From Halopenitus persicus (lineage in GTDB: Archaea; Halobacteriota; Halobacteria; Halobacteriales; Haloferacaceae): 64,000 bases of DNA. The notes under the pieces are model-generated. The model was not told the origin of the DNA and searched no databases. It saw only the letters and a program-made list of their open reading frames with translations. Positions within the stretch are counted from its first letter, which is position 1. Each line of letters starts with the position of its first letter. A program made the translations under genes and the position numbers. The stretch lies in contig NZ_AP017558.1 of assembly GCF_002355635.1 (NCBI RefSeq), positions 1,550,001 through 1,614,000 on the forward strand, written 5' to 3'. Positions 1-64,000 of this stretch are shown piece after piece.

Positions 1-276
1 CGGGCTGCCGGCCGCGACCGCGAGGGCGTAGACGCCGACGCTCGCGCCGACGTCGTAGACCACGTCGTCCGGCCCGCATCGCGCACAGAGCGCCCGGAGC
101 ATCGCTTGGCGCCCGTGCCGGTTGTACAGTTCGTAGGTCCGAATCCGCCCGCCGGGGGTCGTTCGGGGTACCGCGAGCAGTCGGCGATCGTAGTTCCAGC
201 CCGCGACGCGATCGGAGGTTCCGTAGCGGCGTCGCTCGAGCCACGTTCGGATTCGATCGAGCACGCCGTCGGTCAC
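1..276 (-). CDS. FkbM-family SAM methyltransferase, N-terminal part (cut by window edge)
   Basis: A GTG at 276 opens a 92-codon frame that runs off the left edge of the window. Residues 73-83 (VVYDVGASVGV) are the SAM-binding motif I of class I methyltransferases. The preceding YELYNRHGRQ-type segment leading into a DDVVYDVGA strand is typical of FkbM-like enzymes, which often O-methylate sugars or lipids. Only the N-terminal third is visible, so the substrate and the rest of the fold are unknown. It is divergent from the small membrane protein at 510. The GTG start is the only plausible one before the frame loses conserved character; no ATG lies near it. Confidence 0.6.
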   Translation of the reverse strand, partial: MTDGVLDRIRTWLERRRYGTSDRVAGWNYDRRLLAVPRTTPGGRIRTYELYNRHGRQAMLRALCARCGPDDVVYDVGASVGVYALAVAAGSP

Positions 277-509
277 GTCCGGATCCTGGTGGCCGGACGA
301 CTTGCCAATTACGCCCCGATCGCCGCGATCCGGGCCGAACTGGTGGGGCTCCCGTGATGCCGGCCCCTCCGGACGTGCTCGTGATCGGCGGTCTGCCCCG
401 CGTGGCTCGCGCGCAGTCACCGGAGCCGGACGTCACGCCGACGCCATCCCCGTGCGCAGCCGCGATCTCGGGGCAAACACTATCCCTTCGGGAAGCGACC
501 GGACTGGGT

Positions 510-893
510 ATGGGCGTCGTTGACGATCACCTCGACCTCGAAACGCTCGATCGCCGCCACCGGCTCGGGATCGGGCTGGCGGCAGTGACGGGCGCGATCC
601 ACCTGGTATTGGGGATGGGAGCGCCAACCACGCCGATCGGGGTGGCGTCGATCCTGGCGGGGATCGGCTACGCCGGAGCGATCGTCCTCGTGCTGGTGGG
701 ATACCGCCGGCGGTTGGTCGCCGCGGTCGGCATCGTCTACGTCGGCAGCCAGATCGTCATCTGGTACGTCGTCAACCGGCCAGCGTCGCTGGCGGCGGTT
801 TCGCCGGCCGCGATGGTCGACAAGCCGGTTCAGGTGTTGCTGATCGCCGTCTGCGTCGCGATCGTGCGACGGAGCGGAGCTGCGGGGGAGTAA
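510..893 (+). CDS. Small four-helix membrane protein, unknown function
   Basis: A 127-residue protein with about four hydrophobic segments (roughly residues 19-36, 42-64, 69-87 and 104-118) and short charged ends. An in-frame start at 354 exists, but the extra 52 residues are low-complexity and non-hydrophobic, so ATG 510 is preferred. The stop lies only 7 nt before the GTG of the CDP-alcohol phosphatidyltransferase, so the two are probably co-transcribed. I do not recognise a named family. An integral membrane role is inferred from hydrophobicity only. Confidence 0.6.
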   Translation: MGVVDDHLDLETLDRRHRLGIGLAAVTGAIHLVLGMGAPTTPIGVASILAGIGYAGAIVLVLVGYRRRLVAAVGIVYVGSQIVIWYVVNRPASLAAVSPAAMVDKPVQVLLIAVCVAIVRRSGAAGE

Positions 894-900
894 ACCGGTC

Positions 901-1656
901 GTGAGTGGGGAACGTCTCACTCGCGTCGATCCGCTCGCCGCGAGCCTCCTCACGGCGGTCGGGGGCGTCGTGGGCTGGCTCGCCGTTGTCGGCGTCCTGG
1001 CGTCGGGAGGCTATCCGTTTCCGTTCCTCACGGCAGTAGCCGGTCTGCTCGCGCTGCAAGCCGCGGTGCTTGCGGCCATCTATCGCCCCGCTGCCGTGGC
1101 TGACGGGCGCCCCTCGTTTACGCTGCCGACGGTACTCACGATCGTTCGAGGCGGCGCGATCGCCGTCCTCGCCGGGTTTCTCCGTGCGACCCCGGAGGGC
1201 GTCGTCGTCTGGGTGCCCGCCCTCCTCTATGCCGCCGCTGCCAGTCTCGACGCGGTCGACGGCTTCCTCGCCCGATCGACCGGGACGGTCACCGACGTGG
1301 GCGCGCGGCTCGACACGGAGATGGACGCGCTGGGTCTGCTCGTCGGCGCCGCCGTGGCGATCTCGGTCGGGATGGCACCCGCGATCTACCTGCTCGTCGG
1401 CCTGGCGCGCTACGCGTTCGTCGCCGGAATCGAGCTCCGACGGTGGCGCGGTGACCCCGTCAGCAGGTTGCCCGAGAGCCGCCTGCGGCGGCTCAACGCC
1501 GCGGGACAGATGGCCGTGCTGATCGTCGTGCTTGCTCCCTGGCCGGGGACGGCCGCGTCGCGTCCGATCGCGACCGTCGCCATGGTGCCGTTTCTGCTCG
1601 TCTTCGGTCGGGACTGGTTGCTTGCCACCGGTCGCCGCGAGGGGCCGGTTCGGTGA
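901..1656 (+). CDS. CDP-alcohol phosphatidyltransferase family protein
   Basis: A 251-residue integral membrane enzyme. Residues 117-142 match the family signature D-x2-D-G-x2-A-R-x8-G-x3-D-x3-D exactly; its aspartates bind the divalent metals that position a CDP-activated alcohol. Family members join a CDP-alcohol (for example CDP-archaeol) to a second alcohol, making polar lipids. The motif sits between hydrophobic segments, as usual. The start is GTG, 7 nt after the preceding membrane-protein gene. The substrate alcohol cannot be read from sequence. The stop codon lies inside the first unit of a 19-bp tandem repeat. Confidence 0.85.
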   Translation: MSGERLTRVDPLAASLLTAVGGVVGWLAVVGVLASGGYPFPFLTAVAGLLALQAAVLAAIYRPAAVADGRPSFTLPTVLTIVRGGAIAVLAGFLRATPEGVVVWVPALLYAAAASLDAVDGFLARSTGTVTDVGARLDTEMDALGLLVGAAVAISVGMAPAIYLLVGLARYAFVAGIELRRWRGDPVSRLPESRLRRLNAAGQMAVLIVVLAPWPGTAASRPIATVAMVPFLLVFGRDWLLATGRREGPVR

Positions 1657-1741
1657 GTTCGGATCGGTTCGGTGCGTTCGGATCGGTTCGGCGCGTTCGG
1701 ATCGGTTCGGTGCGTTCGGATCGGTTCGGCGCGTTCGGATC
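1647..1741 (+). repeat. 19-bp tandem repeat, five copies, spanning a stop codon
   Basis: Five head-to-tail 19-nt units (1647, 1666, 1685, 1704, 1723) of consensus ggttcggtgcgttcggatc with one to two substitutions. The TGA stop of the preceding gene (1654-1656) lies in unit 1, where tgc of the other copies reads tga. The array then fills the start of the intergenic space before the dehydrogenase at 1903. Confidence 0.9.
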
Positions 1742-1902
1742 AGTCTGGTCACCCCGGACTGACTCGGTGACGTGAGGGGAATTCCTAAGAGACCGCCGGG
1801 TGAATCGGTGTTCATGACGGTCTCATTCCACGCTGCCGGCGGCCGAATCGTGTCCGTACCCGTCCCGACTTCGACGACCGCGTGCTCGTCGGATGCCGCG
1901 TT

Positions 1903-2916
1903 ATGAGTGCCCGCACCGTCCGTTTCACCGGCGACGAGGCGGTCGAGGTCGCACACGAACCCGTTCCCGAAGTGACGCCGCAGACGGTCCTGGTCGAGAC
2001 GACCTACTCGGGCATTAGCGCCGGGACGGAGGGGCTGGTCTACCGGGGGGACGTCCCCAGGCCGCTGCAGTCGGCGGGAACGGTCCAACTGCTGGAGGAG
2101 GACTTCACGTATCCCGTCGCCTACGGCTACGCGACGGTCGGACGCGTCGTCGCCGTGGGCGAGGCGATCGATGACGACTGGCTCGACGAGCGCGTGTTCG
2201 CCTACGCGCCACACAGCAGCCACGTCCGCGCGTCGCCGGCGGAACTCGTTCGGATCCCCGACTCGATACCGTCCGAGCGGGCGCCGCTGTTGGCCAACGT
2301 CGAGACCGCCGTGACGCTCGTCCTCGACGCGAACCCGGCGATCGGCGAGCGCGTTGCGGTCTTCGGACAGGGGATCGTCGGCCTGCTCGTGACGGGGCTG
2401 CTCGCCGAATCCCCCCTGGAAGATCTCGTGGCGGTCGAGCCGCTGGCCGAGCGCCGGGAGCGAGCCCGCCGTATGGGTGCATCGCACGCCGTACCGCCGG
2501 ACGCGGGCGACCCCGGGCGGGCGATCCGGGAGGCGATCGGCGAGCGCGTCGATGGCTGCCTCGAGGTGTCGGGCAACCCGGACGCGCTGGAGAACGCGAT
2601 CACCGCGACGCGATACGACGGTCGCGTGATCGTCGGATCGTGGTACGGCACGAAGCCCGTCGACCTTCCGCTTGGCGGTCGGTTCCATCGCAGCCGGATC
2701 GACGTCGAAAGCAGTCAGGTCAGCACCATCGCACCGCGCCATCGTGGCCGGTGGTCCCGCGAGCGGCGCCACGAGGTGGCCTGGGACTGGCTCGAATCGC
2801 TCCCGGTCGGGGACCTGATCACCCACCGAATTCCGGTCGAGGAGGCCGACCGTGCCTACGAGTTGCTCGCCGAGCACCCGCGGGACGTCGGACAGATGCT
2901 GCTCACCTACGAGTAG
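1903..2916 (+). CDS. Zinc-type MDR dehydrogenase (alcohol dehydrogenase-like)
   Basis: A 337-residue medium-chain dehydrogenase/reductase. The N-terminal GroES-like part contains a GISAGTEGLVYRG segment, and a Rossmann domain begins near residue 145 with VAVFGQGIVG. The four-cysteine structural zinc loop of classical alcohol dehydrogenases is absent. Related archaeal and BchC-like proteins oxidise or reduce unusual hydroxy substrates. ATG 1903 is preferred over an in-frame GTG at 1882 because the added residues are not conserved in style. It is followed 73 nt later by the PTPS-like gene, so it probably belongs to the same pathway as the pterin, glycosyl- and methyltransferase genes. Substrate unknown. 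Confidence 0.75.
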   Translation: MSARTVRFTGDEAVEVAHEPVPEVTPQTVLVETTYSGISAGTEGLVYRGDVPRPLQSAGTVQLLEEDFTYPVAYGYATVGRVVAVGEAIDDDWLDERVFAYAPHSSHVRASPAELVRIPDSIPSERAPLLANVETAVTLVLDANPAIGERVAVFGQGIVGLLVTGLLAESPLEDLVAVEPLAERRERARRMGASHAVPPDAGDPGRAIREAIGERVDGCLEVSGNPDALENAITATRYDGRVIVGSWYGTKPVDLPLGGRFHRSRIDVESSQVSTIAPRHRGRWSRERRHEVAWDWLESLPVGDLITHRIPVEEADRAYELLAEHPRDVGQMLLTYE

Positions 2917-2989
2917 GCGGACGACTGGGCCTCGCGGTCCGTCCCGGCAGCGACCGCACGTTTTTGCCGCCGGATGAACACGGTATCGT

Positions 2990-3367
2990 ATGTACAGCCT
3001 CTCGGTATCGCGGTCGTTCGTGGCCCAACACCACCTCACGGTGCCCGACCCCGGCCCGGAGGGGGAGGTCCATTCCCACCATTTCACCGTCGAGGCGACC
3101 TTCGAAGGGCCGACGCTCGACGAGTACGGCTACCTCCTCGACATCGAGGCGGTCGAGGCGGCCATGGACGACACGATCGCCCGCTTCCGCGACGAACTGT
3201 TGAACGAACTGCCGACCTTCGAGGGGGCGAACCCGAGCGCCGAGCACCTGGCTCGGAACGTCGGGGACGAGCTGCTGGCGCGGGTCGACGCGAGCAACGC
3301 GACCGGACTCACGGTCGCCGTGCGGGAGGACGACGTGGCGACCGCCGCGCACACGCGGGATCTATGA
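2990..3367 (+). CDS. 6-pyruvoyl-tetrahydropterin synthase / 6-carboxytetrahydropterin synthase family protein
   Basis: A 125-residue protein of the PTPS/QueD family size and layout. The predicted zinc ligands are a histidine in FVAQHH (about residues 11-16) and the paired histidines in EVHSHHF (about 27-33). A DIEAVEAAMD helix and a C-terminal NPSAEHLA segment match the family. The catalytic cysteine normally just before the HxH pair is not present, so it is neither a standard PTPS nor a standard QueD by that criterion. It ends 1 nt before the glycosyltransferase gene. The likely substrate is a dihydroneopterin-type triphosphate or a derivative. Confidence 0.75.
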   Translation: MYSLSVSRSFVAQHHLTVPDPGPEGEVHSHHFTVEATFEGPTLDEYGYLLDIEAVEAAMDDTIARFRDELLNELPTFEGANPSAEHLARNVGDELLARVDASNATGLTVAVREDDVATAAHTRDL

Positions 3368-3368
3368 G

Positions 3369-4574
3369 ATGCACGTCGGACTGGTGGTCTACGACGGTCT
3401 CGACGAACGGTCCGGCGGCTACCGATACGACCGTCAGCTGGTCTCGCATCTGCGCGATCGGGGCGACGACGTCGAGGTGATCGCCCTCCCTCGAAAGGGG
3501 ACGCTCGGAACGGCCCGGGCCGCGTTCTCGCCGTCGGTCCGGCGCGCACTCGACCGACCGTTCGACGTCCTCCTTCAGGACGCGCTCTGCGAGGACGTCC
3601 TCTGGCGCCACAACCGGCGGCTAACCGAGCCCGATTCGGTCGTCGCGATCGTCCACCTGCTGCGGTCGGCCGAGGGGCAGACGGGCCTTCGCTCGCCGTG
3701 GCGGTGGCTCGAGCGGCGCTACCTGGGGACGGTGGACGGGATGGTTTGCCCCAGCGCCGCCACGCGGACCGCGACGGAGGCCCTTGCTTCCAGACCCGCC
3801 GTCGTCGCCTATCCGGCCGGCAGACACGAGGGACGGGCGACCGACCGCGCGACCGTCAGGTCGCGAGCATCCGAGACGCCGTTCACCGTGGCGTTCGTGG
3901 GAAACGTCGTTCCCCGGAAGGGTGCGGTGACCCTGCTGGAGGCGCTGACGGACCTCGCCGGCGACTGGCGGGCCACGATCGTCGGGGATCTCGGGGCGGA
4001 CCCGGAGCACGCACGGGCCGTTCGACGGGCAGTCGACCGCCACGACGCGTCGTCCCGGATCGAGCTCCTGGGTGCGGTTTCGGACGACCGGCTGGCGGCG
4101 GTGCTCGAGGAGGCGCACGTCCTCGCGGTCCCCTCCCGACGGGAGTCGTTCGGCATCGTCTACCTGGAGGCGATGGAGCACGGCACGGTTCCCGTCGCGA
4201 CGACCGTCGGCGGGCCGCCGGAGTTCGTGGTCGACGGGTATAACGGCAGGCTCGTTCCGCCCGACGATCCGGCGGCGCTTCGAACGGCGCTCCAGGGGTT
4301 GGTGGCGGATCGTGAAACGCTCGCGTCGCTGGGTGCGGGAGCCCTCGAGACGGCCGGGGCCCACTACACCTGGGCGGATTCCATGGCGCGGGTACGACGG
4401 TTCCTCCGGTCCCGAATCGTGGCTGACGTGACGGCACCACCCGCGGTGACGGTGCCGGCCGAGCGGGTGTCCGGGGCGACGACCGCGCGGTCCGTAGCGG
4501 CGACCGCGCGGTCCGTAGCCGACGGCCGATCGATCGGGTCGGGACAGCGGGACGACGGGGGAACGCGGCGATGA
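3369..4574 (+). CDS. GT4-type glycosyltransferase
   Basis: A 401-residue GT-B fold enzyme. The C-terminal donor domain has a VAFVGNVVPRKGA start (about residue 176), an E-x7-E motif in ESFGIVYLE (about residues 259-267), and an EFVVDGYNGRLVPP loop, all typical of family 4 retaining transferases. The N-terminal domain carries a GGYRYDRQL acceptor-side segment. The last 40 or so residues form a low-complexity tail containing a 7-residue duplication (ARSVAAT) encoded by a 21-bp tandem repeat. The gene starts 1 nt after the PTPS-like stop and overlaps the methyltransferase by four bases, so translational coupling is likely. Confidence 0.85.
   Translation: MHVGLVVYDGLDERSGGYRYDRQLVSHLRDRGDDVEVIALPRKGTLGTARAAFSPSVRRALDRPFDVLLQDALCEDVLWRHNRRLTEPDSVVAIVHLLRSAEGQTGLRSPWRWLERRYLGTVDGMVCPSAATRTATEALASRPAVVAYPAGRHEGRATDRATVRSRASETPFTVAFVGNVVPRKGAVTLLEALTDLAGDWRATIVGDLGADPEHARAVRRAVDRHDASSRIELLGAVSDDRLAAVLEEAHVLAVPSRRESFGIVYLEAMEHGTVPVATTVGGPPEFVVDGYNGRLVPPDDPAALRTALQGLVADRETLASLGAGALETAGAHYTWADSMARVRRFLRSRIVADVTAPPAVTVPAERVSGATTARSVAATARSVADGRSIGSGQRDDGGTRR
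4481..4519 (+). repeat. 21-bp duplication in the glycosyltransferase C-terminal tail
   Basis: Two copies (the second incomplete) of a unit beginning gaccgcgcggtccgtagc lie within the last 35 codons of the glycosyltransferase gene. They encode a repeated ARSVA-type segment. Confidence 0.8.
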
Positions 4575-5467
4575 GTGATCCCGACTATCTCACCGCGAAA
4601 CGCACGGTTGACGACCGTGCGCTCAACGATCGTGTCTTCGATGCGTTCGTGGCCGCGCTGTCCGACGAGGCCGCGCTGTCCGACGAGGCCGCGGACGGTT
4701 CCGTGTCGGTTCTCGACGTCGGCGCGGGAACCGGAACGATGGTCGTCCGCCTCGCCGAGCGCGGGATCCTCCCGTCGCACGTCACCTATCGGCTGGTCGA
4801 TCGCGACCCGGTCCACGTCGACGCCGCACGCACGCACGTGCCGGAGCGGCTCGCCGCGGCTGGCTACCGCCTCGAGGAGGACGATGAGGTGATCGTCGCG
4901 ACGCGGGGCGGCAACCGTCTCGAGGTCCGGTTCGAGACCGCCGACGCGTTCGCGATCGACGCGAGTGCGGACGTCTGTATCGCGACGGCCGTGCTCGACC
5001 TGTTGAACCCGTCGCCGGCGCTCGCCGGACTGGCCAGCCACCTCGAGCCCGGGGGCGTCCTGTACGCGCCGCTCGTCTTCGACGGCGGGACCGGATTCGC
5101 CCCGGTCCACGACGACGACCCGGCGATCGAGCGGGCGTACCATCGGCACATGGCCGAGGTCCGTGACGGGGGCGGCCCACGCGTCGGACGGCGGCTCCTC
5201 GAGGCCGTTCCCGACCTCGACGGCGAGGTGGTCGCCGTCGGCGGATCGACGCAGGTGATCCGTCCGCGGAACGGCTCCTATCCTGTTCGAGAGGACGTCG
5301 TGTTGTCCCGGCTGTTGGAGACCGTCGCTGCGGCCGTCCGGGAGGTTCCGGACGCGGCCGTCACCCCGGAGACGGTCGACGAGTGGCTGGCGGTCAGGCG
5401 GGACCAGCTGGACCGGTCGACGCTCTCGTTCGTGGCGCACAACCTCGACGTGTTGGTCCGGTGGTGA
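4571..5467 (+). CDS. Class I SAM-dependent methyltransferase
   Basis: A 298-residue protein. SAM-binding motif I is VLDVGAGTGTMVV (about residues 48-60), followed by YRLVDRDPVHVDAAR (motif II region) and a CIATAVLDLL motif-IV-like strand. The start ATG overlaps the glycosyltransferase stop (ATGA), giving tight coupling. Near the N-terminus the hexapeptide ALSDEA is duplicated by an 18-bp tandem repeat at 4651-4686. The substrate is not evident; from context it could methylate the product of the PTPS/glycosyltransferase steps. Confidence 0.8.
   Translation: MSDPDYLTAKRTVDDRALNDRVFDAFVAALSDEAALSDEAADGSVSVLDVGAGTGTMVVRLAERGILPSHVTYRLVDRDPVHVDAARTHVPERLAAAGYRLEEDDEVIVATRGGNRLEVRFETADAFAIDASADVCIATAVLDLLNPSPALAGLASHLEPGGVLYAPLVFDGGTGFAPVHDDDPAIERAYHRHMAEVRDGGGPRVGRRLLEAVPDLDGEVVAVGGSTQVIRPRNGSYPVREDVVLSRLLETVAAAVREVPDAAVTPETVDEWLAVRRDQLDRSTLSFVAHNLDVLVRW
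4651..4686 (+). repeat. 18-bp tandem duplication in methyltransferase N-terminus
   Basis: Two exact copies of ggccgcgctgtccgacga in frame within the methyltransferase gene, giving the repeated ALSDEA hexapeptide. Confidence 0.85.
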
Positions 5468-5473
5468 CCGGTC

Positions 5474-5974
5474 CTACCGCAGCTCGTCGGGCGTTTCGAT
5501 CGAGCCGCCGAGCGTGTCGGCGCCGAGATCCATCGTCGTCGCGCTCGTGACCGCGTCGGCGATCTCCGGGATCGGATCGTGGGTCTCGATGTAGACGGTG
5601 AGCGCCACCGCGGCCTCGTCCCCGCCCGCGAGCGCGACCGCCTCGTCCCTCGCGATCCGGCCCGCGAGCCAGTCCCGGACGACCTCGCGGCGCGTGGGCG
5701 CCAGCGGGCAGACGCCGGCGACGCCACACCGGTGGAGCGCCTTGGCGGCCGTCATCGGCGCCACGGCGGCCTCGCGTGCGGCGTCGCCGACGCTCGCGCC
5801 CGCCGTGTACGCCTCGACCAGCGTCGCGATCGCGGCCGGGGTACACGGCAGCGATGCGGCGTGTGGTCGCGCTCGCTCCGCGAGGTCGACGTCCGTGTCG
5901 TCGACGACCGCGGCGCCCCGGTCGTGCTGTTCGGCCGTCACCTCGATCCCGGTCGCGATCTCCGATAGCGTCAC
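5474..5974 (-). CDS. Predicted helix-turn-helix protein, haloarchaeal, unknown target
   Basis: A 166-residue protein read from GTG 5974. An IATLVEAYTAGASVGDAA–AAVAPMTAAKALH stretch (about residues 43-77) resembles a helix-turn-helix, and the remainder is acidic and alanine-rich. The frame is open far upstream, but a TATA box at 6001-6010 (about 30 nt before GTG 5974) makes this leaderless start the best choice. It ends 6 nt from the convergent methyltransferase stop and is divergent from the TFB gene, with a large palindrome between the two promoters. I do not recognise a named family; the DNA-binding role is an inference. Confidence 0.6.
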   Translation of the reverse strand: MTLSEIATGIEVTAEQHDRGAAVVDDTDVDLAERARPHAASLPCTPAAIATLVEAYTAGASVGDAAREAAVAPMTAAKALHRCGVAGVCPLAPTRREVVRDWLAGRIARDEAVALAGGDEAAVALTVYIETHDPIPEIADAVTSATTMDLGADTLGGSIETPDELR

Positions 5975-6000
5975 ACCACTCCGTTCCGCGACACGCGCCT

Positions 6001-6010
6001 TAAATATATA
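6001..6010 (-). promoter_or_regulatory. TATA box of the HTH gene
   Basis: tatatattta read on the minus strand, centred about 30 nt upstream of GTG 5974, as expected for a leaderless haloarchaeal promoter. Confidence 0.65.
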
Positions 6011-6068
6011 CGTTCGACTGCCGGAATTATCGCGGGCCGGGGGTCGCGATCGCCGATCGGCCGCCAGG

Positions 6069-6093
6069 GAACCGACCGGTGACCGGTCGGTTC
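6069..6093. promoter_or_regulatory. 25-bp perfect palindrome in the HTH/TFB divergent promoter region
   Basis: Two 12-nt arms (gaaccgaccggt and its reverse complement) separated by a single g. It lies midway between the TATA boxes of the two divergent genes, the position of a shared operator. It could be the binding site of the HTH protein encoded beside it (inference). Confidence 0.6.
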
Positions 6094-6134
6094 GACCCGT
6101 CGGTCGGCGCCGTAGTCGGGCGATCCGACCCGTC

Positions 6135-6142
6135 TTTAAGTA
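6135..6142 (+). promoter_or_regulatory. TATA box of the TFB gene
   Basis: tttaagta, about 30 nt upstream of ATG 6170. Confidence 0.55.
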
Positions 6143-6169
6143 AGGCATCGGGACCAAGGTTCGGATGTG

Positions 6170-7069
6170 ATGAGTCAGACCCAATCGACTCAGGTGAGTG
6201 AGAACGGGTGTCCCGAGTGTGGTGGGTGCGTGCGCGCCGACGGCACCGAAACCGTCTGCGCCGACTGCGGGCTCGTCGTCGGCGAGCACCGCATCGACCA
6301 CGGTCCCGAGTGGCGCTCGTTTGCCGACGACGACACCGACCCGGAGCGGACCGGCGCGCCGCGGACGCGGGCACGCCACGACCGCGGCCTCTCCACCGAG
6401 ATCGGTCGCCCGACGCGCACGACGGCGCGCAAGCGGCGCCGCTTCGCGCGGCTGCGAACGCACCACAACCGGGCGCGGATCGGATCGAAGCGGGATCGGA
6501 ATCGCGTCTACGCCTTCACGGAGATCCGGCGGCTGTGTGACGTGCTCGGGGTTCCGGAGGCCATCCGCGATCAGGCGTGCGTGCTCTTCGAGTCCGCCCA
6601 GGACGCGGACCTCCTCCGTGGACGCTCCATCGAGGGATTCGCCGCCGCGAGCGTCTACGCAGCCGCCCGCGCCGCGAACGTCTCGCGAACGGTGCCGGAG
6701 GTGTGCTCGGCGGCGAAGGCGACTGCCGACGAACACCACGCCGCCTTCGACGCGATGAACCGTGAGCTCGGGTTGCCGATCGGCGCGGTCCATCCCTCGG
6801 AGTACCTCGCCCGGTTCGCCTCCCGGCTCGACTGCGCGTCGGCCGTCGAGGCACGCGCCCGCGAGTTGGCGGAGACGGCCGTCGAGGCGGGACTCGTCGG
6901 CGGGAAAAACCCGAGCGGCGTCGCGGCCGCCTGTCTGTACACCGCGGGCCGCGAGCACGAGTCGGGGCTCACACAGCAGGCGGCGGCGGACGTCGCCGAC
7001 GTGACGCCGGTCACCGTGCGGAACACCTACGTGGATCTCCGCGACCGGCTCGAGACGGCGATCGAGTAG
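6170..7069 (+). CDS. tfb: Transcription initiation factor IIB (TFB)
   Basis: A 299-residue archaeal TFB, which bridges TBP-bound promoter DNA and RNA polymerase. The N-terminal zinc ribbon is C-P-E-C-G-G (about residues 14-19) and C-A-D-C-G (about 31-35). A B-reader/linker segment with EWRSF and a basic TARKRRRF stretch follows, then two cyclin-like repeats (about 100-195 and 200-290) with the repeated GRSIEGFAAASVYAA / GKNPSGVAAACLYTA helices. A GTG one codon earlier is possible. Haloarchaea carry many TFB paralogues; this one, paired with a divergent HTH gene, may serve a specific regulon (inference). The linker between ribbon and core is unusually short and arginine-rich. Confidence 0.92.
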   Translation: MSQTQSTQVSENGCPECGGCVRADGTETVCADCGLVVGEHRIDHGPEWRSFADDDTDPERTGAPRTRARHDRGLSTEIGRPTRTTARKRRRFARLRTHHNRARIGSKRDRNRVYAFTEIRRLCDVLGVPEAIRDQACVLFESAQDADLLRGRSIEGFAAASVYAAARAANVSRTVPEVCSAAKATADEHHAAFDAMNRELGLPIGAVHPSEYLARFASRLDCASAVEARARELAETAVEAGLVGGKNPSGVAAACLYTAGREHESGLTQQAAADVADVTPVTVRNTYVDLRDRLETAIE

Positions 7070-7123
7070 CGCGGATCCGGGGTGCGGTCCCGCCGAATCC
7101 GGCCGCTCCGAACCGCACCCGGG

Positions 7124-7849
7124 CTATCGAAACCGGTTGAGGACGCCGGCGCCCTCGCCAGCCTCGGCGAGCGTGGTCCCGAAACAGACCTCGAAGGCCG
7201 TCGCGATCGCTCGGTCGTACGCGCCCCCGTTCGGTCGGACGGTCGGCTGCGTGACCGGTTCCGACTCGGCCGTCGGGAGGCCGACGTCCGCCGCCGGGAG
7301 GGATCCGCGCGTCGCGACCGTCGCGGCGACGCGTTCGCCGACGTCCTGTACTCGGCCCCGAAGCCGTTCGAGGGCGTCCCGTCCGTGGACGGTGGCGGGC
7401 GTCACCGCGGCGGTCCGGTCAGCCGCGGTCACGGCCGCGACCGCCTGGTTCGACGCGACCGGCGGCGTGTCGACGACGACGTGGTCGGCCGCCTCGCCGG
7501 CCGCCTCGATCAGCGATGCCAGCCCCTCGGCCGCGTCGACCCGCTTCGCTCGCGCGATGCGCTCGAACGGCGCGGACGCGGGGACGAGCCGCACCGTCCC
7601 GTCCCAGTCGCCGTCGACCGCGTACGAAGCGGGCCCGGGATCGTCGGTCCGACCCTCGGTCACGAGCGTCGTGACGTCCGGATCGATCCGGCCGGAAACG
7701 TACTCCGAGAGTCCCTGCGTCGCGTAGGCGGCGTCGATCACGACGACGTCGCGACCGTCGATCGCGCCGATCGCCGCCAGCTCCACCGCGGTCCGCGTGG
7801 TGCCCGCGCCGCCGGTCGCTCCCACCAGCGCGAGCGTCGTCTCGCTCAT
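7124..7849 (-). CDS. ParA/MinD-superfamily P-loop protein with degenerate Walker A
   Basis: A 241-residue protein with the SIMIBI-class layout. The N-terminal strand leads into GATGGAGTTRT at residues 10-20, followed by VVVIDAAYATQGLSEY (switch I region) and DHVVVDTPPVASN (Walker B/switch II, about residues 138-150). Both signature lysines of the deviant Walker A (K-G-G-x-G-K-T) are replaced, so ATP hydrolysis may be altered or lost. The gene is alone between TFB and the HIT protein. It has its own TATA box, 26 nt upstream of the ATG. Role unknown; partitioning, positioning or a non-catalytic regulator are all possible. Confidence 0.75.
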   Translation of the reverse strand: MSETTLALVGATGGAGTTRTAVELAAIGAIDGRDVVVIDAAYATQGLSEYVSGRIDPDVTTLVTEGRTDDPGPASYAVDGDWDGTVRLVPASAPFERIARAKRVDAAEGLASLIEAAGEAADHVVVDTPPVASNQAVAAVTAADRTAAVTPATVHGRDALERLRGRVQDVGERVAATVATRGSLPAADVGLPTAESEPVTQPTVRPNGGAYDRAIATAFEVCFGTTLAEAGEGAGVLNRFR

Positions 7850-7870
7850 ACGCGTCCGCGGCTCGTCCGG

Positions 7871-7880
7871 AATTTAAATA
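7871..7880 (-). promoter_or_regulatory. TATA box of the ParA-like gene
   Basis: tatttaaatt on the minus strand, centred 26 nt upstream of ATG 7849. Confidence 0.65.
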
Positions 7881-7930
7881 CATCGACTCAATCAAAGAAA
7901 TAATGGAAACACACCGACCGTTCGCCGGGC

Positions 7931-8350
7931 TCACTCACGGAGCGTTTCGGCGATGGCGTCGAGTTCGTCGTCGTCGAGGTCGGGCCGCTCGCCGGCCACC
8001 GCGTGGATCGGCGCGCCGCCGTCGCCCTCGAATCGGGGGACGATGTGGACGTGGACGTGCGGAACCTCCTGGCCGGCCGCCGTGCCGTCGTTGATGCCCA
8101 CGTTGGCGGCGTCCGCGTCCACGGCGGCCTGCACGCGCGGGGTCAACTCGGCGACGACGTCGAAGATCGCCCCCGAGAGATCGGCGGGGAGATCGCCGAC
8201 GTGCTCGTGGTGGGCCTTGGGGATGACGAGCGTGTGTCCCCGCGCCAGCGGGTTCGCGTCAAGGAACGCGAGCACGTCGTCGGTCTCCGCCACGGTTCGC
8301 GCCGGGATGTCGCCGTCGACGATCGAACAGAAGATGCAGTCGTCCGACAT
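7931..8350 (-). CDS. HIT family hydrolase/transferase
   Basis: A 139-residue histidine-triad protein of the Hint/HINT branch. CIFCSIVDGDIPA at the N-terminus (zinc-binding CxxC type) and the catalytic HVHVH triad near residue 99 are both intact. Such proteins cleave nucleoside phosphoramidates or related AMP conjugates in the cytoplasm. The ATG at 8350 matches the family N-terminus (MSDDCIFC); the longer in-frame start at 8380 adds nothing conserved. It ends opposite the ParA-like gene's upstream region. Confidence 0.9.
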   Translation of the reverse strand: MSDDCIFCSIVDGDIPARTVAETDDVLAFLDANPLARGHTLVIPKAHHEHVGDLPADLSGAIFDVVAELTPRVQAAVDADAANVGINDGTAAGQEVPHVHVHIVPRFEGDGGAPIHAVAGERPDLDDDELDAIAETLRE

Positions 8351-8425
8351 ACGCGATCGGTTTGCGGCCGCGAGTATCAAGGTTTCCCGTCAGCCGACCC
8401 GCCGTCGGGACCGAACTGCGCGCGG

Positions 8426-9427
8426 TCACTCCTCGAACTCCGTCAGCTCGGGATCGGTCTCCGCGTCGATCTCGGCGTGCACCGCCCGATAGGTCTCCCG
8501 GTAGCGCCAGATCTTCCGCAGGAGGACGAACCCGAAGATCCCGTCGAAGATGAGCACGTAGACGACCAGCGACGGGAACGACCCCAGTCCCGTCACCGCG
8601 CCGATCAGCCCGCTGCCGATCCCGACCGTCGAGTTGTACGTCGCGTGGATCACGGCGGCGATCGCGATCCCCTTCAGAACGAGCGGCCCCCGGTGTTCGG
8701 GGTTGAACTTCGCGAGCCCGAGGTAGTAGCCCGCGAACGCGGAGTAGATGACGTGGCCCGGCCCGGCGAACGCGCGGACCGCCGCGATCCCGTCGCCCGC
8801 GCCGAGGATCGCCAGGCTGATCCCCATCTCTACGGCGTCGACGCTCCGCGAGATGTACAGGAGGTTCTCGATCGTCGCGAACCCCAGCCCCGCGATCGCG
8901 CCGTAGACGGCGCCGTCGATCACTGCGTCGAACCGGACGTCGGTGTAGGCGTACAGCCGCACCGCCAGCAGCTTGACGGTCTCCTCGACGGGGCCGACGA
9001 CGATGAAAAAGAAGACCACCTGGCCGAGGCCGGCGAAGGGCCCGAACAGGCTCGTGACCGCCGAGTTGAGCACCGCCGCGAACGTCGCGGTCAACACGGC
9101 AAGCAGGAACGTCGCGACCAGCAACGAGAGCGGTTCGGTCGTGGTCACGTCGCTTGCGCGGACGTATCCGGCCAACGCCGCGGCCGGGACGATCGACAGC
9201 ACCGTGAGGACCCGGATCACCGGATCCGCGAACGCGCCGAGCGCTCCGATCCCGAGCAGGATCGCCGCCGCGAGCACGATCACGAACGCCTTCGTGCCCG
9301 TCGTCAGCGTCCAGTAGCCGGTGACCGCGGCGCGATCGAGGAGCGTTCGCGGCTCCCAGGTCGCGACGTCGTAGAGGTCACGTCCCGCGTCGTCCGCGCT
9401 CTCGATGGGGTCCGTCCGGTCTGGCAT
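8426..9427 (-). CDS. PrsW-type intramembrane metalloprotease
   Basis: A 333-residue multi-pass membrane protein with about eight hydrophobic segments. The family's catalytic features are present: GPVEETVKLLAV (E-E-x2-K) near residue 145, FATIENLLY near 182, GPGHVIYSAFAGYY near 218, and VIHATYNS near 255. The first two give the glutamates and the last two the histidines that bind the metal. PrsW relatives perform site-1 cleavage of anti-sigma factors in Bacillus; the archaeal substrate is unknown. ATG 9427 is chosen over 9466 because the extra 13 residues are not conserved in character. Confidence 0.85.
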   Translation of the reverse strand: MPDRTDPIESADDAGRDLYDVATWEPRTLLDRAAVTGYWTLTTGTKAFVIVLAAAILLGIGALGAFADPVIRVLTVLSIVPAAALAGYVRASDVTTTEPLSLLVATFLLAVLTATFAAVLNSAVTSLFGPFAGLGQVVFFFIVVGPVEETVKLLAVRLYAYTDVRFDAVIDGAVYGAIAGLGFATIENLLYISRSVDAVEMGISLAILGAGDGIAAVRAFAGPGHVIYSAFAGYYLGLAKFNPEHRGPLVLKGIAIAAVIHATYNSTVGIGSGLIGAVTGLGSFPSLVVYVLIFDGIFGFVLLRKIWRYRETYRAVHAEIDAETDPELTEFEE

Positions 9428-9548
9428 ATGCGTCCCATCATCCGCCGGGTAGTAAGGCCTTGCCACGCCGACGATCGCCGTCCTCCTTTCGGGCGGTCGA
9501 CCGCGACGAACCGCGAGGCTTCAAAAGCCCGCCGCCCCAACCGCGCGT

Positions 9549-9923
9549 ATGCACTTCGATCAGCGCACCCAGCAGGCGCTTCGCGAGGCCGGCCTCGAGA
9601 CCGACGCCATCCGTGAGGCGAGCGACCGAGTCGCCGAGCTGGTTCGGGAGGACGCCGCGACGATCGAGTCGTTCTTCGGCGACGGCGGGACGTTCTACTC
9701 GGATATGGAGACCGCCCACGGCCCCGACGGGCCGACCGAACACGAGGTCGCCGGAGCCGATCTGTACACGCACGGCGGCGACCTCCGCGGCTACCTCTCG
9801 TTCGACTCCTGGGGCGTGCCGGTCGAGGACGGTCGCGTGCTCTCGGCGGACGTCGTCGAGCTGACGCTGGGCCCGACGGTTCACGACCGCGTCCGCTTCG
9901 CGCGGACCGTCGACGATCTATGA
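9549..9923 (+). CDS. Conserved haloarchaeal protein of unknown function
   Basis: A 124-residue soluble acidic protein with a helical N-terminal third and a beta-rich remainder (FYSDMETAHG, LYTHGGDLRGYLSF). No catalytic motif is recognised. Its stop codon overlaps the ATG of the FAU-1-type RNase gene by four bases, so it is translationally coupled to it and may act on RNA or assist that enzyme (inference from context). Confidence 0.7.
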   Translation: MHFDQRTQQALREAGLETDAIREASDRVAELVREDAATIESFFGDGGTFYSDMETAHGPDGPTEHEVAGADLYTHGGDLRGYLSFDSWGVPVEDGRVLSADVVELTLGPTVHDRVRFARTVDDL

Positions 9924-11503
9924 ACGTCCGCGTCCGCGGGATCTACGCGACCGCGCTCACGGCGGCGTTCGGCGCCGCCGGCCACGACGTCGTCGATGCG
10001 TCCGCGCCGATCCGCGAGCGCTTCGCGGTCGACTCGCTGCCGGACGCTCGCGGGCCCGCGCCCGTGGACGCCTCGGTTCGAACGACCGGTGACCGACAGG
10101 GCGTCGGCGTCCACGGCGACGGTGAGGCGGTGGCAACGCTGACGGACCAGCTGCGCGCGGTCGGGATCGACGCGCTCGCCTGGCTCGATCCGACTCCCCG
10201 GGGTGCCGTCTTCGACGGCGAGGTGACCGAGACGCTCGGCGGCGGGGCCGTCGTCCGGCTGGCCGACGATCCGGACGCCGTCCGTGACCCGTTCGCCGGC
10301 ACTGACCGTGGCGCGTCCGACGGCGCGTGGGCGGTGGCGGCGTCCGCGGCGTCCGGCGTCGCGGTCGGGGGTCGCGGAGCGGTCGAGGGCTACCTCCCGT
10401 ACGGCGAAACCGCGGATCGGATCACGGTCGGCGACACGCTTCGCGTGCAGGTTCGCGAGCCCGCGCCGCCGTGGGACGACCGCCGACCGGAACTCGGCGT
10501 CGACCTTCGCGTTCCGGGGGCGCTCGCGTCGCTCGTTCCCGGCGAGGGGACGCGCGTGGACGCTCGCGATGACGCGGCCGGCCGCGAGCTGGCCGGGATG
10601 GCCGACCTCCTCGGACTGGAGCCGCCCGAGGGGTGGGGGATCCGCTGGCATCGGCCGGCGGTCGACGCCGGGATGGACGCCCTGGAGGCGGGTCTCTCGC
10701 GGGCGATCGACCGCCTCGACGCGGTTGCAGCCGTTCGCGAGGAGGACGTCGCCGCGCCCCGTCCGCTCGCGGCACCGGTCGCCGGCGCCTGGGTCTGGTT
10801 CGGCCGCGAGTCGCGGTTCGCCCTCGACGACCGACGCCGCGAGGTGACGACGACGATGCCCGGTCACCACCGCGTGAAGGCCGGCTCGGAGGGCGCGAGC
10901 GCCGGCGTCGACTTCGTGGAGGCGTTCTGTTCCCCCGAGACGCTCGCGGTGGGGGCGGGTGTCGACGACGCTTCGGGAGCCACTGACGACGGGGACGACG
11001 TCGAGTTCCCGTTCGGCGTCGTCACCGAGACGTTCGGCCCGCTCGTCGGCGACCGCGTTCGGATCGCCCACGGCAAGCCTGCGGGCCACCTCGTGGTCCT
11101 GGGCGACGGCGAGGTGACCGACCGCGACGCCGACGCGGGCCGGATCACCGTCGAGCGGTCGATGACCGCCGGCGGGACCTACGACGCGCTCGAGATCCCC
11201 CGCGAGTCGGGCGACGTCGCGACGACGACGTTCACCGAGGGACGGTGGTGGTACCCCACCACCTATCGCGACGACGCCGGCGATCTGAAGGGGACGTACG
11301 TCAACGTCTGCACGCCCGTCGAGGTGTTCCCCGGGACGGTTCGCTACGTCGACCTCCACGTGGACGTGATCAAGCACGCCGACGGAACCGTCGAACGCGT
11401 CGACGACGACGAGCTCGACGCGGCGGTCGCGGCGGGAACCGTTCCCGAGCCGCTGGCGGAGCGGGCCCGGTCGGTCGCCGCGTCGATCGAGAACGCGCTG
11501 TGA
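9920..11503 (+). CDS. FAU-1/RNase E-G-type ribonuclease with C-terminal DUF402 domain
   Basis: A 527-residue protein with the layout of archaeal FAU-1 ribonucleases. The N-terminal half carries an S1-like segment (AVFDGEVTETLGGGAVVRL, about residues 94-112). The C-terminal ~180 residues form the DUF402 domain, with the marker run TYVNVCTPVEVFPGTVRYVD followed by an acidic helix. Family members bind and cleave AU-rich or rRNA precursors in the cytoplasm. The start overlaps the upstream small gene (ATGA). Acidic insertions of haloarchaeal type are evident throughout. Confidence 0.85.
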   Translation: MNVRVRGIYATALTAAFGAAGHDVVDASAPIRERFAVDSLPDARGPAPVDASVRTTGDRQGVGVHGDGEAVATLTDQLRAVGIDALAWLDPTPRGAVFDGEVTETLGGGAVVRLADDPDAVRDPFAGTDRGASDGAWAVAASAASGVAVGGRGAVEGYLPYGETADRITVGDTLRVQVREPAPPWDDRRPELGVDLRVPGALASLVPGEGTRVDARDDAAGRELAGMADLLGLEPPEGWGIRWHRPAVDAGMDALEAGLSRAIDRLDAVAAVREEDVAAPRPLAAPVAGAWVWFGRESRFALDDRRREVTTTMPGHHRVKAGSEGASAGVDFVEAFCSPETLAVGAGVDDASGATDDGDDVEFPFGVVTETFGPLVGDRVRIAHGKPAGHLVVLGDGEVTDRDADAGRITVERSMTAGGTYDALEIPRESGDVATTTFTEGRWWYPTTYRDDAGDLKGTYVNVCTPVEVFPGTVRYVDLHVDVIKHADGTVERVDDDELDAAVAAGTVPEPLAERARSVAASIENAL

Positions 11504-11574
11504 CCCGAGCGCCGTTCCGTCCGTAACGGGGCGCCGGGCGCGCCGCTCAAGTGTCTGCGCCGCCAACGAGGAGC

Positions 11575-13635
11575 GTGAGCGACGCCGACTCCCCGCTGTC
11601 GGAGGACCGTCCGACCGTCGACCGGCCGTTGCGCGTCGATGCCCCCTTCGAGCCGGCCGGCGACCAGCCCGACGCCATCGAGGCGCTCGTCGAGGGCTAC
11701 CGGGACGGCGCGACCGAACAGACGCTGCTCGGCGTGACGGGGTCGGGCAAGACGAACACGGTCTCGTGGGTGGTCGAGGAGCTGAACCGGCCGACGCTGG
11801 TGTTGGCGCACAACAAGACGCTCGCCGCACAGCTCTACGAGGAGTTCCGCGAGCTGTTTCCCGACAACGCCGTCGAGTACTTCGTCTCCTATTACAACTA
11901 CTACCAGCCCGAGGCGTACGTCGAGCAGACGGACACCTACATCGACAAGGAGATGTCGATCAACGAGGAGATCGACCGGCTGCGCCACTCGGCGACGCGG
12001 TCGCTTTTGACGCGGGACGACGTCATCGTGGTCGCGTCCGTCTCCGCCATCTACGGGCTCGGCGACCCCGGGAACTACCGCGAGATGGCCCTGGAGCTGT
12101 CGGTCGGCGACCGGATCGGCCGGGAGGACCTGTTGGCCGAGCTGGTCGACCGGAACTACGACCGCAACGACGTGGACTTCACGCAGGGCACCTTCCGCGT
12201 CCGGGGCGACACGATCGAGGTGTTCCCGATGTACGGCCGGTACGCGCTCCGGATCGAGCTGTGGGGCGAGGAGGTCGACCGCATCCTGAAGGTCGACCCG
12301 CTCCAGGGCGAGGTCGTCTCCGAGGAGCCCGCCACGCTGATCCACCCCGCGGAACACTACTCGATCCCCGAGGCAAAGCTGCAGCAGGCGATCGAGGAGA
12401 TCGAGACGCTTCGAGACCAGCGCGTCCGGCAGTTCGAGCGGGAGGGCGACCTCGTCGCCGCCCAGCGCATCGACGAACGGACGACCTTCGACCTCGAGAT
12501 GCTGCGGGAGGCCGGCTACTGTTCGGGCATCGAGAACTACTCGGTCCACATGGACGACCGCGACCGCGGCGACCCGCCGTACACCCTGCTCGATTACTTC
12601 CCCGACGACTTCCTGACGGTGATCGACGAGTCCCACCAGACGATCCCCCAGATCACGGGCCAGTACGAGGGCGACAAGTCCCGGAAGGACTCGCTGGTCG
12701 AGAACGGCTTCCGGCTGCCGACCGCCTACGACAATCGGCCGCTCACCTTCGAGGAGTTCGAGGCCAAGACCGACCGAACCCTCTACGTCTCCGCGACGCC
12801 CGGCGAGTACGAGCGCGAACACTCCGCGCAGGTGGTCGAACAGATCGTCCGGCCGACCTACCTCGTCGACCCCGCCGTCGAGATCGCCGACGCGACCGGG
12901 CAGGTGGACGACCTGCTCGAGCGCATCGACGACCGGATCGAGCGCGGCGAGCGGACCCTCGTGACCACGCTGACGAAACGGATGGCCGAGGACCTCACCG
13001 AGTACCTCGAGGAGGCCGGCATCGAGGTGGCGTACATGCACGACGAGACCGACACCCTCGAGCGCCACGAGATCATCCGGGACCTTCGGCTCGGCAACAT
13101 CGACGTCCTCGTCGGCATCAACCTCCTCCGGGAGGGGCTGGACATCCCCGAGGTGAGCCTCGTGGCGATCCTCGACGCCGACCAGGAGGGCTTCCTCCGC
13201 TCGACGACCACGCTCGTCCAGACGATGGGGCGGGCCGCCCGCAACGTCAACGGCGAGGTCGTCCTCTATGCGGACGAGGTGACCGACTCGATGCAGGCTG
13301 CCATCGAGGAGACCCGCCGCCGCCGGGCGATCCAACGGGAGTTCAACGAGGAACACGGCCACACGCCGACGACGATCGACAAGCCGGTCGGGGAGACGAC
13401 CCTCCCCGGCTCGAAGACGGACACGAGCGGCGTCTCCGTCGGCGACGTCGAGACCGAGGAGGAGGCCCACGACCGGATCGAGGCGCTCGAGGAACGGATG
13501 GACGAGGCGGCCAGCAACCTCGAGTTCGAGCTGGCGGCCGACATCCGCGACCGGATCGCCGAGCTGCGGTCGGCCTTCGAGCTCGACGAGCGCGAGGAGG
13601 GGACCGTTCCGGAGCCGGCCGTCGAGGAGTTCTAA
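11575..13635 (+). CDS. uvrB: UvrABC system protein B (excinuclease subunit)
   Basis: UvrB, the damage-verifying helicase-like subunit of bacterial-type nucleotide excision repair, widespread in haloarchaea. Features in order: Walker A GVTGSGKT (about residues 53-60), the beta-hairpin region [12 protein letters not shown] (about 105), motif II as DESH (about 350), the helicase C-terminal block [15 protein letters not shown] (about 510), QTMGRAARN (about 545), and a C-terminal UVR domain near 640-675 that contacts UvrC. GTG 11575 gives 686 residues and the usual haloarchaeal start ([13 protein letters not shown]); GTG 11551 is an alternative adding eight residues. It is convergent with the RAD55-like gene. 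Confidence 0.96.
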
Positions 13636-13680
13636 TCGCCCGCGAGGCGGGCGCCGTCGACGACTCGTCCGGGGACTCGA

Positions 13681-14517
13681 CTACCGGATCTTTCGGACGT
13701 CGGTGACGTCGAAGCCGCCCTCGTGGATCTCCGTCTCGAACCGAATGATGTTCTCCTCCTCGAGCCGGGAGAGGACGCCCCGGAACTCCCGGACGACCAT
13801 CGTCCGGGCGCGCTGTGACCCGCCCGTCTCCCAGGTGAACCGGAACGTGCCGCTGACCGCGTCCATCAGGATCCCCCGTTCGGTGTCGGTGAGCGTGTCC
13901 TCGTTGACCAACAGCAGGATCAGCCCGCCCCAGTGGTGGGCCGCCTTCTTGAGCCCCTTCATCACCATCGCGATGTCGTTCCACCCCATCTCCTCGGAGA
14001 TCGAGGAGACGAGGTCGGTGACCGAGTCGATCACGACCAGGTTGCCCGTGGCGTGTCTCGAGAGGTATTCGCCGAGCTCCGAGAGGACGTCGCCGTGGCG
14101 CTCCCGCTCGCCGAGGTCGCCGATCGTCGAGGGCTCCCCGTGGTACCAGTCGCGCGGGATCGGGCTCAGCTGGAAATACGGCGTCGACAGGTCCGCAAAG
14201 CGGATCCCCTCCGCGGCCGCCGCGGCGATCTCGTCGGCCATCGTGTAGCCGAGCTCCCGTTCGATCGCCGCCTTTCCCGAGGTGAACGAGACGTAATGGA
14301 CCTCCGGCGGGACCTCCGAGGAGTCCTCCAACTCGCCGTAATACAGGTCGAAGAGCTCCTCGTCGTCCCGCGCGAGCACGTTCATCGCGGCGCTCGTGTA
14401 GAGGAACTCACGGGCCCCGGCGCCGGACTCCCCCGACAGCAACACGACGCTCCCCGGCGGCGCGCCGCCGCCGAGGATCGAGTCGAGCCGGGCGACCCCG
14501 AACGGCACGTTCGACAT
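13681..14517 (-). CDS. RAD55/KaiC-like RecA-superfamily protein (HTR-like)
   Basis: A 278-residue protein of the archaeal RAD55/HTR-like group. The P-loop region reads SGESGAGAREF (about residues 29-39), where alanine replaces the usual lysine of G-x4-G-K-[ST]. The Walker B strand is NLVVIDSVTDLV (about 160-171) and a C-terminal beta block ends in DVTDVRKIR. Such proteins are often signalling or regulatory ATP-binding modules in haloarchaea. The short ATG at 14517 is preferred because a TATA box lies 28 nt upstream of it. Confidence 0.8.
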   Translation of the reverse strand: MSNVPFGVARLDSILGGGAPPGSVVLLSGESGAGAREFLYTSAAMNVLARDDEELFDLYYGELEDSSEVPPEVHYVSFTSGKAAIERELGYTMADEIAAAAAEGIRFADLSTPYFQLSPIPRDWYHGEPSTIGDLGERERHGDVLSELGEYLSRHATGNLVVIDSVTDLVSSISEEMGWNDIAMVMKGLKKAAHHWGGLILLLVNEDTLTDTERGILMDAVSGTFRFTWETGGSQRARTMVVREFRGVLSRLEEENIIRFETEIHEGGFDVTDVRKIR

Positions 14518-14540
14518 ACCGGATAGGCGCGCGCGGGCAC

Positions 14541-14550
14541 TTATAAAATG
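14541..14550 (-). promoter_or_regulatory. TATA box of the RAD55-like gene
   Basis: cattttataa on the minus strand, about 28 nt upstream of ATG 14517. Confidence 0.65.
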
Positions 14551-14585
14551 CAAGGAGAATACCCGCGCCTACGCCGTGGCGGAGG

Positions 14586-15626
14586 TCAATTCGCCGTGGA
14601 TTCATCCCCGCGCCGTCGTTCCACCCGCGCGCCACGGTTCCGCCCCGCCACGATCCGGACGTCCCCGTCCACGCCCGCAGCTGCCAGCGCGTCCTCACCG
14701 GCCTCGAGCGCGGCCGCCGCGTGCTCGGCGTCGGTCACCCCGTAGACGGCCGGCCCCCACGAGGACTGCCCGGCGCCGGCGATCGCCGGGGCGTCCGACA
14801 GCGACGCGACGATGCCGCCGACCGGCGGCCGGTAGATGCCGCCCTGCTCGTCGGCGTACCAGGTGCCGTTGAGCCGACCCACCGCCGCGACCGCCTCGCC
14901 GAAGGCGTCCGCCCGCCCGTCGGCGATCGCCGGGAGGACGCGTCGCGCCACGATCCCCGCGATCCGGTCGGCGACGTCGGGGTCCGCCCGCTCGACCGCC
15001 GCCCGAATGCTCTCGTCCTCGTCGTCGCCGTTCCGTCCGGGCTCGGCGTCCGGGAGCACCAGGAGGAACCGCCAGTCGTCGGGGATCGGGTGCCGCGCGG
15101 CGACCGCCGGCACCGTCCACTCGCCGACCGGCGGTCGGCGGGTCGTGAACCGCGAGGTCGGATGGCCGGCGTCGAGGACGAACCCGCCCGCCTCGAAGGC
15201 CGCGACGCCGATCCCGGACCGGCCGCCGCGTCCGAGGTTCGGCGCGTGATCGCGAACCACCGCCGCCTCGTCGTGCGTTCGTGCGACGCCCGCCATCGTC
15301 GCCAACGCGAGCTGGGTCCCGCTGCCGAGCCCGACGTGGCGGGGGATCGCCGACCGGACCGCGATGGCAGCCCCCGGCACGCCCAGGAGCTCACACGCCG
15401 TCTCGGCGTAGCGGCGGACGTCCGCCAGCGTCCCGTCGCTCGGCGCGTCCGCGCCGCCGCGACCGTCGTCCGTCACCCTCACCGCGTTCGCGGGCTCGGC
15501 GGCGAGTTCGACTGCCGGCTCGTCGAGCGCCACGCCCAGGGCGCCGTAGAGTCGCTCGTGTTCCAGGCTCAGGTTCTCGAAGCCGAAATGGAGGCGGGCA
15601 CCGGCGGCGACGCTGACGGGGGCCAT
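14586..15626 (-). CDS. Beta-ribofuranosylaminobenzene 5'-phosphate synthase family (GHMP fold) protein
   Basis: A 346-residue GHMP-superfamily protein. It starts with MAPVSVAAGARLHFGF, the family N-terminus, and has the P-R-H-V-G-L-G-S-G-T phosphate loop near residue 100, GRGGRSGIGVAAFEAGGF near 140, and a GQSSWGPAVYGVTD C-terminal motif. In methanogens and relatives this enzyme joins PRPP and p-aminobenzoate in the first step of methanopterin synthesis. Haloarchaea use folate-type cofactors, so its reaction here is unsettled. It lies about 10 kb from the PTPS-like gene, which is worth keeping in mind. The downstream neighbour is the convergently oriented end of no gene; it stands alone. Confidence 0.82.
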   Translation of the reverse strand: MAPVSVAAGARLHFGFENLSLEHERLYGALGVALDEPAVELAAEPANAVRVTDDGRGGADAPSDGTLADVRRYAETACELLGVPGAAIAVRSAIPRHVGLGSGTQLALATMAGVARTHDEAAVVRDHAPNLGRGGRSGIGVAAFEAGGFVLDAGHPTSRFTTRRPPVGEWTVPAVAARHPIPDDWRFLLVLPDAEPGRNGDDEDESIRAAVERADPDVADRIAGIVARRVLPAIADGRADAFGEAVAAVGRLNGTWYADEQGGIYRPPVGGIVASLSDAPAIAGAGQSSWGPAVYGVTDAEHAAAALEAGEDALAAAGVDGDVRIVAGRNRGARVERRRGDESTAN

Positions 15627-15727
15627 TCGATCGCGTTTCGTCCCCCGGCCGCATAAGCGTCCCAGCCGTGGCGGCGCTTGCCGGCGCCGGAACCGACCGT
15701 GGCATAGTCGAGGTCGATCCCGTCGGA

Positions 15728-16060
15728 TCAATCGAACAGCCCGTCCACGTCGGCCTCCCGTCCCCGTCTTCGCTCGACGTGACCCCGGAGCCTCGCGTAC
15801 GCGACGCGCTGGCGGTCGGTCGGCGTGGCGTCCCCGGGTCCGGTGCTCGTCGCGGGGTCGCCGTCTCCGCTTTCGCGTGGGGCCCGTTCCGTCTCGCCCG
15901 CGCCGGCGACGTCGACGAGGAGGCTCCGGTACCGCGACTGGCCGGTTCCCCGCTCCTCGCGTGCGTACCGAACCGCGTCCTCGACGATCGACGGATCCAT
16001 CGCGTCGGCGGCCTCGGCTGCGGCGACCGCCGCGCGAGCGATGGCGTCGAAGTCGTCCAT
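15728..16060 (-). CDS. Small acidic protein, unknown function
   Basis: A 110-residue protein with an alanine-rich helical N-terminus (MDDFDAIARAAVAAAEAADA), an acidic low-complexity middle and a basic helix (RQRVAYARLRGHVERRRG) near the C-terminus. Codon bias and GC match the neighbours, and it fills the space between the GHMP gene and the transporter. No family recognised; it may be a haloarchaea-specific regulator or chaperone, but nothing in the sequence decides this. Confidence 0.55.
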   Translation of the reverse strand: MDDFDAIARAAVAAAEAADAMDPSIVEDAVRYAREERGTGQSRYRSLLVDVAGAGETERAPRESGDGDPATSTGPGDATPTDRQRVAYARLRGHVERRRGREADVDGLFD

Positions 16061-16198
16061 GGATCCCGGTACGGTCGTCGCTCGGATAAGCCGTGCGTGC
16101 TGCCGGGGTGTAGCTGAAAATGGTTTCGAACGGGTGGATCCGTAGCGACGGACGGTTTCCGGACACGTTCAAGCCTCTCGGACGAATACCACGAGACT

Positions 16199-17308
16199 GT
16201 GGCCTCCCTACTCCACGAACGCGATCGTGATCGGCTGTCGTTCTCCGCGAACGAGGTGACCGGAGCGATAGGGGATTCGATTACGGTCCTCCCGCTCGTC
16301 GTCGCGCTCGCGGTGGTCACGGAGGTCTCCCTGCCGCACGTACTCGTCGCCTTCGGGATCTTCCAGATCGTCTGGGGCGTCGTCTACGGGCTCCCGGTCT
16401 CGGTCGAGCCGATGAAGGCGCTGGCCGCCCTGGGCGTGGCGGGCGCGTTGAGCTACGCGGAGCTGGCTCTCTCGGGAGTGATTTTGGGGATCGTGCTCCT
16501 CGTCATCGGCCGCTCGGGCACGCTCGCGCTCCTGGAGGAATGGATCGGCGAACCGGTGGTCCGTGGCGTCCAGCTGGCGGTCGGGCTGGTCCTGTTCGAG
16601 ACGGCGGCCGGCCTCGCGGTCGGGGACCCGACCGTGGCCGCCGCCGGGATCGCGGTCGCGGTCCTCGCGGTGGCGGTCGGATACAGGCACGCCAGCGCGC
16701 TCGCCGTGTTGGCGGTCGGCGTCGGCGCGGCGGTTTGGGCCGCCGGCCTTCCGACACCGTCGCTCCCCGGCCTCCCCCCGCTGCCGGCCCTCGCCGACGG
16801 CGCCACTCGGGGCGCGGCCGAGGGGATGATCGCGCAGCTGGCGATGACGATCGGCAACGCCGCCCTCGCGACCTCACTGCTGTTCGCCGACCGCTTCGAC
16901 GCCGAGGTGTCGGCGGACGACCTCTCGACGAGCATGGGTGCGATGAACCTCCTCGCGGTGCCGATCGGCGGGATCCCGATGTGTCACGGCTGCGACGGCG
17001 TCGCCGGAAAACACGCCTTCGGCGCCCGGACCGGCGGCGCGAACGTGGTCCTCGGCGCCGGCTACCTCCTTGCGGCGCCGTTTGCGACTGCGAGCCTACT
17101 GGCCGCGTTCCCGCTCGCGCTCCTGGGATCCCTGCTCGCAGTCGTCTCGCTGTCGCTGGCCGGAAGCGTCCGGCAATCCTCGAACCTCGCGCTCTCGGTC
17201 GGAATCGGTCTGGCGGCGCTCGTCGTGAACCTCGGCGTCGCCTTCACTTTGGGCGTCGTCGTCCACCTCGCGCTCGACCGGCTCGGCCGCTCGGCGGGCG
17301 ACGCGTGA
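16199..17308 (+). CDS. Putative sulfate/molybdate transporter (MOT1/SulP-like)
   Basis: A 369-residue integral membrane protein with about ten hydrophobic segments and the duplicated motif layout of MOT1-type molybdate transporters. These include FSANEVTGAIGDSITVLPLVV near the N-terminus, GLPVSVEPMKALAALG (about 65-80), and PIGGIPMCHGCDGVAGKHAFGARTG (about 258-282). The two conserved P-rich loops form the oxyanion site in this family. The start is GTG 16199. Whether it prefers molybdate or sulfate cannot be told. Its stop codon lies in a degenerate first unit of a 20-bp tandem repeat. Confidence 0.85.
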   Translation: MASLLHERDRDRLSFSANEVTGAIGDSITVLPLVVALAVVTEVSLPHVLVAFGIFQIVWGVVYGLPVSVEPMKALAALGVAGALSYAELALSGVILGIVLLVIGRSGTLALLEEWIGEPVVRGVQLAVGLVLFETAAGLAVGDPTVAAAGIAVAVLAVAVGYRHASALAVLAVGVGAAVWAAGLPTPSLPGLPPLPALADGATRGAAEGMIAQLAMTIGNAALATSLLFADRFDAEVSADDLSTSMGAMNLLAVPIGGIPMCHGCDGVAGKHAFGARTGGANVVLGAGYLLAAPFATASLLAAFPLALLGSLLAVVSLSLAGSVRQSSNLALSVGIGLAALVVNLGVAFTLGVVVHLALDRLGRSAGDA

Positions 17309-17310
17309 CC

Positions 17311-17390
17311 GGTTCGATCGGTGCGTGGCCGGTTCGATCGGTGCGTGGCCGGTTCGATCGGTGCGTGGCCGGTTCGATCGGTGCGTGGCC
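17311..17390 (+). repeat. 20-bp tandem repeat, four exact copies, directly after a stop codon
   Basis: Four identical units of ggttcgatcggtgcgtggcc. A partial unit precedes them in which cgtggcc reads cgtgacc, and that change makes the TGA stop (17306-17308) of the transporter gene. The array fills the space up to the convergent gene ending at 17401. Confidence 0.92.
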
Positions 17391-17400
17391 GGTCCGGTTC

Positions 17401-17997
17401 TCACTCCTCGCCGCCGGCCATGCCGCCGACCACTCCGCCGGCCACGCTGCCGACCGCCCCGCCGATCGCGCCGAGCACGACCGGGTACGCGATGCCGGCG
17501 AGCAGGACCGCCGTCACGAGGTCCGGCGCGACCGAGCCGTCGTAGGTGAAGACGACCGCCCCCGCGACCGCCGGCGGAAGGTACCCGACGACGGCCGCCG
17601 TCCCGGCCACGGCGCCCTCTCCGGCCGTCTCGGCGGTTCCGATTCGAGCAAGGAGGGCGCCGACGGCGACCAGCAGGATCACGGGAACGAGGTACAACAG
17701 CGCGAGCGTTCCGTCGTCGGCCGCCGCGATGGCGTTCCACGACCGCGTGCCCCCGAGCACGCCCGCGGCGCGCGTCCGAACGAAGTGGGCGTTGTAAAAC
17801 AGCCAGCCGACGCCCTGCCAGACGGCGATCGGCTCGCCGCCGAGCAGGTCGGCGATGACGTTGACCCCCTGGAGGCGCTCCTCGACCGCGCTGCCCTGCC
17901 AGAGATACGTGAGGAGGTAGCCGAGCAGGTACGCGCCGGCGCCCGCGACGGCGCCCGGAACGAGCGGCAGTCGATCGGTGAGGCTCTCGTCGCTCAT
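17401..17997 (-). CDS. Haloarchaeal multi-pass membrane protein, unknown function
   Basis: A 198-residue protein with an amino-terminal MSDESLTDRLP cytoplasmic stretch and about four or five hydrophobic segments. It ends in a glycine/valine-rich helix (GAIGGAVGSVAGGVVGGMAGG) that resembles a GxxxG packing segment. ATG 17997 matches the usual haloarchaeal MSDE-type start; the in-frame codon at 18039 is less likely. It is co-directional with the metal ATPase but separated from it by a tandem repeat. I do not recognise its function. Confidence 0.65.
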   Translation of the reverse strand: MSDESLTDRLPLVPGAVAGAGAYLLGYLLTYLWQGSAVEERLQGVNVIADLLGGEPIAVWQGVGWLFYNAHFVRTRAAGVLGGTRSWNAIAAADDGTLALLYLVPVILLVAVGALLARIGTAETAGEGAVAGTAAVVGYLPPAVAGAVVFTYDGSVAPDLVTAVLLAGIAYPVVLGAIGGAVGSVAGGVVGGMAGGEE

Positions 17998-18049
17998 GGC
18001 GGATGCCTCGCGTCGCACTCCGAAAGCTGTGGCGGTCACACGAGCAGGT

Positions 18050-18157
18050 GAGTCGGGAGTCGAAGAACCGGTCCGTGAGTCGGGAGTCGAAGAACCGGTC
18101 CGTGAGTCAGGAGTCGAAGAACCGGTCCGTGAGTCAGGAGTCGAAGAACCGATCAGG
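18050..18157 (-). repeat. 27-bp tandem repeat, four copies, duplicating a gene's 3' end
   Basis: Four 27-nt units (18050, 18077, 18104, 18131). The unit closest to the gene encodes the last residues and stop of the P-type ATPase (DRFFDS-stop, read on the minus strand). The next unit would encode the same peptide plus stop again; the outer two have tca changed to tcg so the stop becomes CGA. The array is therefore a tandem duplication of the gene terminus. Confidence 0.92.
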
Positions 18158-20518
18158 CTCGATCCGCGAGAGCCGCATCGCGTTCCCGGTCACGCCGAGG
18201 CTCATCCCCATGTCGCCGACCACGACCGCGAGCGCGACGCTCACCAGGCCCAGCGGGACGCCGAGCGCGAGCAGCGCCTTCACCCCGAGGCTCGCCCAGA
18301 TGTTCTGGCGGATCACGCCGTTCGCGCGGTGCGAGAGCGCGTAGAGGTACGGCAGCTTCCCGATGTCGTCGCCCATCAGCGCGATGTCGGCGGTCTCGAG
18401 GGCGGTGTCCGTGCCGGCGGCGCCCATCGCGATCCCCACGTCGGCGGCCGCCAGCGCGGGCGCGTCGTTGATTCCGTCCCCGACCATCGCCACGTCGCCG
18501 TACTCCGCCCGCAACGATTCAACGGCGTCGACCTTCTCGTCGGGCAACAGCTCCGCGCGGTATTCGTCGACGCCGACGCGCTCGGCGATCGCGCGCGCCG
18601 TCCCCTCGTTGTCGCCGGTCAGCATCACCACGTGTGCGACGCCGAGGTCGTGGAGCCGCTCGACCGCCCGTTCGGCGGCCGGTCGCACCTCGTCGGCGAT
18701 GGCGACGATCCCGAGCAGTTCGGCCTCCGTGCCGACGAGGATGACCGTCTTGCCCTCGCTCTCGAACCGCGAGATCGCGCCGGCCTCGAGGTCGGCACAG
18801 TCGTCGCGCTCGCACTCCTCGGGCGTCGTCTGAGCGACCGCGCCGCCGTCAGTGCGGGAGTGTGCGTGTGACAGGTCGAAGCCCAGATCCTCGAAGAGGG
18901 CGGGCTTGCCGGCGTAGTACGTCTCCCCGTCGACGTCGGCGCGGACCCCCTCTCCGGTGATGCTCTCGAACGCATCGACCGTCGGCAGCTCGTCGCCGAC
19001 GCCCATGGTTCCCGCTCGCGCGAGGATCGCCTCGGCGATGGGATGCTCGCTTCGCTCCTCGAGCGCGGCCGCGTACCGCAGGAGGTCCGCGTCGCTCGCG
19101 CCGTCGAGGGGCACTACGTCGGTCACCGCGAGCTCGCCCTTGGTGAGCGTGCCCGTCTTGTCGAGGGCGATGGCGTCCACCTCGCCCATCGCCTCGAGGT
19201 GGACGCCGCCCTTGATGAGGACGCCGTTCCTCGCGGCGCTCGTGATCCCCGACACCACGGAGACGGGCGTCGAGATGACGAACGCGCACGGGCAGGCGAT
19301 CACCAGCAGGGTGAGCCCGCGGACGAACCACGTTCCCCATCCGCCGTCGAACGTGTGAGAAAAGCCCGCGAGGCCCACGGTCGCGCTCCCCTCGATGAGA
19401 AGCGGCGGGAGCGCCACGGTCAGGATCGCCAGCACGACGATCGTCGGCGTGTAGTAGCCGGCGAAGCGGTCGACGAACCGTTCCTTTTCTGTCTTCTTCT
19501 CGCGTGCGCCCTGCACCAGTTCGATGATCCGCGAGAGCGTCGACTCCCCCGCGGTGGTCGTGGCCTCGAACTCGAGATAGCCCTCCTGCGTGATGCTGCC
19601 GGCGTACACCTCGTCGCCGACGCCCTTGTCGACGGGCACGCTCTCGCCGGTGATGGGCGACTCGTCCACCGCGCTCCCGCCCTCGACGACGGTGCCGTCG
19701 AGCGGGACCTTCTCGCCGGGACGGACGACGACGGTCTCGCCGACCGCGACGTCCTCGGCTGGAACGGTCGTCTCCGTTCCCTCGCGTCGGACGGTGGCCT
19801 CGTCGGGCGACAGCTCCATCAACTCCCGGAGGGAGTCCCGCGCCCGGTCCATCGCGTAGTCCTCGAGCAGCTCGGCGATGCTGAACAGGACCGCAAGCGT
19901 CGCCGCCTCGACGAAGTAGCCGATGCCGGTCGCCGCAATGATGGCGGTCCCCATCAGCAGATCGATGTCGAGGCTCAGGTTCTTCGCCGAGTAGTAGCCG
20001 CCGCGGACGATGGGCACGCCGCTGACGACGGCCGCGCCGAGGAAGAGCACGTCCGCCACGTGCAGCGGGTGCGTGAGAACGCTTGCCACCGCGACGTTCT
20101 GCGCGACCAGGAGGAACTCGAAGCCGAGCCCGAGGACGAGCAACGCCGCTCCGATCCACGTCTTCATCGCTCGCGAGCTCGTCCAGACCTCCGACGGAGG
20201 AGCGATCGCCGGCCCGCCGGTCGACGTCTCGCCGGCGGCGGCGTCACCGTCGCCGCCAGCGGCGACCTCGTAGCCCGCGCCCTCGATGGCCCGGATGACG
20301 TCGGCCTCGGTGACGCGGTCGGGATCGTAGGTGACCGTCGCCGTGCCGGTGGTCGGTTGGAGCGTGGCGTCGACGACGCCGTCGACGCGCCGGAGGCTCT
20401 TGTCGACCTTTCGTGCACACGACGGACAGTCCATCTCGGGAACGGCCAGGCGGGCGGTCAGGTCCCGTCGCCGCCCGCCGCCGCTCGCCGACTCTGCTGT
20501 GTCCGAAAGCTCCGTCAT
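18134..20518 (-). CDS. P1B-type heavy-metal-transporting ATPase, probable Zn/Cd/Pb exporter
   Basis: A 794-residue P1B ATPase. In order: an N-terminal HMA domain with C31-P-S-C34; six membrane helices with the CPC metal site in TM6 (LLVIACPCAFV); phosphorylation motif DKTGTLTK; HP motif SEHPIAEA; and GDGINDAPALAAADVG. After it, a TM7 lysine (GVKALLALG) and a TM8 D-x-G (VVGDMGMS) are the marks of the Zn2+/Cd2+/Pb2+ subgroup rather than Cu+. A Cys/His/acid-rich insert (SHAHSRT…ECERDDCADLE) lies in the nucleotide-binding domain. ATG 20518 fits the TATA box 29 nt upstream. An HTH regulator is encoded immediately upstream on the same strand. Confidence 0.92.
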   Translation of the reverse strand: MTELSDTAESASGGGRRRDLTARLAVPEMDCPSCARKVDKSLRRVDGVVDATLQPTTGTATVTYDPDRVTEADVIRAIEGAGYEVAAGGDGDAAAGETSTGGPAIAPPSEVWTSSRAMKTWIGAALLVLGLGFEFLLVAQNVAVASVLTHPLHVADVLFLGAAVVSGVPIVRGGYYSAKNLSLDIDLLMGTAIIAATGIGYFVEAATLAVLFSIAELLEDYAMDRARDSLRELMELSPDEATVRREGTETTVPAEDVAVGETVVVRPGEKVPLDGTVVEGGSAVDESPITGESVPVDKGVGDEVYAGSITQEGYLEFEATTTAGESTLSRIIELVQGAREKKTEKERFVDRFAGYYTPTIVVLAILTVALPPLLIEGSATVGLAGFSHTFDGGWGTWFVRGLTLLVIACPCAFVISTPVSVVSGITSAARNGVLIKGGVHLEAMGEVDAIALDKTGTLTKGELAVTDVVPLDGASDADLLRYAAALEERSEHPIAEAILARAGTMGVGDELPTVDAFESITGEGVRADVDGETYYAGKPALFEDLGFDLSHAHSRTDGGAVAQTTPEECERDDCADLEAGAISRFESEGKTVILVGTEAELLGIVAIADEVRPAAERAVERLHDLGVAHVVMLTGDNEGTARAIAERVGVDEYRAELLPDEKVDAVESLRAEYGDVAMVGDGINDAPALAAADVGIAMGAAGTDTALETADIALMGDDIGKLPYLYALSHRANGVIRQNIWASLGVKALLALGVPLGLVSVALAVVVGDMGMSLGVTGNAMRLSRIEPDRFFDS

Positions 20519-20543
20519 TACCTCGCCGTAGGAGCGGGAGTTC

Positions 20544-20570
20544 GATATACCTTTGTTGGAATATTCCAAC
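20544..20570 (-). promoter_or_regulatory. Promoter and 16-bp palindromic operator of the metal ATPase gene
   Basis: On the minus strand a TATA box (ggtatatc, 20544-20551) lies about 29 nt before ATG 20518. Directly upstream of it is the perfect palindrome gttggaatattccaac (20555-20570), overlapping the TFB recognition region. This is the expected position for a metal-responsive activator or repressor site, probably bound by the adjacent HTH protein (inference). Confidence 0.6.
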
Positions 20571-20577
20571 CTCGGCG

Positions 20578-21327
20578 TCAACGCGGTGCCGGGCGGTCCG
20601 CCGTGACCCGCGCGTCGGCGACGTACCGCTTCGCCAGGTGCTCCTCCGCTCGCCGGAGTCGGTAGGTGAGCGTCGACCGCGGTACGCCCAGATGCGCGGC
20701 CAGCTCGCCGACGTCGATTCCCCGCGGCGACTCGTAGTATCCGTGCTCGACGGCGGCCTGCAGCGCGGCCTCCTGTTCCGGCGACAGCCCGTTCCGGTCA
20801 CCCTCGCTTCCCCCTGCGGCTGCCGTCGTGTCCGTGCTTCGGAGCATCTCCGTCCGGGCACACTCCCCGACGGCCGTCTCGAGGGCGTCGAAGAACGCCG
20901 GCACGTCGCCATCGCCGGAGTGGATGAGACGCCAGGTGTAGTGGCGCCCCTCGTGACGCGTCTCGAACAGCACGCCGTCGCCGAGGTGGTCGCGAGCGAT
21001 GTGAGGGACGGACGCGCAGGCGGGGGTGCGTTCCCAGTCGGAGTAGAGCACGAGCGTGTCGTCCGTCCGGTCGAGGACCCGGGTGGTCTGTGTGGCCCCG
21101 CAGTCGTCGGTCGCCAGACAGTCGGCGTAGTAGTCGCCGTCGCGGAAGGCGTCCGCAATGGCGTCGAGCGCGTCGGGGGTTCCGGTGGCGTGATCGACCC
21201 GCCAGAGACGCTCGGCCGTGGCGTGCAGCGAGAGCGAGCGAACGCGAGCATCGGGATGCTCGGCGAGGGCGTCCGCCACTGCGTTGCACCCCGGCTCGTA
21301 TTCGAGGGCGAAGACGAGTTCCCGCAT
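20578..21327 (-). CDS. HTH_10 (Bat-type) transcriptional regulator, probable metal sensor
   Basis: A 249-residue haloarchaeal regulator. The C-terminal HTH_10 domain (about residues 185-240) contains GIDVGELAAHLGVPRSTLTYRLRRAEEHLAKRY. The N-terminal sensor half has an unusual number of cysteines for a haloarchaeal protein (EPGCN, YADCLATDDCG, TPACAS, GECAR), which suggests metal or thiol sensing. It lies 59 nt upstream of the P1B ATPase on the same strand, and the palindrome lies in that gap, so it probably controls the exporter. ATG 21327 is the first start followed by the conserved MRELVFALEYEPGC. Confidence 0.75.
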   Translation of the reverse strand: MRELVFALEYEPGCNAVADALAEHPDARVRSLSLHATAERLWRVDHATGTPDALDAIADAFRDGDYYADCLATDDCGATQTTRVLDRTDDTLVLYSDWERTPACASVPHIARDHLGDGVLFETRHEGRHYTWRLIHSGDGDVPAFFDALETAVGECARTEMLRSTDTTAAAGGSEGDRNGLSPEQEAALQAAVEHGYYESPRGIDVGELAAHLGVPRSTLTYRLRRAEEHLAKRYVADARVTADRPAPR

Positions 21328-21646
21328 ACCCTTCCGTACGGCCTCCTGAAACATAACGCACCGCGTTGGTCGTCCGTCATCCAACGACGCCGGTCCGCAA
21401 CCGGATTATATAGCTTAGATTATATGTTTGAGGAAATTTCGTATCGTATACTTATTTGAAATACTATATAAGCGCATTCCGTGCTGGTGGTACTCCCGTG
21501 TCGTCCGGATCGGAAAGTCACCCATTTCGTTTGCGAGCGGTTTGGGGACGGTCGTCGTCAGATCGGGACACGCTCACCGGAACACGCGGTGTTGCCGAGA
21601 GTACTGCTCCCGTTCATTGACGAAGTTGGATCCCTGAAACGTCGCC

Positions 21647-21668
21647 ATATGCGTTTAAAAACGCATAT
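21647..21668. repeat. 22-bp perfect inverted repeat
   Basis: Arms atatgcgttt and aaacgcatat separated by aa. It lies in the gene-free region and is not followed by a T-run, so it may be an operator rather than a terminator. Confidence 0.75.
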
Positions 21669-21676
21669 TGGAGGGA

Positions 21677-21715
21677 TATATCGGGGGAGTATATCGGAAG
21701 AGTATATCGGGGGGG
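21677..21715 (+). repeat. 13-bp direct repeat, three copies
   Basis: tatatcgg followed by a purine-rich gggag-type spacer, beginning at 21677, 21690 and 21703. The spacing is slightly more than one helical turn. The function is unknown; it resembles an iterated protein-binding site. Confidence 0.7.
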
Positions 21716-21993
21716 AACCGTTCGTTTCCGGATCGAAAGCGACGTCCAACCAGTACCGTCAGTCGACGATTCGGGTCACGCTTCGTCGAACGAAACGCGA
21801 GTCGGGATCGCGCTGCCGGCGGCCGGCCGATCGGATTTGTGGCTCAGCCGCGAACAATTACCCGATCACGACCGACTATTTATCAATAATATATACTGTA
21901 TGTGGAAAATATAGTTCCAGAACGCCCGGCGGAAGCCGAACGTCACCACGATCGGCTCATTTTCACCTCGTCCGAAACGATATGTCTCGAACT

Positions 21994-23433
21994 TCACTCG
22001 ACGGCTTTCACCCTCTGTGGGGATTGTATTCGAGTATCAATGAGATGTACCACTAACAGCGAGATACTGGCGAAGCCGACGCCCACGAACGTGGCTGGAA
22101 TACCGAACGTGCCGCCCATGAGCTCCCAACCGATCCCGCTGGCGCCGCCGAGGCTCATGGACGTGATCAGTGCTCTTCCGGAGAACGTATTCCGGTTGTA
22201 CAGAGCGATGTATACCGGGATCAGGAGGCCGCTGGTGAGTAGCACCGCCCGCAAATTATAGATCGTAATGATGGTCCCGGGCGGATTAACCGCTGCTGCG
22301 GTCGCAGTGATCCCCCAGAATATGGTCGAAAGGCGGGAAACGGTGAGTAAACGCTCGTCCGATGGATCGGTTGCAAAGTAATCGTATATGTCTCGAGACG
22401 TGGTGACGCCCACGGAATGTAATGCCGTGTCAGTGGTTGAGAGGATGGCGCTCATCACTGCAACGATGAGAACGGAACCGAGCGCCGTTGGCAGATATTC
22501 CATCATGAGGACCGGAAACGCTCTGTCGACGTTTTCGACGGCAAGACCGGCTGACGTGAGAGCCACCGTCGTGGCACCACCCAGCAGGACCAAGAAGACG
22601 TAAAACATCGATAAGATCACCCCGCCAATAGCGATGTGGAGTTTCGCCGTCTTAATGTCCTTCGTGGCATTGATCCTGATGATCCCCCGCTGGGTTGTAA
22701 GCAGCGTTCCGAAGAATGCGAGGATGGTCGCTGCTAACCCGATGCCCGTGTATGCGCCATCGCCGAGCGGTGCTACGTTGCCGGCGCTTATCTGCGCAAA
22801 CCGCGTATTGATCGCGGCGATCCCGCCAAGATCAACGACCATATACAGAAAGGTGACGAGCACCGCGCCAACCATAACCGGTCCTTGAACGAGGTCCGTC
22901 CACGCGACGCTGACCAACCCGCCGAGCACCGTGTAGGTAATGAACACGAATCCGATCACCCAGACCATATATTTGTAGGGGACGCCGGTGATCGTGGTCA
23001 CGAGGAGACTCGCACCGACGAGTTGCATGATGAGGAAGAACCATCCGTTTGCGAGGAGGATCGCTGCCGTGACTGGACGCGACATCTGCACGCCGGTCAC
23101 GTCGGCGATGATATCCGGAAACGTGATCTTATCCAGTTCTCGGATCTTTCCGACCACGAAATAGAGTCCGCTCACTCCAAGCATTAAGCCCAGAATGACG
23201 CCCGTCATAAACGAGTAGCCACCTCCATAGATGGCACCGATAAAGCCGATCACGCTCGCTGCACTCACGAACGCTGCACAAAAGGACCACGTGGCGAGCC
23301 AGAGTCCGAGTTCCTTTCCGTACACCCAGAAGTCTTCGACGTCCTCGCCTTTCCGGTATCCCCAGGCACCGATCGCAAGGACGAGGAGCAGATAGATGAT
23401 GAACACACTGATATAAACGACGTTAACTGCCAT
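21994..23433 (-). CDS. Sodium:solute symporter family (SSS) transporter
   Basis: A 479-residue integral membrane protein with about thirteen hydrophobic segments of the SSS (SLC5) family. Markers are KELGLWLATWSFCAAFVSAAS near residues 40-60 (sodium-site region), the GGLVSVAWTDLVQG motif (about 175-188), and SAILSTTDTALHSVG (about 315-330, the conserved S-T-x-D-S-type sodium motif). The substrate is not evident; relatives carry organic acids, proline or pantothenate. Its start overlaps the end of a 54-residue one-helix gene, which looks like a small subunit. GC is clearly lower than the flanking core genes. Confidence 0.88.
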   Translation of the reverse strand: MAVNVVYISVFIIYLLLVLAIGAWGYRKGEDVEDFWVYGKELGLWLATWSFCAAFVSAASVIGFIGAIYGGGYSFMTGVILGLMLGVSGLYFVVGKIRELDKITFPDIIADVTGVQMSRPVTAAILLANGWFFLIMQLVGASLLVTTITGVPYKYMVWVIGFVFITYTVLGGLVSVAWTDLVQGPVMVGAVLVTFLYMVVDLGGIAAINTRFAQISAGNVAPLGDGAYTGIGLAATILAFFGTLLTTQRGIIRINATKDIKTAKLHIAIGGVILSMFYVFLVLLGGATTVALTSAGLAVENVDRAFPVLMMEYLPTALGSVLIVAVMSAILSTTDTALHSVGVTTSRDIYDYFATDPSDERLLTVSRLSTIFWGITATAAAVNPPGTIITIYNLRAVLLTSGLLIPVYIALYNRNTFSGRALITSMSLGGASGIGWELMGGTFGIPATFVGVGFASISLLVVHLIDTRIQSPQRVKAVE

Positions 23434-23587
23434 TCGTTTTCCCCCCCTTTCGTTCGGGAATCGTTTCGGTCACCGGCTGTCCCATAACCACGTGGACGAT
23501 CGCGTAGTGGATCGCTCCAAGGCTCCCTGCTAGCACCGTCGCAACGAACACGAGGAACATGTTCGTTGGTATGCCAAGTACTGACAT
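23423..23587 (-). CDS. Small single-helix membrane protein, probable symporter subunit
   Basis: A 54-residue protein with one hydrophobic helix (MFLVFVATVLAGSLGAIHYAIVHVV, about residues 10-34, shown only to indicate position) and a hydrophilic lysine-rich tail. Its stop overlaps the symporter start by 11 bases. A TATA box lies 28 nt upstream of its ATG, so it is the first gene of the pair. Several bacterial SSS symporters need a small membrane partner encoded just upstream (YjcH with ActP, YhdT with PanF); this gene occupies that position but is shorter. Assignment rests on context. Confidence 0.7.
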   Translation of the reverse strand: MSVLGIPTNMFLVFVATVLAGSLGAIHYAIVHVVMGQPVTETIPERKGGKTNGS

Positions 23588-23610
23588 ATATCCTGGCTAT
23601 ACACGACAGT

Positions 23611-23620
23611 ATATAATTAT
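23611..23620 (-). promoter_or_regulatory. TATA box of the symporter operon
   Basis: ataattatat on the minus strand, about 28 nt upstream of ATG 23587. Confidence 0.6.
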
Positions 23621-23713
23621 TTCGGACGACGACGAATCGATCTCGCTCAGCCGCTTCTCCCCGTTCGTCCCAACCGCGACGGCCAATGGTGGATGCTGCT
23701 GATCGTACTCTGG

Positions 23714-24565
23714 TTATAGCGGACTCTTGAGTCGTAGCCCGTCCTCCGCGACGATGGTCTTGCCCCCGAAGGCTTGGGCAGCTCTCGACCGCAACGCGTC
23801 AGTGTCGAGATAGGGTGTGAGATGTGTGAGTACGAGCGTCCGTACACCGGCTGCGTCCGCGAGCTTTCCACATTCCGTGGGAGTACAATGGACCTCGTCC
23901 AGACGGTCGAGATACTCCTGATCCGGGTTGAAATATTTCGGCCACAGGGGCTTCTCCGAAGGTGGTGTCTTGAGCGATGGTCCGAGACAGCAGTCCTGAA
24001 GCAGCATATCTGCACCCGCGGCGAATTCAACGAGCCCATCGATCGCCGTCGTGTCTGCGGAGAACACGAACGATTCGCCGGTCGACTCGTCGTCGACTCG
24101 ATATGCATACGTCTCGATCGAGTGATCGACCGAGAGCGCCGTGATCCGACAGTCTCCGATACGAGTCGAGAAGTCATCCACGACTTTCGTACAGTCGATG
24201 TCGTTGATCCCATCGAGCGATCGGCCGAACGATCTCCGGTACTCGAGATCGTCCTCGTATACGTCGCCCATCGAATCGACCAACGTCTGCGTTCCGGGTG
24301 GACCATAGACCGACAGGGACCGGCGTCCAAGCGTCCAACTCGCGATCGCGAAATGATAGAATGAGGCGTTGTGATCCATATGGTGGTGGGTGAAAAACAG
24401 CGTCTCGACGGACTGTGGACTCACGTCCGCCTCGAGCATCCGTTCGACGGTACCGGGTCCACAGTCGATGAGGATCGTTTCGCCACCGGACTCAACGAGG
24501 ACTGCGGTTCCCGCCCTCGTTGGATCCGGGATCGGACTTCCGCTCCCAAGGATTGTTACGTCCAT
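23714..24565 (-). CDS. MBL-fold metallo-hydrolase (RNase Z / arylsulfatase-like group)
   Basis: A 283-residue protein. The start MDVTILGSGSPIPDP and the metal site THHHMDHN (H60, H61, D64, H65 region) place it in the RNase-Z-like branch of the beta-lactamase fold. FSADTT (about residue 165) and VLTHLTPY (about 255) supply the remaining ligands. It has an independent TATA box 26 nt upstream of the ATG. It lies between an IclR regulator and the SSS symporter on the same strand. That neighbourhood suggests hydrolysis of an imported ester, lactone or sulfate rather than tRNA processing (inference). Confidence 0.85.
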   Translation of the reverse strand: MDVTILGSGSPIPDPTRAGTAVLVESGGETILIDCGPGTVERMLEADVSPQSVETLFFTHHHMDHNASFYHFAIASWTLGRRSLSVYGPPGTQTLVDSMGDVYEDDLEYRRSFGRSLDGINDIDCTKVVDDFSTRIGDCRITALSVDHSIETYAYRVDDESTGESFVFSADTTAIDGLVEFAAGADMLLQDCCLGPSLKTPPSEKPLWPKYFNPDQEYLDRLDEVHCTPTECGKLADAAGVRTLVLTHLTPYLDTDALRSRAAQAFGGKTIVAEDGLRLKSPL

Positions 24566-24584
24566 ACAGTCGACCAATACGATA

Positions 24585-24596
24585 GATATTAAAATA
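24585..24596 (-). promoter_or_regulatory. TATA box of the MBL hydrolase gene
   Basis: tattttaatatc on the minus strand, about 26 nt upstream of ATG 24565. Confidence 0.6.
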
Positions 24597-24629
24597 TTTT
24601 GCCTGTTCTGTTGACAACTCGGTGCCGAG

Positions 24630-25400
24630 CTACGACGGTGCCGAGAGTTCGAGTTCGATGATGTTTCTCGCGCCCAACACGGCGTCGGGAAGCGTCTCAG
24701 TGAACCGTTCTCCGCGGAACCGATGGGCGGGTCCGGACACCCCGATCGATCCCAGTGGCGATCCATCCTGCAGGATCGGACAAGCGACTGCTCGTCCGCC
24801 GTTGAGTCGCTCACCTCGATTCAGCGCAAACCCCTGTTGTCGGATCGATTCGAACTCATCGAATAGATCGGATCGGGTGGTGATCGTTTTTTCGGTATGT
24901 TTCGGAAGCCCGGTATGATCCAGGATCTCCGCGACGGTCTCCTCGGAGAGATGTGCCAGGATGGCTTTTCCTGCTGCGATCGAATGCGGTCGGCGTTTCG
25001 CGCCGAGATCGCCATAGGCCTGTATTGCATCCTCACCGCGTGCGTTGCAGATGAAATATATCCAGTCGTTTTCTAACGACGCCGCCCATGACGCTTCTCC
25101 GGTTTGTCTCGCCAGATCATCCACGGTCGACTGCACGTCTGAAACCAGCGATAACTTGTTTCTCACCGACATTCCGACGTTGAAGAACTCCAGGCTGAGT
25201 TCGTACGTTCCGTCGTTTTTCACGACATATCCTTGCCGCTGTAGCGCTGCTAAATGATTGTGGACCGTACTCGCGGCGCGGTCGAGACGTTCGGCCAGTT
25301 CCGTGACTGTGGGATCGTCTAACTCGTTGAGAGCTTCGATGACGTCGAAGACAGTCTCGGTTACCGTCGACCATTGTTTCGGCAGGTCATCGTCGGACAT
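24630..25400 (-). CDS. IclR family transcriptional regulator
   Basis: A 256-residue IclR protein. The N-terminal winged HTH (about residues 10-65) contains TVTELAERLDRAASTVHNHLAALQ-type helices and the wing YVVKNDGTYELS. The C-terminal effector domain has SIAAGKAILAHL (about 140), LNRGERLNGGRAVACPI (about 195) and GSIGVSGPAHRF. IclR proteins in this branch usually sense small carboxylic or aromatic acids. It lies upstream of, and on the same strand as, the MBL hydrolase and the symporter pair and probably regulates them. Confidence 0.9.
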   Translation of the reverse strand: MSDDDLPKQWSTVTETVFDVIEALNELDDPTVTELAERLDRAASTVHNHLAALQRQGYVVKNDGTYELSLEFFNVGMSVRNKLSLVSDVQSTVDDLARQTGEASWAASLENDWIYFICNARGEDAIQAYGDLGAKRRPHSIAAGKAILAHLSEETVAEILDHTGLPKHTEKTITTRSDLFDEFESIRQQGFALNRGERLNGGRAVACPILQDGSPLGSIGVSGPAHRFRGERFTETLPDAVLGARNIIELELSAPS

Positions 25401-26276
25401 AGTCGCCCTATTTCGTGACGACGTGATAAACGCGTCGTCAGGATCGCATCGCCTCGTGCATTCTATTCGAACGTATCGAAAAGGCTGCGCTCTCGGTAGC
25501 CCCGATCAATATTCCTCCACGGTACTCACAAACATATGTTTGTAATTATACTGTCGTCGAGCGATGATGCCGTGCGTCCAGCGCGCGTGTTCTCAGTCGC
25601 TCCTGGCTCAAACTGTCACGGACTCATTACCGAGCGATCCCGTCCACCTCCTCCACTTTCAATCGAGCGGAACCACTATGCGTGAACGAACCGAGCGTTT
25701 CGTCCGAATGGCGTGAGGCGTGGCGCGACCGCCAGTGATATGCTTCGTCGTTCACCGTTCATCGTTCACCGTTCATCGTCCATCACATCCATTAATATAA
25801 TTTATATTGGATGTTTTTTCATCTGGTGATTCCGGTATCGATCGTGTCGAATCAATGGTGACGCGAATCGGCCTCTTCGGGGTCGTTCGAAAGTAGCTCG
25901 CTTCGATCGCTGGACGCTACGTCGGTTATGACCTGCTTTTGAAGCGGTTTGCGGGTGTCACGACGGCCGTCGAGACCGCGATCGTCGATCTCATCGGCTT
26001 GGACTCGATTTCATCCTGAACATATCCGGATATACATTTATATAAATACGACAATTAAATACTCAACTCTCTATCATTTCAACACGCTCGGTATCGCTCA
26101 CCGTCACGGCTCGACTGATCGACGACTCCGACGGTGGTCGACTCTCCCACCACCGACCGACGGTCGGCGATCGGCGAGGACCGTGGCGTCCCCGAACCGT
26201 GCCGCGTTCCGACGCCGTACCGGATGGCCTCCGGCATCGACGGAACGTCGCACAACCCCGAGACGCTCCCGATAAC
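25401..26276. other. Gene-free intergenic region with AT-rich palindrome
   Basis: No gene is supported in these 876 bases. It contains alternating copies of gttcaccgttcatc (about 25749-25779), then an imperfect 30-bp palindrome at 25785-25814 (arms acatcca/tggatgt) followed by a T6 run, which could be a plus-strand terminator. A GC-rich hairpin (accgaccgacggtcgg) sits near 26151. A short minus-strand frame near 26085-26238 has no recognisable character. Confidence 0.5.
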
Positions 26277-27356
26277 TTATAAGTGGTCCAGGATCTGGTC
26301 GGCCGCACTGCTCGGTTCGCTTCCGTCGTCGGTCGTCCGACCGCCATCCTCCTCGTTCTCCTCGTCCCAGGCCGTCTCCGGCCGGCTCTGGAGGACGAAG
26401 AACTGCTTGTCGTCGCCACGTCCCTCGATGGCCCATTCGATGTCCTGCGGTTCGTCGTAGTGGTCCTCGATCGTCGTCGCCAGGTCGGTCAGGCCGATCA
26501 GCTCGTCGGCCGTCACCGACGGCACGTCGCGCTTGTCGTCGTCGATCTCGACCTCCTCGGTGCCGGCGTCGGTTGGGACCGTCATGACGTCCTTCTCGGG
26601 GACGTTTCGGTCGACGATCTTGTACACGGGCTTGTCGACGAGGAAGCTGTCCGGCGTGACCACGCCGCTCACGACGGCCTCGCCCAGTCCCCAGTTCGAT
26701 TCGATCCGGACCTTCGAGCGGTCGCCGTTCGCGGGGTTGACGGTGAACATCACGCCCGACGACCGGGCCTCGACCATCTTCTGGATCCCGACGCTGATGC
26801 GCACCTCGTCGCGGTCGAACCCCTGCCGTTCGCGGTAGGTGATCGCCCGCTCGGTGAACAGGCTCGCCATGCAGTCCTTGGTTCGCTGCGTGACCGCCTC
26901 GAGGTCGGCCACGTTGAGGTAGGTGTCCTGCTGGCCGGCGAAGCTCGCGTCGGGGAGGTCCTCGGCCGTCGCCGACGAGCGGACGGCGACCTGCAGGTCG
27001 TCCGTTCGCGTCCGCTCCTGCAGCCGTTCCCACGCCGATTCCAGCTCCGCGGCGAGGAACGGCGGCAACGGGGCGTCCGTGATCCGGTCGCGGATATCGC
27101 GGCTCGCGGCCGCGACCGCGCGCTCGTCGGCCACGTCCACGTCGGCGAGCCGGTCGGCGACGTACTCGTCGATCGACTCGGCCTCGAGGAAGGCGTCGTA
27201 GAACGCCGTGGTGACGGCGAACCCCGGCGGCACCTGGACGTCCTCGCCCGCCGCCATCAGTTCGCCCAGCGAGGCGTTCTTGCCGCCGACTAAGTCGACG
27301 CGCTCCTTCGTGCAACGGTCGGACGCGAAGTCCACGATGTATGTTGGGTCGGTCAT
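26277..27356 (-). CDS. PEP-synthase-type ATP-binding (PPDK_N) subunit
   Basis: A 359-residue protein equivalent to the N-terminal ATP-grasp domain of PEP synthase. It contains LVGGKNASLGEL (about residues 23-34), AVRSSATAEDLPDASFAGQQ (about 127-146), GVMFTVNPANGDRSKV (about 200) and IEWAIEG (about 315). The family uses this part to phosphorylate a histidine on a swivelling domain, which here lies in the separate upstream gene. The C-terminal 35 residues are acidic low complexity. It starts 35 nt after the 622-residue partner, so the two are one operon. The partition into ~40- and ~70-kDa proteins resembles phenylphosphate synthase. Confidence 0.85.
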   Translation of the reverse strand: MTDPTYIVDFASDRCTKERVDLVGGKNASLGELMAAGEDVQVPPGFAVTTAFYDAFLEAESIDEYVADRLADVDVADERAVAAASRDIRDRITDAPLPPFLAAELESAWERLQERTRTDDLQVAVRSSATAEDLPDASFAGQQDTYLNVADLEAVTQRTKDCMASLFTERAITYRERQGFDRDEVRISVGIQKMVEARSSGVMFTVNPANGDRSKVRIESNWGLGEAVVSGVVTPDSFLVDKPVYKIVDRNVPEKDVMTVPTDAGTEEVEIDDDKRDVPSVTADELIGLTDLATTIEDHYDEPQDIEWAIEGRGDDKQFFVLQSRPETAWDEENEEDGGRTTDDGSEPSSAADQILDHL

Positions 27357-27391
27357 TCTGATTCGGATATCGTCAGTGTGCGGTATAGTCG

Positions 27392-29260
27392 TTACTCAGC
27401 CTTCTCGAGGATCTCGACGGTTCCCGTGGTGCCGTCGACGCGGATCCGGTCGCCGGTCTCGAGAGTGGTCGTCGCCGTTCCGACTCCCGTGACCGCCGGG
27501 ACGCCGTACTCGCGACAGACGATGGCGGTGTGGCTCGTCGCGCCGCCGTTGTCCGTGACTGCCCCGGACACCTTCGACAGCACCGGCGTCCAATCCGGGT
27601 TCGTGAGCGGCGCGACGAGGATCTCGTCGCGTTCCACCTCGCTCAGGTCGCTGCCCGATTTGACCACCCGCGCTTTCCCCTCGCTGGTGCCGGCGGAGGA
27701 GGCGAAGCCGTTCATCTCGCTTCCGTCCTCGTCCGCTGACCCGAGCCAGTTCCGAACGGTGTCGGTCGTGATGCCCCAGAGCATGATCACCATCGTGTCG
27801 GTGACCTCCTCCGGCGGATCGCCGATCGCCGGGGGCGGCGACCACTCCTCGGCTGCCTCGAGGATGCGCTTTCGGTCGGCGGCGTCCGTCTTCCAGTAGT
27901 TCGGCGCGTGCGCGCCCGCCCCCTGGGACCAGACCCGGGCGACGTCCGCGAGCAGCTCCGGCACCTCGTTGCGGCCGAACAGCGTGATGTCCCGGGGCTC
28001 CTCGAGGAGGTCGTGTTCGACCAGGAGCTCGCCGAACTCGTCGAGCTTCCGGAAGACGATCGTGTGAAGCCAGTTCTCTATCCAGAACTGGTGGTCCTCG
28101 GCGTGGTTGTAGACGGTCAACACGAGCTCGTGCACCTGGTCGAACCGGGCGCGCTCCTCCTCGTTCAGATAGCTCCGGTACTCGGCGACGATCTCCTCGC
28201 GCTCGTCCTGCAGCGCCTCGATGTCGCGTCGGATCTCCTCGCCGTCCTGGATCGCGGTCACCTTCTCGTGGAGGTGGTCGAACGGCTGCTCGAGCGTGTC
28301 GAGCCACGACCCGTCCTCGCTGTGATAGCCCCTGCTGACGGTGATGTGGAACCAGGGGTCCTTGGCGTCCTCGAAGGCCTCGAGGAACTCCCGGCCGGCC
28401 TCGGACTCCTCGAGACGAGCCATCTTCTCCTCGGGGCTCCCCTCCGAGGTGAGGATCTCCGGCACGCCGTCCTCGACCTCCATCGCCCGGTGGGCGAGGT
28501 CGTTCAGCACCTCGTCGGCGAGGAACAGGTCCGTTTCCAGTCCCGTGACCATCTTCCCGATGGCGTCGTCGCTGATGTCGGGGAAGAGCTCGTCGCACGT
28601 CTCCTGGAACGAGAGGTACGCCAGATACACCAGGTTGAGGTACTCGAAGTGGCGTTGCCACCCCCGAAGCGTCAGCTCCTGTAGCCGGTTGTACCGGCTT
28701 TGGATGTCGACCGCCTCCGGATGGAGTCCCTTCGATTCGAAGACGGCTTCCTCGGGCGCGTAGTCGGGCAGTCGGTCCGGGACCTCGAGGTCCCGAATCT
28801 CCTGCCCGATCTCCTTGACTGCGGGGAGCCATTCGTCCTCGTAGAGCTCCTCGAAGTTCTCGTAGACGTAGTCGCTGCGGTCGCTGAAGACGTCCTTACG
28901 CTCCTCGAGGAGCTCCGGGTCCGTACACGGGACCGGCGAGGCGTACGAGTACCCCGCGATGATGCGCAGGTCGATGCCCATCGCCGGCGGCACCGCGAAC
29001 ACCCGGCTCTGTGCCTGCGAGAGCTGCATCACGATCGATTCGACGCACAGCGTGACGTCCCAGGGTCGGAGCGGCTTCGGGCTGTCCTTCTGGTCCCAGA
29101 ACCAGAACCGGTCCCGCTCCAGCTCCGCCCGCTCCGCCGATTCGCCGAAGCGGAAGTATCGGGGATACATCTCCTCCCACCCCTCGCATGCATCGGGAAC
29201 CTCGACCTCGTCCGGCCATGGGAACCGGTCCGTCGGCTCCGAATTGCGTTGGTCTGTCAT
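27392..29260 (-). CDS. PEP-utilizing (phosphohistidine-domain) subunit of split dikinase
   Basis: A 622-residue protein. The C-terminal phosphohistidine domain contains GGATSHTAIVCREYGVPAVTG (about residues 562-582), with the catalytic histidine in T-S-H-T-A. The N-terminal ~500 residues are not the PEP/pyruvate barrel; they carry a domain (WDVTLCVESIVMQLSQAQSR, VPPAMGIDLRI) like that in phenylphosphate synthase and rifampin phosphotransferase-type proteins, which bind the acceptor. Together with the ATP-grasp partner it should move phosphate from ATP to a small organic acceptor. The acceptor is unknown; nearby aromatic-type genes make a phenolic possible (inference). A 15-bp inverted repeat abuts the start codon. 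Confidence 0.78.
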   Translation of the reverse strand: MTDQRNSEPTDRFPWPDEVEVPDACEGWEEMYPRYFRFGESAERAELERDRFWFWDQKDSPKPLRPWDVTLCVESIVMQLSQAQSRVFAVPPAMGIDLRIIAGYSYASPVPCTDPELLEERKDVFSDRSDYVYENFEELYEDEWLPAVKEIGQEIRDLEVPDRLPDYAPEEAVFESKGLHPEAVDIQSRYNRLQELTLRGWQRHFEYLNLVYLAYLSFQETCDELFPDISDDAIGKMVTGLETDLFLADEVLNDLAHRAMEVEDGVPEILTSEGSPEEKMARLEESEAGREFLEAFEDAKDPWFHITVSRGYHSEDGSWLDTLEQPFDHLHEKVTAIQDGEEIRRDIEALQDEREEIVAEYRSYLNEEERARFDQVHELVLTVYNHAEDHQFWIENWLHTIVFRKLDEFGELLVEHDLLEEPRDITLFGRNEVPELLADVARVWSQGAGAHAPNYWKTDAADRKRILEAAEEWSPPPAIGDPPEEVTDTMVIMLWGITTDTVRNWLGSADEDGSEMNGFASSAGTSEGKARVVKSGSDLSEVERDEILVAPLTNPDWTPVLSKVSGAVTDNGGATSHTAIVCREYGVPAVTGVGTATTTLETGDRIRVDGTTGTVEILEKAE

Positions 29261-29275
29261 GTGTTACACTAACAC
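29261..29275. promoter_or_regulatory. Inverted repeat at the start of the dikinase operon
   Basis: gtgtta-cac-taacac, perfect 6-nt arms, lying immediately upstream of ATG 29260 on the minus strand. It is well placed for a repressor blocking transcription start; the binding protein is unknown. Confidence 0.5.
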
Positions 29276-29345
29276 TCTATACTACGGCGTGTCGTTATTC
29301 ATTATTATACCTTTTGGTTGCACACGCGAATATGTCCGGTGGTGT

Positions 29346-29385
29346 CATTCATCAGTGGTGCCATTCATCAGTGGTGCCATTCATT
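29346..29385 (+). repeat. 16-bp tandem repeat, 2.5 copies, upstream of the NUDIX gene
   Basis: cattcatcagtggtgc at 29346 and 29362, then a partial copy. It lies within the 60 bases before ATG 29410, in the promoter region. Confidence 0.75.
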
Positions 29386-29409
29386 ATCGTGGCCCCTCGA
29401 TCGGCGGGT

Positions 29410-29841
29410 ATGCACACGCTGGTTGCCGCGACCGTGGCGCGCACCGACGACGACGTTCTTCTCGTCGAGGAGGGAAAGGAGGCCGTCCGCGGGACCTGGA
29501 ACCTGCCGGGCGGTCGCGTGGAAGCGGGCGAGGACCCGCGCGAAACGGCCGCTCGGGAGTTCACCGAGGAGGTCGGCGTCGACGTGGAGCTGACCGGTCT
29601 CGTCGGGGTCTATCTCGGGCGGGACGCGTTCGTCGACGGTCCGTTCCTCTCGGTCACGTACCTCGGGCAGGTCTCCGAGGAGCCCCGGGCGGTCGCGACC
29701 GACAGCGTCGCGGCCGCGAGGTGGATCGATCGAGACCGGCTGGACGAGCTGGCGCTGCGCTCGCCGTACGTCTCGCGCGCGATCCACGACGCCGACGAGC
29801 GGACGTTCCCGACGACGGTCGTCCGATCGATTCCGGAGTAA
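29410..29841 (+). CDS. NUDIX hydrolase
   Basis: A 143-residue NUDIX protein. The NUDIX box G-x5-E-x7-R-E-x2-E-E-x-G is complete (from GGRVEAGEDPRE, about residues 35-57), so it should be an active Mg-dependent pyrophosphohydrolase acting on an X-linked nucleoside diphosphate. It is convergent with the Rieske dioxygenase operon and divergent from the dikinase pair. The substrate is not predictable from the box. The start follows directly from a short tandem-repeat promoter region. Confidence 0.88.
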   Translation: MHTLVAATVARTDDDVLLVEEGKEAVRGTWNLPGGRVEAGEDPRETAAREFTEEVGVDVELTGLVGVYLGRDAFVDGPFLSVTYLGQVSEEPRAVATDSVAAARWIDRDRLDELALRSPYVSRAIHDADERTFPTTVVRSIPE

Positions 29842-29850
29842 CACCGGCGC

Positions 29851-30396
29851 TCAGTGGTCGTGTGGCCCGTGCGGCGTCTCGAGGAACTCCGAAAAGAGGT
29901 CGGTGTCACGCGTCGCCAGCGCGCCCACCAGCGCGGGGTGCAACCGGAGTTCGGTTCGTTTCACGGGCGCGCGAACCACGAGCGCGTCCCCGCCCGCCGA
30001 CGTCGTCTTCGCGATCTCGACGTCGGCGTATTCGTTGCTCACGTCGAAGGACCCATCGACCTCGTGGGCGTCGTCGGTGACGTCCCGGTCGGTCGGCGGC
30101 TGCCACCCGAGACGCTCCGCCAACTCCGCTTCGGTCTGCCACGAGAGGCTTTCGAGACCGAGCGCATCGATCCGGATCGCGTTCGATGATCCCGGCCGGT
30201 CGACGGTCGACGCGTTCCGTTCGTCCCCGGCCGATTCGCTCCCGCCGGCCGATTCGTTCCCGCCGGCCGGTTCGTTCCCGCCGGCCGATTCGATCTCGAC
30301 GAGCTGCCCGCGGGGCGTCAACAGCTTCCGGACGGTCGCCGCGTCGTCTCCGTGGACCACGTCGAACTCCGCCGTGACGGTGGTTCGTCGGGTCAT
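29851..30396 (-). CDS. Third gene of the dioxygenase operon, unknown function
   Basis: A 181-residue acidic protein whose ATG overlaps the stop of the dioxygenase beta-subunit gene by four bases, so it is expressed with it. Residues about 38-60 are a low-complexity run of AGGNES-type hexapeptides encoded by an 18-bp tandem repeat. The conserved-looking parts flank that run (TVTAEFDVVHGDDAATVRKLL at the start; LRLHPALVGALATRDTDLF at the end), and the protein ends in GPHDH. It is not a ferredoxin or reductase: there are no cysteines. Possibly a stability or assembly partner; function unknown. Confidence 0.65.
   Translation of the reverse strand: MTRRTTVTAEFDVVHGDDAATVRKLLTPRGQLVEIESAGGNEPAGGNESAGGSESAGDERNASTVDRPGSSNAIRIDALGLESLSWQTEAELAERLGWQPPTDRDVTDDAHEVDGSFDVSNEYADVEIAKTTSAGGDALVVRAPVKRTELRLHPALVGALATRDTDLFSEFLETPHGPHDH
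30223..30294 (-). repeat. 18-bp in-frame tandem repeat, four copies
   Basis: Units of cccgccggccgattcgtt type inside the third dioxygenase-operon gene, giving the AGGNES-like peptide repeat. Being a multiple of three, copy-number change would keep the frame. Confidence 0.85.
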
Positions 30397-30920
30397 AGGA
30401 AGACGGAGATCTTGTCGATCTTCGGAACGGCGTGGTCGAGGTACACGTGGCGCTTCGCGATGGTGAACGTCTCGCCGTTCGGGCGAAGCACGTCCTCGCG
30501 GCGCCCCGCGAGGAACGTGTACGACGAGGAATCCCCCTGCCCGTAGTACAACAGGAGGTAGCTCCTCGCGTCCACGGTCCCGTCGTCCCGCTCGGTGGCG
30601 CGAACGTTCGTCACGAACCGACGCGTTCTGGACGGCGGCCGCTCGGACCAGGCGTACTCCGACTCGAACCGCTGAACCCGGGCCTCGAGGGAGCCGTAGT
30701 CCTCGTCGAAGTAATACGCCGAGCGACTGAAGTTATCGTTCACGTGCTCGCGGGTGATCCGGAGCGGCGCCTTGTACTCGACGTCCTCGTCGAGCAGCGC
30801 GAGCCACTCCGTCTGCTCGCGCCGGTCCAACAGGGCGGCCTCCTCGTAGAGGAAGCGCTCGACCCGTTGTTTCAGGAGGAACCGATCGAGCTCCGACTCC
30901 CGGTCCGTGTTCGTGGCCAT
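30393..30920 (-). CDS. Aromatic-ring-hydroxylating dioxygenase, beta subunit
   Basis: A 175-residue NTF2-like protein of the ring-hydroxylating dioxygenase small-subunit family. Markers are VERFLYEEAALLDRREQTEWLALLDEDVEY (about residues 18-48, position only) and SYLLLYYGQGDSSSYTFLAGRREDVLR near 125-150. Small subunits stabilise the alpha trimer and carry no cofactor. ATG 30920 lies 1 nt after the alpha-subunit stop and is preferred to the in-frame start at 30947, which would overlap it. The stop overlaps the next gene by four bases. Confidence 0.88.
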   Translation of the reverse strand: MATNTDRESELDRFLLKQRVERFLYEEAALLDRREQTEWLALLDEDVEYKAPLRITREHVNDNFSRSAYYFDEDYGSLEARVQRFESEYAWSERPPSRTRRFVTNVRATERDDGTVDARSYLLLYYGQGDSSSYTFLAGRREDVLRPNGETFTIAKRHVYLDHAVPKIDKISVFL

Positions 30921-30921
30921 G

Positions 30922-32463
30922 CTACTCACCGTCCTCCGGACGCCCACGTTCGCTCGGCGACTCGCCGTCGTCCGTTTTCGTCGACCCGTAGCCGCCGGTT
31001 TTCACCGACCCGCAGCCGTCGGTTTTCGCCGACCCGCAGCCGTCGGTTTTCGCCGACCCGCAGCCGCCCCCACATTCCCGCGACATCGCGGTTCCGTCAC
31101 GGGGCGTCGAGAGGTGTTCGAACCACTGGTCGTGGAACTTCTGCATCCCGACCTCCTCCAGGTTGATCGCGTAGACGGTGCCCGGACCGGGCCACTCCTC
31201 GTCGTAGGCGACCTCGCTCATCTCCTCGGTCCCCATCTGGTAGTTCAGCTCCACGTCGTGGTGTCGGGCGAACGTCGAGTCGGCGACGTCGGTGATGCCG
31301 TTCCAGATGGAGACGTCGTCCTGTTCGAAGTTCCCCGACGGGCCGAAGTTGGACATGTACACCTTGTAGATGCGCTTCTTGGTCGCCTCGGAGGCCCGCT
31401 TCGGCGCGAACGCCCAGCTCCAGATCTCGGTTTTGTTCGGCCCGAGCGGCCGCCACTTCCGGAGCCCGAGGAAGCCGGTGACGTCCTTGTTCGGGTCGTC
31501 GGTGATGTCCCCGAAGTTCAAGAACGCCAGATTCGGGAACACGCTCCCCGTGAACGAGAGCGCCTCCTTGGCAGCCCGATACTGGTCGGCCGTCACGTTG
31601 TCCGGGTTGAACAGGTCCACGATCTCGTCGGGATACGTCATGAACACCTCCTCGCCCTCGACCATTCGCGTGCTGGTCGTGTGGCCGTCACAATGGACGT
31701 GTCGGTCCTTCGTCTCCCCCGCGCCGGCGATGCCGACCGTGTCGTCGCCGCCGAGGCCGAGCTGTTTGATCGAGTGGTGCGCGAAGCCGGTGTGGTAGCT
31801 GTCGCCGGCGAAGTTGTCCGCACCCGTCTTCCAGTTGGTCTCCACCACCCAGCGGTGCGGCTCGCCGATGACCTCCATGCCGCCGTCCGGGAGCTTGAAC
31901 TGGATGTCGAGGTACCACGTGAACTCCCCCAGATGCTCCTCGAGGCTCTCGCCGGAGTCACCCAGCGAGGCGAACACCAGCCCGGCATAGCTGTCCACCC
32001 GGGGCGCGCTGTGGAGCCCGTGTTCGGACTGGTCCAGGTTCTTGAACGCGACCTCCTTCTGTGGCACTCCCACGAGGTCGCCGGTGTTCTTGTAGGTCCA
32101 CCCGTGGTACGGACACCGGAAGTGTGAGGTGTTGCCCTGCTCGGCACGGCACAGCTTCGCGCCGCGATGCCGACAACTATCGAACAGCACCTGCACGTCG
32201 CCGTTCATGTCCCGCACGAAGATGAACGGGTCGCCCGCGATGTAGCGCCGCGCGTAATCGCCCTCCTCGGGTATCTCGGATTCGTGGCCGACGAATATCC
32301 ATTCACGGCCGAACAGCCGGTCGAGCTCCAGCTGATGGACCGCCTCGCTGTTGAACGTCTGCAACGGCAGCTTGCCCTCGCCGAGCGACGCCTCGATCTC
32401 CGCGAGGAGATCGGCGTGGTCGTCCGGCTGCTGAGCCGTCGCTTTGCTCTCTGTCGGTGGCAT
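30922..32463 (-). CDS. Rieske aromatic-ring-hydroxylating dioxygenase, alpha subunit
   Basis: A 513-residue oxygenase large subunit. The Rieske [2Fe-2S] site is C-R-H (about residues 97-99) and C-P-Y-H (about 117-120). The mononuclear iron site is D-x2-H-x4-H in GDSYHTGFAHH (about 222-232). A final tail of about 60 residues contains four octapeptide repeats of GCGSAKTD type encoded by a 24-bp tandem repeat and is cysteine-rich, unlike normal members. The enzyme dihydroxylates an aromatic ring using electrons from a ferredoxin/reductase, neither of which is encoded here. It heads an operon with the beta subunit and a 181-residue protein. Confidence 0.9.
   Translation of the reverse strand: MPPTESKATAQQPDDHADLLAEIEASLGEGKLPLQTFNSEAVHQLELDRLFGREWIFVGHESEIPEEGDYARRYIAGDPFIFVRDMNGDVQVLFDSCRHRGAKLCRAEQGNTSHFRCPYHGWTYKNTGDLVGVPQKEVAFKNLDQSEHGLHSAPRVDSYAGLVFASLGDSGESLEEHLGEFTWYLDIQFKLPDGGMEVIGEPHRWVVETNWKTGADNFAGDSYHTGFAHHSIKQLGLGGDDTVGIAGAGETKDRHVHCDGHTTSTRMVEGEEVFMTYPDEIVDLFNPDNVTADQYRAAKEALSFTGSVFPNLAFLNFGDITDDPNKDVTGFLGLRKWRPLGPNKTEIWSWAFAPKRASEATKKRIYKVYMSNFGPSGNFEQDDVSIWNGITDVADSTFARHHDVELNYQMGTEEMSEVAYDEEWPGPGTVYAINLEEVGMQKFHDQWFEHLSTPRDGTAMSRECGGGCGSAKTDGCGSAKTDGCGSVKTGGYGSTKTDDGESPSERGRPEDGE
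30969..31064 (-). repeat. 24-bp in-frame tandem repeat, four copies
   Basis: Units starting 30969, 30993, 31017 and 31041, each encoding a GCGSAKTD-like octapeptide at the C-terminus of the dioxygenase alpha subunit. The two inner copies are identical. Confidence 0.9.
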
Positions 32464-32553
32464 ACGTTCCCATACCTATTTCCACCACTTAAAAATTCCG
32501 GTGAATCGGCGCGATGGCCGACGTCACAGCGAGGCGTTTCGTCGACCAACTCC

Positions 32554-33981
32554 TCATCGGAGCCGTTCGTCGATCGTCATTCGGACGTTCTTGACCCTGG
32601 TGTAGTGGCGTAACGCGGCCGTCGCGTACTCCGACCCGGCTCCGCTCTGTTTGTACGCGGGGAACGGCACCTGCGGCGTCGGCGAGGCGTAGTTGTTCAC
32701 CGTCACCGTTCCGGCCTCGAGATGCCGCGTGATGCGGTTTGCCCGGTCGAGGTCGCTCGTCCAGACGCCCGCATACAGGCCGTATTCCGTGTCGTTCGCC
32801 CGTTCGACGACCTCCCGCTCGGAGTCGAAGCGATGGGCGGTCAGCACGGGCCCGAAGATCTCCTCGCAGGCGACCGCCGCGTCGTCGGGGACGTCCTCGA
32901 TGAGGGTCGGCTCGTAGAAGTTCCCCTCCTCGAACGGGATCCGACCGCCGGTACGTACCGTCCCGCCCGCCTCACGGGCCGACTCGACGTACGAGTCGAC
33001 CTCCGACTGCGCCGACGGCGAGATGAGCGCCGACACGTCCGTCTCGTTCGGGTCCGGTTTCACGTCCATCGCCTCGATCCGAGCGACCACGCGATCGATG
33101 AACTCGTCGTAGATGTCGTCCGCGACGAACAGTCGGGTGCCGGCATAACAGCTCTGTCCGGCGTTGCTGAACAGCTTGACCGCGCCGTCCGCGGCCGCCT
33201 CCTGGTCCGCGTCGGCGAACACGACGTTCGGGCTCTTGCCCCCGAGCTCGAGGTTCAGCGGTATCAACCGGTCCGACACCGATTCCCGAATGTTGAGGCC
33301 GACCGCCTTCGAGCCCGTGAACGTCAGCTCCCGGACGTCGTCGTTCGCGACCAACGCTTCGCCGGCGGTCGAACCCCGTCCGGACACGACGTTCAGCACG
33401 CCGTCCGGCAGCCCGGCGTCGTCGGCCGCCCGTCCCAACTCGTGGATCGCCATCGGCGCCAGCGTGGCCGGCTTGGCCACGACGGCGTTCCCGCAGGCCA
33501 ACGCCGGCGCGATGCTTCGTGAACCCAACAGCAGCGGCGAGTTCCACGGGATGATGTGTCCGGTCACGCCCAGCGGCTCCCGCCGCGTGTAGTCGAACTC
33601 CTTGCCCGACAGCGGGATGGTCTCGCCGGTGATGCGGTGGGTCAGGCCCGCGTAGTACTCGAAGTACTCCGCCGCGTACTCGACGCTGCGCTCGGAGTCC
33701 GACAGCGAGCGCCCGGTCTCCTCGGTGTGTCGCTTCGCGATCTCCGTCTTGCGGTTCCGGAGCTCGGCGGCGATGTCCCGGAGGTAGTCGCCCCGATCCA
33801 CGGCGTCGACCGTTCGCCAGTCCTCGAAGGCGGACCGTGCCGCCTCGACCGCCGCGGTCACGTCGGATTCGTCCGCGAGTGCGATGCTGGATACCGGCTC
33901 GTTCGACGAGGGATCGTGTACCGTCATCGTCTCGGCTGATGACGGCGTCTCCCCGTCGATGAGTAACGCGTACTCTCTCAT
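32554..33981 (-). CDS. Aldehyde dehydrogenase family protein
   Basis: A 475-residue NAD(P)-dependent aldehyde dehydrogenase. The cofactor region is HIIPWNSPLLLGSRSIAPALACGN (about residues 138-160, position only), the general-base glutamate lies in LELGGKSP (about 246), and the nucleophilic cysteine in GQSCYAG (about 280). GPVLTAHRF and EYGLYAGVWT motifs follow. ATG 33981 is supported by a TATA box about 31 nt upstream; the open frame above it is not coding in style. It lies upstream of the dioxygenase operon and downstream of an alcohol dehydrogenase, so it may oxidise that enzyme's aldehyde product. Confidence 0.9.
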   Translation of the reverse strand: MREYALLIDGETPSSAETMTVHDPSSNEPVSSIALADESDVTAAVEAARSAFEDWRTVDAVDRGDYLRDIAAELRNRKTEIAKRHTEETGRSLSDSERSVEYAAEYFEYYAGLTHRITGETIPLSGKEFDYTRREPLGVTGHIIPWNSPLLLGSRSIAPALACGNAVVAKPATLAPMAIHELGRAADDAGLPDGVLNVVSGRGSTAGEALVANDDVRELTFTGSKAVGLNIRESVSDRLIPLNLELGGKSPNVVFADADQEAAADGAVKLFSNAGQSCYAGTRLFVADDIYDEFIDRVVARIEAMDVKPDPNETDVSALISPSAQSEVDSYVESAREAGGTVRTGGRIPFEEGNFYEPTLIEDVPDDAAVACEEIFGPVLTAHRFDSEREVVERANDTEYGLYAGVWTSDLDRANRITRHLEAGTVTVNNYASPTPQVPFPAYKQSGAGSEYATAALRHYTRVKNVRMTIDERLR

Positions 33982-34007
33982 CAGTCGTCCGACGTTTGAT
34001 ATCCTCA

Positions 34008-34017
34008 CATATAAAAG
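34008..34017 (-). promoter_or_regulatory. TATA box of the aldehyde dehydrogenase gene
   Basis: cttttatatg on the minus strand, about 31 nt upstream of ATG 33981. Confidence 0.6.
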
Positions 34018-34099
34018 TTCACCCAACGATCCGTCCTGATCGGCCATCCGCGACGGGCGTCGGTCGGCCCGTTCGGCGACTCTCGGCCGCTCGTCGCCT

Positions 34100-35194
34100 T
34101 CACTCCTGGGTGATGACGCTCCGGATGCCCGTGCCGTCGTCCATCGTCTCGAACGCCTCGTCCAGCCGGTCGAGCGGGTACGTCTCGCTGACGAGCTCGT
34201 CGAGCGGCAGCCGGCCGGACTCCGCGAGCCGCGCGAATCTGGGGATGTCGGTCGAGGGGCGCAGCGATCCGCCGACGTTCCCGACGATCCGCTTGCCGCT
34301 GGTGAACGCTCCCGGGGGGATCTCGAAGTCGTCGGCGGAGCTCGTCGCGGTCGAGACGACCGTTCCGCCGGGACGCACGGCGTCGACCGCCTGTGTGACG
34401 ACCGCCGGATGGCTGGTGCACTCGAACGCGTACGCGACGCCGCCGTCGGTGATGTCCCGGATCGCCGCGACGGGATCGGTCTCGCCGGAGTTGACGGTGT
34501 GGGTGGCACCGAGCGTCTCGATGAACGAGAGCTTCCCGTCGACGACGTCGACCGCGATGAGGGGGTCGGCACCGGCCAGTTCCGCGCCGAGCACCGCGCT
34601 GGTTCCGACGCCCCCGCAGCCGAACACCGCAACGGGCTCGCCCGCCGAGACGTCGGCGGTGTTCGTCACCGCTCCCAGGCCGGTCGTCGCGCCGCAGCCG
34701 AGCAACGCGGCCTGGGGAAACGGGAGCCCGTCGGGGATCGTGACCGCGGTCTGCTCGGCGACCACGCAGTGGCTGGCGAACGACGACTGTCCGTAGAAGT
34801 GGTTCACCGCCTCGCCGTCCCGGGAGAGCCGCCGCGTCCCGTCCAGGAGCGTGCCCCCCTTGACGACCGACCGGCGCGAACAGAGGTGGGGATCGCCCCG
34901 TTCACAGAACCCGCACTCCCGACAGAACGGCAGGACCCAGAGCACGACGCGGTCGCCGACCGACACGGACGTCACGCCGTCGCCGACGGCGTCGACGACG
35001 CCCGCTCCCTCGTGCCCCAACACGACGGGATGCGGCGTCTCCGAGGCACCGACGTACCGGTGGTGGTCGGTGTGGCAGACGCCGGTCGCCCGCACGTCGA
35101 CGCGGACCTCCCCCGGCTTCGGGTCGGCCAGTTCGAGCGATTCGATCGATAGCTCCCGTGGCTCCTCCAGCACTGCTGCAGTGATGCGTGTCAT
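34100..35194 (-). CDS. Zinc-dependent alcohol dehydrogenase, class III / aryl-alcohol type
   Basis: A 364-residue MDR enzyme. The catalytic zinc ligands are C in GVCHTDHH (about residue 40), GHEGAG (about 61) and C in LLGCGATTGLG (about 165). The structural zinc loop CRECGFCERGDPHLC (about 91-105) is complete. The Rossmann motif is VAVFGCGGVGTSAV. The class III-like insertion suggests a bulky primary alcohol such as an aryl alcohol. It precedes the aldehyde dehydrogenase on the same strand, 118 nt away. Two-step alcohol-to-acid oxidation is the obvious reading. Confidence 0.9.
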   Translation of the reverse strand: MTRITAAVLEEPRELSIESLELADPKPGEVRVDVRATGVCHTDHHRYVGASETPHPVVLGHEGAGVVDAVGDGVTSVSVGDRVVLWVLPFCRECGFCERGDPHLCSRRSVVKGGTLLDGTRRLSRDGEAVNHFYGQSSFASHCVVAEQTAVTIPDGLPFPQAALLGCGATTGLGAVTNTADVSAGEPVAVFGCGGVGTSAVLGAELAGADPLIAVDVVDGKLSFIETLGATHTVNSGETDPVAAIRDITDGGVAYAFECTSHPAVVTQAVDAVRPGGTVVSTATSSADDFEIPPGAFTSGKRIVGNVGGSLRPSTDIPRFARLAESGRLPLDELVSETYPLDRLDEAFETMDDGTGIRSVITQE

Positions 35195-35318
35195 GTCTCC
35201 CGTCTCCCGATAGCTTCTCTCACGGGAGTGATTAAAGTATGGGATGGTGGACCGGCCGGCGTGTCCGCCGTCGTTCGTCCCGATCGTTCCGGCGGCTCGA
35301 CCGTTGCCCTCGATTTCG

Positions 35319-36041
35319 TTAGGCTTCCTCGGTGACGATCTCGCCGTTCTCCAGCCACAGCGTGAGCAGCTCCGGCAGCGACGTTCGCCGGATCTCGTCG
35401 ACGACCTCCTCGACCGGATACGGCACGCGGTGGAGGGTGGCCGTCCTCGCCTCGGTATCGATCACGGCGTAGGCCGCGCGCCGGTCCCCGTCGCGCGGCT
35501 GTCCGACGCTCCCGGGATTCACCAGCAGCCGGTCGTCGAACCGCTCCGCGTGTTGCACGTGCGTGTGTCCGTGAACGAGGATCGATTCGCCGTCGAACAG
35601 GTGGGGTCCGTACTCCTCGGGATAGAGCCGGCCGTCCTGGTCACTCGGCTTTCCGTGAACCAGCTTGACGTTTCCCCCGTCGACGGTCAGTTCCGCGGGC
35701 AGGGCGGCCAGGTACTCCATCTCCTCGGCATCGAGTCGGTCGTGCGTCCAGACGCCCGCCAGGCGCGCGAGCTCGCCCGGCCTGAGTCCCGACTCGTCGT
35801 CGGTCTCGGGGTCGGCGGCCGTCCCCATCGCGTCGATGTCCGTGCTGATCTTGCGGTCGTGGTTCCCCTGAATGCTGGTGATCCCCTCGGCGCGGAGGGT
35901 CTCAAGCACCCGATGCGGGAACGGGTTATACCCCACCGCGTCCCCGCAGTGATAGATCCGGTCCACGTCGGGCATGTCGTCGAGAACCGCCTCGAGGGCC
36001 GGCTGGTTTCCGTGTACGTCGCTGATGAGACCGAGTTGCAT
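35319..36041 (-). CDS. Calcineurin-like metallophosphoesterase (YfcE/MJ0936 group)
   Basis: A 240-residue phosphoesterase. The dimetal site is visible in order: SDVHGN (residues 7-12), CGDAVGYNP (about 32-40), GNHDRK (about 59-64), LVHG (about 128) and HGHTH (about 157-161). The group includes small phosphodiesterases of unknown cellular substrate in archaea. A TATA box lies 25 nt upstream of the ATG. It stands alone between the alcohol dehydrogenase and the IclR gene and is probably not part of the catabolic block. Confidence 0.9.
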   Translation of the reverse strand: MQLGLISDVHGNQPALEAVLDDMPDVDRIYHCGDAVGYNPFPHRVLETLRAEGITSIQGNHDRKISTDIDAMGTAADPETDDESGLRPGELARLAGVWTHDRLDAEEMEYLAALPAELTVDGGNVKLVHGKPSDQDGRLYPEEYGPHLFDGESILVHGHTHVQHAERFDDRLLVNPGSVGQPRDGDRRAAYAVIDTEARTATLHRVPYPVEEVVDEIRRTSLPELLTLWLENGEIVTEEA

Positions 36042-36060
36042 ACCTCGGCTTCCACGCAGA

Positions 36061-36070
36061 ACTATTTAAA
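36061..36070 (-). promoter_or_regulatory. TATA box of the phosphoesterase gene
   Basis: tttaaatagt on the minus strand, about 25 nt upstream of ATG 36041. Confidence 0.6.
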
Positions 36071-36204
36071 CCTTCCAACGACGTGTTCCGCTTTCCAACG
36101 GCCGTGTCGTTCGGAAACGGGTTCGTCGGGCCGGCGCTCCGTTCGGGACCTTGTTCGACGATGCCGGATTCTTTCGGCGATCCTTCGGAATGGCCGGAAC
36201 GGAT

Positions 36205-36214
36205 TACTATAAAA
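36205..36214 (+). promoter_or_regulatory. TATA box of an IclR gene
   Basis: tactataaaa, about 27 nt upstream of ATG 36237. Confidence 0.65.
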
Positions 36215-36236
36215 GGCTGGGAACCGATCACCGTGT

Positions 36237-37004
36237 ATGGCGGATGGAAACGAACGTTCGGGCACGATCGGCACGTTAGCGAAGGGGTTCCGAATGATCG
36301 AAATCATCGAGGACGAGGGACCCGCGACGCTCACCGACGTGGCCGACGAGATGGGCCTCGCGAGAAGCACCGTTCACGACTACCTCACGACCCTGACCGA
36401 CCTGGAATACCTGGTGAAGAACGACGGCGAGTATCAGCTCGGGCTGAAGTTCGCCCGGCTCGGCACGAACGCCACGGAGACGGTTCGACTCTCCGACACC
36501 ATCACGCCGTATCTGGAGCGGTTGGCGGACGAGACCGGCGAGACCGTCTGGTTCCTCGTCGAGGAGTGTGGACGCGCGGTCTATCTCGACCACGCGGAGG
36601 GCGATCAGGCCATCAAGACGGAACACTTCACCGGCGGGCGCTCGTACCTCCATTGTCACGCGGGCGGGAAGGCGATCCTCGCACAGCTCCCGACGGAGCG
36701 CGTCGACGAGATCATCGACGAACACGGTCTTCCGGAAATAACGGAAAACACGATCACCACCCGGGACGCCCTCTTCGAGGAGCTGGAACGCATCCGCGAC
36801 CGGAACTACGCGCAGAACCACAGCGAGCAGTTGCTGGAGACGCGAGCGGTGAGCGCGGCGATCGTCGTCGACGACGAGGTGCTCGGGGCGATCAGCGTCG
36901 GCGGCCCCGCCCACCGGCTCCGCGGCGACCGGTTCGAGGACGAACTGCCGAACCAGGTTATGAGCGTGGTGAACGAGATCCGGCTCAACCACCTGTACTC
37001 GTAG
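36237..37004 (+). CDS. IclR family transcriptional regulator
   Basis: A 255-residue IclR protein. The winged HTH spans about residues 10-70 (TLTDVADEMGLARSTVHDYL, wing LVKNDGEYQLG). The effector domain carries LHCHAGGKAILAQL (about 140), a recognisable QNHSEQLLETRAVSAAIVVDD strand and GAISVGGPAHRLRG. It has its own TATA box. Its sequence resembles the IclR at 24630, and both may have arisen by duplication. Likely targets are the alcohol/aldehyde dehydrogenases or the dioxygenase operon to its left (inference from position). Confidence 0.9.
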   Translation: MADGNERSGTIGTLAKGFRMIEIIEDEGPATLTDVADEMGLARSTVHDYLTTLTDLEYLVKNDGEYQLGLKFARLGTNATETVRLSDTITPYLERLADETGETVWFLVEECGRAVYLDHAEGDQAIKTEHFTGGRSYLHCHAGGKAILAQLPTERVDEIIDEHGLPEITENTITTRDALFEELERIRDRNYAQNHSEQLLETRAVSAAIVVDDEVLGAISVGGPAHRLRGDRFEDELPNQVMSVVNEIRLNHLYS

Positions 37005-37332
37005 GCGGTGCCGTCATCGACATCCGAAAATAACAAGCGTACTCTTGTAATTGTTTGTCGAGGGATTCGCGTGTCGCTGTTGATCGAGACGTCGCCGTTT
37101 CCGAGGATGGACGCGTTGCACGACGTCGCGGGCGTGTGCACGTTGCGGCTTGAAATCGGCTCCGGTGGCCGACGGATCCACGAACCCGATCGGCATTACA
37201 ACAGTAACGTCGTGATGCTCGACTCGAAACACCCTCCGTGAGGAGCGATCGTCCGCATCGTCCCGTCTCGTCACCGGTGACCGACCGTTCAATGATGAAG
37301 AACGCGGTGGGTTGCCGGGCGTCCTCCGACGC
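37005..37332. other. Intergenic region between two convergent IclR genes
   Basis: 328 bases with no supported gene. It contains a moderately AT-rich start (aataacaagcgtactcttgtaa) and nothing resembling a conserved RNA. It probably only holds the 3' ends of the two regulator transcripts. Confidence 0.5.
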
Positions 37333-38091
37333 TCACTCGAAGACGAAGTCGAGCTCGATGACGTTGGCCGCCTTCCGGACGGCCTCGGACAGTTCGGCGT
37401 CGCGCTCCCGGTCGGTGAACTCACGTGCGGGTCCCGAGACGCTGACCGACCCGGCCGCGGTCCCCTCGACGAGTATGGGGGCGGCGAGACAGCGCAGGCC
37501 GTCGATGCTCTCCTGGGCGTCGATCGCGATCCCGGTCTCCCGGATCTCGGCCAGTTCCGACTCGAGCGCCTCCCGGGAGGTGACGGTGTGGTCGGTGAAC
37601 GACGGCAGGCCGTGCGTCTCCACGATCGCGTCGACGCGCTCCGCGGGGAGGTGTGCGAGCAGGGCCTTGCCGGTGGCGGTCGCGTGCATGTGCCGACGTT
37701 CGCCCCGATTCATCGCGCCATCCGACGCTCCGTTGGCGTTCGCGGCGTGGACGCAGGTGCCCTTTCCTCGCTCCTCGACGACGAGATTCGCTCGTTCTCC
37801 GGTTCGGTCCGCCAGATCCTCGACGTGCGATCGGCCGTGTCGATAGACCGGATAGCCCTGTTGCACCGTCGTTCCGAGCCGGAGAAACTGGCCGCTCAAT
37901 CGGTATTCCCCGTCCGTCTTGTGCAGATAGCCCTGCTCGTGGAGCGTGTGGAGATGCGTGTAGGCCGTGCTCTTCGACAGCGACAGCTCGTCCGCGACCG
38001 CGGACGCCCCCGCGCTCTCCAGTCGTTCCAGGGCTTCAACGATGTCGAACGCTCGCTCGACGGCACCGATCGTCTTGGTGGTTCCGGCCAT
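37333..38091 (-). CDS. IclR family transcriptional regulator
   Basis: A 252-residue IclR protein. The HTH region is about residues 8-62 (ASAVADELSLSKSTAYTHLHTLH, position only), and the effector domain holds MHATATGKALLAHL (about 130), IDAQESIDGLRCLAAPI (about 185) and GSVSVSGPAREF. It is divergent from the 2-oxoacid dehydrogenase E2 gene, which starts 195 nt away, so it is the likely regulator of that complex. A TATA-like tatttg box at about 38121-38130 lies 30 nt or more upstream of the ATG; a nearer tatata at 38100 is too close for a leaderless start. Confidence 0.9.
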   Translation of the reverse strand: MAGTTKTIGAVERAFDIVEALERLESAGASAVADELSLSKSTAYTHLHTLHEQGYLHKTDGEYRLSGQFLRLGTTVQQGYPVYRHGRSHVEDLADRTGERANLVVEERGKGTCVHAANANGASDGAMNRGERRHMHATATGKALLAHLPAERVDAIVETHGLPSFTDHTVTSREALESELAEIRETGIAIDAQESIDGLRCLAAPILVEGTAAGSVSVSGPAREFTDRERDAELSEAVRKAANVIELDFVFE

Positions 38092-38286
38092 ACGCGACTT
38101 ATATACGGTGTGTTATCAAATACCTTTTCATCGATAGTGAACGTACTGATCGGTGGCGAAGGCGGGCGCCGATCCGGAACCACCGGGGGCCGTCGCGGAC
38201 CGACGCTGGAATCGTCGCGGTGACTGTCGTCGATCGAACGCGCTCACCGAAGAAGATATATCTCGGGAGCAAGACCTCCGATCGAG

Positions 38287-39915
38287 ATGGGAGAAACCCA
38301 ATTCGCGTTGCCCGACGTCGGCGAGGGCGTCGCCGAGGGCGAACTCGTCGCCTGGCTCGTCGAGGAGGGCGAGCGCGTCGAGGAGGACCAGCCAGTCGCC
38401 GAGGTGGAGACCGACAAGGCGATCGTGGAGATCCCCGCGGCGTACGACGGCATCGTCTCCCGGCTGCACGCCGCGGAGGGCGAGGTCGTTCCGGTCGGCG
38501 ACGTGATCGTCACCTTCGACGTCGACGCCGAGGGGTCGACCGCCGATGAATCGGCCGGCGCCGGCGACGTGGACGCCACGACCGACGAGGACGCCGCCGG
38601 TGGCGCTGCCGCCGGTGACGCCGCCGGTGAGAATGCCGCGGACGCCGAAGGCGCCGGAGCGACCGCCGCCGCAACCGATCGCGTGTTCGCGCCGCCGAGC
38701 GTGCGAACGGCCGCCCGCGAGGCGGGCGTCGATCTCGCGAGCGTCCACGGGAGCGGTCCCGGCGGCCGGATCACGGCGGACGACCTCCGCGCGGCCATCG
38801 ACGGACGACCCGGCTCGACCGGCGATGGCGAACGGACGCGGCCGACCGACGAGGCCGGACGATCGCGCTCGGATGACGAGGTTGCCGGCTCGACCGGTCG
38901 GAGGGGGTCGACGGCGACGTCACGCGGGGGCGATTCGAGCGGGACGGCCGACCGGGATCGAACCCTCGCGATGCCCGCGACGCGGCAGCTCGCTCGGGAC
39001 GAAGGCGTCGACATCGATGCGGTCCCCGCAAGCGACCGGCGCGACGGCGAGGCGTACGTCACGCCCGACGACGTGCGCGCATATGCCGCCGGCGAGACGG
39101 GTACCGCTGCCGGTGCCGGGGCAGCTGTTGCTGACGACGTCGGGGAGAGGGGCGGTTCGGAAGCCGGTGCAACCGGGACGGACGCGGACGCCGGTACAGC
39201 CGACGCGGACGCGACGCGGCCGGGCGACCGCATCCCGTACCGCGGCGTCCGGCGGACCATCGGGGAACGGATGGCGACCGCGAAGTACACGGCCCCGCAC
39301 GTCAGCCATCACGACGAGGTCGACGTGACCGACCTCGTGGCGACCCGCGAGCGGTTGACCGCGGCGACCGCCGAGGACGAACCCCGGCTGACTTACCTGC
39401 CGTTCGTGATCAAGGCGGTCGTGGCGGGGCTGCGCGCACAGCCCATCCTCAACGCGGAGCTCGACGAGGAGGCCGAGGAGATCGTCGTCCACGATCGCTA
39501 CGACATCGGCATCGCGGTCGCGACCGACGCGGGGCTGATGGTGCCCGTCGTCGAGAACGCCGACGAGAAGGGGCTCCTCGAGCTGGCCGCCGAGGTTCGC
39601 GACCTCGCCGCCCGCGCCCGGAGCCGGACGATCTCCCCCGAGGAGCTGCAGGGGAGCACGTTCACGATCACGAACCTGGGGGCGATCGGCGGCGAGCACG
39701 CCTCGCCGATCATCAACTACCCCGAGGTGGGGATCCTGGCGCTCGGCGAGATCAAGCGGAAGCCGGCGGTCCACGAGGGCGAGGTGGTCCCCCGCGACCT
39801 GCTGACCGTCTCGATGTCGGTCGACCATCGCGTGGTCGACGGCGCCGACGCCGCACGGTTCACGAACGAGGTAACCCGGTACCTGAACGATCCGGACCTG
39901 CTGTTGCTCGAGTAA
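38287..39915 (+). CDS. pdhC: 2-oxoacid dehydrogenase complex E2 (dihydrolipoamide acyltransferase)
   Basis: A 542-residue E2. The lipoyl domain (residues 1-78) carries the lipoylated lysine at about K44 in ETDKAIVEI. After an alanine/acid-rich linker come two peripheral subunit-binding domains rather than one: about residues 134-170 (APPSVRTAAREAGVDLASVHG) and 227-263 (MPATRQLARDEGVDIDAVPA). The catalytic domain follows, with DHRVVDG near residue 514. The E1 substrate decides the acyl group; pyruvate or a branched-chain oxoacid are both possible. It is the first gene of an E2-E3-E1alpha-E1beta cluster, with a tatatc box about 28 nt upstream of the ATG. Confidence 0.93.
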   Translation: MGETQFALPDVGEGVAEGELVAWLVEEGERVEEDQPVAEVETDKAIVEIPAAYDGIVSRLHAAEGEVVPVGDVIVTFDVDAEGSTADESAGAGDVDATTDEDAAGGAAAGDAAGENAADAEGAGATAAATDRVFAPPSVRTAAREAGVDLASVHGSGPGGRITADDLRAAIDGRPGSTGDGERTRPTDEAGRSRSDDEVAGSTGRRGSTATSRGGDSSGTADRDRTLAMPATRQLARDEGVDIDAVPASDRRDGEAYVTPDDVRAYAAGETGTAAGAGAAVADDVGERGGSEAGATGTDADAGTADADATRPGDRIPYRGVRRTIGERMATAKYTAPHVSHHDEVDVTDLVATRERLTAATAEDEPRLTYLPFVIKAVVAGLRAQPILNAELDEEAEEIVVHDRYDIGIAVATDAGLMVPVVENADEKGLLELAAEVRDLAARARSRTISPEELQGSTFTITNLGAIGGEHASPIINYPEVGILALGEIKRKPAVHEGEVVPRDLLTVSMSVDHRVVDGADAARFTNEVTRYLNDPDLLLLE

Positions 39916-39917
39916 TC

Positions 39918-41345
39918 ATGGTTATGGGAGACGTGACGACCGGAACTGACGTATTGGTCATCGGCGGGGGCCCCGGCGGCTACGTGGCCGCGATCCGCGC
40001 CGCACAGCGCGACCTCGACGTGACGCTCGTCGAGAAGGACGCTTACGGCGGGACCTGCCTGAACCACGGCTGCATCCCCTCGAAGGCGCTCATCCACGCG
40101 GCGGACGTGGCCCACGAGGCGGGGACCGCCGAGGACCTGGGGATCCACGCCGATCCGGCGGTCGACGCCGTCGCGTTGGCCGACTGGAAGGACGGCGTCG
40201 TCGACCAGCTCACCGGCGGCGTCGAGAAGCTCTGCAAGGCGAACGGCGTGACCCTCATCGAGGGCACCGCCGCGTTCTCCGGCGAGCACACCGCCCGGAT
40301 CGCCCACGGCGGCGACGGCCAGGGGATGGAGTCCGTCGAGTTCGAGCACGCGATCGTGGCGACGGGGAGCCGGCCGATCGAGATCCCGAACTTCCCGTAC
40401 GCCGAGGAGACGGTCTGGTCCTCGCGGGACGCGCTCGGCGCGGACGCGGTGCCCGACCGGCTCGTGGTGGTCGGCGCCGGTTACATCGGGATGGAGCTCT
40501 CGACGACGTTCGCCAAGCTCGGCGCCGACGTGACCGTGGTCGAGATGCTCGACGACGTCCTCCCGACCTACGAGGACGACGTGAAGCGCGTCGTTCGGTC
40601 GCGCGCCGAGGAGCTGGGGATCGAGTTCTCGTTCGGCGAGGGCGCAAGCGATCTGCGCGAGGTCGACGGGACCGGGATCGAAGTCGTCACCGAAACCGAG
40701 GACGGCGAGGAGTCGGTCTACGGGGCCGACCGCGTGCTGGTCGCCGTCGGTCGCGAACCGGTGACGGACACGCTCGAACTGGACGCGGCCGGCCTGGAAC
40801 CCGGCTCGGACGGCTTCCTCGAGACCGACGTCCAGGGGCGGACCGACCTCGATCACGTCTTCGCGGTCGGCGACGTCGCGGGCGACCCGATGCTCGCGCA
40901 CGCGGCCAGCCGGGAGGGGATCGTCGCCGCGGAGGCCATCGCCGGCGAGCCGGCCGCCCTCGACGCGCAGGCCGTCCCGAGCGCGGTGTTCACCGACCCG
41001 GAGATCGGGACGGTGGGGCTCACCGAAGCCGAGGCGGCGGCGGAGGGGTTCGATCCGGTCGTCGGCGAGATGCCGCTTCGCGCGAGCGGCCGCGCGCTCA
41101 CGATGAACGAGACGGACGGCTTCGTCCGGATCGTCGCCGACGAGCCGAGCGGCTACGTCCTCGGCGGGCAGGTCGTCGCCCCCGAGGCGTCCGAGCTGAT
41201 CGCCGAGATCGGGCTCGCGATCGAGATGGGCGCGACCCTGGCGGACGTCGCCGGGACGATCCACACGCATCCGACCCTCTCGGAGGCCGTGATGGAGGCG
41301 GCCGAGAACGCGATGGGGCAGGCGATCCACACCCTCAACCGGTGA
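39918..41345 (+). CDS. lpdA: Dihydrolipoyl dehydrogenase (E3)
   Basis: A 475-residue flavoprotein disulfide reductase. FAD-binding GGGPGGYVAA (about residues 15-24), the redox-active pair in GGTCLNHGCIPSKA (about 45-58), NAD-binding GAGYIGMELS (about 182), the second FAD motif VFAVGDVAG (about 315), and the C-terminal HTHPTLSEAV base motif (about 451) are all present. It reoxidises the lipoyl groups of the adjacent E2. The start is 3 nt after the E2 stop; ATG 39924 is an alternative. No anomalies seen. Confidence 0.95.
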   Translation: MVMGDVTTGTDVLVIGGGPGGYVAAIRAAQRDLDVTLVEKDAYGGTCLNHGCIPSKALIHAADVAHEAGTAEDLGIHADPAVDAVALADWKDGVVDQLTGGVEKLCKANGVTLIEGTAAFSGEHTARIAHGGDGQGMESVEFEHAIVATGSRPIEIPNFPYAEETVWSSRDALGADAVPDRLVVVGAGYIGMELSTTFAKLGADVTVVEMLDDVLPTYEDDVKRVVRSRAEELGIEFSFGEGASDLREVDGTGIEVVTETEDGEESVYGADRVLVAVGREPVTDTLELDAAGLEPGSDGFLETDVQGRTDLDHVFAVGDVAGDPMLAHAASREGIVAAEAIAGEPAALDAQAVPSAVFTDPEIGTVGLTEAEAAAEGFDPVVGEMPLRASGRALTMNETDGFVRIVADEPSGYVLGGQVVAPEASELIAEIGLAIEMGATLADVAGTIHTHPTLSEAVMEAAENAMGQAIHTLNR

Positions 41346-41420
41346 CTGGCCGCTCCCGTGACCCACGCGGGAATCACCGGAACACATATTACGGTCCTGT
41401 TCGACCGTGATCGTAGTCGC

Positions 41421-42581
41421 ATGAACGAACAGTCACGTCCCGAGTCGCCGGGATCGACCGATGCCGACGTCGCAGCCGTCTCGGAACGCGACGTCGACGT
41501 CGCCACGCATCGGGTGGTCGACGCCGACGGCTCGGTCGTCGCCCCCGATGCGGTCCCCGACCTCGCGGACGACCGGTTTCTCGACCTCTATCGCTGGATG
41601 GTGCTGCAACGAACCTTCGACGAGCGCGCGACGAAGCTCCAGCGCCGGGGGTTGCTCGGCACCTACGCCTCCGGCCGGGGCCAGGAGGCGAGCATCATCG
41701 GCAGCGCCTTCGCGCTGACCGACGACGACTGGATCTTCCCGTACGGCCGGGAGGCGGGCGCGCTCCTGATGCACGGCCTCTCGATGCGGGACCTCCTGCT
41801 GTACTGGCGCGGCATCGAGGACGCCTCCCGGATGGAGAACGCCAACGTCTTCGGGTTCGCGATCTCGATCGGCTCCCATATCCCGGTGGCGACCGGGACG
41901 GCCTGGGGACAGCAACTCGACGACGAGGACGCGATCTCGTTCGTCAACCTGGGGGACGGAGCGACCTCGACCGGGGCGTTCCACGAGGGGATCAACTTCG
42001 CGGGCGTGCTCGGCGTGCCAGCCGTCTTCTTCACCCAGAACAACCAGTACGCGATCTCGATGCCCTTCGAGGAGCAGACCGCCGCCGACACGGTCGCCCA
42101 GAAGGCGATCGCCTACGGGATGGACGGGATTCGGGTCGACGGAAACGACGTCCTGGCGGTGTACAACGCGGTCGCGACGGCACGCGAGCGCGCCCTCGCC
42201 GGCGAGCCGGTCCTGATCGAGGCGGTGACCTACCGGCGGGCGGCCCACACCACGAGCGACGACCCGACGCGGTACCGGGCGGACGAGGAGGTCGAGGAGT
42301 GGGAGCGTCGGGACCCGGTCGAGCGGTATCGGTCGTTCCTCCGTGAGCGTGGCCTGCTCGAGGCGGTCGACGAGGAGGCGATCACCGAGGAGGTGAACGA
42401 GTTGTTCGACGAGGCGGTCGCGGCGGCCGACGCCTATCCGGAGCGGGACGTCGCGGAGCTGTTCCGGTACGTTCACGCGGAGCCGACCCCCGAGCTGGAG
42501 CGACAGCTCGAGGAGTTCCGCGACCTGCTCGAGCGACGACCCGAGATGCACGAGTTCATCGAACACCGGCCCAAGGGGTAA
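41421..42581 (+). CDS. pdhA: 2-oxoacid dehydrogenase E1 component, alpha subunit
   Basis: A 386-residue E1alpha. The thiamine-diphosphate motif G-D-G-x~27-N-N spans GDGATSTGAFHEG to TQNNQYA (about residues 180-215). The phosphate-binding region RGLLGTYASGRGQEA (about 75-90) and YRRAAHTTSDDPTRYR (about 273-288) match pyruvate and branched-chain E1alpha proteins; the latter run leans toward the branched-chain/acetoin side. ATG 41421 is preferred over 41358 because the extra 21 residues are atypical. It is followed 2 nt later by E1beta. Confidence 0.92.
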   Translation: MNEQSRPESPGSTDADVAAVSERDVDVATHRVVDADGSVVAPDAVPDLADDRFLDLYRWMVLQRTFDERATKLQRRGLLGTYASGRGQEASIIGSAFALTDDDWIFPYGREAGALLMHGLSMRDLLLYWRGIEDASRMENANVFGFAISIGSHIPVATGTAWGQQLDDEDAISFVNLGDGATSTGAFHEGINFAGVLGVPAVFFTQNNQYAISMPFEEQTAADTVAQKAIAYGMDGIRVDGNDVLAVYNAVATARERALAGEPVLIEAVTYRRAAHTTSDDPTRYRADEEVEEWERRDPVERYRSFLRERGLLEAVDEEAITEEVNELFDEAVAAADAYPERDVAELFRYVHAEPTPELERQLEEFRDLLERRPEMHEFIEHRPKG

Positions 42582-42583
42582 TC

Positions 42584-43552
42584 ATGCAGGCAACGATCAT
42601 CGAGGCGATAAACGACGCGCTACACGAGGAGATGGCGAGCGACGACCGGACCGTGGTCTTCGGCGAGGACGTCGCCGAGTCCGGCGGCGTCTTCCGGGCG
42701 ACCGAGGGACTGCTCGAGGAGTTCGGCGGGGACCGCGTGCTCGACACGCCCCTCTCGGAGATCGCGATCGTCGGGGCCGCGATCGGGTTGGCCGCCCACG
42801 GCTATCGGCCGGTCGCGGAGATCCAGTTCTCGGGGTTCCTCCCGCCGGCGTTCGACCAACTCGTGACGAACGCGAGCCGAATCCGGTGGCGCACCCGCGG
42901 GGAGATCACCGCGCCGATGACGGTGCGAACCCCCTACGGCGCCGGCGTCCGTGCGCTCGAGCACCACTCGGAGAGTCTGGAGGCGGCCTACGGCCATCTC
43001 CCGGGACTGAAGGTGGCGATCCCGAGCACGCCGGCGGACGCGAAGGGGATGTTGACGAGCGCGATCCGCGACCCCGACCCGGTGTTGTTCATGGAGCCGA
43101 AACACGTCTATCGGTCGTTCCGCGATGAGGTGCCGGAGGGGGAACACACGATCCCGTTGGGCGAGGCCGCGGTCCGGCAGGCGGGCCGGGACGTGACCGT
43201 GATCGCGTGGGGTGCGATGATGCACAACACCCTGGAGGCGCTTGCGGAGCTGCCGGACGTGGACGCGGAGGTGATCGATCTCCGGTCGATCTCCCCGCTC
43301 GACCGGGAGACCGTCGTCGAGTCAGTGAAAAAGACCGGGCGCTGCGTGGTGGTCCACGAGGCTGCCAAGACCGGCGGGTTCGCCGGCGAGCTAATCGCGA
43401 CGATCAACGACGAGGCGCTCGCGTATCTCGAGGCGCCGGTGCGTCGGGTGACCGGGTTCGACACCCCGGTGCCGCTGCTGTCGATGGAGGATTACTACAT
43501 CCCCCACCCGCCCCGCATCGAGGAGGCGATCGCCGAGACCGTCGAGTACTGA
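42584..43552 (+). CDS. pdhB: 2-oxoacid dehydrogenase E1 component, beta subunit
   Basis: A 322-residue E1beta. Conserved runs include GEDVAESGGVFRATEGL (about residues 25-41), DTPLSEIAIVGAAIGLA (about 51-67), EIQFSGFLPPAFDQLV, APMTVRTPYGAGV and RRVTGFDTPVPL near the C-terminus. It pairs with E1alpha to decarboxylate the 2-oxoacid and pass the acyl group to the E2 lipoyl arm. The gene ends the cluster; a 34-bp tandem repeat begins 8 nt after its stop codon. Confidence 0.93.
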   Translation: MQATIIEAINDALHEEMASDDRTVVFGEDVAESGGVFRATEGLLEEFGGDRVLDTPLSEIAIVGAAIGLAAHGYRPVAEIQFSGFLPPAFDQLVTNASRIRWRTRGEITAPMTVRTPYGAGVRALEHHSESLEAAYGHLPGLKVAIPSTPADAKGMLTSAIRDPDPVLFMEPKHVYRSFRDEVPEGEHTIPLGEAAVRQAGRDVTVIAWGAMMHNTLEALAELPDVDAEVIDLRSISPLDRETVVESVKKTGRCVVVHEAAKTGGFAGELIATINDEALAYLEAPVRRVTGFDTPVPLLSMEDYYIPHPPRIEEAIAETVEY

Positions 43553-43559
43553 CGTCGGC

Positions 43560-43671
43560 GACCGCCGTTGTGTGTCGGCCACTTTCGCGTGACGACCGCC
43601 GGTATGCGTGGGCCACTCCCGCGTGGCGACCGCCGGTATGCGTGGGCCACTCCCGCGTGGCGACCGCTTCC
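43560..43671 (+). repeat. 34-bp tandem repeat, three copies plus a partial one
   Basis: Units at 43560, 43594 and 43628 beginning gaccgccggtatgcgtgggc; the second and third are identical and the first is diverged. A ten-base partial copy ends the array. It starts 8 nt after the E1beta stop. Confidence 0.88.
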
Positions 43672-43737
43672 GTACGGTACCCACTTTTCCACCGAATCGG
43701 TCGACTCCGTGTCGGTCGATGAATATAATATTCGTAA

Positions 43738-43747
43738 GTTATTTATC
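43738..43747 (+). promoter_or_regulatory. TATA box of the GntP permease gene
   Basis: gttatttatc, about 30 nt upstream of ATG 43773. Confidence 0.55.
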
Positions 43748-43772
43748 TGGGGTTTCGCATCGTACTAGTCGG

Positions 43773-45182
43773 ATGCTACCGATAGACTCGTTAACAGGGA
43801 GTGCACCGCTCGTCGTCGACACGATACTGAATCCGATCGTCGTGTTGGCGATCGGGATCGGACTCGTGGTGCTGTTCATGATGCGGTTGAACCTGCCGGC
43901 GTTTCTCGCGTTGATCCTCGCCACGTTCGGCGTCGGACTCATCTCGCCGAGCGTGGCGCTGGCCGACATTCCGTCGTCGACGGCAAGCACCTTCGGATCG
44001 ATACTGGGTGCGGTCGGGATCCCGATCCTGATGGCCGCCCTCATCGGCAAGTGTCTGATCGAGAGCGGGGCCGCCGACCGGATCGTTCGGGGATTCCACT
44101 CGACGATCGGCGAGGGTCGCGAGGACGTGACGCTGCTCGGCAGCAGCTTCGTGCTGTCGATCCCGGTGTTCTTCGACACCGTGTTCTACCTGCTCGCGCC
44201 CATCGCCCGGGCGATGCGGGCTCGAACCGGCGAGAAGATGGGGCTGTACACCACGGCGATCATCGGCGGCGCCTTCGCCGCCCACGCCCTGGTCCCCCCG
44301 ACGCCCGGCCCGATCGCCGTCGCCGGCGAGTTCGGGATCGACCTCGGGACCGTCATCATCGCGGGGCTGTTGATCGGGTTCCCGACCTCGATCATCGGCG
44401 GCCTCGTCTACGGCCGGTGGATCGACGCCCGGATGGACGTCCCGCTCCGGGAGGCGCTCGGCACGACCGTGGAGGACCTCAACGAGACGATGGAACGATC
44501 GAACGCGGAGCTGCCGAGTTTCCTCGAGGCGTTCGCGCCGATCGGGCTCGCGGTGATCCTCGTCGCGACGAGCACGATCGCGTCGAACGTCCTTCCGGAG
44601 GGATCGCCGGTGATCCCCGTGACGACGTTCCTCGGCGACGCGAACATCGCGTTGACGGTCGCCGCGCTGGCGTCGATCTGGACGTTCTACCGGTTCCAGG
44701 AGGGCGACCTCGAGGCGTTCCACGACGAGCTCGTGACCGCGCTCAAGGACGGCGGCAACATCATCGCGATCACGGCGGCCGGCGGCGCCTTCGGCGCGAT
44801 GCTCGGATCGGCCGGCGTGGGCGATTTCCTCGTGAGCGTGATGCAGAGCCTCGGCGTCGGCCCGCTTGTCACCGCGTGGCTCATCGCCGCCGTGCTGATC
44901 GTCTCCACCGGGTCGCTGACCGTCGCGATGATCACGGGCGCGACGATCATGTCCTCCTTCGTCGACCAGCTCGCCGTCCATCCGGTCTACCTGCTGTTGA
45001 CGATCGGCACGGGCGCCATGTTCTTCGCGTGGCACAACTCCAGCCCGTTCTGGATCATCAACGAGATCGGCGGGCTCGAGCAGGACGAGACGCTCCGCAC
45101 GTTCTCGTTCGTCGGACTGGTAATGTCGGTCACCGGGCTGATCATCACGCTGATCGTCGCGACGGTGTTCCCGATGGCCTGA
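43773..45182 (+). CDS. GntP/CitM-like organic-acid permease (gluconate:H+ symporter family)
   Basis: A 469-residue membrane protein with about twelve to fourteen hydrophobic segments. GntP-family markers are PILMAALIGKCLIESGAADRI (about residues 77-97), FDTVFYLLAPIARAMRAR (about 135-152), AAHALVPPTPGPIAVAGEFGID (about 168-190) and FAWHNSSPFWIINEIGG (about 415-431). Members carry gluconate, glycerate or similar hydroxy acids. An upstream open frame to 43608 runs through the tandem repeat and is not coding. The next gene is a D-lactate-dehydrogenase-like flavoprotein, suggesting that the cargo is a 2-hydroxyacid (inference). Confidence 0.88.
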   Translation: MLPIDSLTGSAPLVVDTILNPIVVLAIGIGLVVLFMMRLNLPAFLALILATFGVGLISPSVALADIPSSTASTFGSILGAVGIPILMAALIGKCLIESGAADRIVRGFHSTIGEGREDVTLLGSSFVLSIPVFFDTVFYLLAPIARAMRARTGEKMGLYTTAIIGGAFAAHALVPPTPGPIAVAGEFGIDLGTVIIAGLLIGFPTSIIGGLVYGRWIDARMDVPLREALGTTVEDLNETMERSNAELPSFLEAFAPIGLAVILVATSTIASNVLPEGSPVIPVTTFLGDANIALTVAALASIWTFYRFQEGDLEAFHDELVTALKDGGNIIAITAAGGAFGAMLGSAGVGDFLVSVMQSLGVGPLVTAWLIAAVLIVSTGSLTVAMITGATIMSSFVDQLAVHPVYLLLTIGTGAMFFAWHNSSPFWIINEIGGLEQDETLRTFSFVGLVMSVTGLIITLIVATVFPMA

Positions 45183-45248
45183 CCGGCGTCGACGAGGCTC
45201 CCGATGATCTGACCGCCCGTCCGACGCGCCCTCCTTCGGCAGTCGAGT

Positions 45249-45258
45249 CTTATAAGTA
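45249..45258 (+). promoter_or_regulatory. TATA box of the D-lactate dehydrogenase-like gene
   Basis: cttataagta, about 31 nt upstream of ATG 45284. Confidence 0.6.
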
Positions 45259-45283
45259 GTCGTGTCGCGTGAGATGACCACAC

Positions 45284-46660
45284 ATGGACGTCGAGTTCCT
45301 ATATGAGACCTCGCTCGCGGAGTCGCAGATCGCGACCACCCGCGAGTCCCGGACCGACCACGCCAGCGACTGGGGAACGGTATCCGGCGAGGAGCATCCC
45401 CCGGACGTCGTCGTCTGGCCCGAGTCAGTCGAGGACGTCTCCAGCGTCCTCGAGGCGGCCAACGACCGGGGAATCCCCGTCACGCCGTACGCCGCCGGCA
45501 CCAGCCTCGAGGGGCACGCGGTCCCGGTCGCGGGCGGGATCAGCATGAACATGACGCGGATGGACGCGGTCCTCGACGTTCGTCCCGAGGACTTCCAGAT
45601 CGACGTCCAGCCCGGCATTCTGGGGTCGGCGGTCGACGACGCCGTGGCCGAACACGGCCTGTTCTTCCCGCCGCTGCCGTCCTCGGGAAAGATCTCGACG
45701 ATCGGCGGGATGATCGCGAACGACGCCAGCGGGATGCAGACGGTCAAATACGGAGAGATACACGACTGGATCCTCCGGCTCGAAGCCGTGCTCGCTGACG
45801 GAACGGTCATCGAGACCGGCAGCAAGGCGAGCAAGACGTCGGCGGGCTACAACCTGCTGGACCTGCTCGTCGGTAGCGAGGGGACGCTGGCGGTGGTCAC
45901 CGAGGCGACCCTCGAGCTCGCGGGGATCCCCGAGCAGGTCTGGGGCGGGCGGGTCGTCTTCCCGAACCGCACCGAGGCCTCCGCCGCGATCGCCGACGTG
46001 GTGCAATCCGGAGTCGACGTGGCCAAGATCGAGCTCATCGACGAGCTGAGCGCGGCGATGGCGAACCGCTACCTCGACGCCGACCTGCCGGACGTCCCGA
46101 TGGCGTTCGTCGAGTTCCACGCGAACCACCACGTCGAGACGGAGGTCGAGTTCTTCACCGCCATCCTGAACGACTACGACGTCGAGGACGTCGAGATCGC
46201 CGAGTCGGGTCCCGAGATGGAGCGGCTTTGGGAGGTGCGCGAGGAGATGGCCTCCGCGCTGAAACACTACGACCCGGACCTCACGATGCTCACCTCCGGC
46301 GACGTCACCGTCCCGATCAGCAAGTACGCTGACCTGATCGACCACATCTCGACGCTCGAGGCGGAACACGACCTCGAGATCCCCTGCTTCGGCCACGCCG
46401 GGGACGGCAACGTCCACTACACGGTGATGGTTCGTGCCGGCGACGACGAACACCGCGCCCTCGGGAAGCGCGTCGACTCGGCGATCGTCCGCCACGCGAT
46501 CGAACTCGGAGGAACCTGCACCGGCGAACACGGCGTCGGGATGGGCAAACGGGAGTACCTGCCCGAGGAGTTCAATCGGGCGACCGTCGACGTGATGGAA
46601 CGGATCAAGCGTGCGATGGACCCCAACGGGATACTGAATCCCGGGAAGATATTCGAGTAG
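45284..46660 (+). CDS. FAD-linked D-2-hydroxyacid (D-lactate/glycolate) dehydrogenase
   Basis: A 458-residue flavoprotein of the GlcD/DLD family. The FAD-binding PCMH domain has PYAAGTSLEGHAVP (about residues 68-81), GKISTIGGMIANDASGMQTVKYG (about 133-155) and GSEGTLAVVTEATL (about 198-211). The C-terminal cap holds CFGHAGDGNVHYTV (about 368-381) and TCTGEHGVGMGKREYL (about 411-426), both conserved for substrate and metal binding. It oxidises D-lactate or a similar acid to the 2-oxoacid and passes electrons to the respiratory chain. The upstream permease and the 2-oxoacid dehydrogenase complex make an uptake-to-acyl-CoA module likely. Confidence 0.9.
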   Translation: MDVEFLYETSLAESQIATTRESRTDHASDWGTVSGEEHPPDVVVWPESVEDVSSVLEAANDRGIPVTPYAAGTSLEGHAVPVAGGISMNMTRMDAVLDVRPEDFQIDVQPGILGSAVDDAVAEHGLFFPPLPSSGKISTIGGMIANDASGMQTVKYGEIHDWILRLEAVLADGTVIETGSKASKTSAGYNLLDLLVGSEGTLAVVTEATLELAGIPEQVWGGRVVFPNRTEASAAIADVVQSGVDVAKIELIDELSAAMANRYLDADLPDVPMAFVEFHANHHVETEVEFFTAILNDYDVEDVEIAESGPEMERLWEVREEMASALKHYDPDLTMLTSGDVTVPISKYADLIDHISTLEAEHDLEIPCFGHAGDGNVHYTVMVRAGDDEHRALGKRVDSAIVRHAIELGGTCTGEHGVGMGKREYLPEEFNRATVDVMERIKRAMDPNGILNPGKIFE

Positions 46661-46712
46661 CCATGTGGCCGGAGCACAACGCCGATATCACACGCTCCCC
46701 GACCGGCCGCAT

Positions 46713-47402
46713 ATGAACGTCGTTCGCGGCGGCTTCGACGTGGTCGATCGCGACGCGCGGGCCACCGCGATCCTGCTCGACCGCTGTGCGGCGTCCGGCG
46801 ATTCGGTCGTCCGGGTCTGGCGGCCGCCGAAACACGTCGCGTTCGGTCGCCGCGACACGACGCGGGAGGGGTATGCGGACGTCCGGGAGCACGTCTCCGA
46901 CGCCGGCTACGCGGTCCACGAGCGGGCGGTCGGCGGCCGGGCGGTCGTCCATACGGGGACCACGGTGTCGATCGCCTGGATCGCCCCGGCGGACGACGCC
47001 CGGTTCGCGATCCCCGAGCGGTACGATCGGCTGCGCTCGTGGATCCGGGGTGCGTTCCGCGGAACGCGTGCCGAACTCAGCGAGGGGGAGCCGCCGCACA
47101 GCTGGTGTCCGGGGGACCACTCCCTGATGATCGACGGGAAGGTCTGCGGCATCGCCCAGCGCGTCACCACCGACTGCGCGCTGACCGCCGCGATCGTGAT
47201 CGTCCAGGACGTCGACGAGATCGCGAGGCTCTCGTCTCGGATCTACGACGGGCTCGATCTCCCCTTCGACCCGGCGACCGTCGACGGCGTTCGCGAACAC
47301 GATGCGAGGTTATCTACGGAAGCCGTCATTAATCAGATCGGGTCGGAAATCAGACATTCAGACGATCGTGTGGAACACATCACTGAGGTGATTGACTCGT
47401 GA
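46713..47402 (+). CDS. Lipoate-protein ligase A family protein
   Basis: A 229-residue member of the BPL/LplA/LipB superfamily. The lipoate-binding loop ERAVGGRAVVHTGTTVSIAW (about residues 69-88) and the lysine motif MIDGKVCGIAQR (about 140-151), where the lysine contacts the lipoyl-adenylate, are visible. The C-terminal ~25 residues are an acidic tail. ATG 46713 gives the family-like N-terminus; GTG 46665, 4 nt after the dehydrogenase stop, is an alternative that adds 16 residues. Lipoylation of the nearby E2 is the obvious role (inference from context). Confidence 0.8.
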   Translation: MNVVRGGFDVVDRDARATAILLDRCAASGDSVVRVWRPPKHVAFGRRDTTREGYADVREHVSDAGYAVHERAVGGRAVVHTGTTVSIAWIAPADDARFAIPERYDRLRSWIRGAFRGTRAELSEGEPPHSWCPGDHSLMIDGKVCGIAQRVTTDCALTAAIVIVQDVDEIARLSSRIYDGLDLPFDPATVDGVREHDARLSTEAVINQIGSEIRHSDDRVEHITEVIDS

Positions 47403-47785
47403 TCGACCGTGTTCGATCGTGATCTAACCGTCGGCTTGAGACGCGATCGAAACCGTTCATTCAGCCATTCCATTTAAATAACGATCCAGGAATACGGGCA
47501 TTTAGACCACCTATTGATGCGTTCGTTCCGAACTACGTTCGAGAAAGGTTGAATCAGACACGAAACCGAGCGGTACTGAGGCTGTTTCGGAAACACAGTG
47601 CTCCGACTCTTTCCTTTAAATACACATATCGAATACTATTAATGACATTTATATTTAAATAAGAAAACGATCCGACGGTGATCCCGATCTCGGCGGGTTC
47701 GCCATCCGTGATCGGTTCGGGACGCCGGCACTGTGGTCGAGAATGTACGAACTCCGTGGTCTCGGTGTCGCGTGGCTCCGCCGAG
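47403..47785. other. AT-rich convergent intergenic region
   Basis: 383 bases between the convergent lipoate ligase and MDR reductase genes with no gene supported. It includes several tttaaat strings (47472, 47614, 47654) whose orientation relative to any start is unclear. It marks the left edge of the lower-GC, patchy region. Confidence 0.5.
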
Positions 47786-48796
47786 TCACTCCGTCACTCG
47801 GACGACTTGCTTGCCGATGTTGTCGCCGGAGAACAGTCCGAGGAACGCATCCGGCGCGTTCTCCAAGCCCTCGACGACCGATTCACGGTGTTCGATCTCG
47901 CCGCTCGCCACCCACGTTGCGAGCCGTTCGGTCGCTTCCCCGAAGCGGGTCGCGTAATCGGCGACGAGAAGGCCTTCGACTTTCGCGCGCGTCGCGATGA
48001 GCAGCGGCAGCTTTCGCGGACCGGTCGGGACGCTCTCGTCGTTATAATGCGCGATCTGCCCGCAGACGGCCACCCGAGCGTCGAGGTTCAGCTTCGTGAA
48101 CACGGCGTCCGTGATCGGTCCGCCGACGTTGTCGTAATAAACGTCGACGCCGTCCGGTGCAGCCTCCTCGAGCGCAGCGTCGTAGTCGTCGGTCTCTTTG
48201 TAGTTGATCGCGGCGTCGAACCCGAGATCGTCGGTGAGCCAGTCGGTCTTCTCGTCCGACCCGGCGAACCCGACGACGCGGCAGCCGTTGCGCTTCGCGA
48301 TCTGTCCGACGACCGATCCGACCGCACCCGCCGCCCCGGACACGACAACGGTGTCGCCGGGGTTGGGATCGCCGACGTCGAGCAGCCCGAAGTACGCCGT
48401 CCGGCCCGGCATCCCGAGCACGCCCAGATAGGCCGGCGGGTCAGCGATCGCGGGATCGACGGGGGCGACCTCACCCGCATCGAGAACGCTGTACTCCGCC
48501 CACGTTCCCTCCCCGGTCACGAGGTCGCCATCGTCGTACTGCTCGTCGTTGCTCTCGACGACTTCGCCGACGACGCCTCCTTTCAAAACGTCCCCGACCT
48601 CCCACGGTTCCGCGTACGATTCGCTGTCCCGCATCCGGCCGCGCATATACGGGTCGACGGAGAGGTACTCGACACGGACGAGCAACTCACCACCGGCGGG
48701 CTCGGGGACGGTCTCCCCCCTGAGTTCGAAACAGTCCGCGTCCGGTTCACCGGTTGGCCGTTCGACGAAGTACCAACTGTGGTTCGTCTCTTTCAT
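47786..48796 (-). CDS. NADP-dependent MDR oxidoreductase (leukotriene B4 dehydrogenase / 2-alkenal reductase type)
   Basis: A 336-residue zinc-independent MDR enzyme. It has the family's N-terminal VEYLSVDPYMRGRM (about residues 42-55), the Rossmann motif VVVSGAAGAVGSVVGQIAKRNG (about 148-169) and VDVYYDNVGG (about 217-226). These enzymes reduce alkenals, enones or quinones with NADPH. The four zinc cysteines are absent, as expected. It is divergent from the amidase, with a 329-nt gap carrying a dispersed repeat; no functional link to neighbours is obvious. Confidence 0.9.
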   Translation of the reverse strand: MKETNHSWYFVERPTGEPDADCFELRGETVPEPAGGELLVRVEYLSVDPYMRGRMRDSESYAEPWEVGDVLKGGVVGEVVESNDEQYDDGDLVTGEGTWAEYSVLDAGEVAPVDPAIADPPAYLGVLGMPGRTAYFGLLDVGDPNPGDTVVVSGAAGAVGSVVGQIAKRNGCRVVGFAGSDEKTDWLTDDLGFDAAINYKETDDYDAALEEAAPDGVDVYYDNVGGPITDAVFTKLNLDARVAVCGQIAHYNDESVPTGPRKLPLLIATRAKVEGLLVADYATRFGEATERLATWVASGEIEHRESVVEGLENAPDAFLGLFSGDNIGKQVVRVTE

Positions 48797-49125
48797 ACCT
48801 CCTTTCGGCTCGTCGCATGAAAGAGACTTCCCATCGTCGGAACCGGGTGGAGATCGTTCTCTACGACACGAATGTAATGCCTTCGTGATGGTTTCGCAGA
48901 GCGTGATTCGGATCGAACGTCAGGAGTTGGTGTGAGACGTGATCCATCGAGTATCCGTTTGCTAGCGGCTCCCTCCGAGGGAAGTGGTGCATCCGACAAG
49001 TAGCAATACTGAACGGGAGGTCGTCGGCTCTGTCGAAATACTACTTTCCATATGTGTAGTCAAACGAAACTATCGGCGATCCGGCCACCTAAATTATAAT
49101 ATGTATCGTTCAATAGTGATAGTGA
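48797..49125. other. Divergent intergenic region with dispersed repeat
   Basis: 329 bases between the MDR reductase and amidase starts. The left third looks like the reductase promoter region. From 48971 a segment matches, with gaps, the region upstream of the orc gene at 54854. A TATA box for the amidase (aaattataat, 49091-49100) lies about 30 nt before ATG 49126. Confidence 0.6.
48971..49080 (+). repeat. Dispersed ~100-nt repeat, copy A
   Basis: Begins cctccgagggaagtggtg and continues with similarity to 54854-54955 (copy B), including tccgacaa, a gcaataCtgaa-like stretch and a shared aaacgaaac near the end. It contains the IS-end-like string ggctctgtcgaaata at 49026-49040. By-eye alignment only. 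Confidence 0.5.
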
Positions 49126-50586
49126 ATGTCTTCCACAGATATCTGTTACCTTCCGGCGACCGAGATGGCCTCACGGATCCGACGCGGCGACCTGTCCCCC
49201 GTGGAGGTCGTCGACGCCCACATCGAACGGATCGAGGCCCACGAACCGGACCTGAACGCGTTCATCACGTTGCTCGCCGAGGAGGCACGCGAGGAGGCGA
49301 AGGAGGCCGAGCGGGCGGTCCAAACTGCCGAGGATCTGGGTCCGCTACACGGCGTTCCGATCGCGGTCAAGGACCTGCTCGGGAAGATGGAGGGGCTGCC
49401 GCACACCCAGGGCGCGAAACCGCTGGAGAACGTGATCGCTGACGAGACCTCGATCGCCGTCCAACGACTCCAGGACGCCGGGGCGATCGTCGTCGGCAAG
49501 ACGAACACCCCGGAGTTCGGTCACAAGGGGCAGACGGACAACCTGCTGATCGGCGAAACGCCCACTCCGTTCGATCTCGATCGAACGTCGGGAGGATCCT
49601 CGGGCGGAAGCGCGGCGGCGGTCGCCACGGGGATGGTCCCGATCGCGACCGGATCTGACGCCGGGGGATCGTGCCGGATCCCCGCGGCTGCCTGTAGCGT
49701 GTTCGGGTACTGTCCGTCCTTCACGCGGGTGCCGCACGTCCACCGTCCAAACATGTTCGTCGCGCCGCCCTTCTACCAGACCGGGACGCTCTCCCGGTCG
49801 GTCGGGGATGCCGCGGTGATGCTCGACGTGATGACCGGACCGCATCCCCAGGACCCCTTCGGCTTGCCGGACGACGGCGTCGATTACGTCGCGGCCACGC
49901 AGCGATCGATCGAGGGGCTGGACGTCGCATACAGCCCGGATCTTGACGGCTTGTTCCCGGTCGACCCCGAGATCCGGTCCGTGATCGAGGACTCGTTGGG
50001 CGCCTTCGAGACGCTGGGCGCGAGCGTTTCGGAGGTGGAGATCGGCATCGAACTGACCTTCGACGAGCTGTGGGACGCCTTTATGGACCACTGGAGCGTC
50101 ACTATGGCCGGCATCAACGAGGCGACGAAGGCCCAACACGGGATCGACATGTATGGCGATCATCGGGACGACCTCCCCGACTCCGTCGTCGAGAAGATCG
50201 AGGACGGACGGCAGCTGGGTGCGCTCGAACTCGGCGCCCAACAGACCCGGATCACGACGTTCTATCGAACCATTCACACGCTGTTCGAGGAGTACGACCT
50301 CCTCGTGACGCCCACGCTCTCGATCGAACCGCCGTCCACGGAGTACGTCTCCGGGCCGCCCGAGATCGACGGCCGGGAGGTCCCCGGCGCGTTGGGCTGG
50401 TTCCTGACGTGGCCGTTCAACTTCACGGCGACGCCGAACGCCTCGATCCCGGCCGGGTTCACCGACGACGATCTCCCGGTCGGGCTGCAGATCGTCGGTC
50501 CCCGGTACCACGACGAACGGGTGTTCTCGGCGAGCGCCGGCTTTGAACGCGTCACCCCGTGGGACCACGCGTACCCGCCGCTGTGA
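49126..50586 (+). CDS. Amidase signature family enzyme
   Basis: A 486-residue amidase. The Ser-cisSer-Lys triad is visible: K82 in IAVKDLLGK, the cis-serine in GGSSGGS (156-162), and the nucleophile in DAGGSCRIPAA (about 182). The family hydrolyses small amides (including indoleacetamide, acyl-amino acids or, in GatA, transfers ammonia). It lacks the GatB/GatC neighbours, so a catabolic amidase is more likely than tRNA amidation. The succinate-semialdehyde-type dehydrogenase downstream could act on a later product (weak inference). Confidence 0.9.
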   Translation: MSSTDICYLPATEMASRIRRGDLSPVEVVDAHIERIEAHEPDLNAFITLLAEEAREEAKEAERAVQTAEDLGPLHGVPIAVKDLLGKMEGLPHTQGAKPLENVIADETSIAVQRLQDAGAIVVGKTNTPEFGHKGQTDNLLIGETPTPFDLDRTSGGSSGGSAAAVATGMVPIATGSDAGGSCRIPAAACSVFGYCPSFTRVPHVHRPNMFVAPPFYQTGTLSRSVGDAAVMLDVMTGPHPQDPFGLPDDGVDYVAATQRSIEGLDVAYSPDLDGLFPVDPEIRSVIEDSLGAFETLGASVSEVEIGIELTFDELWDAFMDHWSVTMAGINEATKAQHGIDMYGDHRDDLPDSVVEKIEDGRQLGALELGAQQTRITTFYRTIHTLFEEYDLLVTPTLSIEPPSTEYVSGPPEIDGREVPGALGWFLTWPFNFTATPNASIPAGFTDDDLPVGLQIVGPRYHDERVFSASAGFERVTPWDHAYPPL

Positions 50587-50682
50587 GGAATACGCGGGGA
50601 TCGCCCCCGCGATGAGCCGGTGCGTTCTCTCGCCCGTCGGACTCCAACCCACGTCCGGATTCGTTCCTGTTCGCGTCTCCCG

Positions 50683-51163
50683 TCACGGCCCGTTGACTCC
50701 ACCCTGAATCGCTTCGTCCGATGGGAACTCGTCATAACAAGCCTCGTTCAAGCGAACGGTCACGGGGGTTCCGCTTTCGATCTGTACGAATATGGCGGTC
50801 CCGGCGTCCTCAGGAGCGCAGTCCCAGCGTGATCGAGCCGTCCGCGTTCAGGTCGTCGCCGAACGACGCCGTCACGTCGAGACGCGTCCACCGGGCAGCT
50901 CACCCCGTCTCCACCGTCGTCCATCCGTCCGGCTCGGCGGCACCGACCTCCACATACTGACGGACCAACTCCGTGTCGTCCGTTTCGATCAGCAGATGGC
51001 CGTTATGACGTGAGTCGGTGTAATTGTTGACCGCGAGCAGGAGGGACTGTTGCGGCTCCGAGCGGGTTGCACATCCGGAAACCGCCGCCATTCCGTCCGT
51101 CTCTGCGAGGAGGAACCCTCGACGAGTCGGGGTCATATCGGCCGCTTGCGGGGCGAGTGGCAT
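50683..51163 (-). pseudogene. Decayed secreted/lipoprotein gene
   Basis: Read on the minus strand from ATG 51163 (or 51136), a frame begins MTPTRRGFLL and continues to AAVSGCATRSE, a Tat-type twin arginine followed by a lipobox-like cysteine. An LLAVNNYTDSRHNGHLLIE segment follows. It stops at a TGA (about 50900), resumes in the same frame to another stop, then in a shifted frame encodes GTAIFVQIESGTPVTVRL and NEACYDEFPSDEAIQ before ending near 50683. At least one nonsense and one frameshift mutation are needed to explain this. The product would have been an exported lipoprotein of haloarchaeal type; no function assigned. Confidence 0.55.
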
Positions 51164-51250
51164 ATTCTTTCCCCGCAGTGACAGAGCCGACCGAGAGCGT
51201 CGATCGTGTATATGAAAAATCTGATAACGGATACCACACAGAGCTACTGT

Positions 51251-52612
51251 ATGGATGCGGTCAACCCGGCGACGAACGAACGGATCGCGACTTACGAGGC
51301 CGATTCGATCGACGACGTCGAGACAGCCCTCTCGCAGGCGGCCGACGCGTTCGAGAACTGGCGGGACGTGCCCTTGCGCGAGCGCCAAAAACTCCTCGCC
51401 GACGCCGGCGACGTGCTCCGCAACCGAAAGCGGGAGTGGGCGGAGCTGATGACGCGCGAGATGGGGAAGCCGATCTCCCAAGCCGTGAGCGAGGTCGAAA
51501 AGTGTGCCCGGGTCTGTGACCACTACGCCGAGCACGCGAGTTCGTATCTCGCCGACGAGTACCATCCGAGCCCGCCGGGTAGCACGGTCAAGACTCGATA
51601 CGATCCGCTCGGGCCGGTGCTGGCCGTTATGCCGTGGAACTTCCCGTTCTGGCAGGTCTTCCGGTTCGCGGCGACCTCTCTCACCGCGGGGAACGTGGGT
51701 CTGCTCAAGCACGCCTCGAACGTCCCGGGCTGTGCGATGGCGATCGAGGAGGTGTTCCGCGAGGCGGGCTACCCCGAAGGGGTCTTCCAGTCGCTCCTCA
51801 TCCCGTCGGATTTGGTCGACGACGTCCTCGAAGACGACCGCATCCGCGCGGCGACGCTCACCGGGAGCGGGCCGGCGGGGCGAGCCGTCGCCTCGACGGC
51901 GGGTGAGAACCTCAAGAAGACCGTCCTTGAGCTCGGCGGGAGCGACCCGTTCGTGGTGCTCGACGACGCGGACCTCGACGCGGCCGCCGAGACCGGCGCC
52001 TGGGCCCGCAACATGAACGGCGGCCAGTCCTGTATCGCGGCCAAGCGCTTCATCGTCCACGAGTCGGTCTACGACGAGTACGTCGATAAGCTCGTTTCCG
52101 AAGTCGAAGCCCTCAGTATCGGTGATCCGACGGACGAGGAGACTGACGTCGGCCCACAGGCGCGTCAGAACTTGCTCGACGAACTCCACGAACAGGTCGA
52201 GGCCAGCGTCGAGGCAGGCGCGACCGTGCTGACGGGCGGCGAACCGCTGGATCGCGACGGCGCGTTCTACCCGCCGACGATCCTGGGCGACGTTCCGGCA
52301 GGGTGTCCGGCCGATAGCGAGGAGCTGTTCGGTCCCGTTGCGGCGGTGTTCGAGGTCGGAAGCGAGGCGGAGGCCATCGAGAAGGCCAACGACACCCGCT
52401 TCGGCCTCGGGGCCTCCATCTGGACCGAGGACCGTGATCGCGGGGAACGGATCGCTGCCCGGATTGACGCCGGTTGCACGTACATCAACCAGCTGACGAA
52501 GTCCGATCCGCGGGTGCCCTTCGGCGGCGTCAAGGACTCCGGGTACGGCCGCGAACTCTCGGAGGCCGGCATCAAGGAGTTCGTTAATCGGAAAACCGTC
52601 TGGATCGAGTAA
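51251..52612 (+). CDS. Aldehyde dehydrogenase, NAD(P)-dependent succinate-semialdehyde type
   Basis: A 453-residue aldehyde dehydrogenase of the GabD/SSADH branch. MPWNFPFWQVFRFAATSLTAGN (about residues 122-143) binds cofactor, LELGGSDPF (about 223) supplies the base glutamate, and GQSCIAAKRF (about 258) the nucleophilic cysteine. ATG 51251 gives the usual MDAVNPATNE start; GTG 51206 and ATG 51212 are in frame and would add up to 15 residues. Adjacent genes do not settle the substrate; GABA, pyrimidine or aromatic breakdown are all possible. Confidence 0.9.
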   Translation: MDAVNPATNERIATYEADSIDDVETALSQAADAFENWRDVPLRERQKLLADAGDVLRNRKREWAELMTREMGKPISQAVSEVEKCARVCDHYAEHASSYLADEYHPSPPGSTVKTRYDPLGPVLAVMPWNFPFWQVFRFAATSLTAGNVGLLKHASNVPGCAMAIEEVFREAGYPEGVFQSLLIPSDLVDDVLEDDRIRAATLTGSGPAGRAVASTAGENLKKTVLELGGSDPFVVLDDADLDAAAETGAWARNMNGGQSCIAAKRFIVHESVYDEYVDKLVSEVEALSIGDPTDEETDVGPQARQNLLDELHEQVEASVEAGATVLTGGEPLDRDGAFYPPTILGDVPAGCPADSEELFGPVAAVFEVGSEAEAIEKANDTRFGLGASIWTEDRDRGERIAARIDAGCTYINQLTKSDPRVPFGGVKDSGYGRELSEAGIKEFVNRKTVWIE

Positions 52613-52624
52613 CGGGTACCAATT

Positions 52625-54061
52625 TCACTCTGCCGTCGGCAGCTCAACAATACATACAGTTCCGGTCGGGGTGTTGTCCTCAACTGAGACGGTCCCTTCG
52701 TAGGACGTTACGAGCTTCTCAACCAGATAGAGGCCAATTCCAGTTCCGTCGCTGTCTAATCCTTTCGTATCCTTGCCGAAGATCTCAGATTTCTGATCAT
52801 CGGGTATGCCCGGGCCGTTGTCCGCGACGCGAACCGTAACAGTCTGATCGGCAGCGTGTGCTGAGACGGCGACTGTCGGTACGTCTTTGTCGTTGTGTTG
52901 AACCGCATTTTTCAATATATTTCTGAATACGGAACCCAACAGATCGTCGGCCAGAACGTCCCTCTCGGGGAGTGGCTTGTCGTAGCTGACGTCCGCCCGT
53001 GGATACGCTGATCGGACTGCTTCGACTTCGCTGACGATCGTGGCTGCGATCGGGACTCGTGTGAATTCCCGGTCATCCTGCAGCATTACGTCTGCGAGAT
53101 CTCTCGCCGTTCGTGTGAGTTCGATCGCGTTTGCTGACGAATCGAGTGCGCGATCCATATACTCCCGGCCGTCGTGGTCCCCATCGATATATTCCGTGAG
53201 TAAGTCAAGATAACCCGTGACCACCTGTAGATCGTTGCGAATGTCGTGACGAAGCACTTGGTTCAACGTATTGAGTTCATCACGTTGTTCGGTGAGACGT
53301 TGTTCGTAGGTTTTCTGTTGGGTAATATCTTGATAGAGCCAGAGATTTCCGCTTCCCTCCGGGAGCGGGTATGGGACGTAGGACCGTGAGAGCGTTCGCC
53401 CATCTGCCATCACGAATTCGTCTTCGAGATCGGGTTCCCGACGTTCGAGTAACTCTTCGTTTCGGGTGACGAATCGTCCTGGGTCCGCAAACTGATCCTT
53501 CGTATTCTCCGCGGCTTCAGCACAATCGTGCCCGATAAGCGCTTCAGGGGGTGCATCGATGTCGAAGAGGTCGCAAAACGTCTGATTCACGGTGAGAATA
53601 TCGCGATTCGCATCTTCGACTAACACGCCGATGGGGAGATTCGCTAACAGTGATGACAACACCGTATTCGTCCACGTGAGTTCCTCTTCACGGTGTTTCT
53701 TGTCAGTGATGTCTTTATTTATCGCAACGAACCCCTCGATCTCGTCGTCGGCCGTTTTAATCGGGGAGATCGTCTGATCGAGGATGACTTCCTCACCGGC
53801 CTTCGTCCGATCGACCATTTCGTGATGCCACGTCTCGCCGTCGAGTATCGTCTCCCAGAGGTCCTGATAGAAGTCGTCATCGTATTCTCCGGAGCTGAGT
53901 AACGCTGGCGTCGTTCCGATCACCTCGTCTGCAGAGTAGCCGAAAACCTCCTCAAATGCAGTGTTGACGTACTGAATCGTCCCGTCAATGTCCGTAATAT
54001 ATATCGCATGCCCCGCCTGATTGAGCGCGGCTCGAAGCTGATTCTCCGAGGATGAATTCAT
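52625..54061 (-). CDS. PAS-domain sensor histidine kinase
   Basis: A 478-residue cytoplasmic kinase with no membrane segment. Two PAS domains (about residues 1-118 and 130-250, the first with ITDIDGTIQYVNTAFEEVFGY) precede a dimerisation/phosphoacceptor region with the H-box VLRHDIRNDLQV (about 275). The catalytic domain has N-box ILKNAVQHN (about 385), G1 VADNGPGIP (about 415) and GTGIGLYLVEKL. No response regulator is encoded nearby, which is common in haloarchaea. ATG 54061 fits a TATA box about 32 nt upstream. The right end of the promoter region is abutted by an IS element. Confidence 0.92.
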   Translation of the reverse strand: MNSSSENQLRAALNQAGHAIYITDIDGTIQYVNTAFEEVFGYSADEVIGTTPALLSSGEYDDDFYQDLWETILDGETWHHEMVDRTKAGEEVILDQTISPIKTADDEIEGFVAINKDITDKKHREEELTWTNTVLSSLLANLPIGVLVEDANRDILTVNQTFCDLFDIDAPPEALIGHDCAEAAENTKDQFADPGRFVTRNEELLERREPDLEDEFVMADGRTLSRSYVPYPLPEGSGNLWLYQDITQQKTYEQRLTEQRDELNTLNQVLRHDIRNDLQVVTGYLDLLTEYIDGDHDGREYMDRALDSSANAIELTRTARDLADVMLQDDREFTRVPIAATIVSEVEAVRSAYPRADVSYDKPLPERDVLADDLLGSVFRNILKNAVQHNDKDVPTVAVSAHAADQTVTVRVADNGPGIPDDQKSEIFGKDTKGLDSDGTGIGLYLVEKLVTSYEGTVSVEDNTPTGTVCIVELPTAE

Positions 54062-54088
54062 AGTACTGCACTGCTGTTCGCTAAGCCA

Positions 54089-54098
54089 CATATATTTT
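54089..54098 (-). promoter_or_regulatory. TATA box of the histidine kinase gene
   Basis: aaaatatatg on the minus strand, about 32 nt upstream of ATG 54061 and only about 15 bp from the IS boundary. Confidence 0.6.
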
Positions 54099-54111
54099 GG
54101 CCTGTTGACGG

Positions 54112-54810
54112 GGGTCGTGTTTAGTTTGTAGCAGTGTGCCAGACGGCGACGGTGTGTACCCACGTTTCAGCTGTGCGTGGAGCGACGTGACTAAACCAGT
54201 TTGAGAAGGAAGAGGTACGACGTTTTACTTCACGGAAGACACGTTCGACGCCGTTCCGATTTCCGTGGCGTTCGTCTCTGCAATCGAGGCCATGTCGCTG
54301 CAGCGCAGTTTGGAGCTAATCCGCATCATCAACGAGAAACAGTGCCTCACCGACATCGTGTTTCTCACGTCGTTCTCTGAGAAAGATCTCAGTCAATGCA
54401 GTCGTATACGTGGAACAGAGCCGAGTATGACGGAATTTATTTGTTGCCGGATCGACGGCAGCGTAGAGCCAATACTGCTGATCAGTGATCCGGATCACAC
54501 TCTCGTCAACTGCAACCTGATCCGGACTGGTTCCTCCATCAAGTTGTAGATCGGCTTTCTGTACCCAATCGTGAACGGCTTTTCGACCGCGTGTGACTCC
54601 CAACTTATCAAGGATAGAGATAGTATTCGAAAGTGAAAGACCAGCAACGTGGAGCCGAATACCAAGCTTCATCGCCGATCGGGATGTTCGCTCGCGCTCC
54701 ACAAAACCCAAATCGATCCAGTCGCACCCACCGCTGCGGCGTGTGATTTCGGGCAGAGAGCACTCAGAAATCATCTCGCCTCACGTTTCTCCCGTAACTA
54801 AACACGACGC
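54112..54810 (-). mobile_element. IS6-type insertion sequence, inactive
   Basis: About 700 bp bounded by a 13-bp terminal inverted repeat: gtcgtgtttagtt at 54114-54126 and its complement aactaaacacgac at 54796-54808. The transposase fills the interior on the minus strand. The outer bases at each end are uncertain by a few nucleotides, and I could not see a convincing target-site duplication. The transposase carries a nonsense codon, so the copy is dead or needs help in trans. Confidence 0.75.
54121..54774 (-). pseudogene. IS6-family transposase with in-frame nonsense codon
   Basis: The frame from ATG 54774 encodes CDWIDLGFVERERTS and MKLGIRLHVAGLSLSNTIS-type sequence typical of haloarchaeal IS6 transposases. 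The first catalytic aspartate is in VAVDESVIRI and the second in LFLVDDAD. A TAG then interrupts at about 54316, after which the same frame continues through GNRNGVERVFREVKRRT, carrying the DDE glutamate, to a TAA at 54121. Only the single stop breaks an otherwise intact ~217-residue protein, so the mutation is recent. Confidence 0.8.
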
Positions 54811-54853
54811 CGAATCCAGCTCCGAGAGGACAAGTGATGTTGATTACCGGCCC

Positions 54854-54955
54854 CTCCGGGGGAGGGGGGTGCGTCCGACAAACGGCAGTAATGAAAGGGT
54901 GCTGTAGGCGCTGTAGCCTATTTCTCAGATATAAAGTAAACGAAACGGCCAGTCG
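54854..54955 (+). repeat. ORB-like G-rich element and dispersed repeat, copy B
   Basis: Core ggaggggggtgcgtccgaca (within 54861-54881). The core recurs inverted at 55287-55311 and, diverged, at 48971. Sequence after the core matches copy A for roughly 70 more bases by eye. Confidence 0.6.
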
Positions 54956-55107
54956 TTGAAGACTGCTTCTTGAGCATCCGCGAGCGAACGTCGTGAGCGA
55001 GCGGTTTACCGACGGAGCCGTCGAAGACGGCGGAGTCGGCTTTTTCCCTCCAGGGTTTTCGAGGAGTGGTTCCCGAGCGAACGGAGTGAGTGCGGGAACC
55101 CGACGTT

Positions 55108-55128
55108 CACGAGAGCTGTGCTCTCGTG
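55108..55128. repeat. 21-bp perfect hairpin
   Basis: cacgagagc-tgt-gctctcgtg, 9-bp arms and a 3-nt loop, in the candidate origin region. Confidence 0.8.
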
Positions 55129-55135
55129 CAGCCCA

Positions 55136-55156
55136 TCAGAAATCTCTGATTTCTGA
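55136..55156. repeat. 21-bp perfect hairpin
   Basis: tcagaaatc-tct-gatttctga, 9-bp arms and a 3-nt loop, 7 nt from the previous hairpin. Confidence 0.8.
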
Positions 55157-55286
55157 GGACGATGAAAAAGGTGGCTGTATTGAGCGATTCACACTCCGTA
55201 TTTGATATCCGTTCTATGACGTCCTTCTCAGAGCGAGCATCTGGATTATACCCTTTACTCAGTAGGGGGAGACACTATTCGGCGTC

Positions 55287-55311
55287 TTGCCGGACGCACC
55301 CCCCTCCCCGG
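55287..55311 (-). repeat. ORB-like G-rich element, inverted copy C
   Basis: Reverse complement reads ccggggaggggggtgcgtcc then ggcaa, matching 54857-54882 at all but a few positions. The inverted pair is about 400 bp apart. Confidence 0.65.
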
Positions 55312-55442
55312 GGTGACGTCTGCTCGAGATCGCTCCAAGCCAACGGTTCGGAACCCGTCTTTCAGGACAATTCCCCGTCACTAAGACAGAAAGACATCTC
55401 GGACGCGGGGGTTTTATAAATTGAGTGTGTGAACGGGAGCGT

Positions 55443-56711
55443 ATGAAGGCGTTCGGCAACGAGGAGACCATCTTCGCGGATATGGACGTCCTCAATCCCA
55501 ACGAGCAGACGTACCAACCGGAGTCGCTGCCGGAGCGCGAGGTCGAACTCGATCAGATCCACTCCGCGCTTCGACCGGCGACGATGGGATCGACCCCGCT
55601 CAACCTGATCGTCTACGGGCAATCCGGTCAGGGAAAAACCGTGGGCATCCGACTCAAGACCGACCAGCTCCAGGAATACGCCGACGGCTCGGAGATGGAC
55701 CTCACCGTCGTCCACGTTCGCTGCAAGGGGATGGACGGGTCCTACCACGTTCTAACGCACCTCGTCAAACGACTTCGGGAGAAGCGATTCGGCCCCGGCG
55801 AGGAACTCCCGAGCGGGCATCAGCGGAAGACCCTGCTCAATATGGTGCTCGAGAACCTGGAGGAGATCGGCGGGACGGTGATCGTCGTTCTTGACGAGAT
55901 CGACGCCATCGGCGACGACGACTACATCCTCTACGAACTTCCGCGATCGAACCCGGACGGGGTTCGGCTCTCGCTGATCGGCATCACGAACGACCTCCAG
56001 TTCCGGGAGAACCTCGACGCCGACGTCCGGTCAAGCCTCGGCGAGGACGAGGTTCGATTCGAGCCGTACGACGCGAACCAGCTCCGAAACATCCTCGCAC
56101 GGCGTGCCGTCGGGGCCCTTCGTGACACGTATTTCGAGGACGACATCGAGGACTACCAGCACCTGCGAAGTGAGATCCTGAGTGACGACACGATACCACT
56201 TGCCGCGGCGTTAGGCGCACAGGATACGGGAGACGCTCGCGAGGCGATCCGACTCCTGTTTCGCGCGACCCGGTTCGCCGACGATAGGGGGGAAACGACC
56301 GTCACCGAAGCGCACGTCCGTGAGGCACGGGATTTCCTCGAAACGAAGGCCATCGAATCCGGCATTCAGACGCTCCCGAACCAGCGAATGCTCGCGCTGA
56401 TGGCGGTCACGTATCACGGGATACACGGTGACACACCCGTGACGACGACGCCGATATACACCCAATACAAGACCTTCTGTGAGTACGCGGACGTGAACGC
56501 CCTCTCGAACCGCCGATTCCGCGATCGACTCAACGATCTCGCCGACACGAACGTGCTCAACAAGCGGCAGGGGAGAGGTCGTGGCGACGAGAACCAGTAC
56601 TCGCTCGCCGTCGATCTCGAGACGGCACTCGAAAACCTCCCGATGGAGTCCGAGCGTCTCGGAGACGTGGCGACGGTCCTCCGGGAACAGGGTGGTGTTG
56701 GTACTCACTAA
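55443..56711 (+). CDS. Orc1/Cdc6 family replication initiator
   Basis: A 422-residue archaeal Orc1/Cdc6 protein. AAA+ motifs are Walker A GQSGQGKT (about residues 59-66), Walker B VIVVLDEIDAIG (about 147-158), sensor 1 in LIGITNDLQFRENL (about 179-192), and a sensor 2 region GDARLAI-like GDAREAIRLLF (about 262). The C-terminal winged helix (about 310-415) ends with the RQGRGRGDENQY wing. ATG 55443 follows a strong TATA box; the in-frame codon at 55425 is less likely. Haloarchaea carry many such genes, each tied to its own origin; this one may drive the adjacent candidate origin. Confidence 0.93.
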   Translation: MKAFGNEETIFADMDVLNPNEQTYQPESLPEREVELDQIHSALRPATMGSTPLNLIVYGQSGQGKTVGIRLKTDQLQEYADGSEMDLTVVHVRCKGMDGSYHVLTHLVKRLREKRFGPGEELPSGHQRKTLLNMVLENLEEIGGTVIVVLDEIDAIGDDDYILYELPRSNPDGVRLSLIGITNDLQFRENLDADVRSSLGEDEVRFEPYDANQLRNILARRAVGALRDTYFEDDIEDYQHLRSEILSDDTIPLAAALGAQDTGDAREAIRLLFRATRFADDRGETTVTEAHVREARDFLETKAIESGIQTLPNQRMLALMAVTYHGIHGDTPVTTTPIYTQYKTFCEYADVNALSNRRFRDRLNDLADTNVLNKRQGRGRGDENQYSLAVDLETALENLPMESERLGDVATVLREQGGVGTH

Positions 56712-56996
56712 CTCGATATATGAACTACCGACTCTGTTGAAATATTTATAATCTGACATTCATCAGACTACGTGCTGGGTATAGAGTGATGGTCCTGTAT
56801 CCGGAAAATCTGACTCACTCTTCTGTCGAAGATCGTTGATATAGCCTCCTGATGGAGGTCTTATTCAGCAGCAAGCCGTCAGAACCGTTGAGTCGTACAT
56901 TCTCGATCCGTTAAACGTACCATAGAATCACAAGAAGACTCACATCAACAATGTTCTACAAGAGCGTCAAGGAAACAAAAATGGCAGTCCGGAGTG
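56712..56996. other. Convergent intergenic region with IS-end-like string
   Basis: 285 bases between the orc gene and the permease, no gene supported. actctgttgaaata at 56731-56744 resembles the ends seen at 49026 and 59992 and is followed by an AT-rich stretch. Confidence 0.45.
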
Positions 56997-58424
56997 CTAG
57001 TCGTCGGACACTGTTGCCGACTCTGGTTGCGGTGCGACCTCGGACTGTGGATAGATGTCCAGAACCCAGAGTTTCATTAGGCCGTAATAGAGGCCGATAC
57101 TCACCAACATAGCCACGAAGAATGCCAGATCGGGGAATAGGAGCCCAAGCCCCGCAGATATCACATACGTTATCATCGCTGCGGGATTGAAATTCCGCCA
57201 GTACGTGTACTGGCCATTGGCATCGTACAACTCATCGAGGTTGAGTTCACGTTTCCGGATGGCGTAGTAGTCCGCAATCATAATTCCCACAATTGGTCCG
57301 AGCAGAGCCGAGATCCAGAGCAGGATTGTCGGGACGAGATCTGCGTACTCCCACGGCTGGATGAGCAACCCGACAACCCCTGCAGCGGTTACGGCAGTCG
57401 GGAACGAAATTCGTCGGGGGAAGAGATTCACGAACACATAACCCGGAGGAAGGAGATTCTGACCAGTGTTCGAAGCAACCTGCGCGAAGATGACGAACGC
57501 TGCCAAAACGAATATCAGGAGGATCGTGTTCCCACCGAACACATCCGCCATAACGAAGATGGGATTCCACTCACCAGTTGCGATGCCGCTGGTCATACCA
57601 ACGATAACGAAGAACGCCATCGGCGGCACTAAACCGAACAACTGCGCCCATGCACTCCCCTTGTTACGTTCGACCCAACTCGTCTCGCCTTCGGGCCGCT
57701 TGAGGAACTGCGTAAAGTCTGCGATATTGACTGCCATTGTAATTTGCGCACCGGCCATAATGGCCACTGCGGAGAGGAAGGAGATGCCGCCTTCACCGCT
57801 CGATGAGAAGAGTTCGGCGAAGGTCAGGTCATACCGTTGGATCAGAACCACTTCCATAATGATCCCCGTGATGATGAGGATTGGTGCCGCAACCCAGTCG
57901 AACTTCGAGATGGCGTCGATCCCAAGTGCTGTGTTCAGGATTTGGAACAGGCCGAATACCACGATGATCGCCATCAGGTTTGAATATCCGGTCAACGTCT
58001 CCATAATCAGGTTCAGTGCAGTAGCACCGAGCCATGTCTGGAACCCGAACCAGAACACAGCCGGGAGCGCCCGAACGAGCGCCGGTATATGCGCCCCTAG
58101 ATAGCCGAACGGCGCACGGATGTATACTGCGAACGGGATACCATGTTTGAGACCGATATCACCAGTTAAGACGAGCAGTACCCACACGGCAAGATTCCCG
58201 ACGATAACCGTTACGATGATCATCAGCGGGGACAGTGCTGGATACACCTGTGCGCCGGCGACGAACGAGACAAGCTGCACGTAGAGCCCAACGCTGATCA
58301 GGAGAAACCCAAAACTCGAAATGCTTCTGTCCTCAATGGACTTCGGCATAATGTCCTTACCTTTCAGGCTAAGCCCGGCCGCTTCCTCTGCCGTCTCCTC
58401 GTGTGAAATGTTGTTGCCACTCAT
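56997..58424 (-). CDS. NCS1-family permease (hydantoin/pyrimidine/allantoin type)
   Basis: A 475-residue membrane protein with twelve predicted helices, of the nucleobase-cation-symport-1 family (Mhp1, allantoin and uracil permeases). Markers are IEDRSISSFGFLLISVGLYVQ (about residues 30-50, position only), GIPFAVYIRAPFGYLGAHIP (about 94-113), VFWFGFQTWLGA (about 122-133) and AGAQITMAVNIADFTQF (about 225-241). The charged C-terminal tail is cytoplasmic. Its start overlaps the hydantoinase stop (ATGA), so transporter and enzyme work on the same compound. GC is near 52%, far below the core genes. Confidence 0.9.
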   Translation of the reverse strand: MSGNNISHEETAEEAAGLSLKGKDIMPKSIEDRSISSFGFLLISVGLYVQLVSFVAGAQVYPALSPLMIIVTVIVGNLAVWVLLVLTGDIGLKHGIPFAVYIRAPFGYLGAHIPALVRALPAVFWFGFQTWLGATALNLIMETLTGYSNLMAIIVVFGLFQILNTALGIDAISKFDWVAAPILIITGIIMEVVLIQRYDLTFAELFSSSGEGGISFLSAVAIMAGAQITMAVNIADFTQFLKRPEGETSWVERNKGSAWAQLFGLVPPMAFFVIVGMTSGIATGEWNPIFVMADVFGGNTILLIFVLAAFVIFAQVASNTGQNLLPPGYVFVNLFPRRISFPTAVTAAGVVGLLIQPWEYADLVPTILLWISALLGPIVGIMIADYYAIRKRELNLDELYDANGQYTYWRNFNPAAMITYVISAGLGLLFPDLAFFVAMLVSIGLYYGLMKLWVLDIYPQSEVAPQPESATVSDD

Positions 58425-59833
58425 TGGTGTTGATGTAGTCGACTGCTGAATGTTTGTTTCGCGTTGCTACCATCCGTGGGGACGTACTCCCCTACTTTCC
58501 CACCAACCGTTGTTCCGTCCTGCACGACGACTTCCCCGCCGACCATCGTGGTCGTTGGCCGGCCGACCATTTGCTTTCCGGCAAACGGAGAGTAATCCGT
58601 CGCCATCTGCAGTTGGTCGTTCTTGAGAGTCCACGTCTCCTCAGGGTCAAACACAACGAGATCAGCATCAGAACCGACGCTGATGGTACCCTTCTGTGGA
58701 TACAGACCCAACATCTTCGCGATATTCGTCGTGGTGAGTTCAACGAAGCGCTCCACTGAGAGCCGTCCTTCCGCCACTGCATCGGTATAGAAGACTGTGT
58801 TCCGCGTTTCGACACCGGGCAGCCCCATCGGCATCTTGGTGATGTCATCACGGTACTTCTCTTTCTGCTCGGTGTCGTACCCGCAGTGGTCGCTGTTAAC
58901 TGTCTGAATCTGTCCTCGGTCAAGCATCTCCCAGAGACGGTCGTTGTTCTCCTGGGAGCGAATCGGAGGACTACAGACGAATTTTTCACCGTCTTCGCGG
59001 TTGTAGACCTCTCGTGTTAGGGTGAGATAATGTGGACAGGTTTCAGCAAGGAGCGGTATTTCACGGTCGGCAGCTGATTCCAGCACTCGCTCGGCTTCCT
59101 TCGTGCTCACGTGAACGAAGAACGCCGGGCAACCGGTCTCTTCAACGAGATCAGCGATGGTCCACATTGCCGTCGTTTCTGACACGTTCGGATGCGTGTC
59201 GGGATGAACCGAGAAATCTGTCTCCCCGGCTTCTACTTGCTGTTGGACTAGATAACCGATTATCTCCTCATCTTCGGCATGGATCAGCGCTAACCCATCG
59301 TTCTTTTCGATAGTCTCGAATGCCTCCCGTATCTCCCCATGTGAGACCATCAGCCGGCCCTCGTACACCATAAACATCTTGACTGAAGCAGCGCCACGCT
59401 CGATGAGCTCCGGTATCTCATCGAGTGTGGTGTCAGTCACCTCAGTCAGGCAAGCGTGGAGGCCATAATTCGTGAAGACATTGCCATCGGCATTTTCGCG
59501 ACGCCGTTCGTACGCCTCCAGTGGTCTCTCATCGGGATTAGGAATCGCGAACGGGACGATCGTCGTAGTCCCCCCGTGAGCCGCTGCCCGTGTTGCCTCC
59601 GCGAATCCGTCTCGGGTGACGAACTCGCCAAGCGGGATTTTCACGTGAACGTGAGAATCGATGAATCCGGGGAAGACGTACTGCCCCGACGCGTCAATTG
59701 TTCGGTCGGTACCGCTGTCAAGAACCCCGGCATCGGAGAGCGTGACTATCTCTCCGTTTCGAAGGCCAATGTCCATTTCCGCTGTTTGTTCAGGTGTGAC
59801 TACAGTCCCACCCGAAATTACTGTATGATGCAC
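58421..59833 (-). CDS. Dihydropyrimidinase / hydantoinase
   Basis: A 470-residue cyclic amidohydrolase. The binuclear metal site is visible: HVHVK (about residues 61-65), the carbamylated lysine in ASVKMFMVYEG (about 152), IHAEDEE (about 184), FFVHVST (about 240) and NSDHCGYD (about 313). The SVGSDADLVVFDPEETW strand closes the beta-sandwich domain. It opens 5,6-dihydropyrimidines or 5-substituted hydantoins to carbamoyl amino acids. The start is GTG 59833, about 33 nt after a TATA-like box at 59861. No carbamoylase is encoded here; the amidase at 49126 could be one, but nothing proves it. Confidence 0.9.
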   Translation of the reverse strand: MHHTVISGGTVVTPEQTAEMDIGLRNGEIVTLSDAGVLDSGTDRTIDASGQYVFPGFIDSHVHVKIPLGEFVTRDGFAEATRAAAHGGTTTIVPFAIPNPDERPLEAYERRRENADGNVFTNYGLHACLTEVTDTTLDEIPELIERGAASVKMFMVYEGRLMVSHGEIREAFETIEKNDGLALIHAEDEEIIGYLVQQQVEAGETDFSVHPDTHPNVSETTAMWTIADLVEETGCPAFFVHVSTKEAERVLESAADREIPLLAETCPHYLTLTREVYNREDGEKFVCSPPIRSQENNDRLWEMLDRGQIQTVNSDHCGYDTEQKEKYRDDITKMPMGLPGVETRNTVFYTDAVAEGRLSVERFVELTTTNIAKMLGLYPQKGTISVGSDADLVVFDPEETWTLKNDQLQMATDYSPFAGKQMVGRPTTTMVGGEVVVQDGTTVGGKVGEYVPTDGSNAKQTFSSRLHQHQ

Positions 59834-60081
59834 GTTATCACTCTACGTCGGAGATATTCCCGTATATTAATTAAACAAATGGGTGCCGGAAAGGTTCTCA
59901 GCATTCGTCTTTTAGATGATTTCAAGCTGAACCCATTCGCCGTGCAAGATTCGCGCATTGTATTTAGCACGCATCTTATATCGGATTCTAAGGCTCTGTT
60001 GAAATCCTTAGCAGGTGATAAATTTCCCCCGGTTGTGGTCATTATATAACGTAGACCGATCACTCTGAACGGTCAATACAG
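59834..60081. other. Hydantoinase promoter region and IS-end-like string
   Basis: The promoter (TATA box near 59861-59872 on the minus strand) is followed by AT-rich DNA containing ggctctgttgaaat at 59992-60005, the third such string in the region. No gene is supported here. Confidence 0.5.
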
Positions 60082-60268
60082 GACGATTACTTCGCTGACT
60101 ATCCTCGTTCGTCGATTTCGATGGATGAGCACGACGGCGTTTGGCTTCTCAACTTTAACCGTGCCTACAATCCCTTCTGTGCGTACTTCGACGTCTACGG
60201 GTGCCGCTCATACCTTCGAGAATCATCTTGACGTGTGCATCGAGGCGGGCGAACGCTACGCGGAGTAA
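60082..60268 (+). pseudogene. Remnant of a DUF1684-family gene
   Basis: A short frame encodes DDYFADYPRSSISMDEHDG joined directly to VWLLNFNRAYNPFCAYFD. In intact DUF1684 proteins these belong to the N-terminal and C-terminal parts, separated by about 100 residues, so the middle is deleted. After CRSY the frame shifts by one; the shifted frame reads FENHLDVCIEAGERYAE then TAA at 60266-60268, the family's usual C-terminal IEAGEK/R ending. No start codon remains. The gene is dead. Family recognition is from memory of the NRAYNPxCAY motif. Confidence 0.65.
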
Positions 60269-60308
60269 TCTCACTCACTCCGCTCGCGTCGCTCGCTCCG
60301 TTCCCTGC

Positions 60309-60380
60309 TTCGAATCCGCCCAGCCAGTCCTGCGGCTCACCGTTCGGTTCGCCGCGGACATGGGCTCGGGCGGATTCGAA
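60309..60380. repeat. 13-bp inverted repeat linking tRNA-Val to a flanking copy of its T-arm
   Basis: ttcgaatccgccc at 60309-60321 (plus strand) repeats, in opposite orientation, the T-arm/acceptor region of the tRNA gene at 60368-60380. A flanking fragment of a tRNA 3' region is often left by integration events, but here the orientation is inverted. Confidence 0.7.
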
Positions 60381-60434
60381 CCACCGACCTCAGCCTTGTA
60401 AAGGCCGCGTCATAACCAACTAGACCACGAGCCC
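60362..60434 (-). tRNA. tRNA-Val (UAC anticodon)
   Basis: A 73-nt cloverleaf on the minus strand: acceptor stem gggctcg/cgagccc, anticodon stem cggcc/ggctg around the loop tttacaa (anticodon TAC), and T-arm ggtgg-ttcgaat-ccgcc. No CCA is encoded and no intron is visible. UAC reads valine GUA/GUG codons. It marks the right end of the patchy region. Confidence 0.93.
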
Positions 60435-60495
60435 GTATCGAGTCGATCGCTCCCGGAGCGGAAAACGGTTTCTTTCCGCGCCACGAACCACGTCC

Positions 60496-60966
60496 GTGAA
60501 CCGTCGTCTCATCGCCGTCGCGTTGGTGCTCGTCGCGGCCGCCCTCGGCCTGCTCGCGGTCGACCTGTGGACGGCCGACGACTACGACCGGACCACGGTC
60601 GAGATCGAGGACGCGGAAACCGGCGAGCGACTCGCGACCGTCGACGTCCGGATCGCCGACACCTTCGACAAGCGCTATACCGGACTCTCCGAGACCGAGT
60701 CGCTCGATCCGAACGAGGGGATGTTGTTCACCTACGCGGAGCCGGGCACCCACACCTACGTGATGCGAAACATATCCTTCGCGATCGACATCGTCTTCAT
60801 CGACGCCGACGGGACGATCACGACGGCCTACTCGGCCGAGCCCGAGCAGGAGCCCTACACGGGATACGACGGTCACGGCCAGTACGTCCTCGAGGTCCGG
60901 TACGGCTACCTCGAGGACCACGGGATCGAGGTCGGGGACCGCGTGGTGATCGACGACTCGCTGTGA
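60496..60966 (+). CDS. DUF192 family protein, membrane-anchored
   Basis: A 156-residue protein starting at GTG 60496. An N-terminal hydrophobic segment (about residues 5-23) looks like a signal anchor. The remaining domain is DUF192, with RYTGLSETESLDPNEGMLF (about 55-73), YVMRNISFAIDIVFID (about 86-101) and LEVRYGYLEDHGIEVGD (about 131-147). Function of the family is unknown; it is found outside the membrane in archaea. It is the first gene right of tRNA-Val and returns to core-like GC. Confidence 0.88.
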   Translation: MNRRLIAVALVLVAAALGLLAVDLWTADDYDRTTVEIEDAETGERLATVDVRIADTFDKRYTGLSETESLDPNEGMLFTYAEPGTHTYVMRNISFAIDIVFIDADGTITTAYSAEPEQEPYTGYDGHGQYVLEVRYGYLEDHGIEVGDRVVIDDSL

Positions 60967-61069
60967 CACCCGAAACGAACGTCGTGACCGGCCGCAGCCA
61001 GCGGCGTGGCCGGCCACCTGGTCGCCCGAAGCGAAGTCTCTTTGCCGGGACTCCGGTAGTGGAAACCGA

Positions 61070-63082
61070 ATGAGTGCTCCGGAGTGGGAGGACGACGATC
61101 CCTTCGAGGACCAGCGGGAGGCCGTCGAGAACCCGATGAAGCGGCTGTTCCGCGAGTACGGCTGGACCTACCGCCGGCACGTGATCGTGGGGATCCTCGC
61201 GAGCGTGGTCGCGCGCCTTGCCGACCTCCTCCCGCCGCTGATGCTCGGGATCGCGGTCGACACCATCTTCGTCACGGCCGGCCAGCGTGAGGCGGGCGAG
61301 GTGCCGCCCTTCGCCGAGCAGATCCCGCTCGTCATCCTGCCGGAGGCGTGGCTTCCCACGACCCAGTTCGCGCAGTTCCGGTTCATCGTCGCGGTCGTCG
61401 CCGGCGCGTTCCTCCTCGGGGCCGGGTTCCACTGGCTCCGCAATCGGGGGTTCAACGCCTTCGCACAACACGTCCAACACGACGTCCGGACCGACACCTA
61501 CGACCGGATGCAGCGGCTGAACATGACCTTCTTCGCCGACAAGCAGACCGGCGAGATGATGTCGGTGCTCTCGAACGACGTCAACCGCCTCGAGCGCTTC
61601 CTCAACGACGGGATGAACTCGCTGTTCCGCCTGGCGGTGATGGTGCTCGGGATCGGCGGCATCCTCCTGTGGATCAACCCGCAGCTGGCGGTCGTCGCGC
61701 TCGCGCCGGTGCCGATCATCGCGGGGTTCACCTACCTGTTCGTGCGGACGATCCAGCCGAAGTACGCCGCCGTGCGGTCGACGGTCGGCAAGCTGAACTC
61801 CCGGATCGAGAACAACCTCGGCGGCATCCAGGTGATCAAGTCCGCGACGACCGAGGGCTACGAGTCCGACCGCGTCGACGACGTCTCCGGGGAGTACTTC
61901 GACACCAACTGGGACGCCATCGAGACGCGGATCACGTTCTTCCCCGCCCTCCGGCTGGTCGCCGGGATCGGCTTCGTGCTCACGTTCGTGGTCGGCGGCC
62001 TGTGGGTGTTTCAGGGCCCGCCGGGTCCCTTCTCGGGCGACCTCTCGCCGGGGATGTTCGTCGTCTTCATCCTCTATACGCAGCGGTTCATCTGGCCCAT
62101 GGCGCAGTTCGGTCAGATCATCAATATGTACCAGCGCGCCCGCGCCTCCGCCGCCCGCGTCTTCGGGCTGATGGACGAGCCCTCGCGGCTCGGCGAGAAC
62201 CCCGACGCCGCCGAACTCGTCGTCGAGGAGGGCCGCGTCGAGTACGACGACGTCACCTTCGGCTACGACGACGAGCCGATCGTCGCCGACGTCGACTTCA
62301 CGGTCGAGGGCGGCGAGACGGTCGCACTCGTCGGGCCGACCGGCGCCGGGAAGTCGACCGTGCTCAAGCTGCTGCTCCGGATGTACGACGTCGACGAGGG
62401 AGCGATCCGGATCGATGGCCAGGACGTTCGGGACGTCACGCTCCCGTCGCTCCGGCGGTCGATCGGCTACGTCGGCCAGTCCTCGTACCTCTTTTACGGG
62501 ACCGTTCGGGAGAACATCACCTACGGCACCTTCGAGGCCACCGACGAGGCGGTCGTCGCCGCCGCCAAGGCCGCCGAGGCGCACTCGTTCATCGAGAACC
62601 TGCCGGACGGCTACGACACGATGGTCGGCGAGCGCGGCGTGAAGCTCTCGGGCGGCCAGCGCCAGCGGCTCACGATCGCCCGGGCCGTCCTCGCGGACCC
62701 GGAGATCCTCGTCCTCGACGAGGCCACCTCCGACGTCGACACCGAGACGGAGATGCTGATCCAGCGCTCCCTCGACCGGCTGACGACCGACCGAACCACC
62801 TTCGCGATCGCCCACCGGCTCTCGACGATCAAGGACGCCGACACGATCCTCGTGTTGGAGGGCGGCGGGATCGTCGAGCGCGGAACCCACGAGGAGCTGC
62901 TCGAGAGCGACGGGCTCTACGCGAACCTCTGGGGCGTCCAGGCCGGCGAGATCGACGATCTCCCGCAGGAGTTCATCGAGCGCGCGACCGAGCGCACCGC
63001 GACGATCGATGCCGACGGGACGACTGCGACCGACGGGACGACTGCGGCCGATACCGACGCGGAGGCCGACCTCGACGACTAA
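61070..63082 (+). CDS. ABC exporter, fused permease and ATPase
   Basis: A 670-residue half-transporter. Residues about 1-350 form the six-helix type-1 exporter permease (MKRLFREYGWTYRRHVIVGI at the cytoplasmic elbow), and about 380-620 the nucleotide-binding domain. It has Walker A GPTGAGKST, Q-loop GYVGQSSYLFYG, signature LSGGQRQRL, Walker B ILVLDEATSDVD and the H-loop AHRLST. The C-terminal 40 residues are a low-complexity DGTTATDGTTAAD tail. It should work as a homodimer exporting lipid, peptide or drug; the substrate cannot be inferred. It ends 25 nt before the creatininase-family gene. Confidence 0.93.
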   Translation: MSAPEWEDDDPFEDQREAVENPMKRLFREYGWTYRRHVIVGILASVVARLADLLPPLMLGIAVDTIFVTAGQREAGEVPPFAEQIPLVILPEAWLPTTQFAQFRFIVAVVAGAFLLGAGFHWLRNRGFNAFAQHVQHDVRTDTYDRMQRLNMTFFADKQTGEMMSVLSNDVNRLERFLNDGMNSLFRLAVMVLGIGGILLWINPQLAVVALAPVPIIAGFTYLFVRTIQPKYAAVRSTVGKLNSRIENNLGGIQVIKSATTEGYESDRVDDVSGEYFDTNWDAIETRITFFPALRLVAGIGFVLTFVVGGLWVFQGPPGPFSGDLSPGMFVVFILYTQRFIWPMAQFGQIINMYQRARASAARVFGLMDEPSRLGENPDAAELVVEEGRVEYDDVTFGYDDEPIVADVDFTVEGGETVALVGPTGAGKSTVLKLLLRMYDVDEGAIRIDGQDVRDVTLPSLRRSIGYVGQSSYLFYGTVRENITYGTFEATDEAVVAAAKAAEAHSFIENLPDGYDTMVGERGVKLSGGQRQRLTIARAVLADPEILVLDEATSDVDTETEMLIQRSLDRLTTDRTTFAIAHRLSTIKDADTILVLEGGGIVERGTHEELLESDGLYANLWGVQAGEIDDLPQEFIERATERTATIDADGTTATDGTTAADTDAEADLDD

Positions 63083-63107
63083 AGTCCCCGGCCCCCCGAG
63101 TTGGGGT

Positions 63108-63860
63108 ATGCACCTCTCGGATGCGACCTGGACCGACGTCCGCGACGCGACGATCGACGCGGCCGTGATCCCGGTCGGGAGCACCGAACAGCACGGCCCC
63201 CACGCACCGCTGGGAACCGACGCGCTCAACGCCGCCTCCGTCGCGACCGAGGCGGCCGACCGGTACGCGACGGCGGACGCACGGGGCGGCGAGGTCCTCG
63301 TGACGCCGACGATCCCGGTCGGGATCGCCGAGGAGCACCGCGGCTTCGACGGGACGCTCTGGGTGACCCCCGACACGTTCCGCGCGTACGTCCGCGAGAC
63401 GGCCGTCTCGCTCGTCCGGCACGGGGTGGAGCGCGTCGTGTTCGCCAACGGCCACGGCGGGAACGTCGACGCCCTCGCGGAGGTCGCCCGTCGGTTCTCG
63501 CGCGATCCGGACCACGGCGGCTACGCGGTCGCGTTCACCTGGTTCGACGCGGTCGGCGAGCACGCGAGCGAGATGGGCCACGGCGGCCCCCTCGAGACCG
63601 CGCTCCTGCGGGCCACCCATCCCGAGCTCGTTCGCGAGGACCGGATCGAGGCGGCGGCCGCGGGAGCGACCGACCGCTGGGGCGAGTGGGTCGCCGGGGT
63701 CAACCTGGCGCACGACTCCGACGCGTTCACCGACAACGGCGTGGTCGGCGACCCGCGCGGGGGCGACCGCGATCGCGGCGAGCGTCTGCTCGAACTCGCG
63801 AGCGAGTCGTTCGTGGATCTCCTGACCGCGGTCGTCGACCGCGATCTCGATGCGAACTGA
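63108..63860 (+). CDS. Creatininase/ArfB-family amidohydrolase
   Basis: A 250-residue member of the creatininase family. The metal and catalytic motifs are STEQHGPHAPLGTD (about residues 24-37), ANGHGGN (about 107-113) and EMGHGGPLET (about 152-161). In archaea the characterised relatives are ArfB, the formamide hydrolase that opens the pathway to riboflavin and F420 after GTP cyclohydrolase III; creatinine breakdown is unlikely here. ATG 63108 gives the family-like start MHLSDATW. Its nearness to the ABC exporter has no obvious meaning. Confidence 0.85.
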   Translation: MHLSDATWTDVRDATIDAAVIPVGSTEQHGPHAPLGTDALNAASVATEAADRYATADARGGEVLVTPTIPVGIAEEHRGFDGTLWVTPDTFRAYVRETAVSLVRHGVERVVFANGHGGNVDALAEVARRFSRDPDHGGYAVAFTWFDAVGEHASEMGHGGPLETALLRATHPELVREDRIEAAAAGATDRWGEWVAGVNLAHDSDAFTDNGVVGDPRGGDRDRGERLLELASESFVDLLTAVVDRDLDAN

Positions 63861-64000
63861 TCGACGCTCGTTCGCCGGGCAGTCCGAGCCGTCGCGTGTT
63901 TATAAGTTCGTTCGGAGCATCCCTTGGTGGTTTATAAGCAACGACGAGGACGGACCGTCCGATCGCGGTCCGCTCTTCGCTACTCGTTCGCGATCCACGC
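63861..64000. other. Intergenic end of window, with possible minus-strand C-terminus
   Basis: Two copies of tttataag (63899-63906 and 63931-63938) look like TATA boxes on either strand. The last 21 bases read on the minus strand as AWIANE then TAG (63980-63982), which could be the end of a gene outside the window. Too short to call. Confidence 0.35.

Follow-up and report, generated by a model that had tools for sequence, protein, structure and literature searches.

The window analyzed here, 64,000 nt of DNA from Halopenitus persicus, carries a run of genes for a CDP-alcohol phosphotransferase, a BchC-like MDR, a PTPS-like protein, a GT4 glycosyltransferase and a methyltransferase. The features of this run are presented in Table 1. 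All five reading frames are intact and their Pfam profile matches agree with the families named in the initial annotation; the 1-nt spacing that it reported between the PTPS and GT4 genes, and the 4-nt overlap between the GT4 and methyltransferase genes, were also found. The upstream gaps are wider (about 249 nt from the CDP-alcohol transferase to the MDR and 73 nt from the MDR to the PTPS gene), and therefore the window copy may be expressed as more than one transcript. For the MDR, the ATG at 1906 appears better placed than a GTG at 1882, because relatives of the protein start to align only near residues 7-10 of the longer version. The DUF7475 gene ends 7 nt 5' of the CDP-alcohol transferase gene and also accompanies it in other genomes, lying within 1.5 kb in 17 of the 39 loci that have the transferase. 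The gene run thus begins upstream of position 901.

Table 1. Features of the gene run in the Halopenitus persicus window
Feature	Position	Strand	Profile match or remark
DUF7475 (PF24287) small membrane protein	354..893	+	Pfam 32 bits, cut-off 31.3
CDP-alcohol phosphotransferase	901..1656	+	PF01066, 64 bits, E 2e-17; motif DGFLARSTGTVTDVGARLDTEMD intact
19-bp tandem repeat, 5.1 copies	1646..1741		between CDP-alcohol transferase and MDR
BchC-like MDR	1906..2916	+	PF00107 (ADH_zinc_N) 52 bits; TIGR01202 bchC 76 bits
PTPS-family T-fold protein, ExxxHSH subfamily	2990..3367	+	PF01242, 84 bits
GT4 glycosyltransferase (GT-B)	3369..4574	+	PF13692 (Glyco_trans_1_4), 110 bits
Class I SAM-dependent methyltransferase	4571..5467	+	PF08242/PF13649/PF13847, 31-34 bits

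The MDR contains the motif SGISAGTE and a single Cys in the whole protein, and therefore an ADH-type catalytic zinc site is not expected. Its TIGR01202 score falls below the equivalog cut-off of 291 bits; judged by sequence, it is a relative of BchC and not BchC itself. The CDP-alcohol phosphotransferase has the complete motif DGx2ARx7-9Gx3Dx3D and is 36-43% identical, over the aligned parts, to the members of the bacterial clusters described below. The glycosyltransferase has the GT-B C-terminal domain and an intact E-x7-E motif (ESFGIVYLE) of GT4 enzymes. A sequence search of the PDB with the methyltransferase gave no match, and no characterised close relative of it was found. Its model (pLDDT 88.5) is nearest in fold to a Methanosarcina mazei methyltransferase (3mgg), a generic class I fold that gives no clue to the substrate.

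The PTPS-like protein belongs to the COG0720/PTPS T-fold superfamily by its 84-bit profile match, its T-fold and its ring-binding Glu. Public records annotate such proteins as 6-carboxytetrahydropterin synthase, an enzyme of queuosine synthesis. The initial annotation was correct that the usual catalytic Cys is missing: Glu24 stands in its place, and the whole protein is Cys-free. In our alignment, Glu occupies the catalytic Cys position of QueD in all 82 haloarchaeal members and Asp68 replaces the catalytic His (DH motif) in 81 of them, while the three metal-binding His are kept and the ring-binding Glu113 is invariant. The PTPS-I/QueD signature CxxxHGH, with its catalytic Cys, occurs in 0 of the 82. 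Like the haloarchaeal protein, QueD has a T-fold, metal-binding His and a ring-binding Glu, but it differs in its catalytic Cys and His and is a separate gene in a separate clade. The window motif, E24-G-E-V-H28-S-H30 with Gly at H-3, matches neither the PTPS-II (biopterin) motif CxxxxxHGH nor the PTPS-III (folate) motif ExxHGH (PMC5041015). PTPS-III likewise has a Glu close to the metal site and does not depend on Cys alone; the haloarchaeal motif, however, is ExxxHSH, with the Glu exactly at the QueD Cys position.

The closest PDB entry, both by sequence (E 5e-9) and by fold (E 2e-10, from an AlphaFold2 model with pLDDT 89), is SCO6650 of Streptomyces coelicolor (3d7j). The tree likewise groups the PTPS-like protein with SCO6650 and apart from QueD, with support of 97/91 that should be read with caution because of long branches. 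In the bacterial SCO6650-type form, the catalytic Cys and His are replaced by Ala and Tyr, respectively, and one of the metal His by Ala; in the haloarchaeal form, the replacements are Glu and Asp, and the metal His are complete. This grouping, and synteny with adjacent MDR and GT4/methyltransferase genes, place the protein with the PTPS of SCO6650-type clusters; on its residues, it is not QueD. A contig search with the window PTPS as sole query also matched bacterial loci L061-L068, which show no trace of this cluster; in L062, the one clearly read, QueD adjoins QueE, and some of these matches served as outgroups in the tree.

Co-occurrence was assessed by presence and absence in 99 genomes from the family to which the window genome belongs, with loci fetched from 75. 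PTPS and MDR are both present in 87 genomes and both absent from 11, the MDR (88 of 99 overall) occurring once alone and the PTPS never. The methyltransferase (86 of 99) accompanies PTPS in 84 genomes, with three having PTPS only, two methyltransferase only and ten neither. The CDP-alcohol transferase, which the initial annotation considered possibly unrelated, proves to be a member of the set: all 83 genomes that have it also have PTPS, four have PTPS only and 12 have neither. These associations give Fisher p values of 1e-9 to 1e-13, uncorrected for phylogeny. The five genes thus behave as one conserved set above chance, and roughly 88% of the sampled genomes carry the module. In 67 of the 75 fetched loci the PTPS and MDR genes are no more than 3 kb apart, a linkage far beyond chance. 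GT4 and PTPS are same-strand neighbours in 36 of the 75; many genomes lack GT4 beside PTPS.

Related genes in the same order are found in Actinomycetota, in Alpha- and Gammaproteobacteria and in a few other archaea; the bacterial clusters come from a plasmid collection, so that all bacterial examples are plasmid loci. The order CDP-alcohol transferase, MDR, PTPS, GT4, methyltransferase is common to the window and the bacterial clusters, with the first gene on the opposite strand in Streptomyces. To these five genes the Streptomyces fungicidicus cluster, whose PTPS is closely related to SCO6650, adds creatininase and RibA, the Microbacterium cluster a RibD-like reductase, and the rhizobial clusters both RibA and a RibD-like protein. 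Related gene sets occur in Methylosinus, Thiodictyon and Palleronia. The bacterial methyltransferases are weakly similar to the haloarchaeal ones (best E 3e-7). A Rhodococcus MDR and two solo Streptomyces PTPS genes were rejected as cluster members, the remaining genes being absent.

The companion genes point to early riboflavin biosynthesis. In 33 of the 75 haloarchaeal genomes, ArfA lies directly upstream of the MDR and is encoded on the same strand, with a median gap of 14 nt between BLAST matches; on a Natrarchaeobaculum plasmid the two genes overlap by 4 nt. About seven genomes have a second ArfA copy, one of the two being at the cluster. Two non-haloarchaeal archaea have RibA just upstream of the MDR, one in the order methyltransferase-RibA-MDR-PTPS-GT4 with a creatininase nearby, the other in the order RibA-MDR-PTPS-GT4. 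Several bacterial clusters have RibA in the corresponding position, and a RibD-like reductase often comes with it. However, every one of the 99 genomes has ArfA, which in the window genome lies 1.4 Mb from the gene run, and for part of the set its adjacency to the MDR could therefore reflect chromosomal history. A HAD hydrolase beside arfA was rejected as a pathway member, since it stays with arfA in cluster-free genomes. Creatininase and RibD-like genes beside haloarchaeal clusters are rare (a creatininase in Haloarcula, for example) and are not claimed for the window. The window genome has a single RibD-family protein, presumably the riboflavin enzyme, and the reductase step would therefore be without a dedicated enzyme there. 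In the RibA of the Streptomyces cluster, Met stands at the position of Tyr105 of the E. coli enzyme, a change reportedly found by Spoonamore to divert GCH II to FAPy. The same cluster has a creatininase-family enzyme, and BrbF, a member of that family, is a FAPy deformylase (PMC9478397). The usual Tyr is present in RibA from rhizobia and from one archaeon, and FAPy is therefore not the entry compound everywhere. Since the cluster cyclohydrolase is of the riboflavin type, the substrate is most likely a ribosyl- or ribitylaminopyrimidine from early riboflavin synthesis and not dihydroneopterin triphosphate.

We consider it probable that the run represents, in haloarchaea, an archaeal and bacterial biosynthetic module that branches off early riboflavin biosynthesis, and we infer its reactions, their order and the end product as follows. 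ArfA, whose place is taken by RibA in bacteria and some archaea, would open GTP to the formamidopyrimidine FAPy, or convert it directly to 2,5-diamino-6-ribosylamino-4-pyrimidinone 5'-phosphate; any FAPy formed would be deformylated by a creatininase-family enzyme. The RibD-like reductase of many bacterial clusters would then turn the ribosyl into a ribityl chain. With its invariant Glu113 holding the 2-amino-4-oxopyrimidine (or pteridine) ring, the PTPS-like protein would rearrange or cyclise the side chain, by a mechanism that dispenses with the Cys and His of PTPS. The MDR may oxidise or reduce a side-chain alcohol or ketone. Glycosylation by GT4 and methylation by the methyltransferase are plausible next steps. 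Finally, the CDP-alcohol phosphotransferase would form a phosphodiester, the partner being either a lipid (with CDP-archaeol or CDP-diacylglycerol as donor) or some other CDP-activated alcohol. The end product may be a pteridine, although a pyrimidine would fit equally well.

The initial annotation had suggested a glycosylated, methylated pterin; its conserved, linked gene set stands, while its pterin-forming enzyme does not find support. Such a pterin glycoside would arise from dihydroneopterin (tri)phosphate made by GTP cyclohydrolase I or MptA, converted to a pterin by the PTPS-like protein and then glycosylated and methylated, as in cyanopterin or biopterin glucosides. White and co-workers are said to have found charged pterins in haloarchaea, and the T-fold, the ring-binding Glu and, in haloarchaea, the metal His triad are all retained in the PTPS-like protein. 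Pterin glycosides of cyanobacteria (PMC13259868) and Chlorobium (PMC5683033) provide a precedent for a dedicated glycosyltransferase acting on a pterin, although those pterins derive from GTP cyclohydrolase I. In the clusters examined, however, the cyclohydrolase is ArfA/RibA, and no enzyme resembling GTP cyclohydrolase I or MptA was recognised; RibD-like and creatininase genes, also found there, are part of riboflavin chemistry, and the catalytic Cys and His are both replaced. A pterin glycoside is thus unlikely; we also know of no bacterial pterin glycoside system with a co-clustered MDR or CDP-alcohol transferase. Synthesis of a cell-surface glycan or lipid, for which the PTPS-like protein would have been recruited in a non-catalytic role, would suit GT4, the CDP-alcohol transferase and the FkbM methyltransferase, flippase-like and sulfatase-like genes that neighbour several clusters. 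We think this quite improbable, since it leaves unexplained both the constant PTPS and MDR core and the ArfA/RibA, RibD-like and creatininase companions.

A role in F420 synthesis has been attributed to PTPS-IV in an unpublished remark (PMC5041015), and the haloarchaeal PTPS might belong to that subfamily. The ArfA-dependent precursor common to both pathways would account for the arfA linkage. However, the F420 synthesis protein CofD is encoded by 98 of the 99 genomes, among them all 11 that lack the cluster, which is thus not required for F420. To our knowledge, the known F420 pathway has no step for a GT4 or a methyltransferase, and rhizobia, which have the gene set, usually make no F420; such a role is very unlikely. 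Despite the common Pfam family and the public annotation, there is next to no chance that the protein is a divergent QueD making preQ0, and an archaeosine role is refuted for the window genome, which has no second PTPS, no QueD and only partial 25-bit matches to QueC (true QueC scores about 220-255 bits), while across the family PTPS is distributed independently of QueC (p = 1) and, in the genomes with compared loci, QueD is a separate gene that lies outside the cluster clade.

The module branching from riboflavin biosynthesis has partial parallels among known systems. The first riboflavin enzymes (ArfA/RibA, ArfB or BrbF, RibD/ArfC) accompany the cluster, but no lumazine or riboflavin synthase step is seen, and the PTPS-like protein, MDR, GT4, methyltransferase and CDP-alcohol transferase are added. 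Toxoflavin-type azapteridine pathways also branch from riboflavin precursors and use RibA-like and RibD-like enzymes and a methyltransferase. They lack, as far as we know, the PTPS-like protein, GT4, BchC-like MDR and CDP-alcohol transferase. The searchable open papers contained no description of such a cluster, in agreement with the initial annotation, which knew of no characterised pathway of this composition.

These genes represent a real, uncharacterised pathway common to most salt-loving archaea and several bacterial groups. It probably starts from an early vitamin B2 intermediate, made from GTP, to which a sugar and a methyl group are added. More tentatively, and with considerable doubt, the product may be a cofactor or redox carrier of archaea and bacteria: a GTP-derived, glycosylated and methylated pyrimidine or pteridine, made through the first steps of riboflavin synthesis and linked by the CDP-alcohol transferase to a lipid or phospho-alcohol. 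The cytochrome b561 found in some of the rhizobial and gammaproteobacterial clusters, and the flippase-like protein of some clusters, would be in keeping with a membrane-associated product of this kind. A role would follow for SCO6650, whose structure has been available since 2008 with no function yet, the common misannotation as 6-carboxytetrahydropterin synthase would be corrected, and the remaining unassigned PTPS subfamilies would become testable. The breadth of the distribution suggests a useful, so far unnamed small molecule.

The five genes described in the initial annotation are all present in the window and encode a CDP-alcohol transferase (CDP-OH), a BchC-like MDR protein, a PTPS-like T-fold protein (PTPS), a GT4 glycosyltransferase and a SAM methyltransferase (MT); the 1-nt PTPS/GT4 spacing and the 4-nt GT4/MT overlap are likewise as reported. 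The GT4 catalytic motif E-x7-E and the CDP-OH motif DGx2AR...D...D are intact, and PTPS is 86% identical to a Halopenitus persicus homologue. An ADH-type zinc site is unlikely in the MDR, because the whole protein has a single Cys. A DUF7475 gene lies near CDP-OH in 17 of 39 loci having a CDP-alcohol transferase.

Coordinates of features in the window and on contig C1 of the source genome
Feature	Position	Strand	Remark
Small membrane protein, DUF7475	354-893		sixth gene; stops 7 nt 5' of CDP-OH
Tandem array, 19-bp unit CGGTTCGGTGCGTTCGGAT, 5.1 copies	1646-1741		between CDP-OH and MDR genes
MDR start	1906		probable
Creatininase-family gene	63120-63824	+	one of three in source genome
Second creatininase-family gene	C1:2953811-2954506		about 2 kb from arfA

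The gene set is linked. Among 99 haloarchaeal genomes, all of one family and with absence calls that depend on the search threshold, PTPS was found in 87, MDR in 88, MT in 86 and CDP-OH in 83. The co-occurrence check proposed initially gave Fisher p values, uncorrected for relatedness, of 9.5e-14 (PTPS/MDR), 2e-12 (PTPS/CDP-OH) and 1e-9 (PTPS/MT). PTPS and MDR agree in 98 genomes, the sole mismatch (G041) being an assembly 62% complete. Ten genomes miss all four genes (G002, G004, G014, G016, G019, G030, G037, G050, G057, G076) and G034 has a methyltransferase relative alone; genomes without the set are spread over several genera. Loci were fetched for 75 genomes: in 67 of them PTPS lies within 3 kb of MDR, GT4 or MT lies within 3 kb of PTPS in 62, and all five genes fall inside 3 kb in 12, the source genome included. 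When away from PTPS, MT and CDP-OH are adjacent to each other elsewhere (six cases fetched, L177-L182), and the module can therefore split into two blocks. In one sublineage (L038-L040, L042-L045, L056, L057, L070, L082, L088, L090, L106) the region upstream of CDP-OH-MDR-PTPS-MT carries a second GT4 and Gfo/Idh genes, in most cases with aldo-keto reductase genes too (in some loci fused or adjacent); the usual GT4 is not beside PTPS there and may have been replaced. Sulfatase-like genes occur near the cluster in several haloarchaea (L034, L118, L120, L125, L127, L134; Haloarcula) and rhizobia (L136, L140, L144).

The PTPS alignment covered 82 haloarchaeal and 8 bacterial cluster members, SCO6650 of Streptomyces coelicolor being one of the latter, together with 18 QueD and a partial QueD from E. 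coli. In the haloarchaeal members the catalytic Cys is replaced by Glu24 (82/82) and the catalytic His by Asp68 (81/82), with the metal ligands His14 (82/82), His28 (80/82) and His30 (82/82) retained; Glu113 is invariant. We read Glu24 as functional rather than as decay, because it is invariant. In the bacterial members, Ala stands in place of the catalytic Cys and of the third metal His, and Tyr in place of the catalytic His. Nor does the haloarchaeal protein match the published PTPS-III motif, ExxHGH (PMC5041015). In the tree, the cluster proteins of haloarchaea and bacteria group together and separately from QueD (97/91; the program flags long branches), and SCO6650 is the best structural match to the predicted model (pLDDT 89).

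According to unpublished results mentioned in a 2016 review (PMC5041015), PTPS-IV, the subfamily to which the haloarchaeal protein may belong, acts in F420 synthesis; CofD, found in 98 of the 99 genomes, is present in all 11 without the cluster, which counts against such a role. A role in archaeosine synthesis, named initially as the refuting case if exclusive, is ruled out for the source genome, which has neither QueD nor a true QueC and PTPS is distributed independently of QueC over the 99 genomes (54/33/7/5, p = 1). Without these two genes the source genome apparently cannot make its own preQ0. Full QueC is missing from 38 of the 99 genomes; two of the same genus, G011 and G037, carry both QueC and QueD.

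The strongest clue to the substrate is the alternation of riboflavin-type GTP cyclohydrolases next to MDR. In 33 of the 75 genomes the gene immediately 5' of MDR, in the same orientation, encodes ArfA (GTP cyclohydrolase III), with a median of 14 nt between matches; two ArfA copies occur in about seven genomes, one of them sitting at the cluster. A 4-nt overlap joins arfA and MDR on the Natrarchaeobaculum plasmid pAArc1-02, where the next genes are annotated as hypothetical and as an IS5 transposase; PTPS and GT4 are absent from the annotation of this stretch. RibA takes the place of ArfA in two archaea outside the haloarchaea, in the orders MT-RibA-MDR-PTPS-GT4, with a creatininase nearby, and RibA-MDR-PTPS-GT4. 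In bacteria, where all clusters came from plasmid records, RibA is the partner in Streptomyces, rhizobia and Palleronia, and a RibD-like reductase is found in Microbacterium, Methylosinus, Thiodictyon, Rhodobacteraceae, rhizobia and Palleronia; the methyltransferases are weakly similar to haloarchaeal MT. Since two unrelated first-step riboflavin enzymes alternate in this way, the substrate would come from early riboflavin synthesis. Deletion of the Haloferax arfA, HVO_1284, leads to riboflavin auxotrophy (PMC8305020). In many of the loci compared, whether or not they hold the cluster (L165-L168, L171, L172, L174, L176 and numerous cluster loci), arfA is flanked by a divergent HAD-family hydrolase gene. 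This gene is a candidate for the phosphatase EC 3.1.3.104, one of the steps still lacking an enzyme in haloarchaeal riboflavin synthesis according to PMC8305020.

The Streptomyces cluster also encodes a creatininase-family enzyme, and its RibA has Met at the position of E. coli Tyr105, a change that reportedly halts the reaction at formamidopyrimidine (FAPy; cf. SCO6655). Rhizobial RibA has Tyr there, and creatininase is absent from the annotation of the rhizobial stretches examined. This pairing, seen in few clusters, fits entry at FAPy in the Streptomyces cluster. The creatininase family includes a proven FAPy deformylase, BrbF (PMC9478397), and the creatininase-family genes of the source genome are possibly FAPy deformylases.

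No description of the cluster was found in the open-access literature searched. The glycosylated, methylated pterin suggested initially keeps its glycosylation and methylation in the scheme proposed here; cyclisation to a pteridine may occur, but nothing observed requires one and the cyclohydrolase is of the riboflavin type. Most likely, the gene set diverts a riboflavin intermediate. We infer both the product and the sequence of reactions: early riboflavin synthesis would supply a ribosyl- or ribityl-diaminopyrimidine phosphate, which the PTPS-like protein and the BchC-like MDR would modify; the modified compound would then be glycosylated and methylated, and the CDP-alcohol transferase would join it via a phosphodiester.
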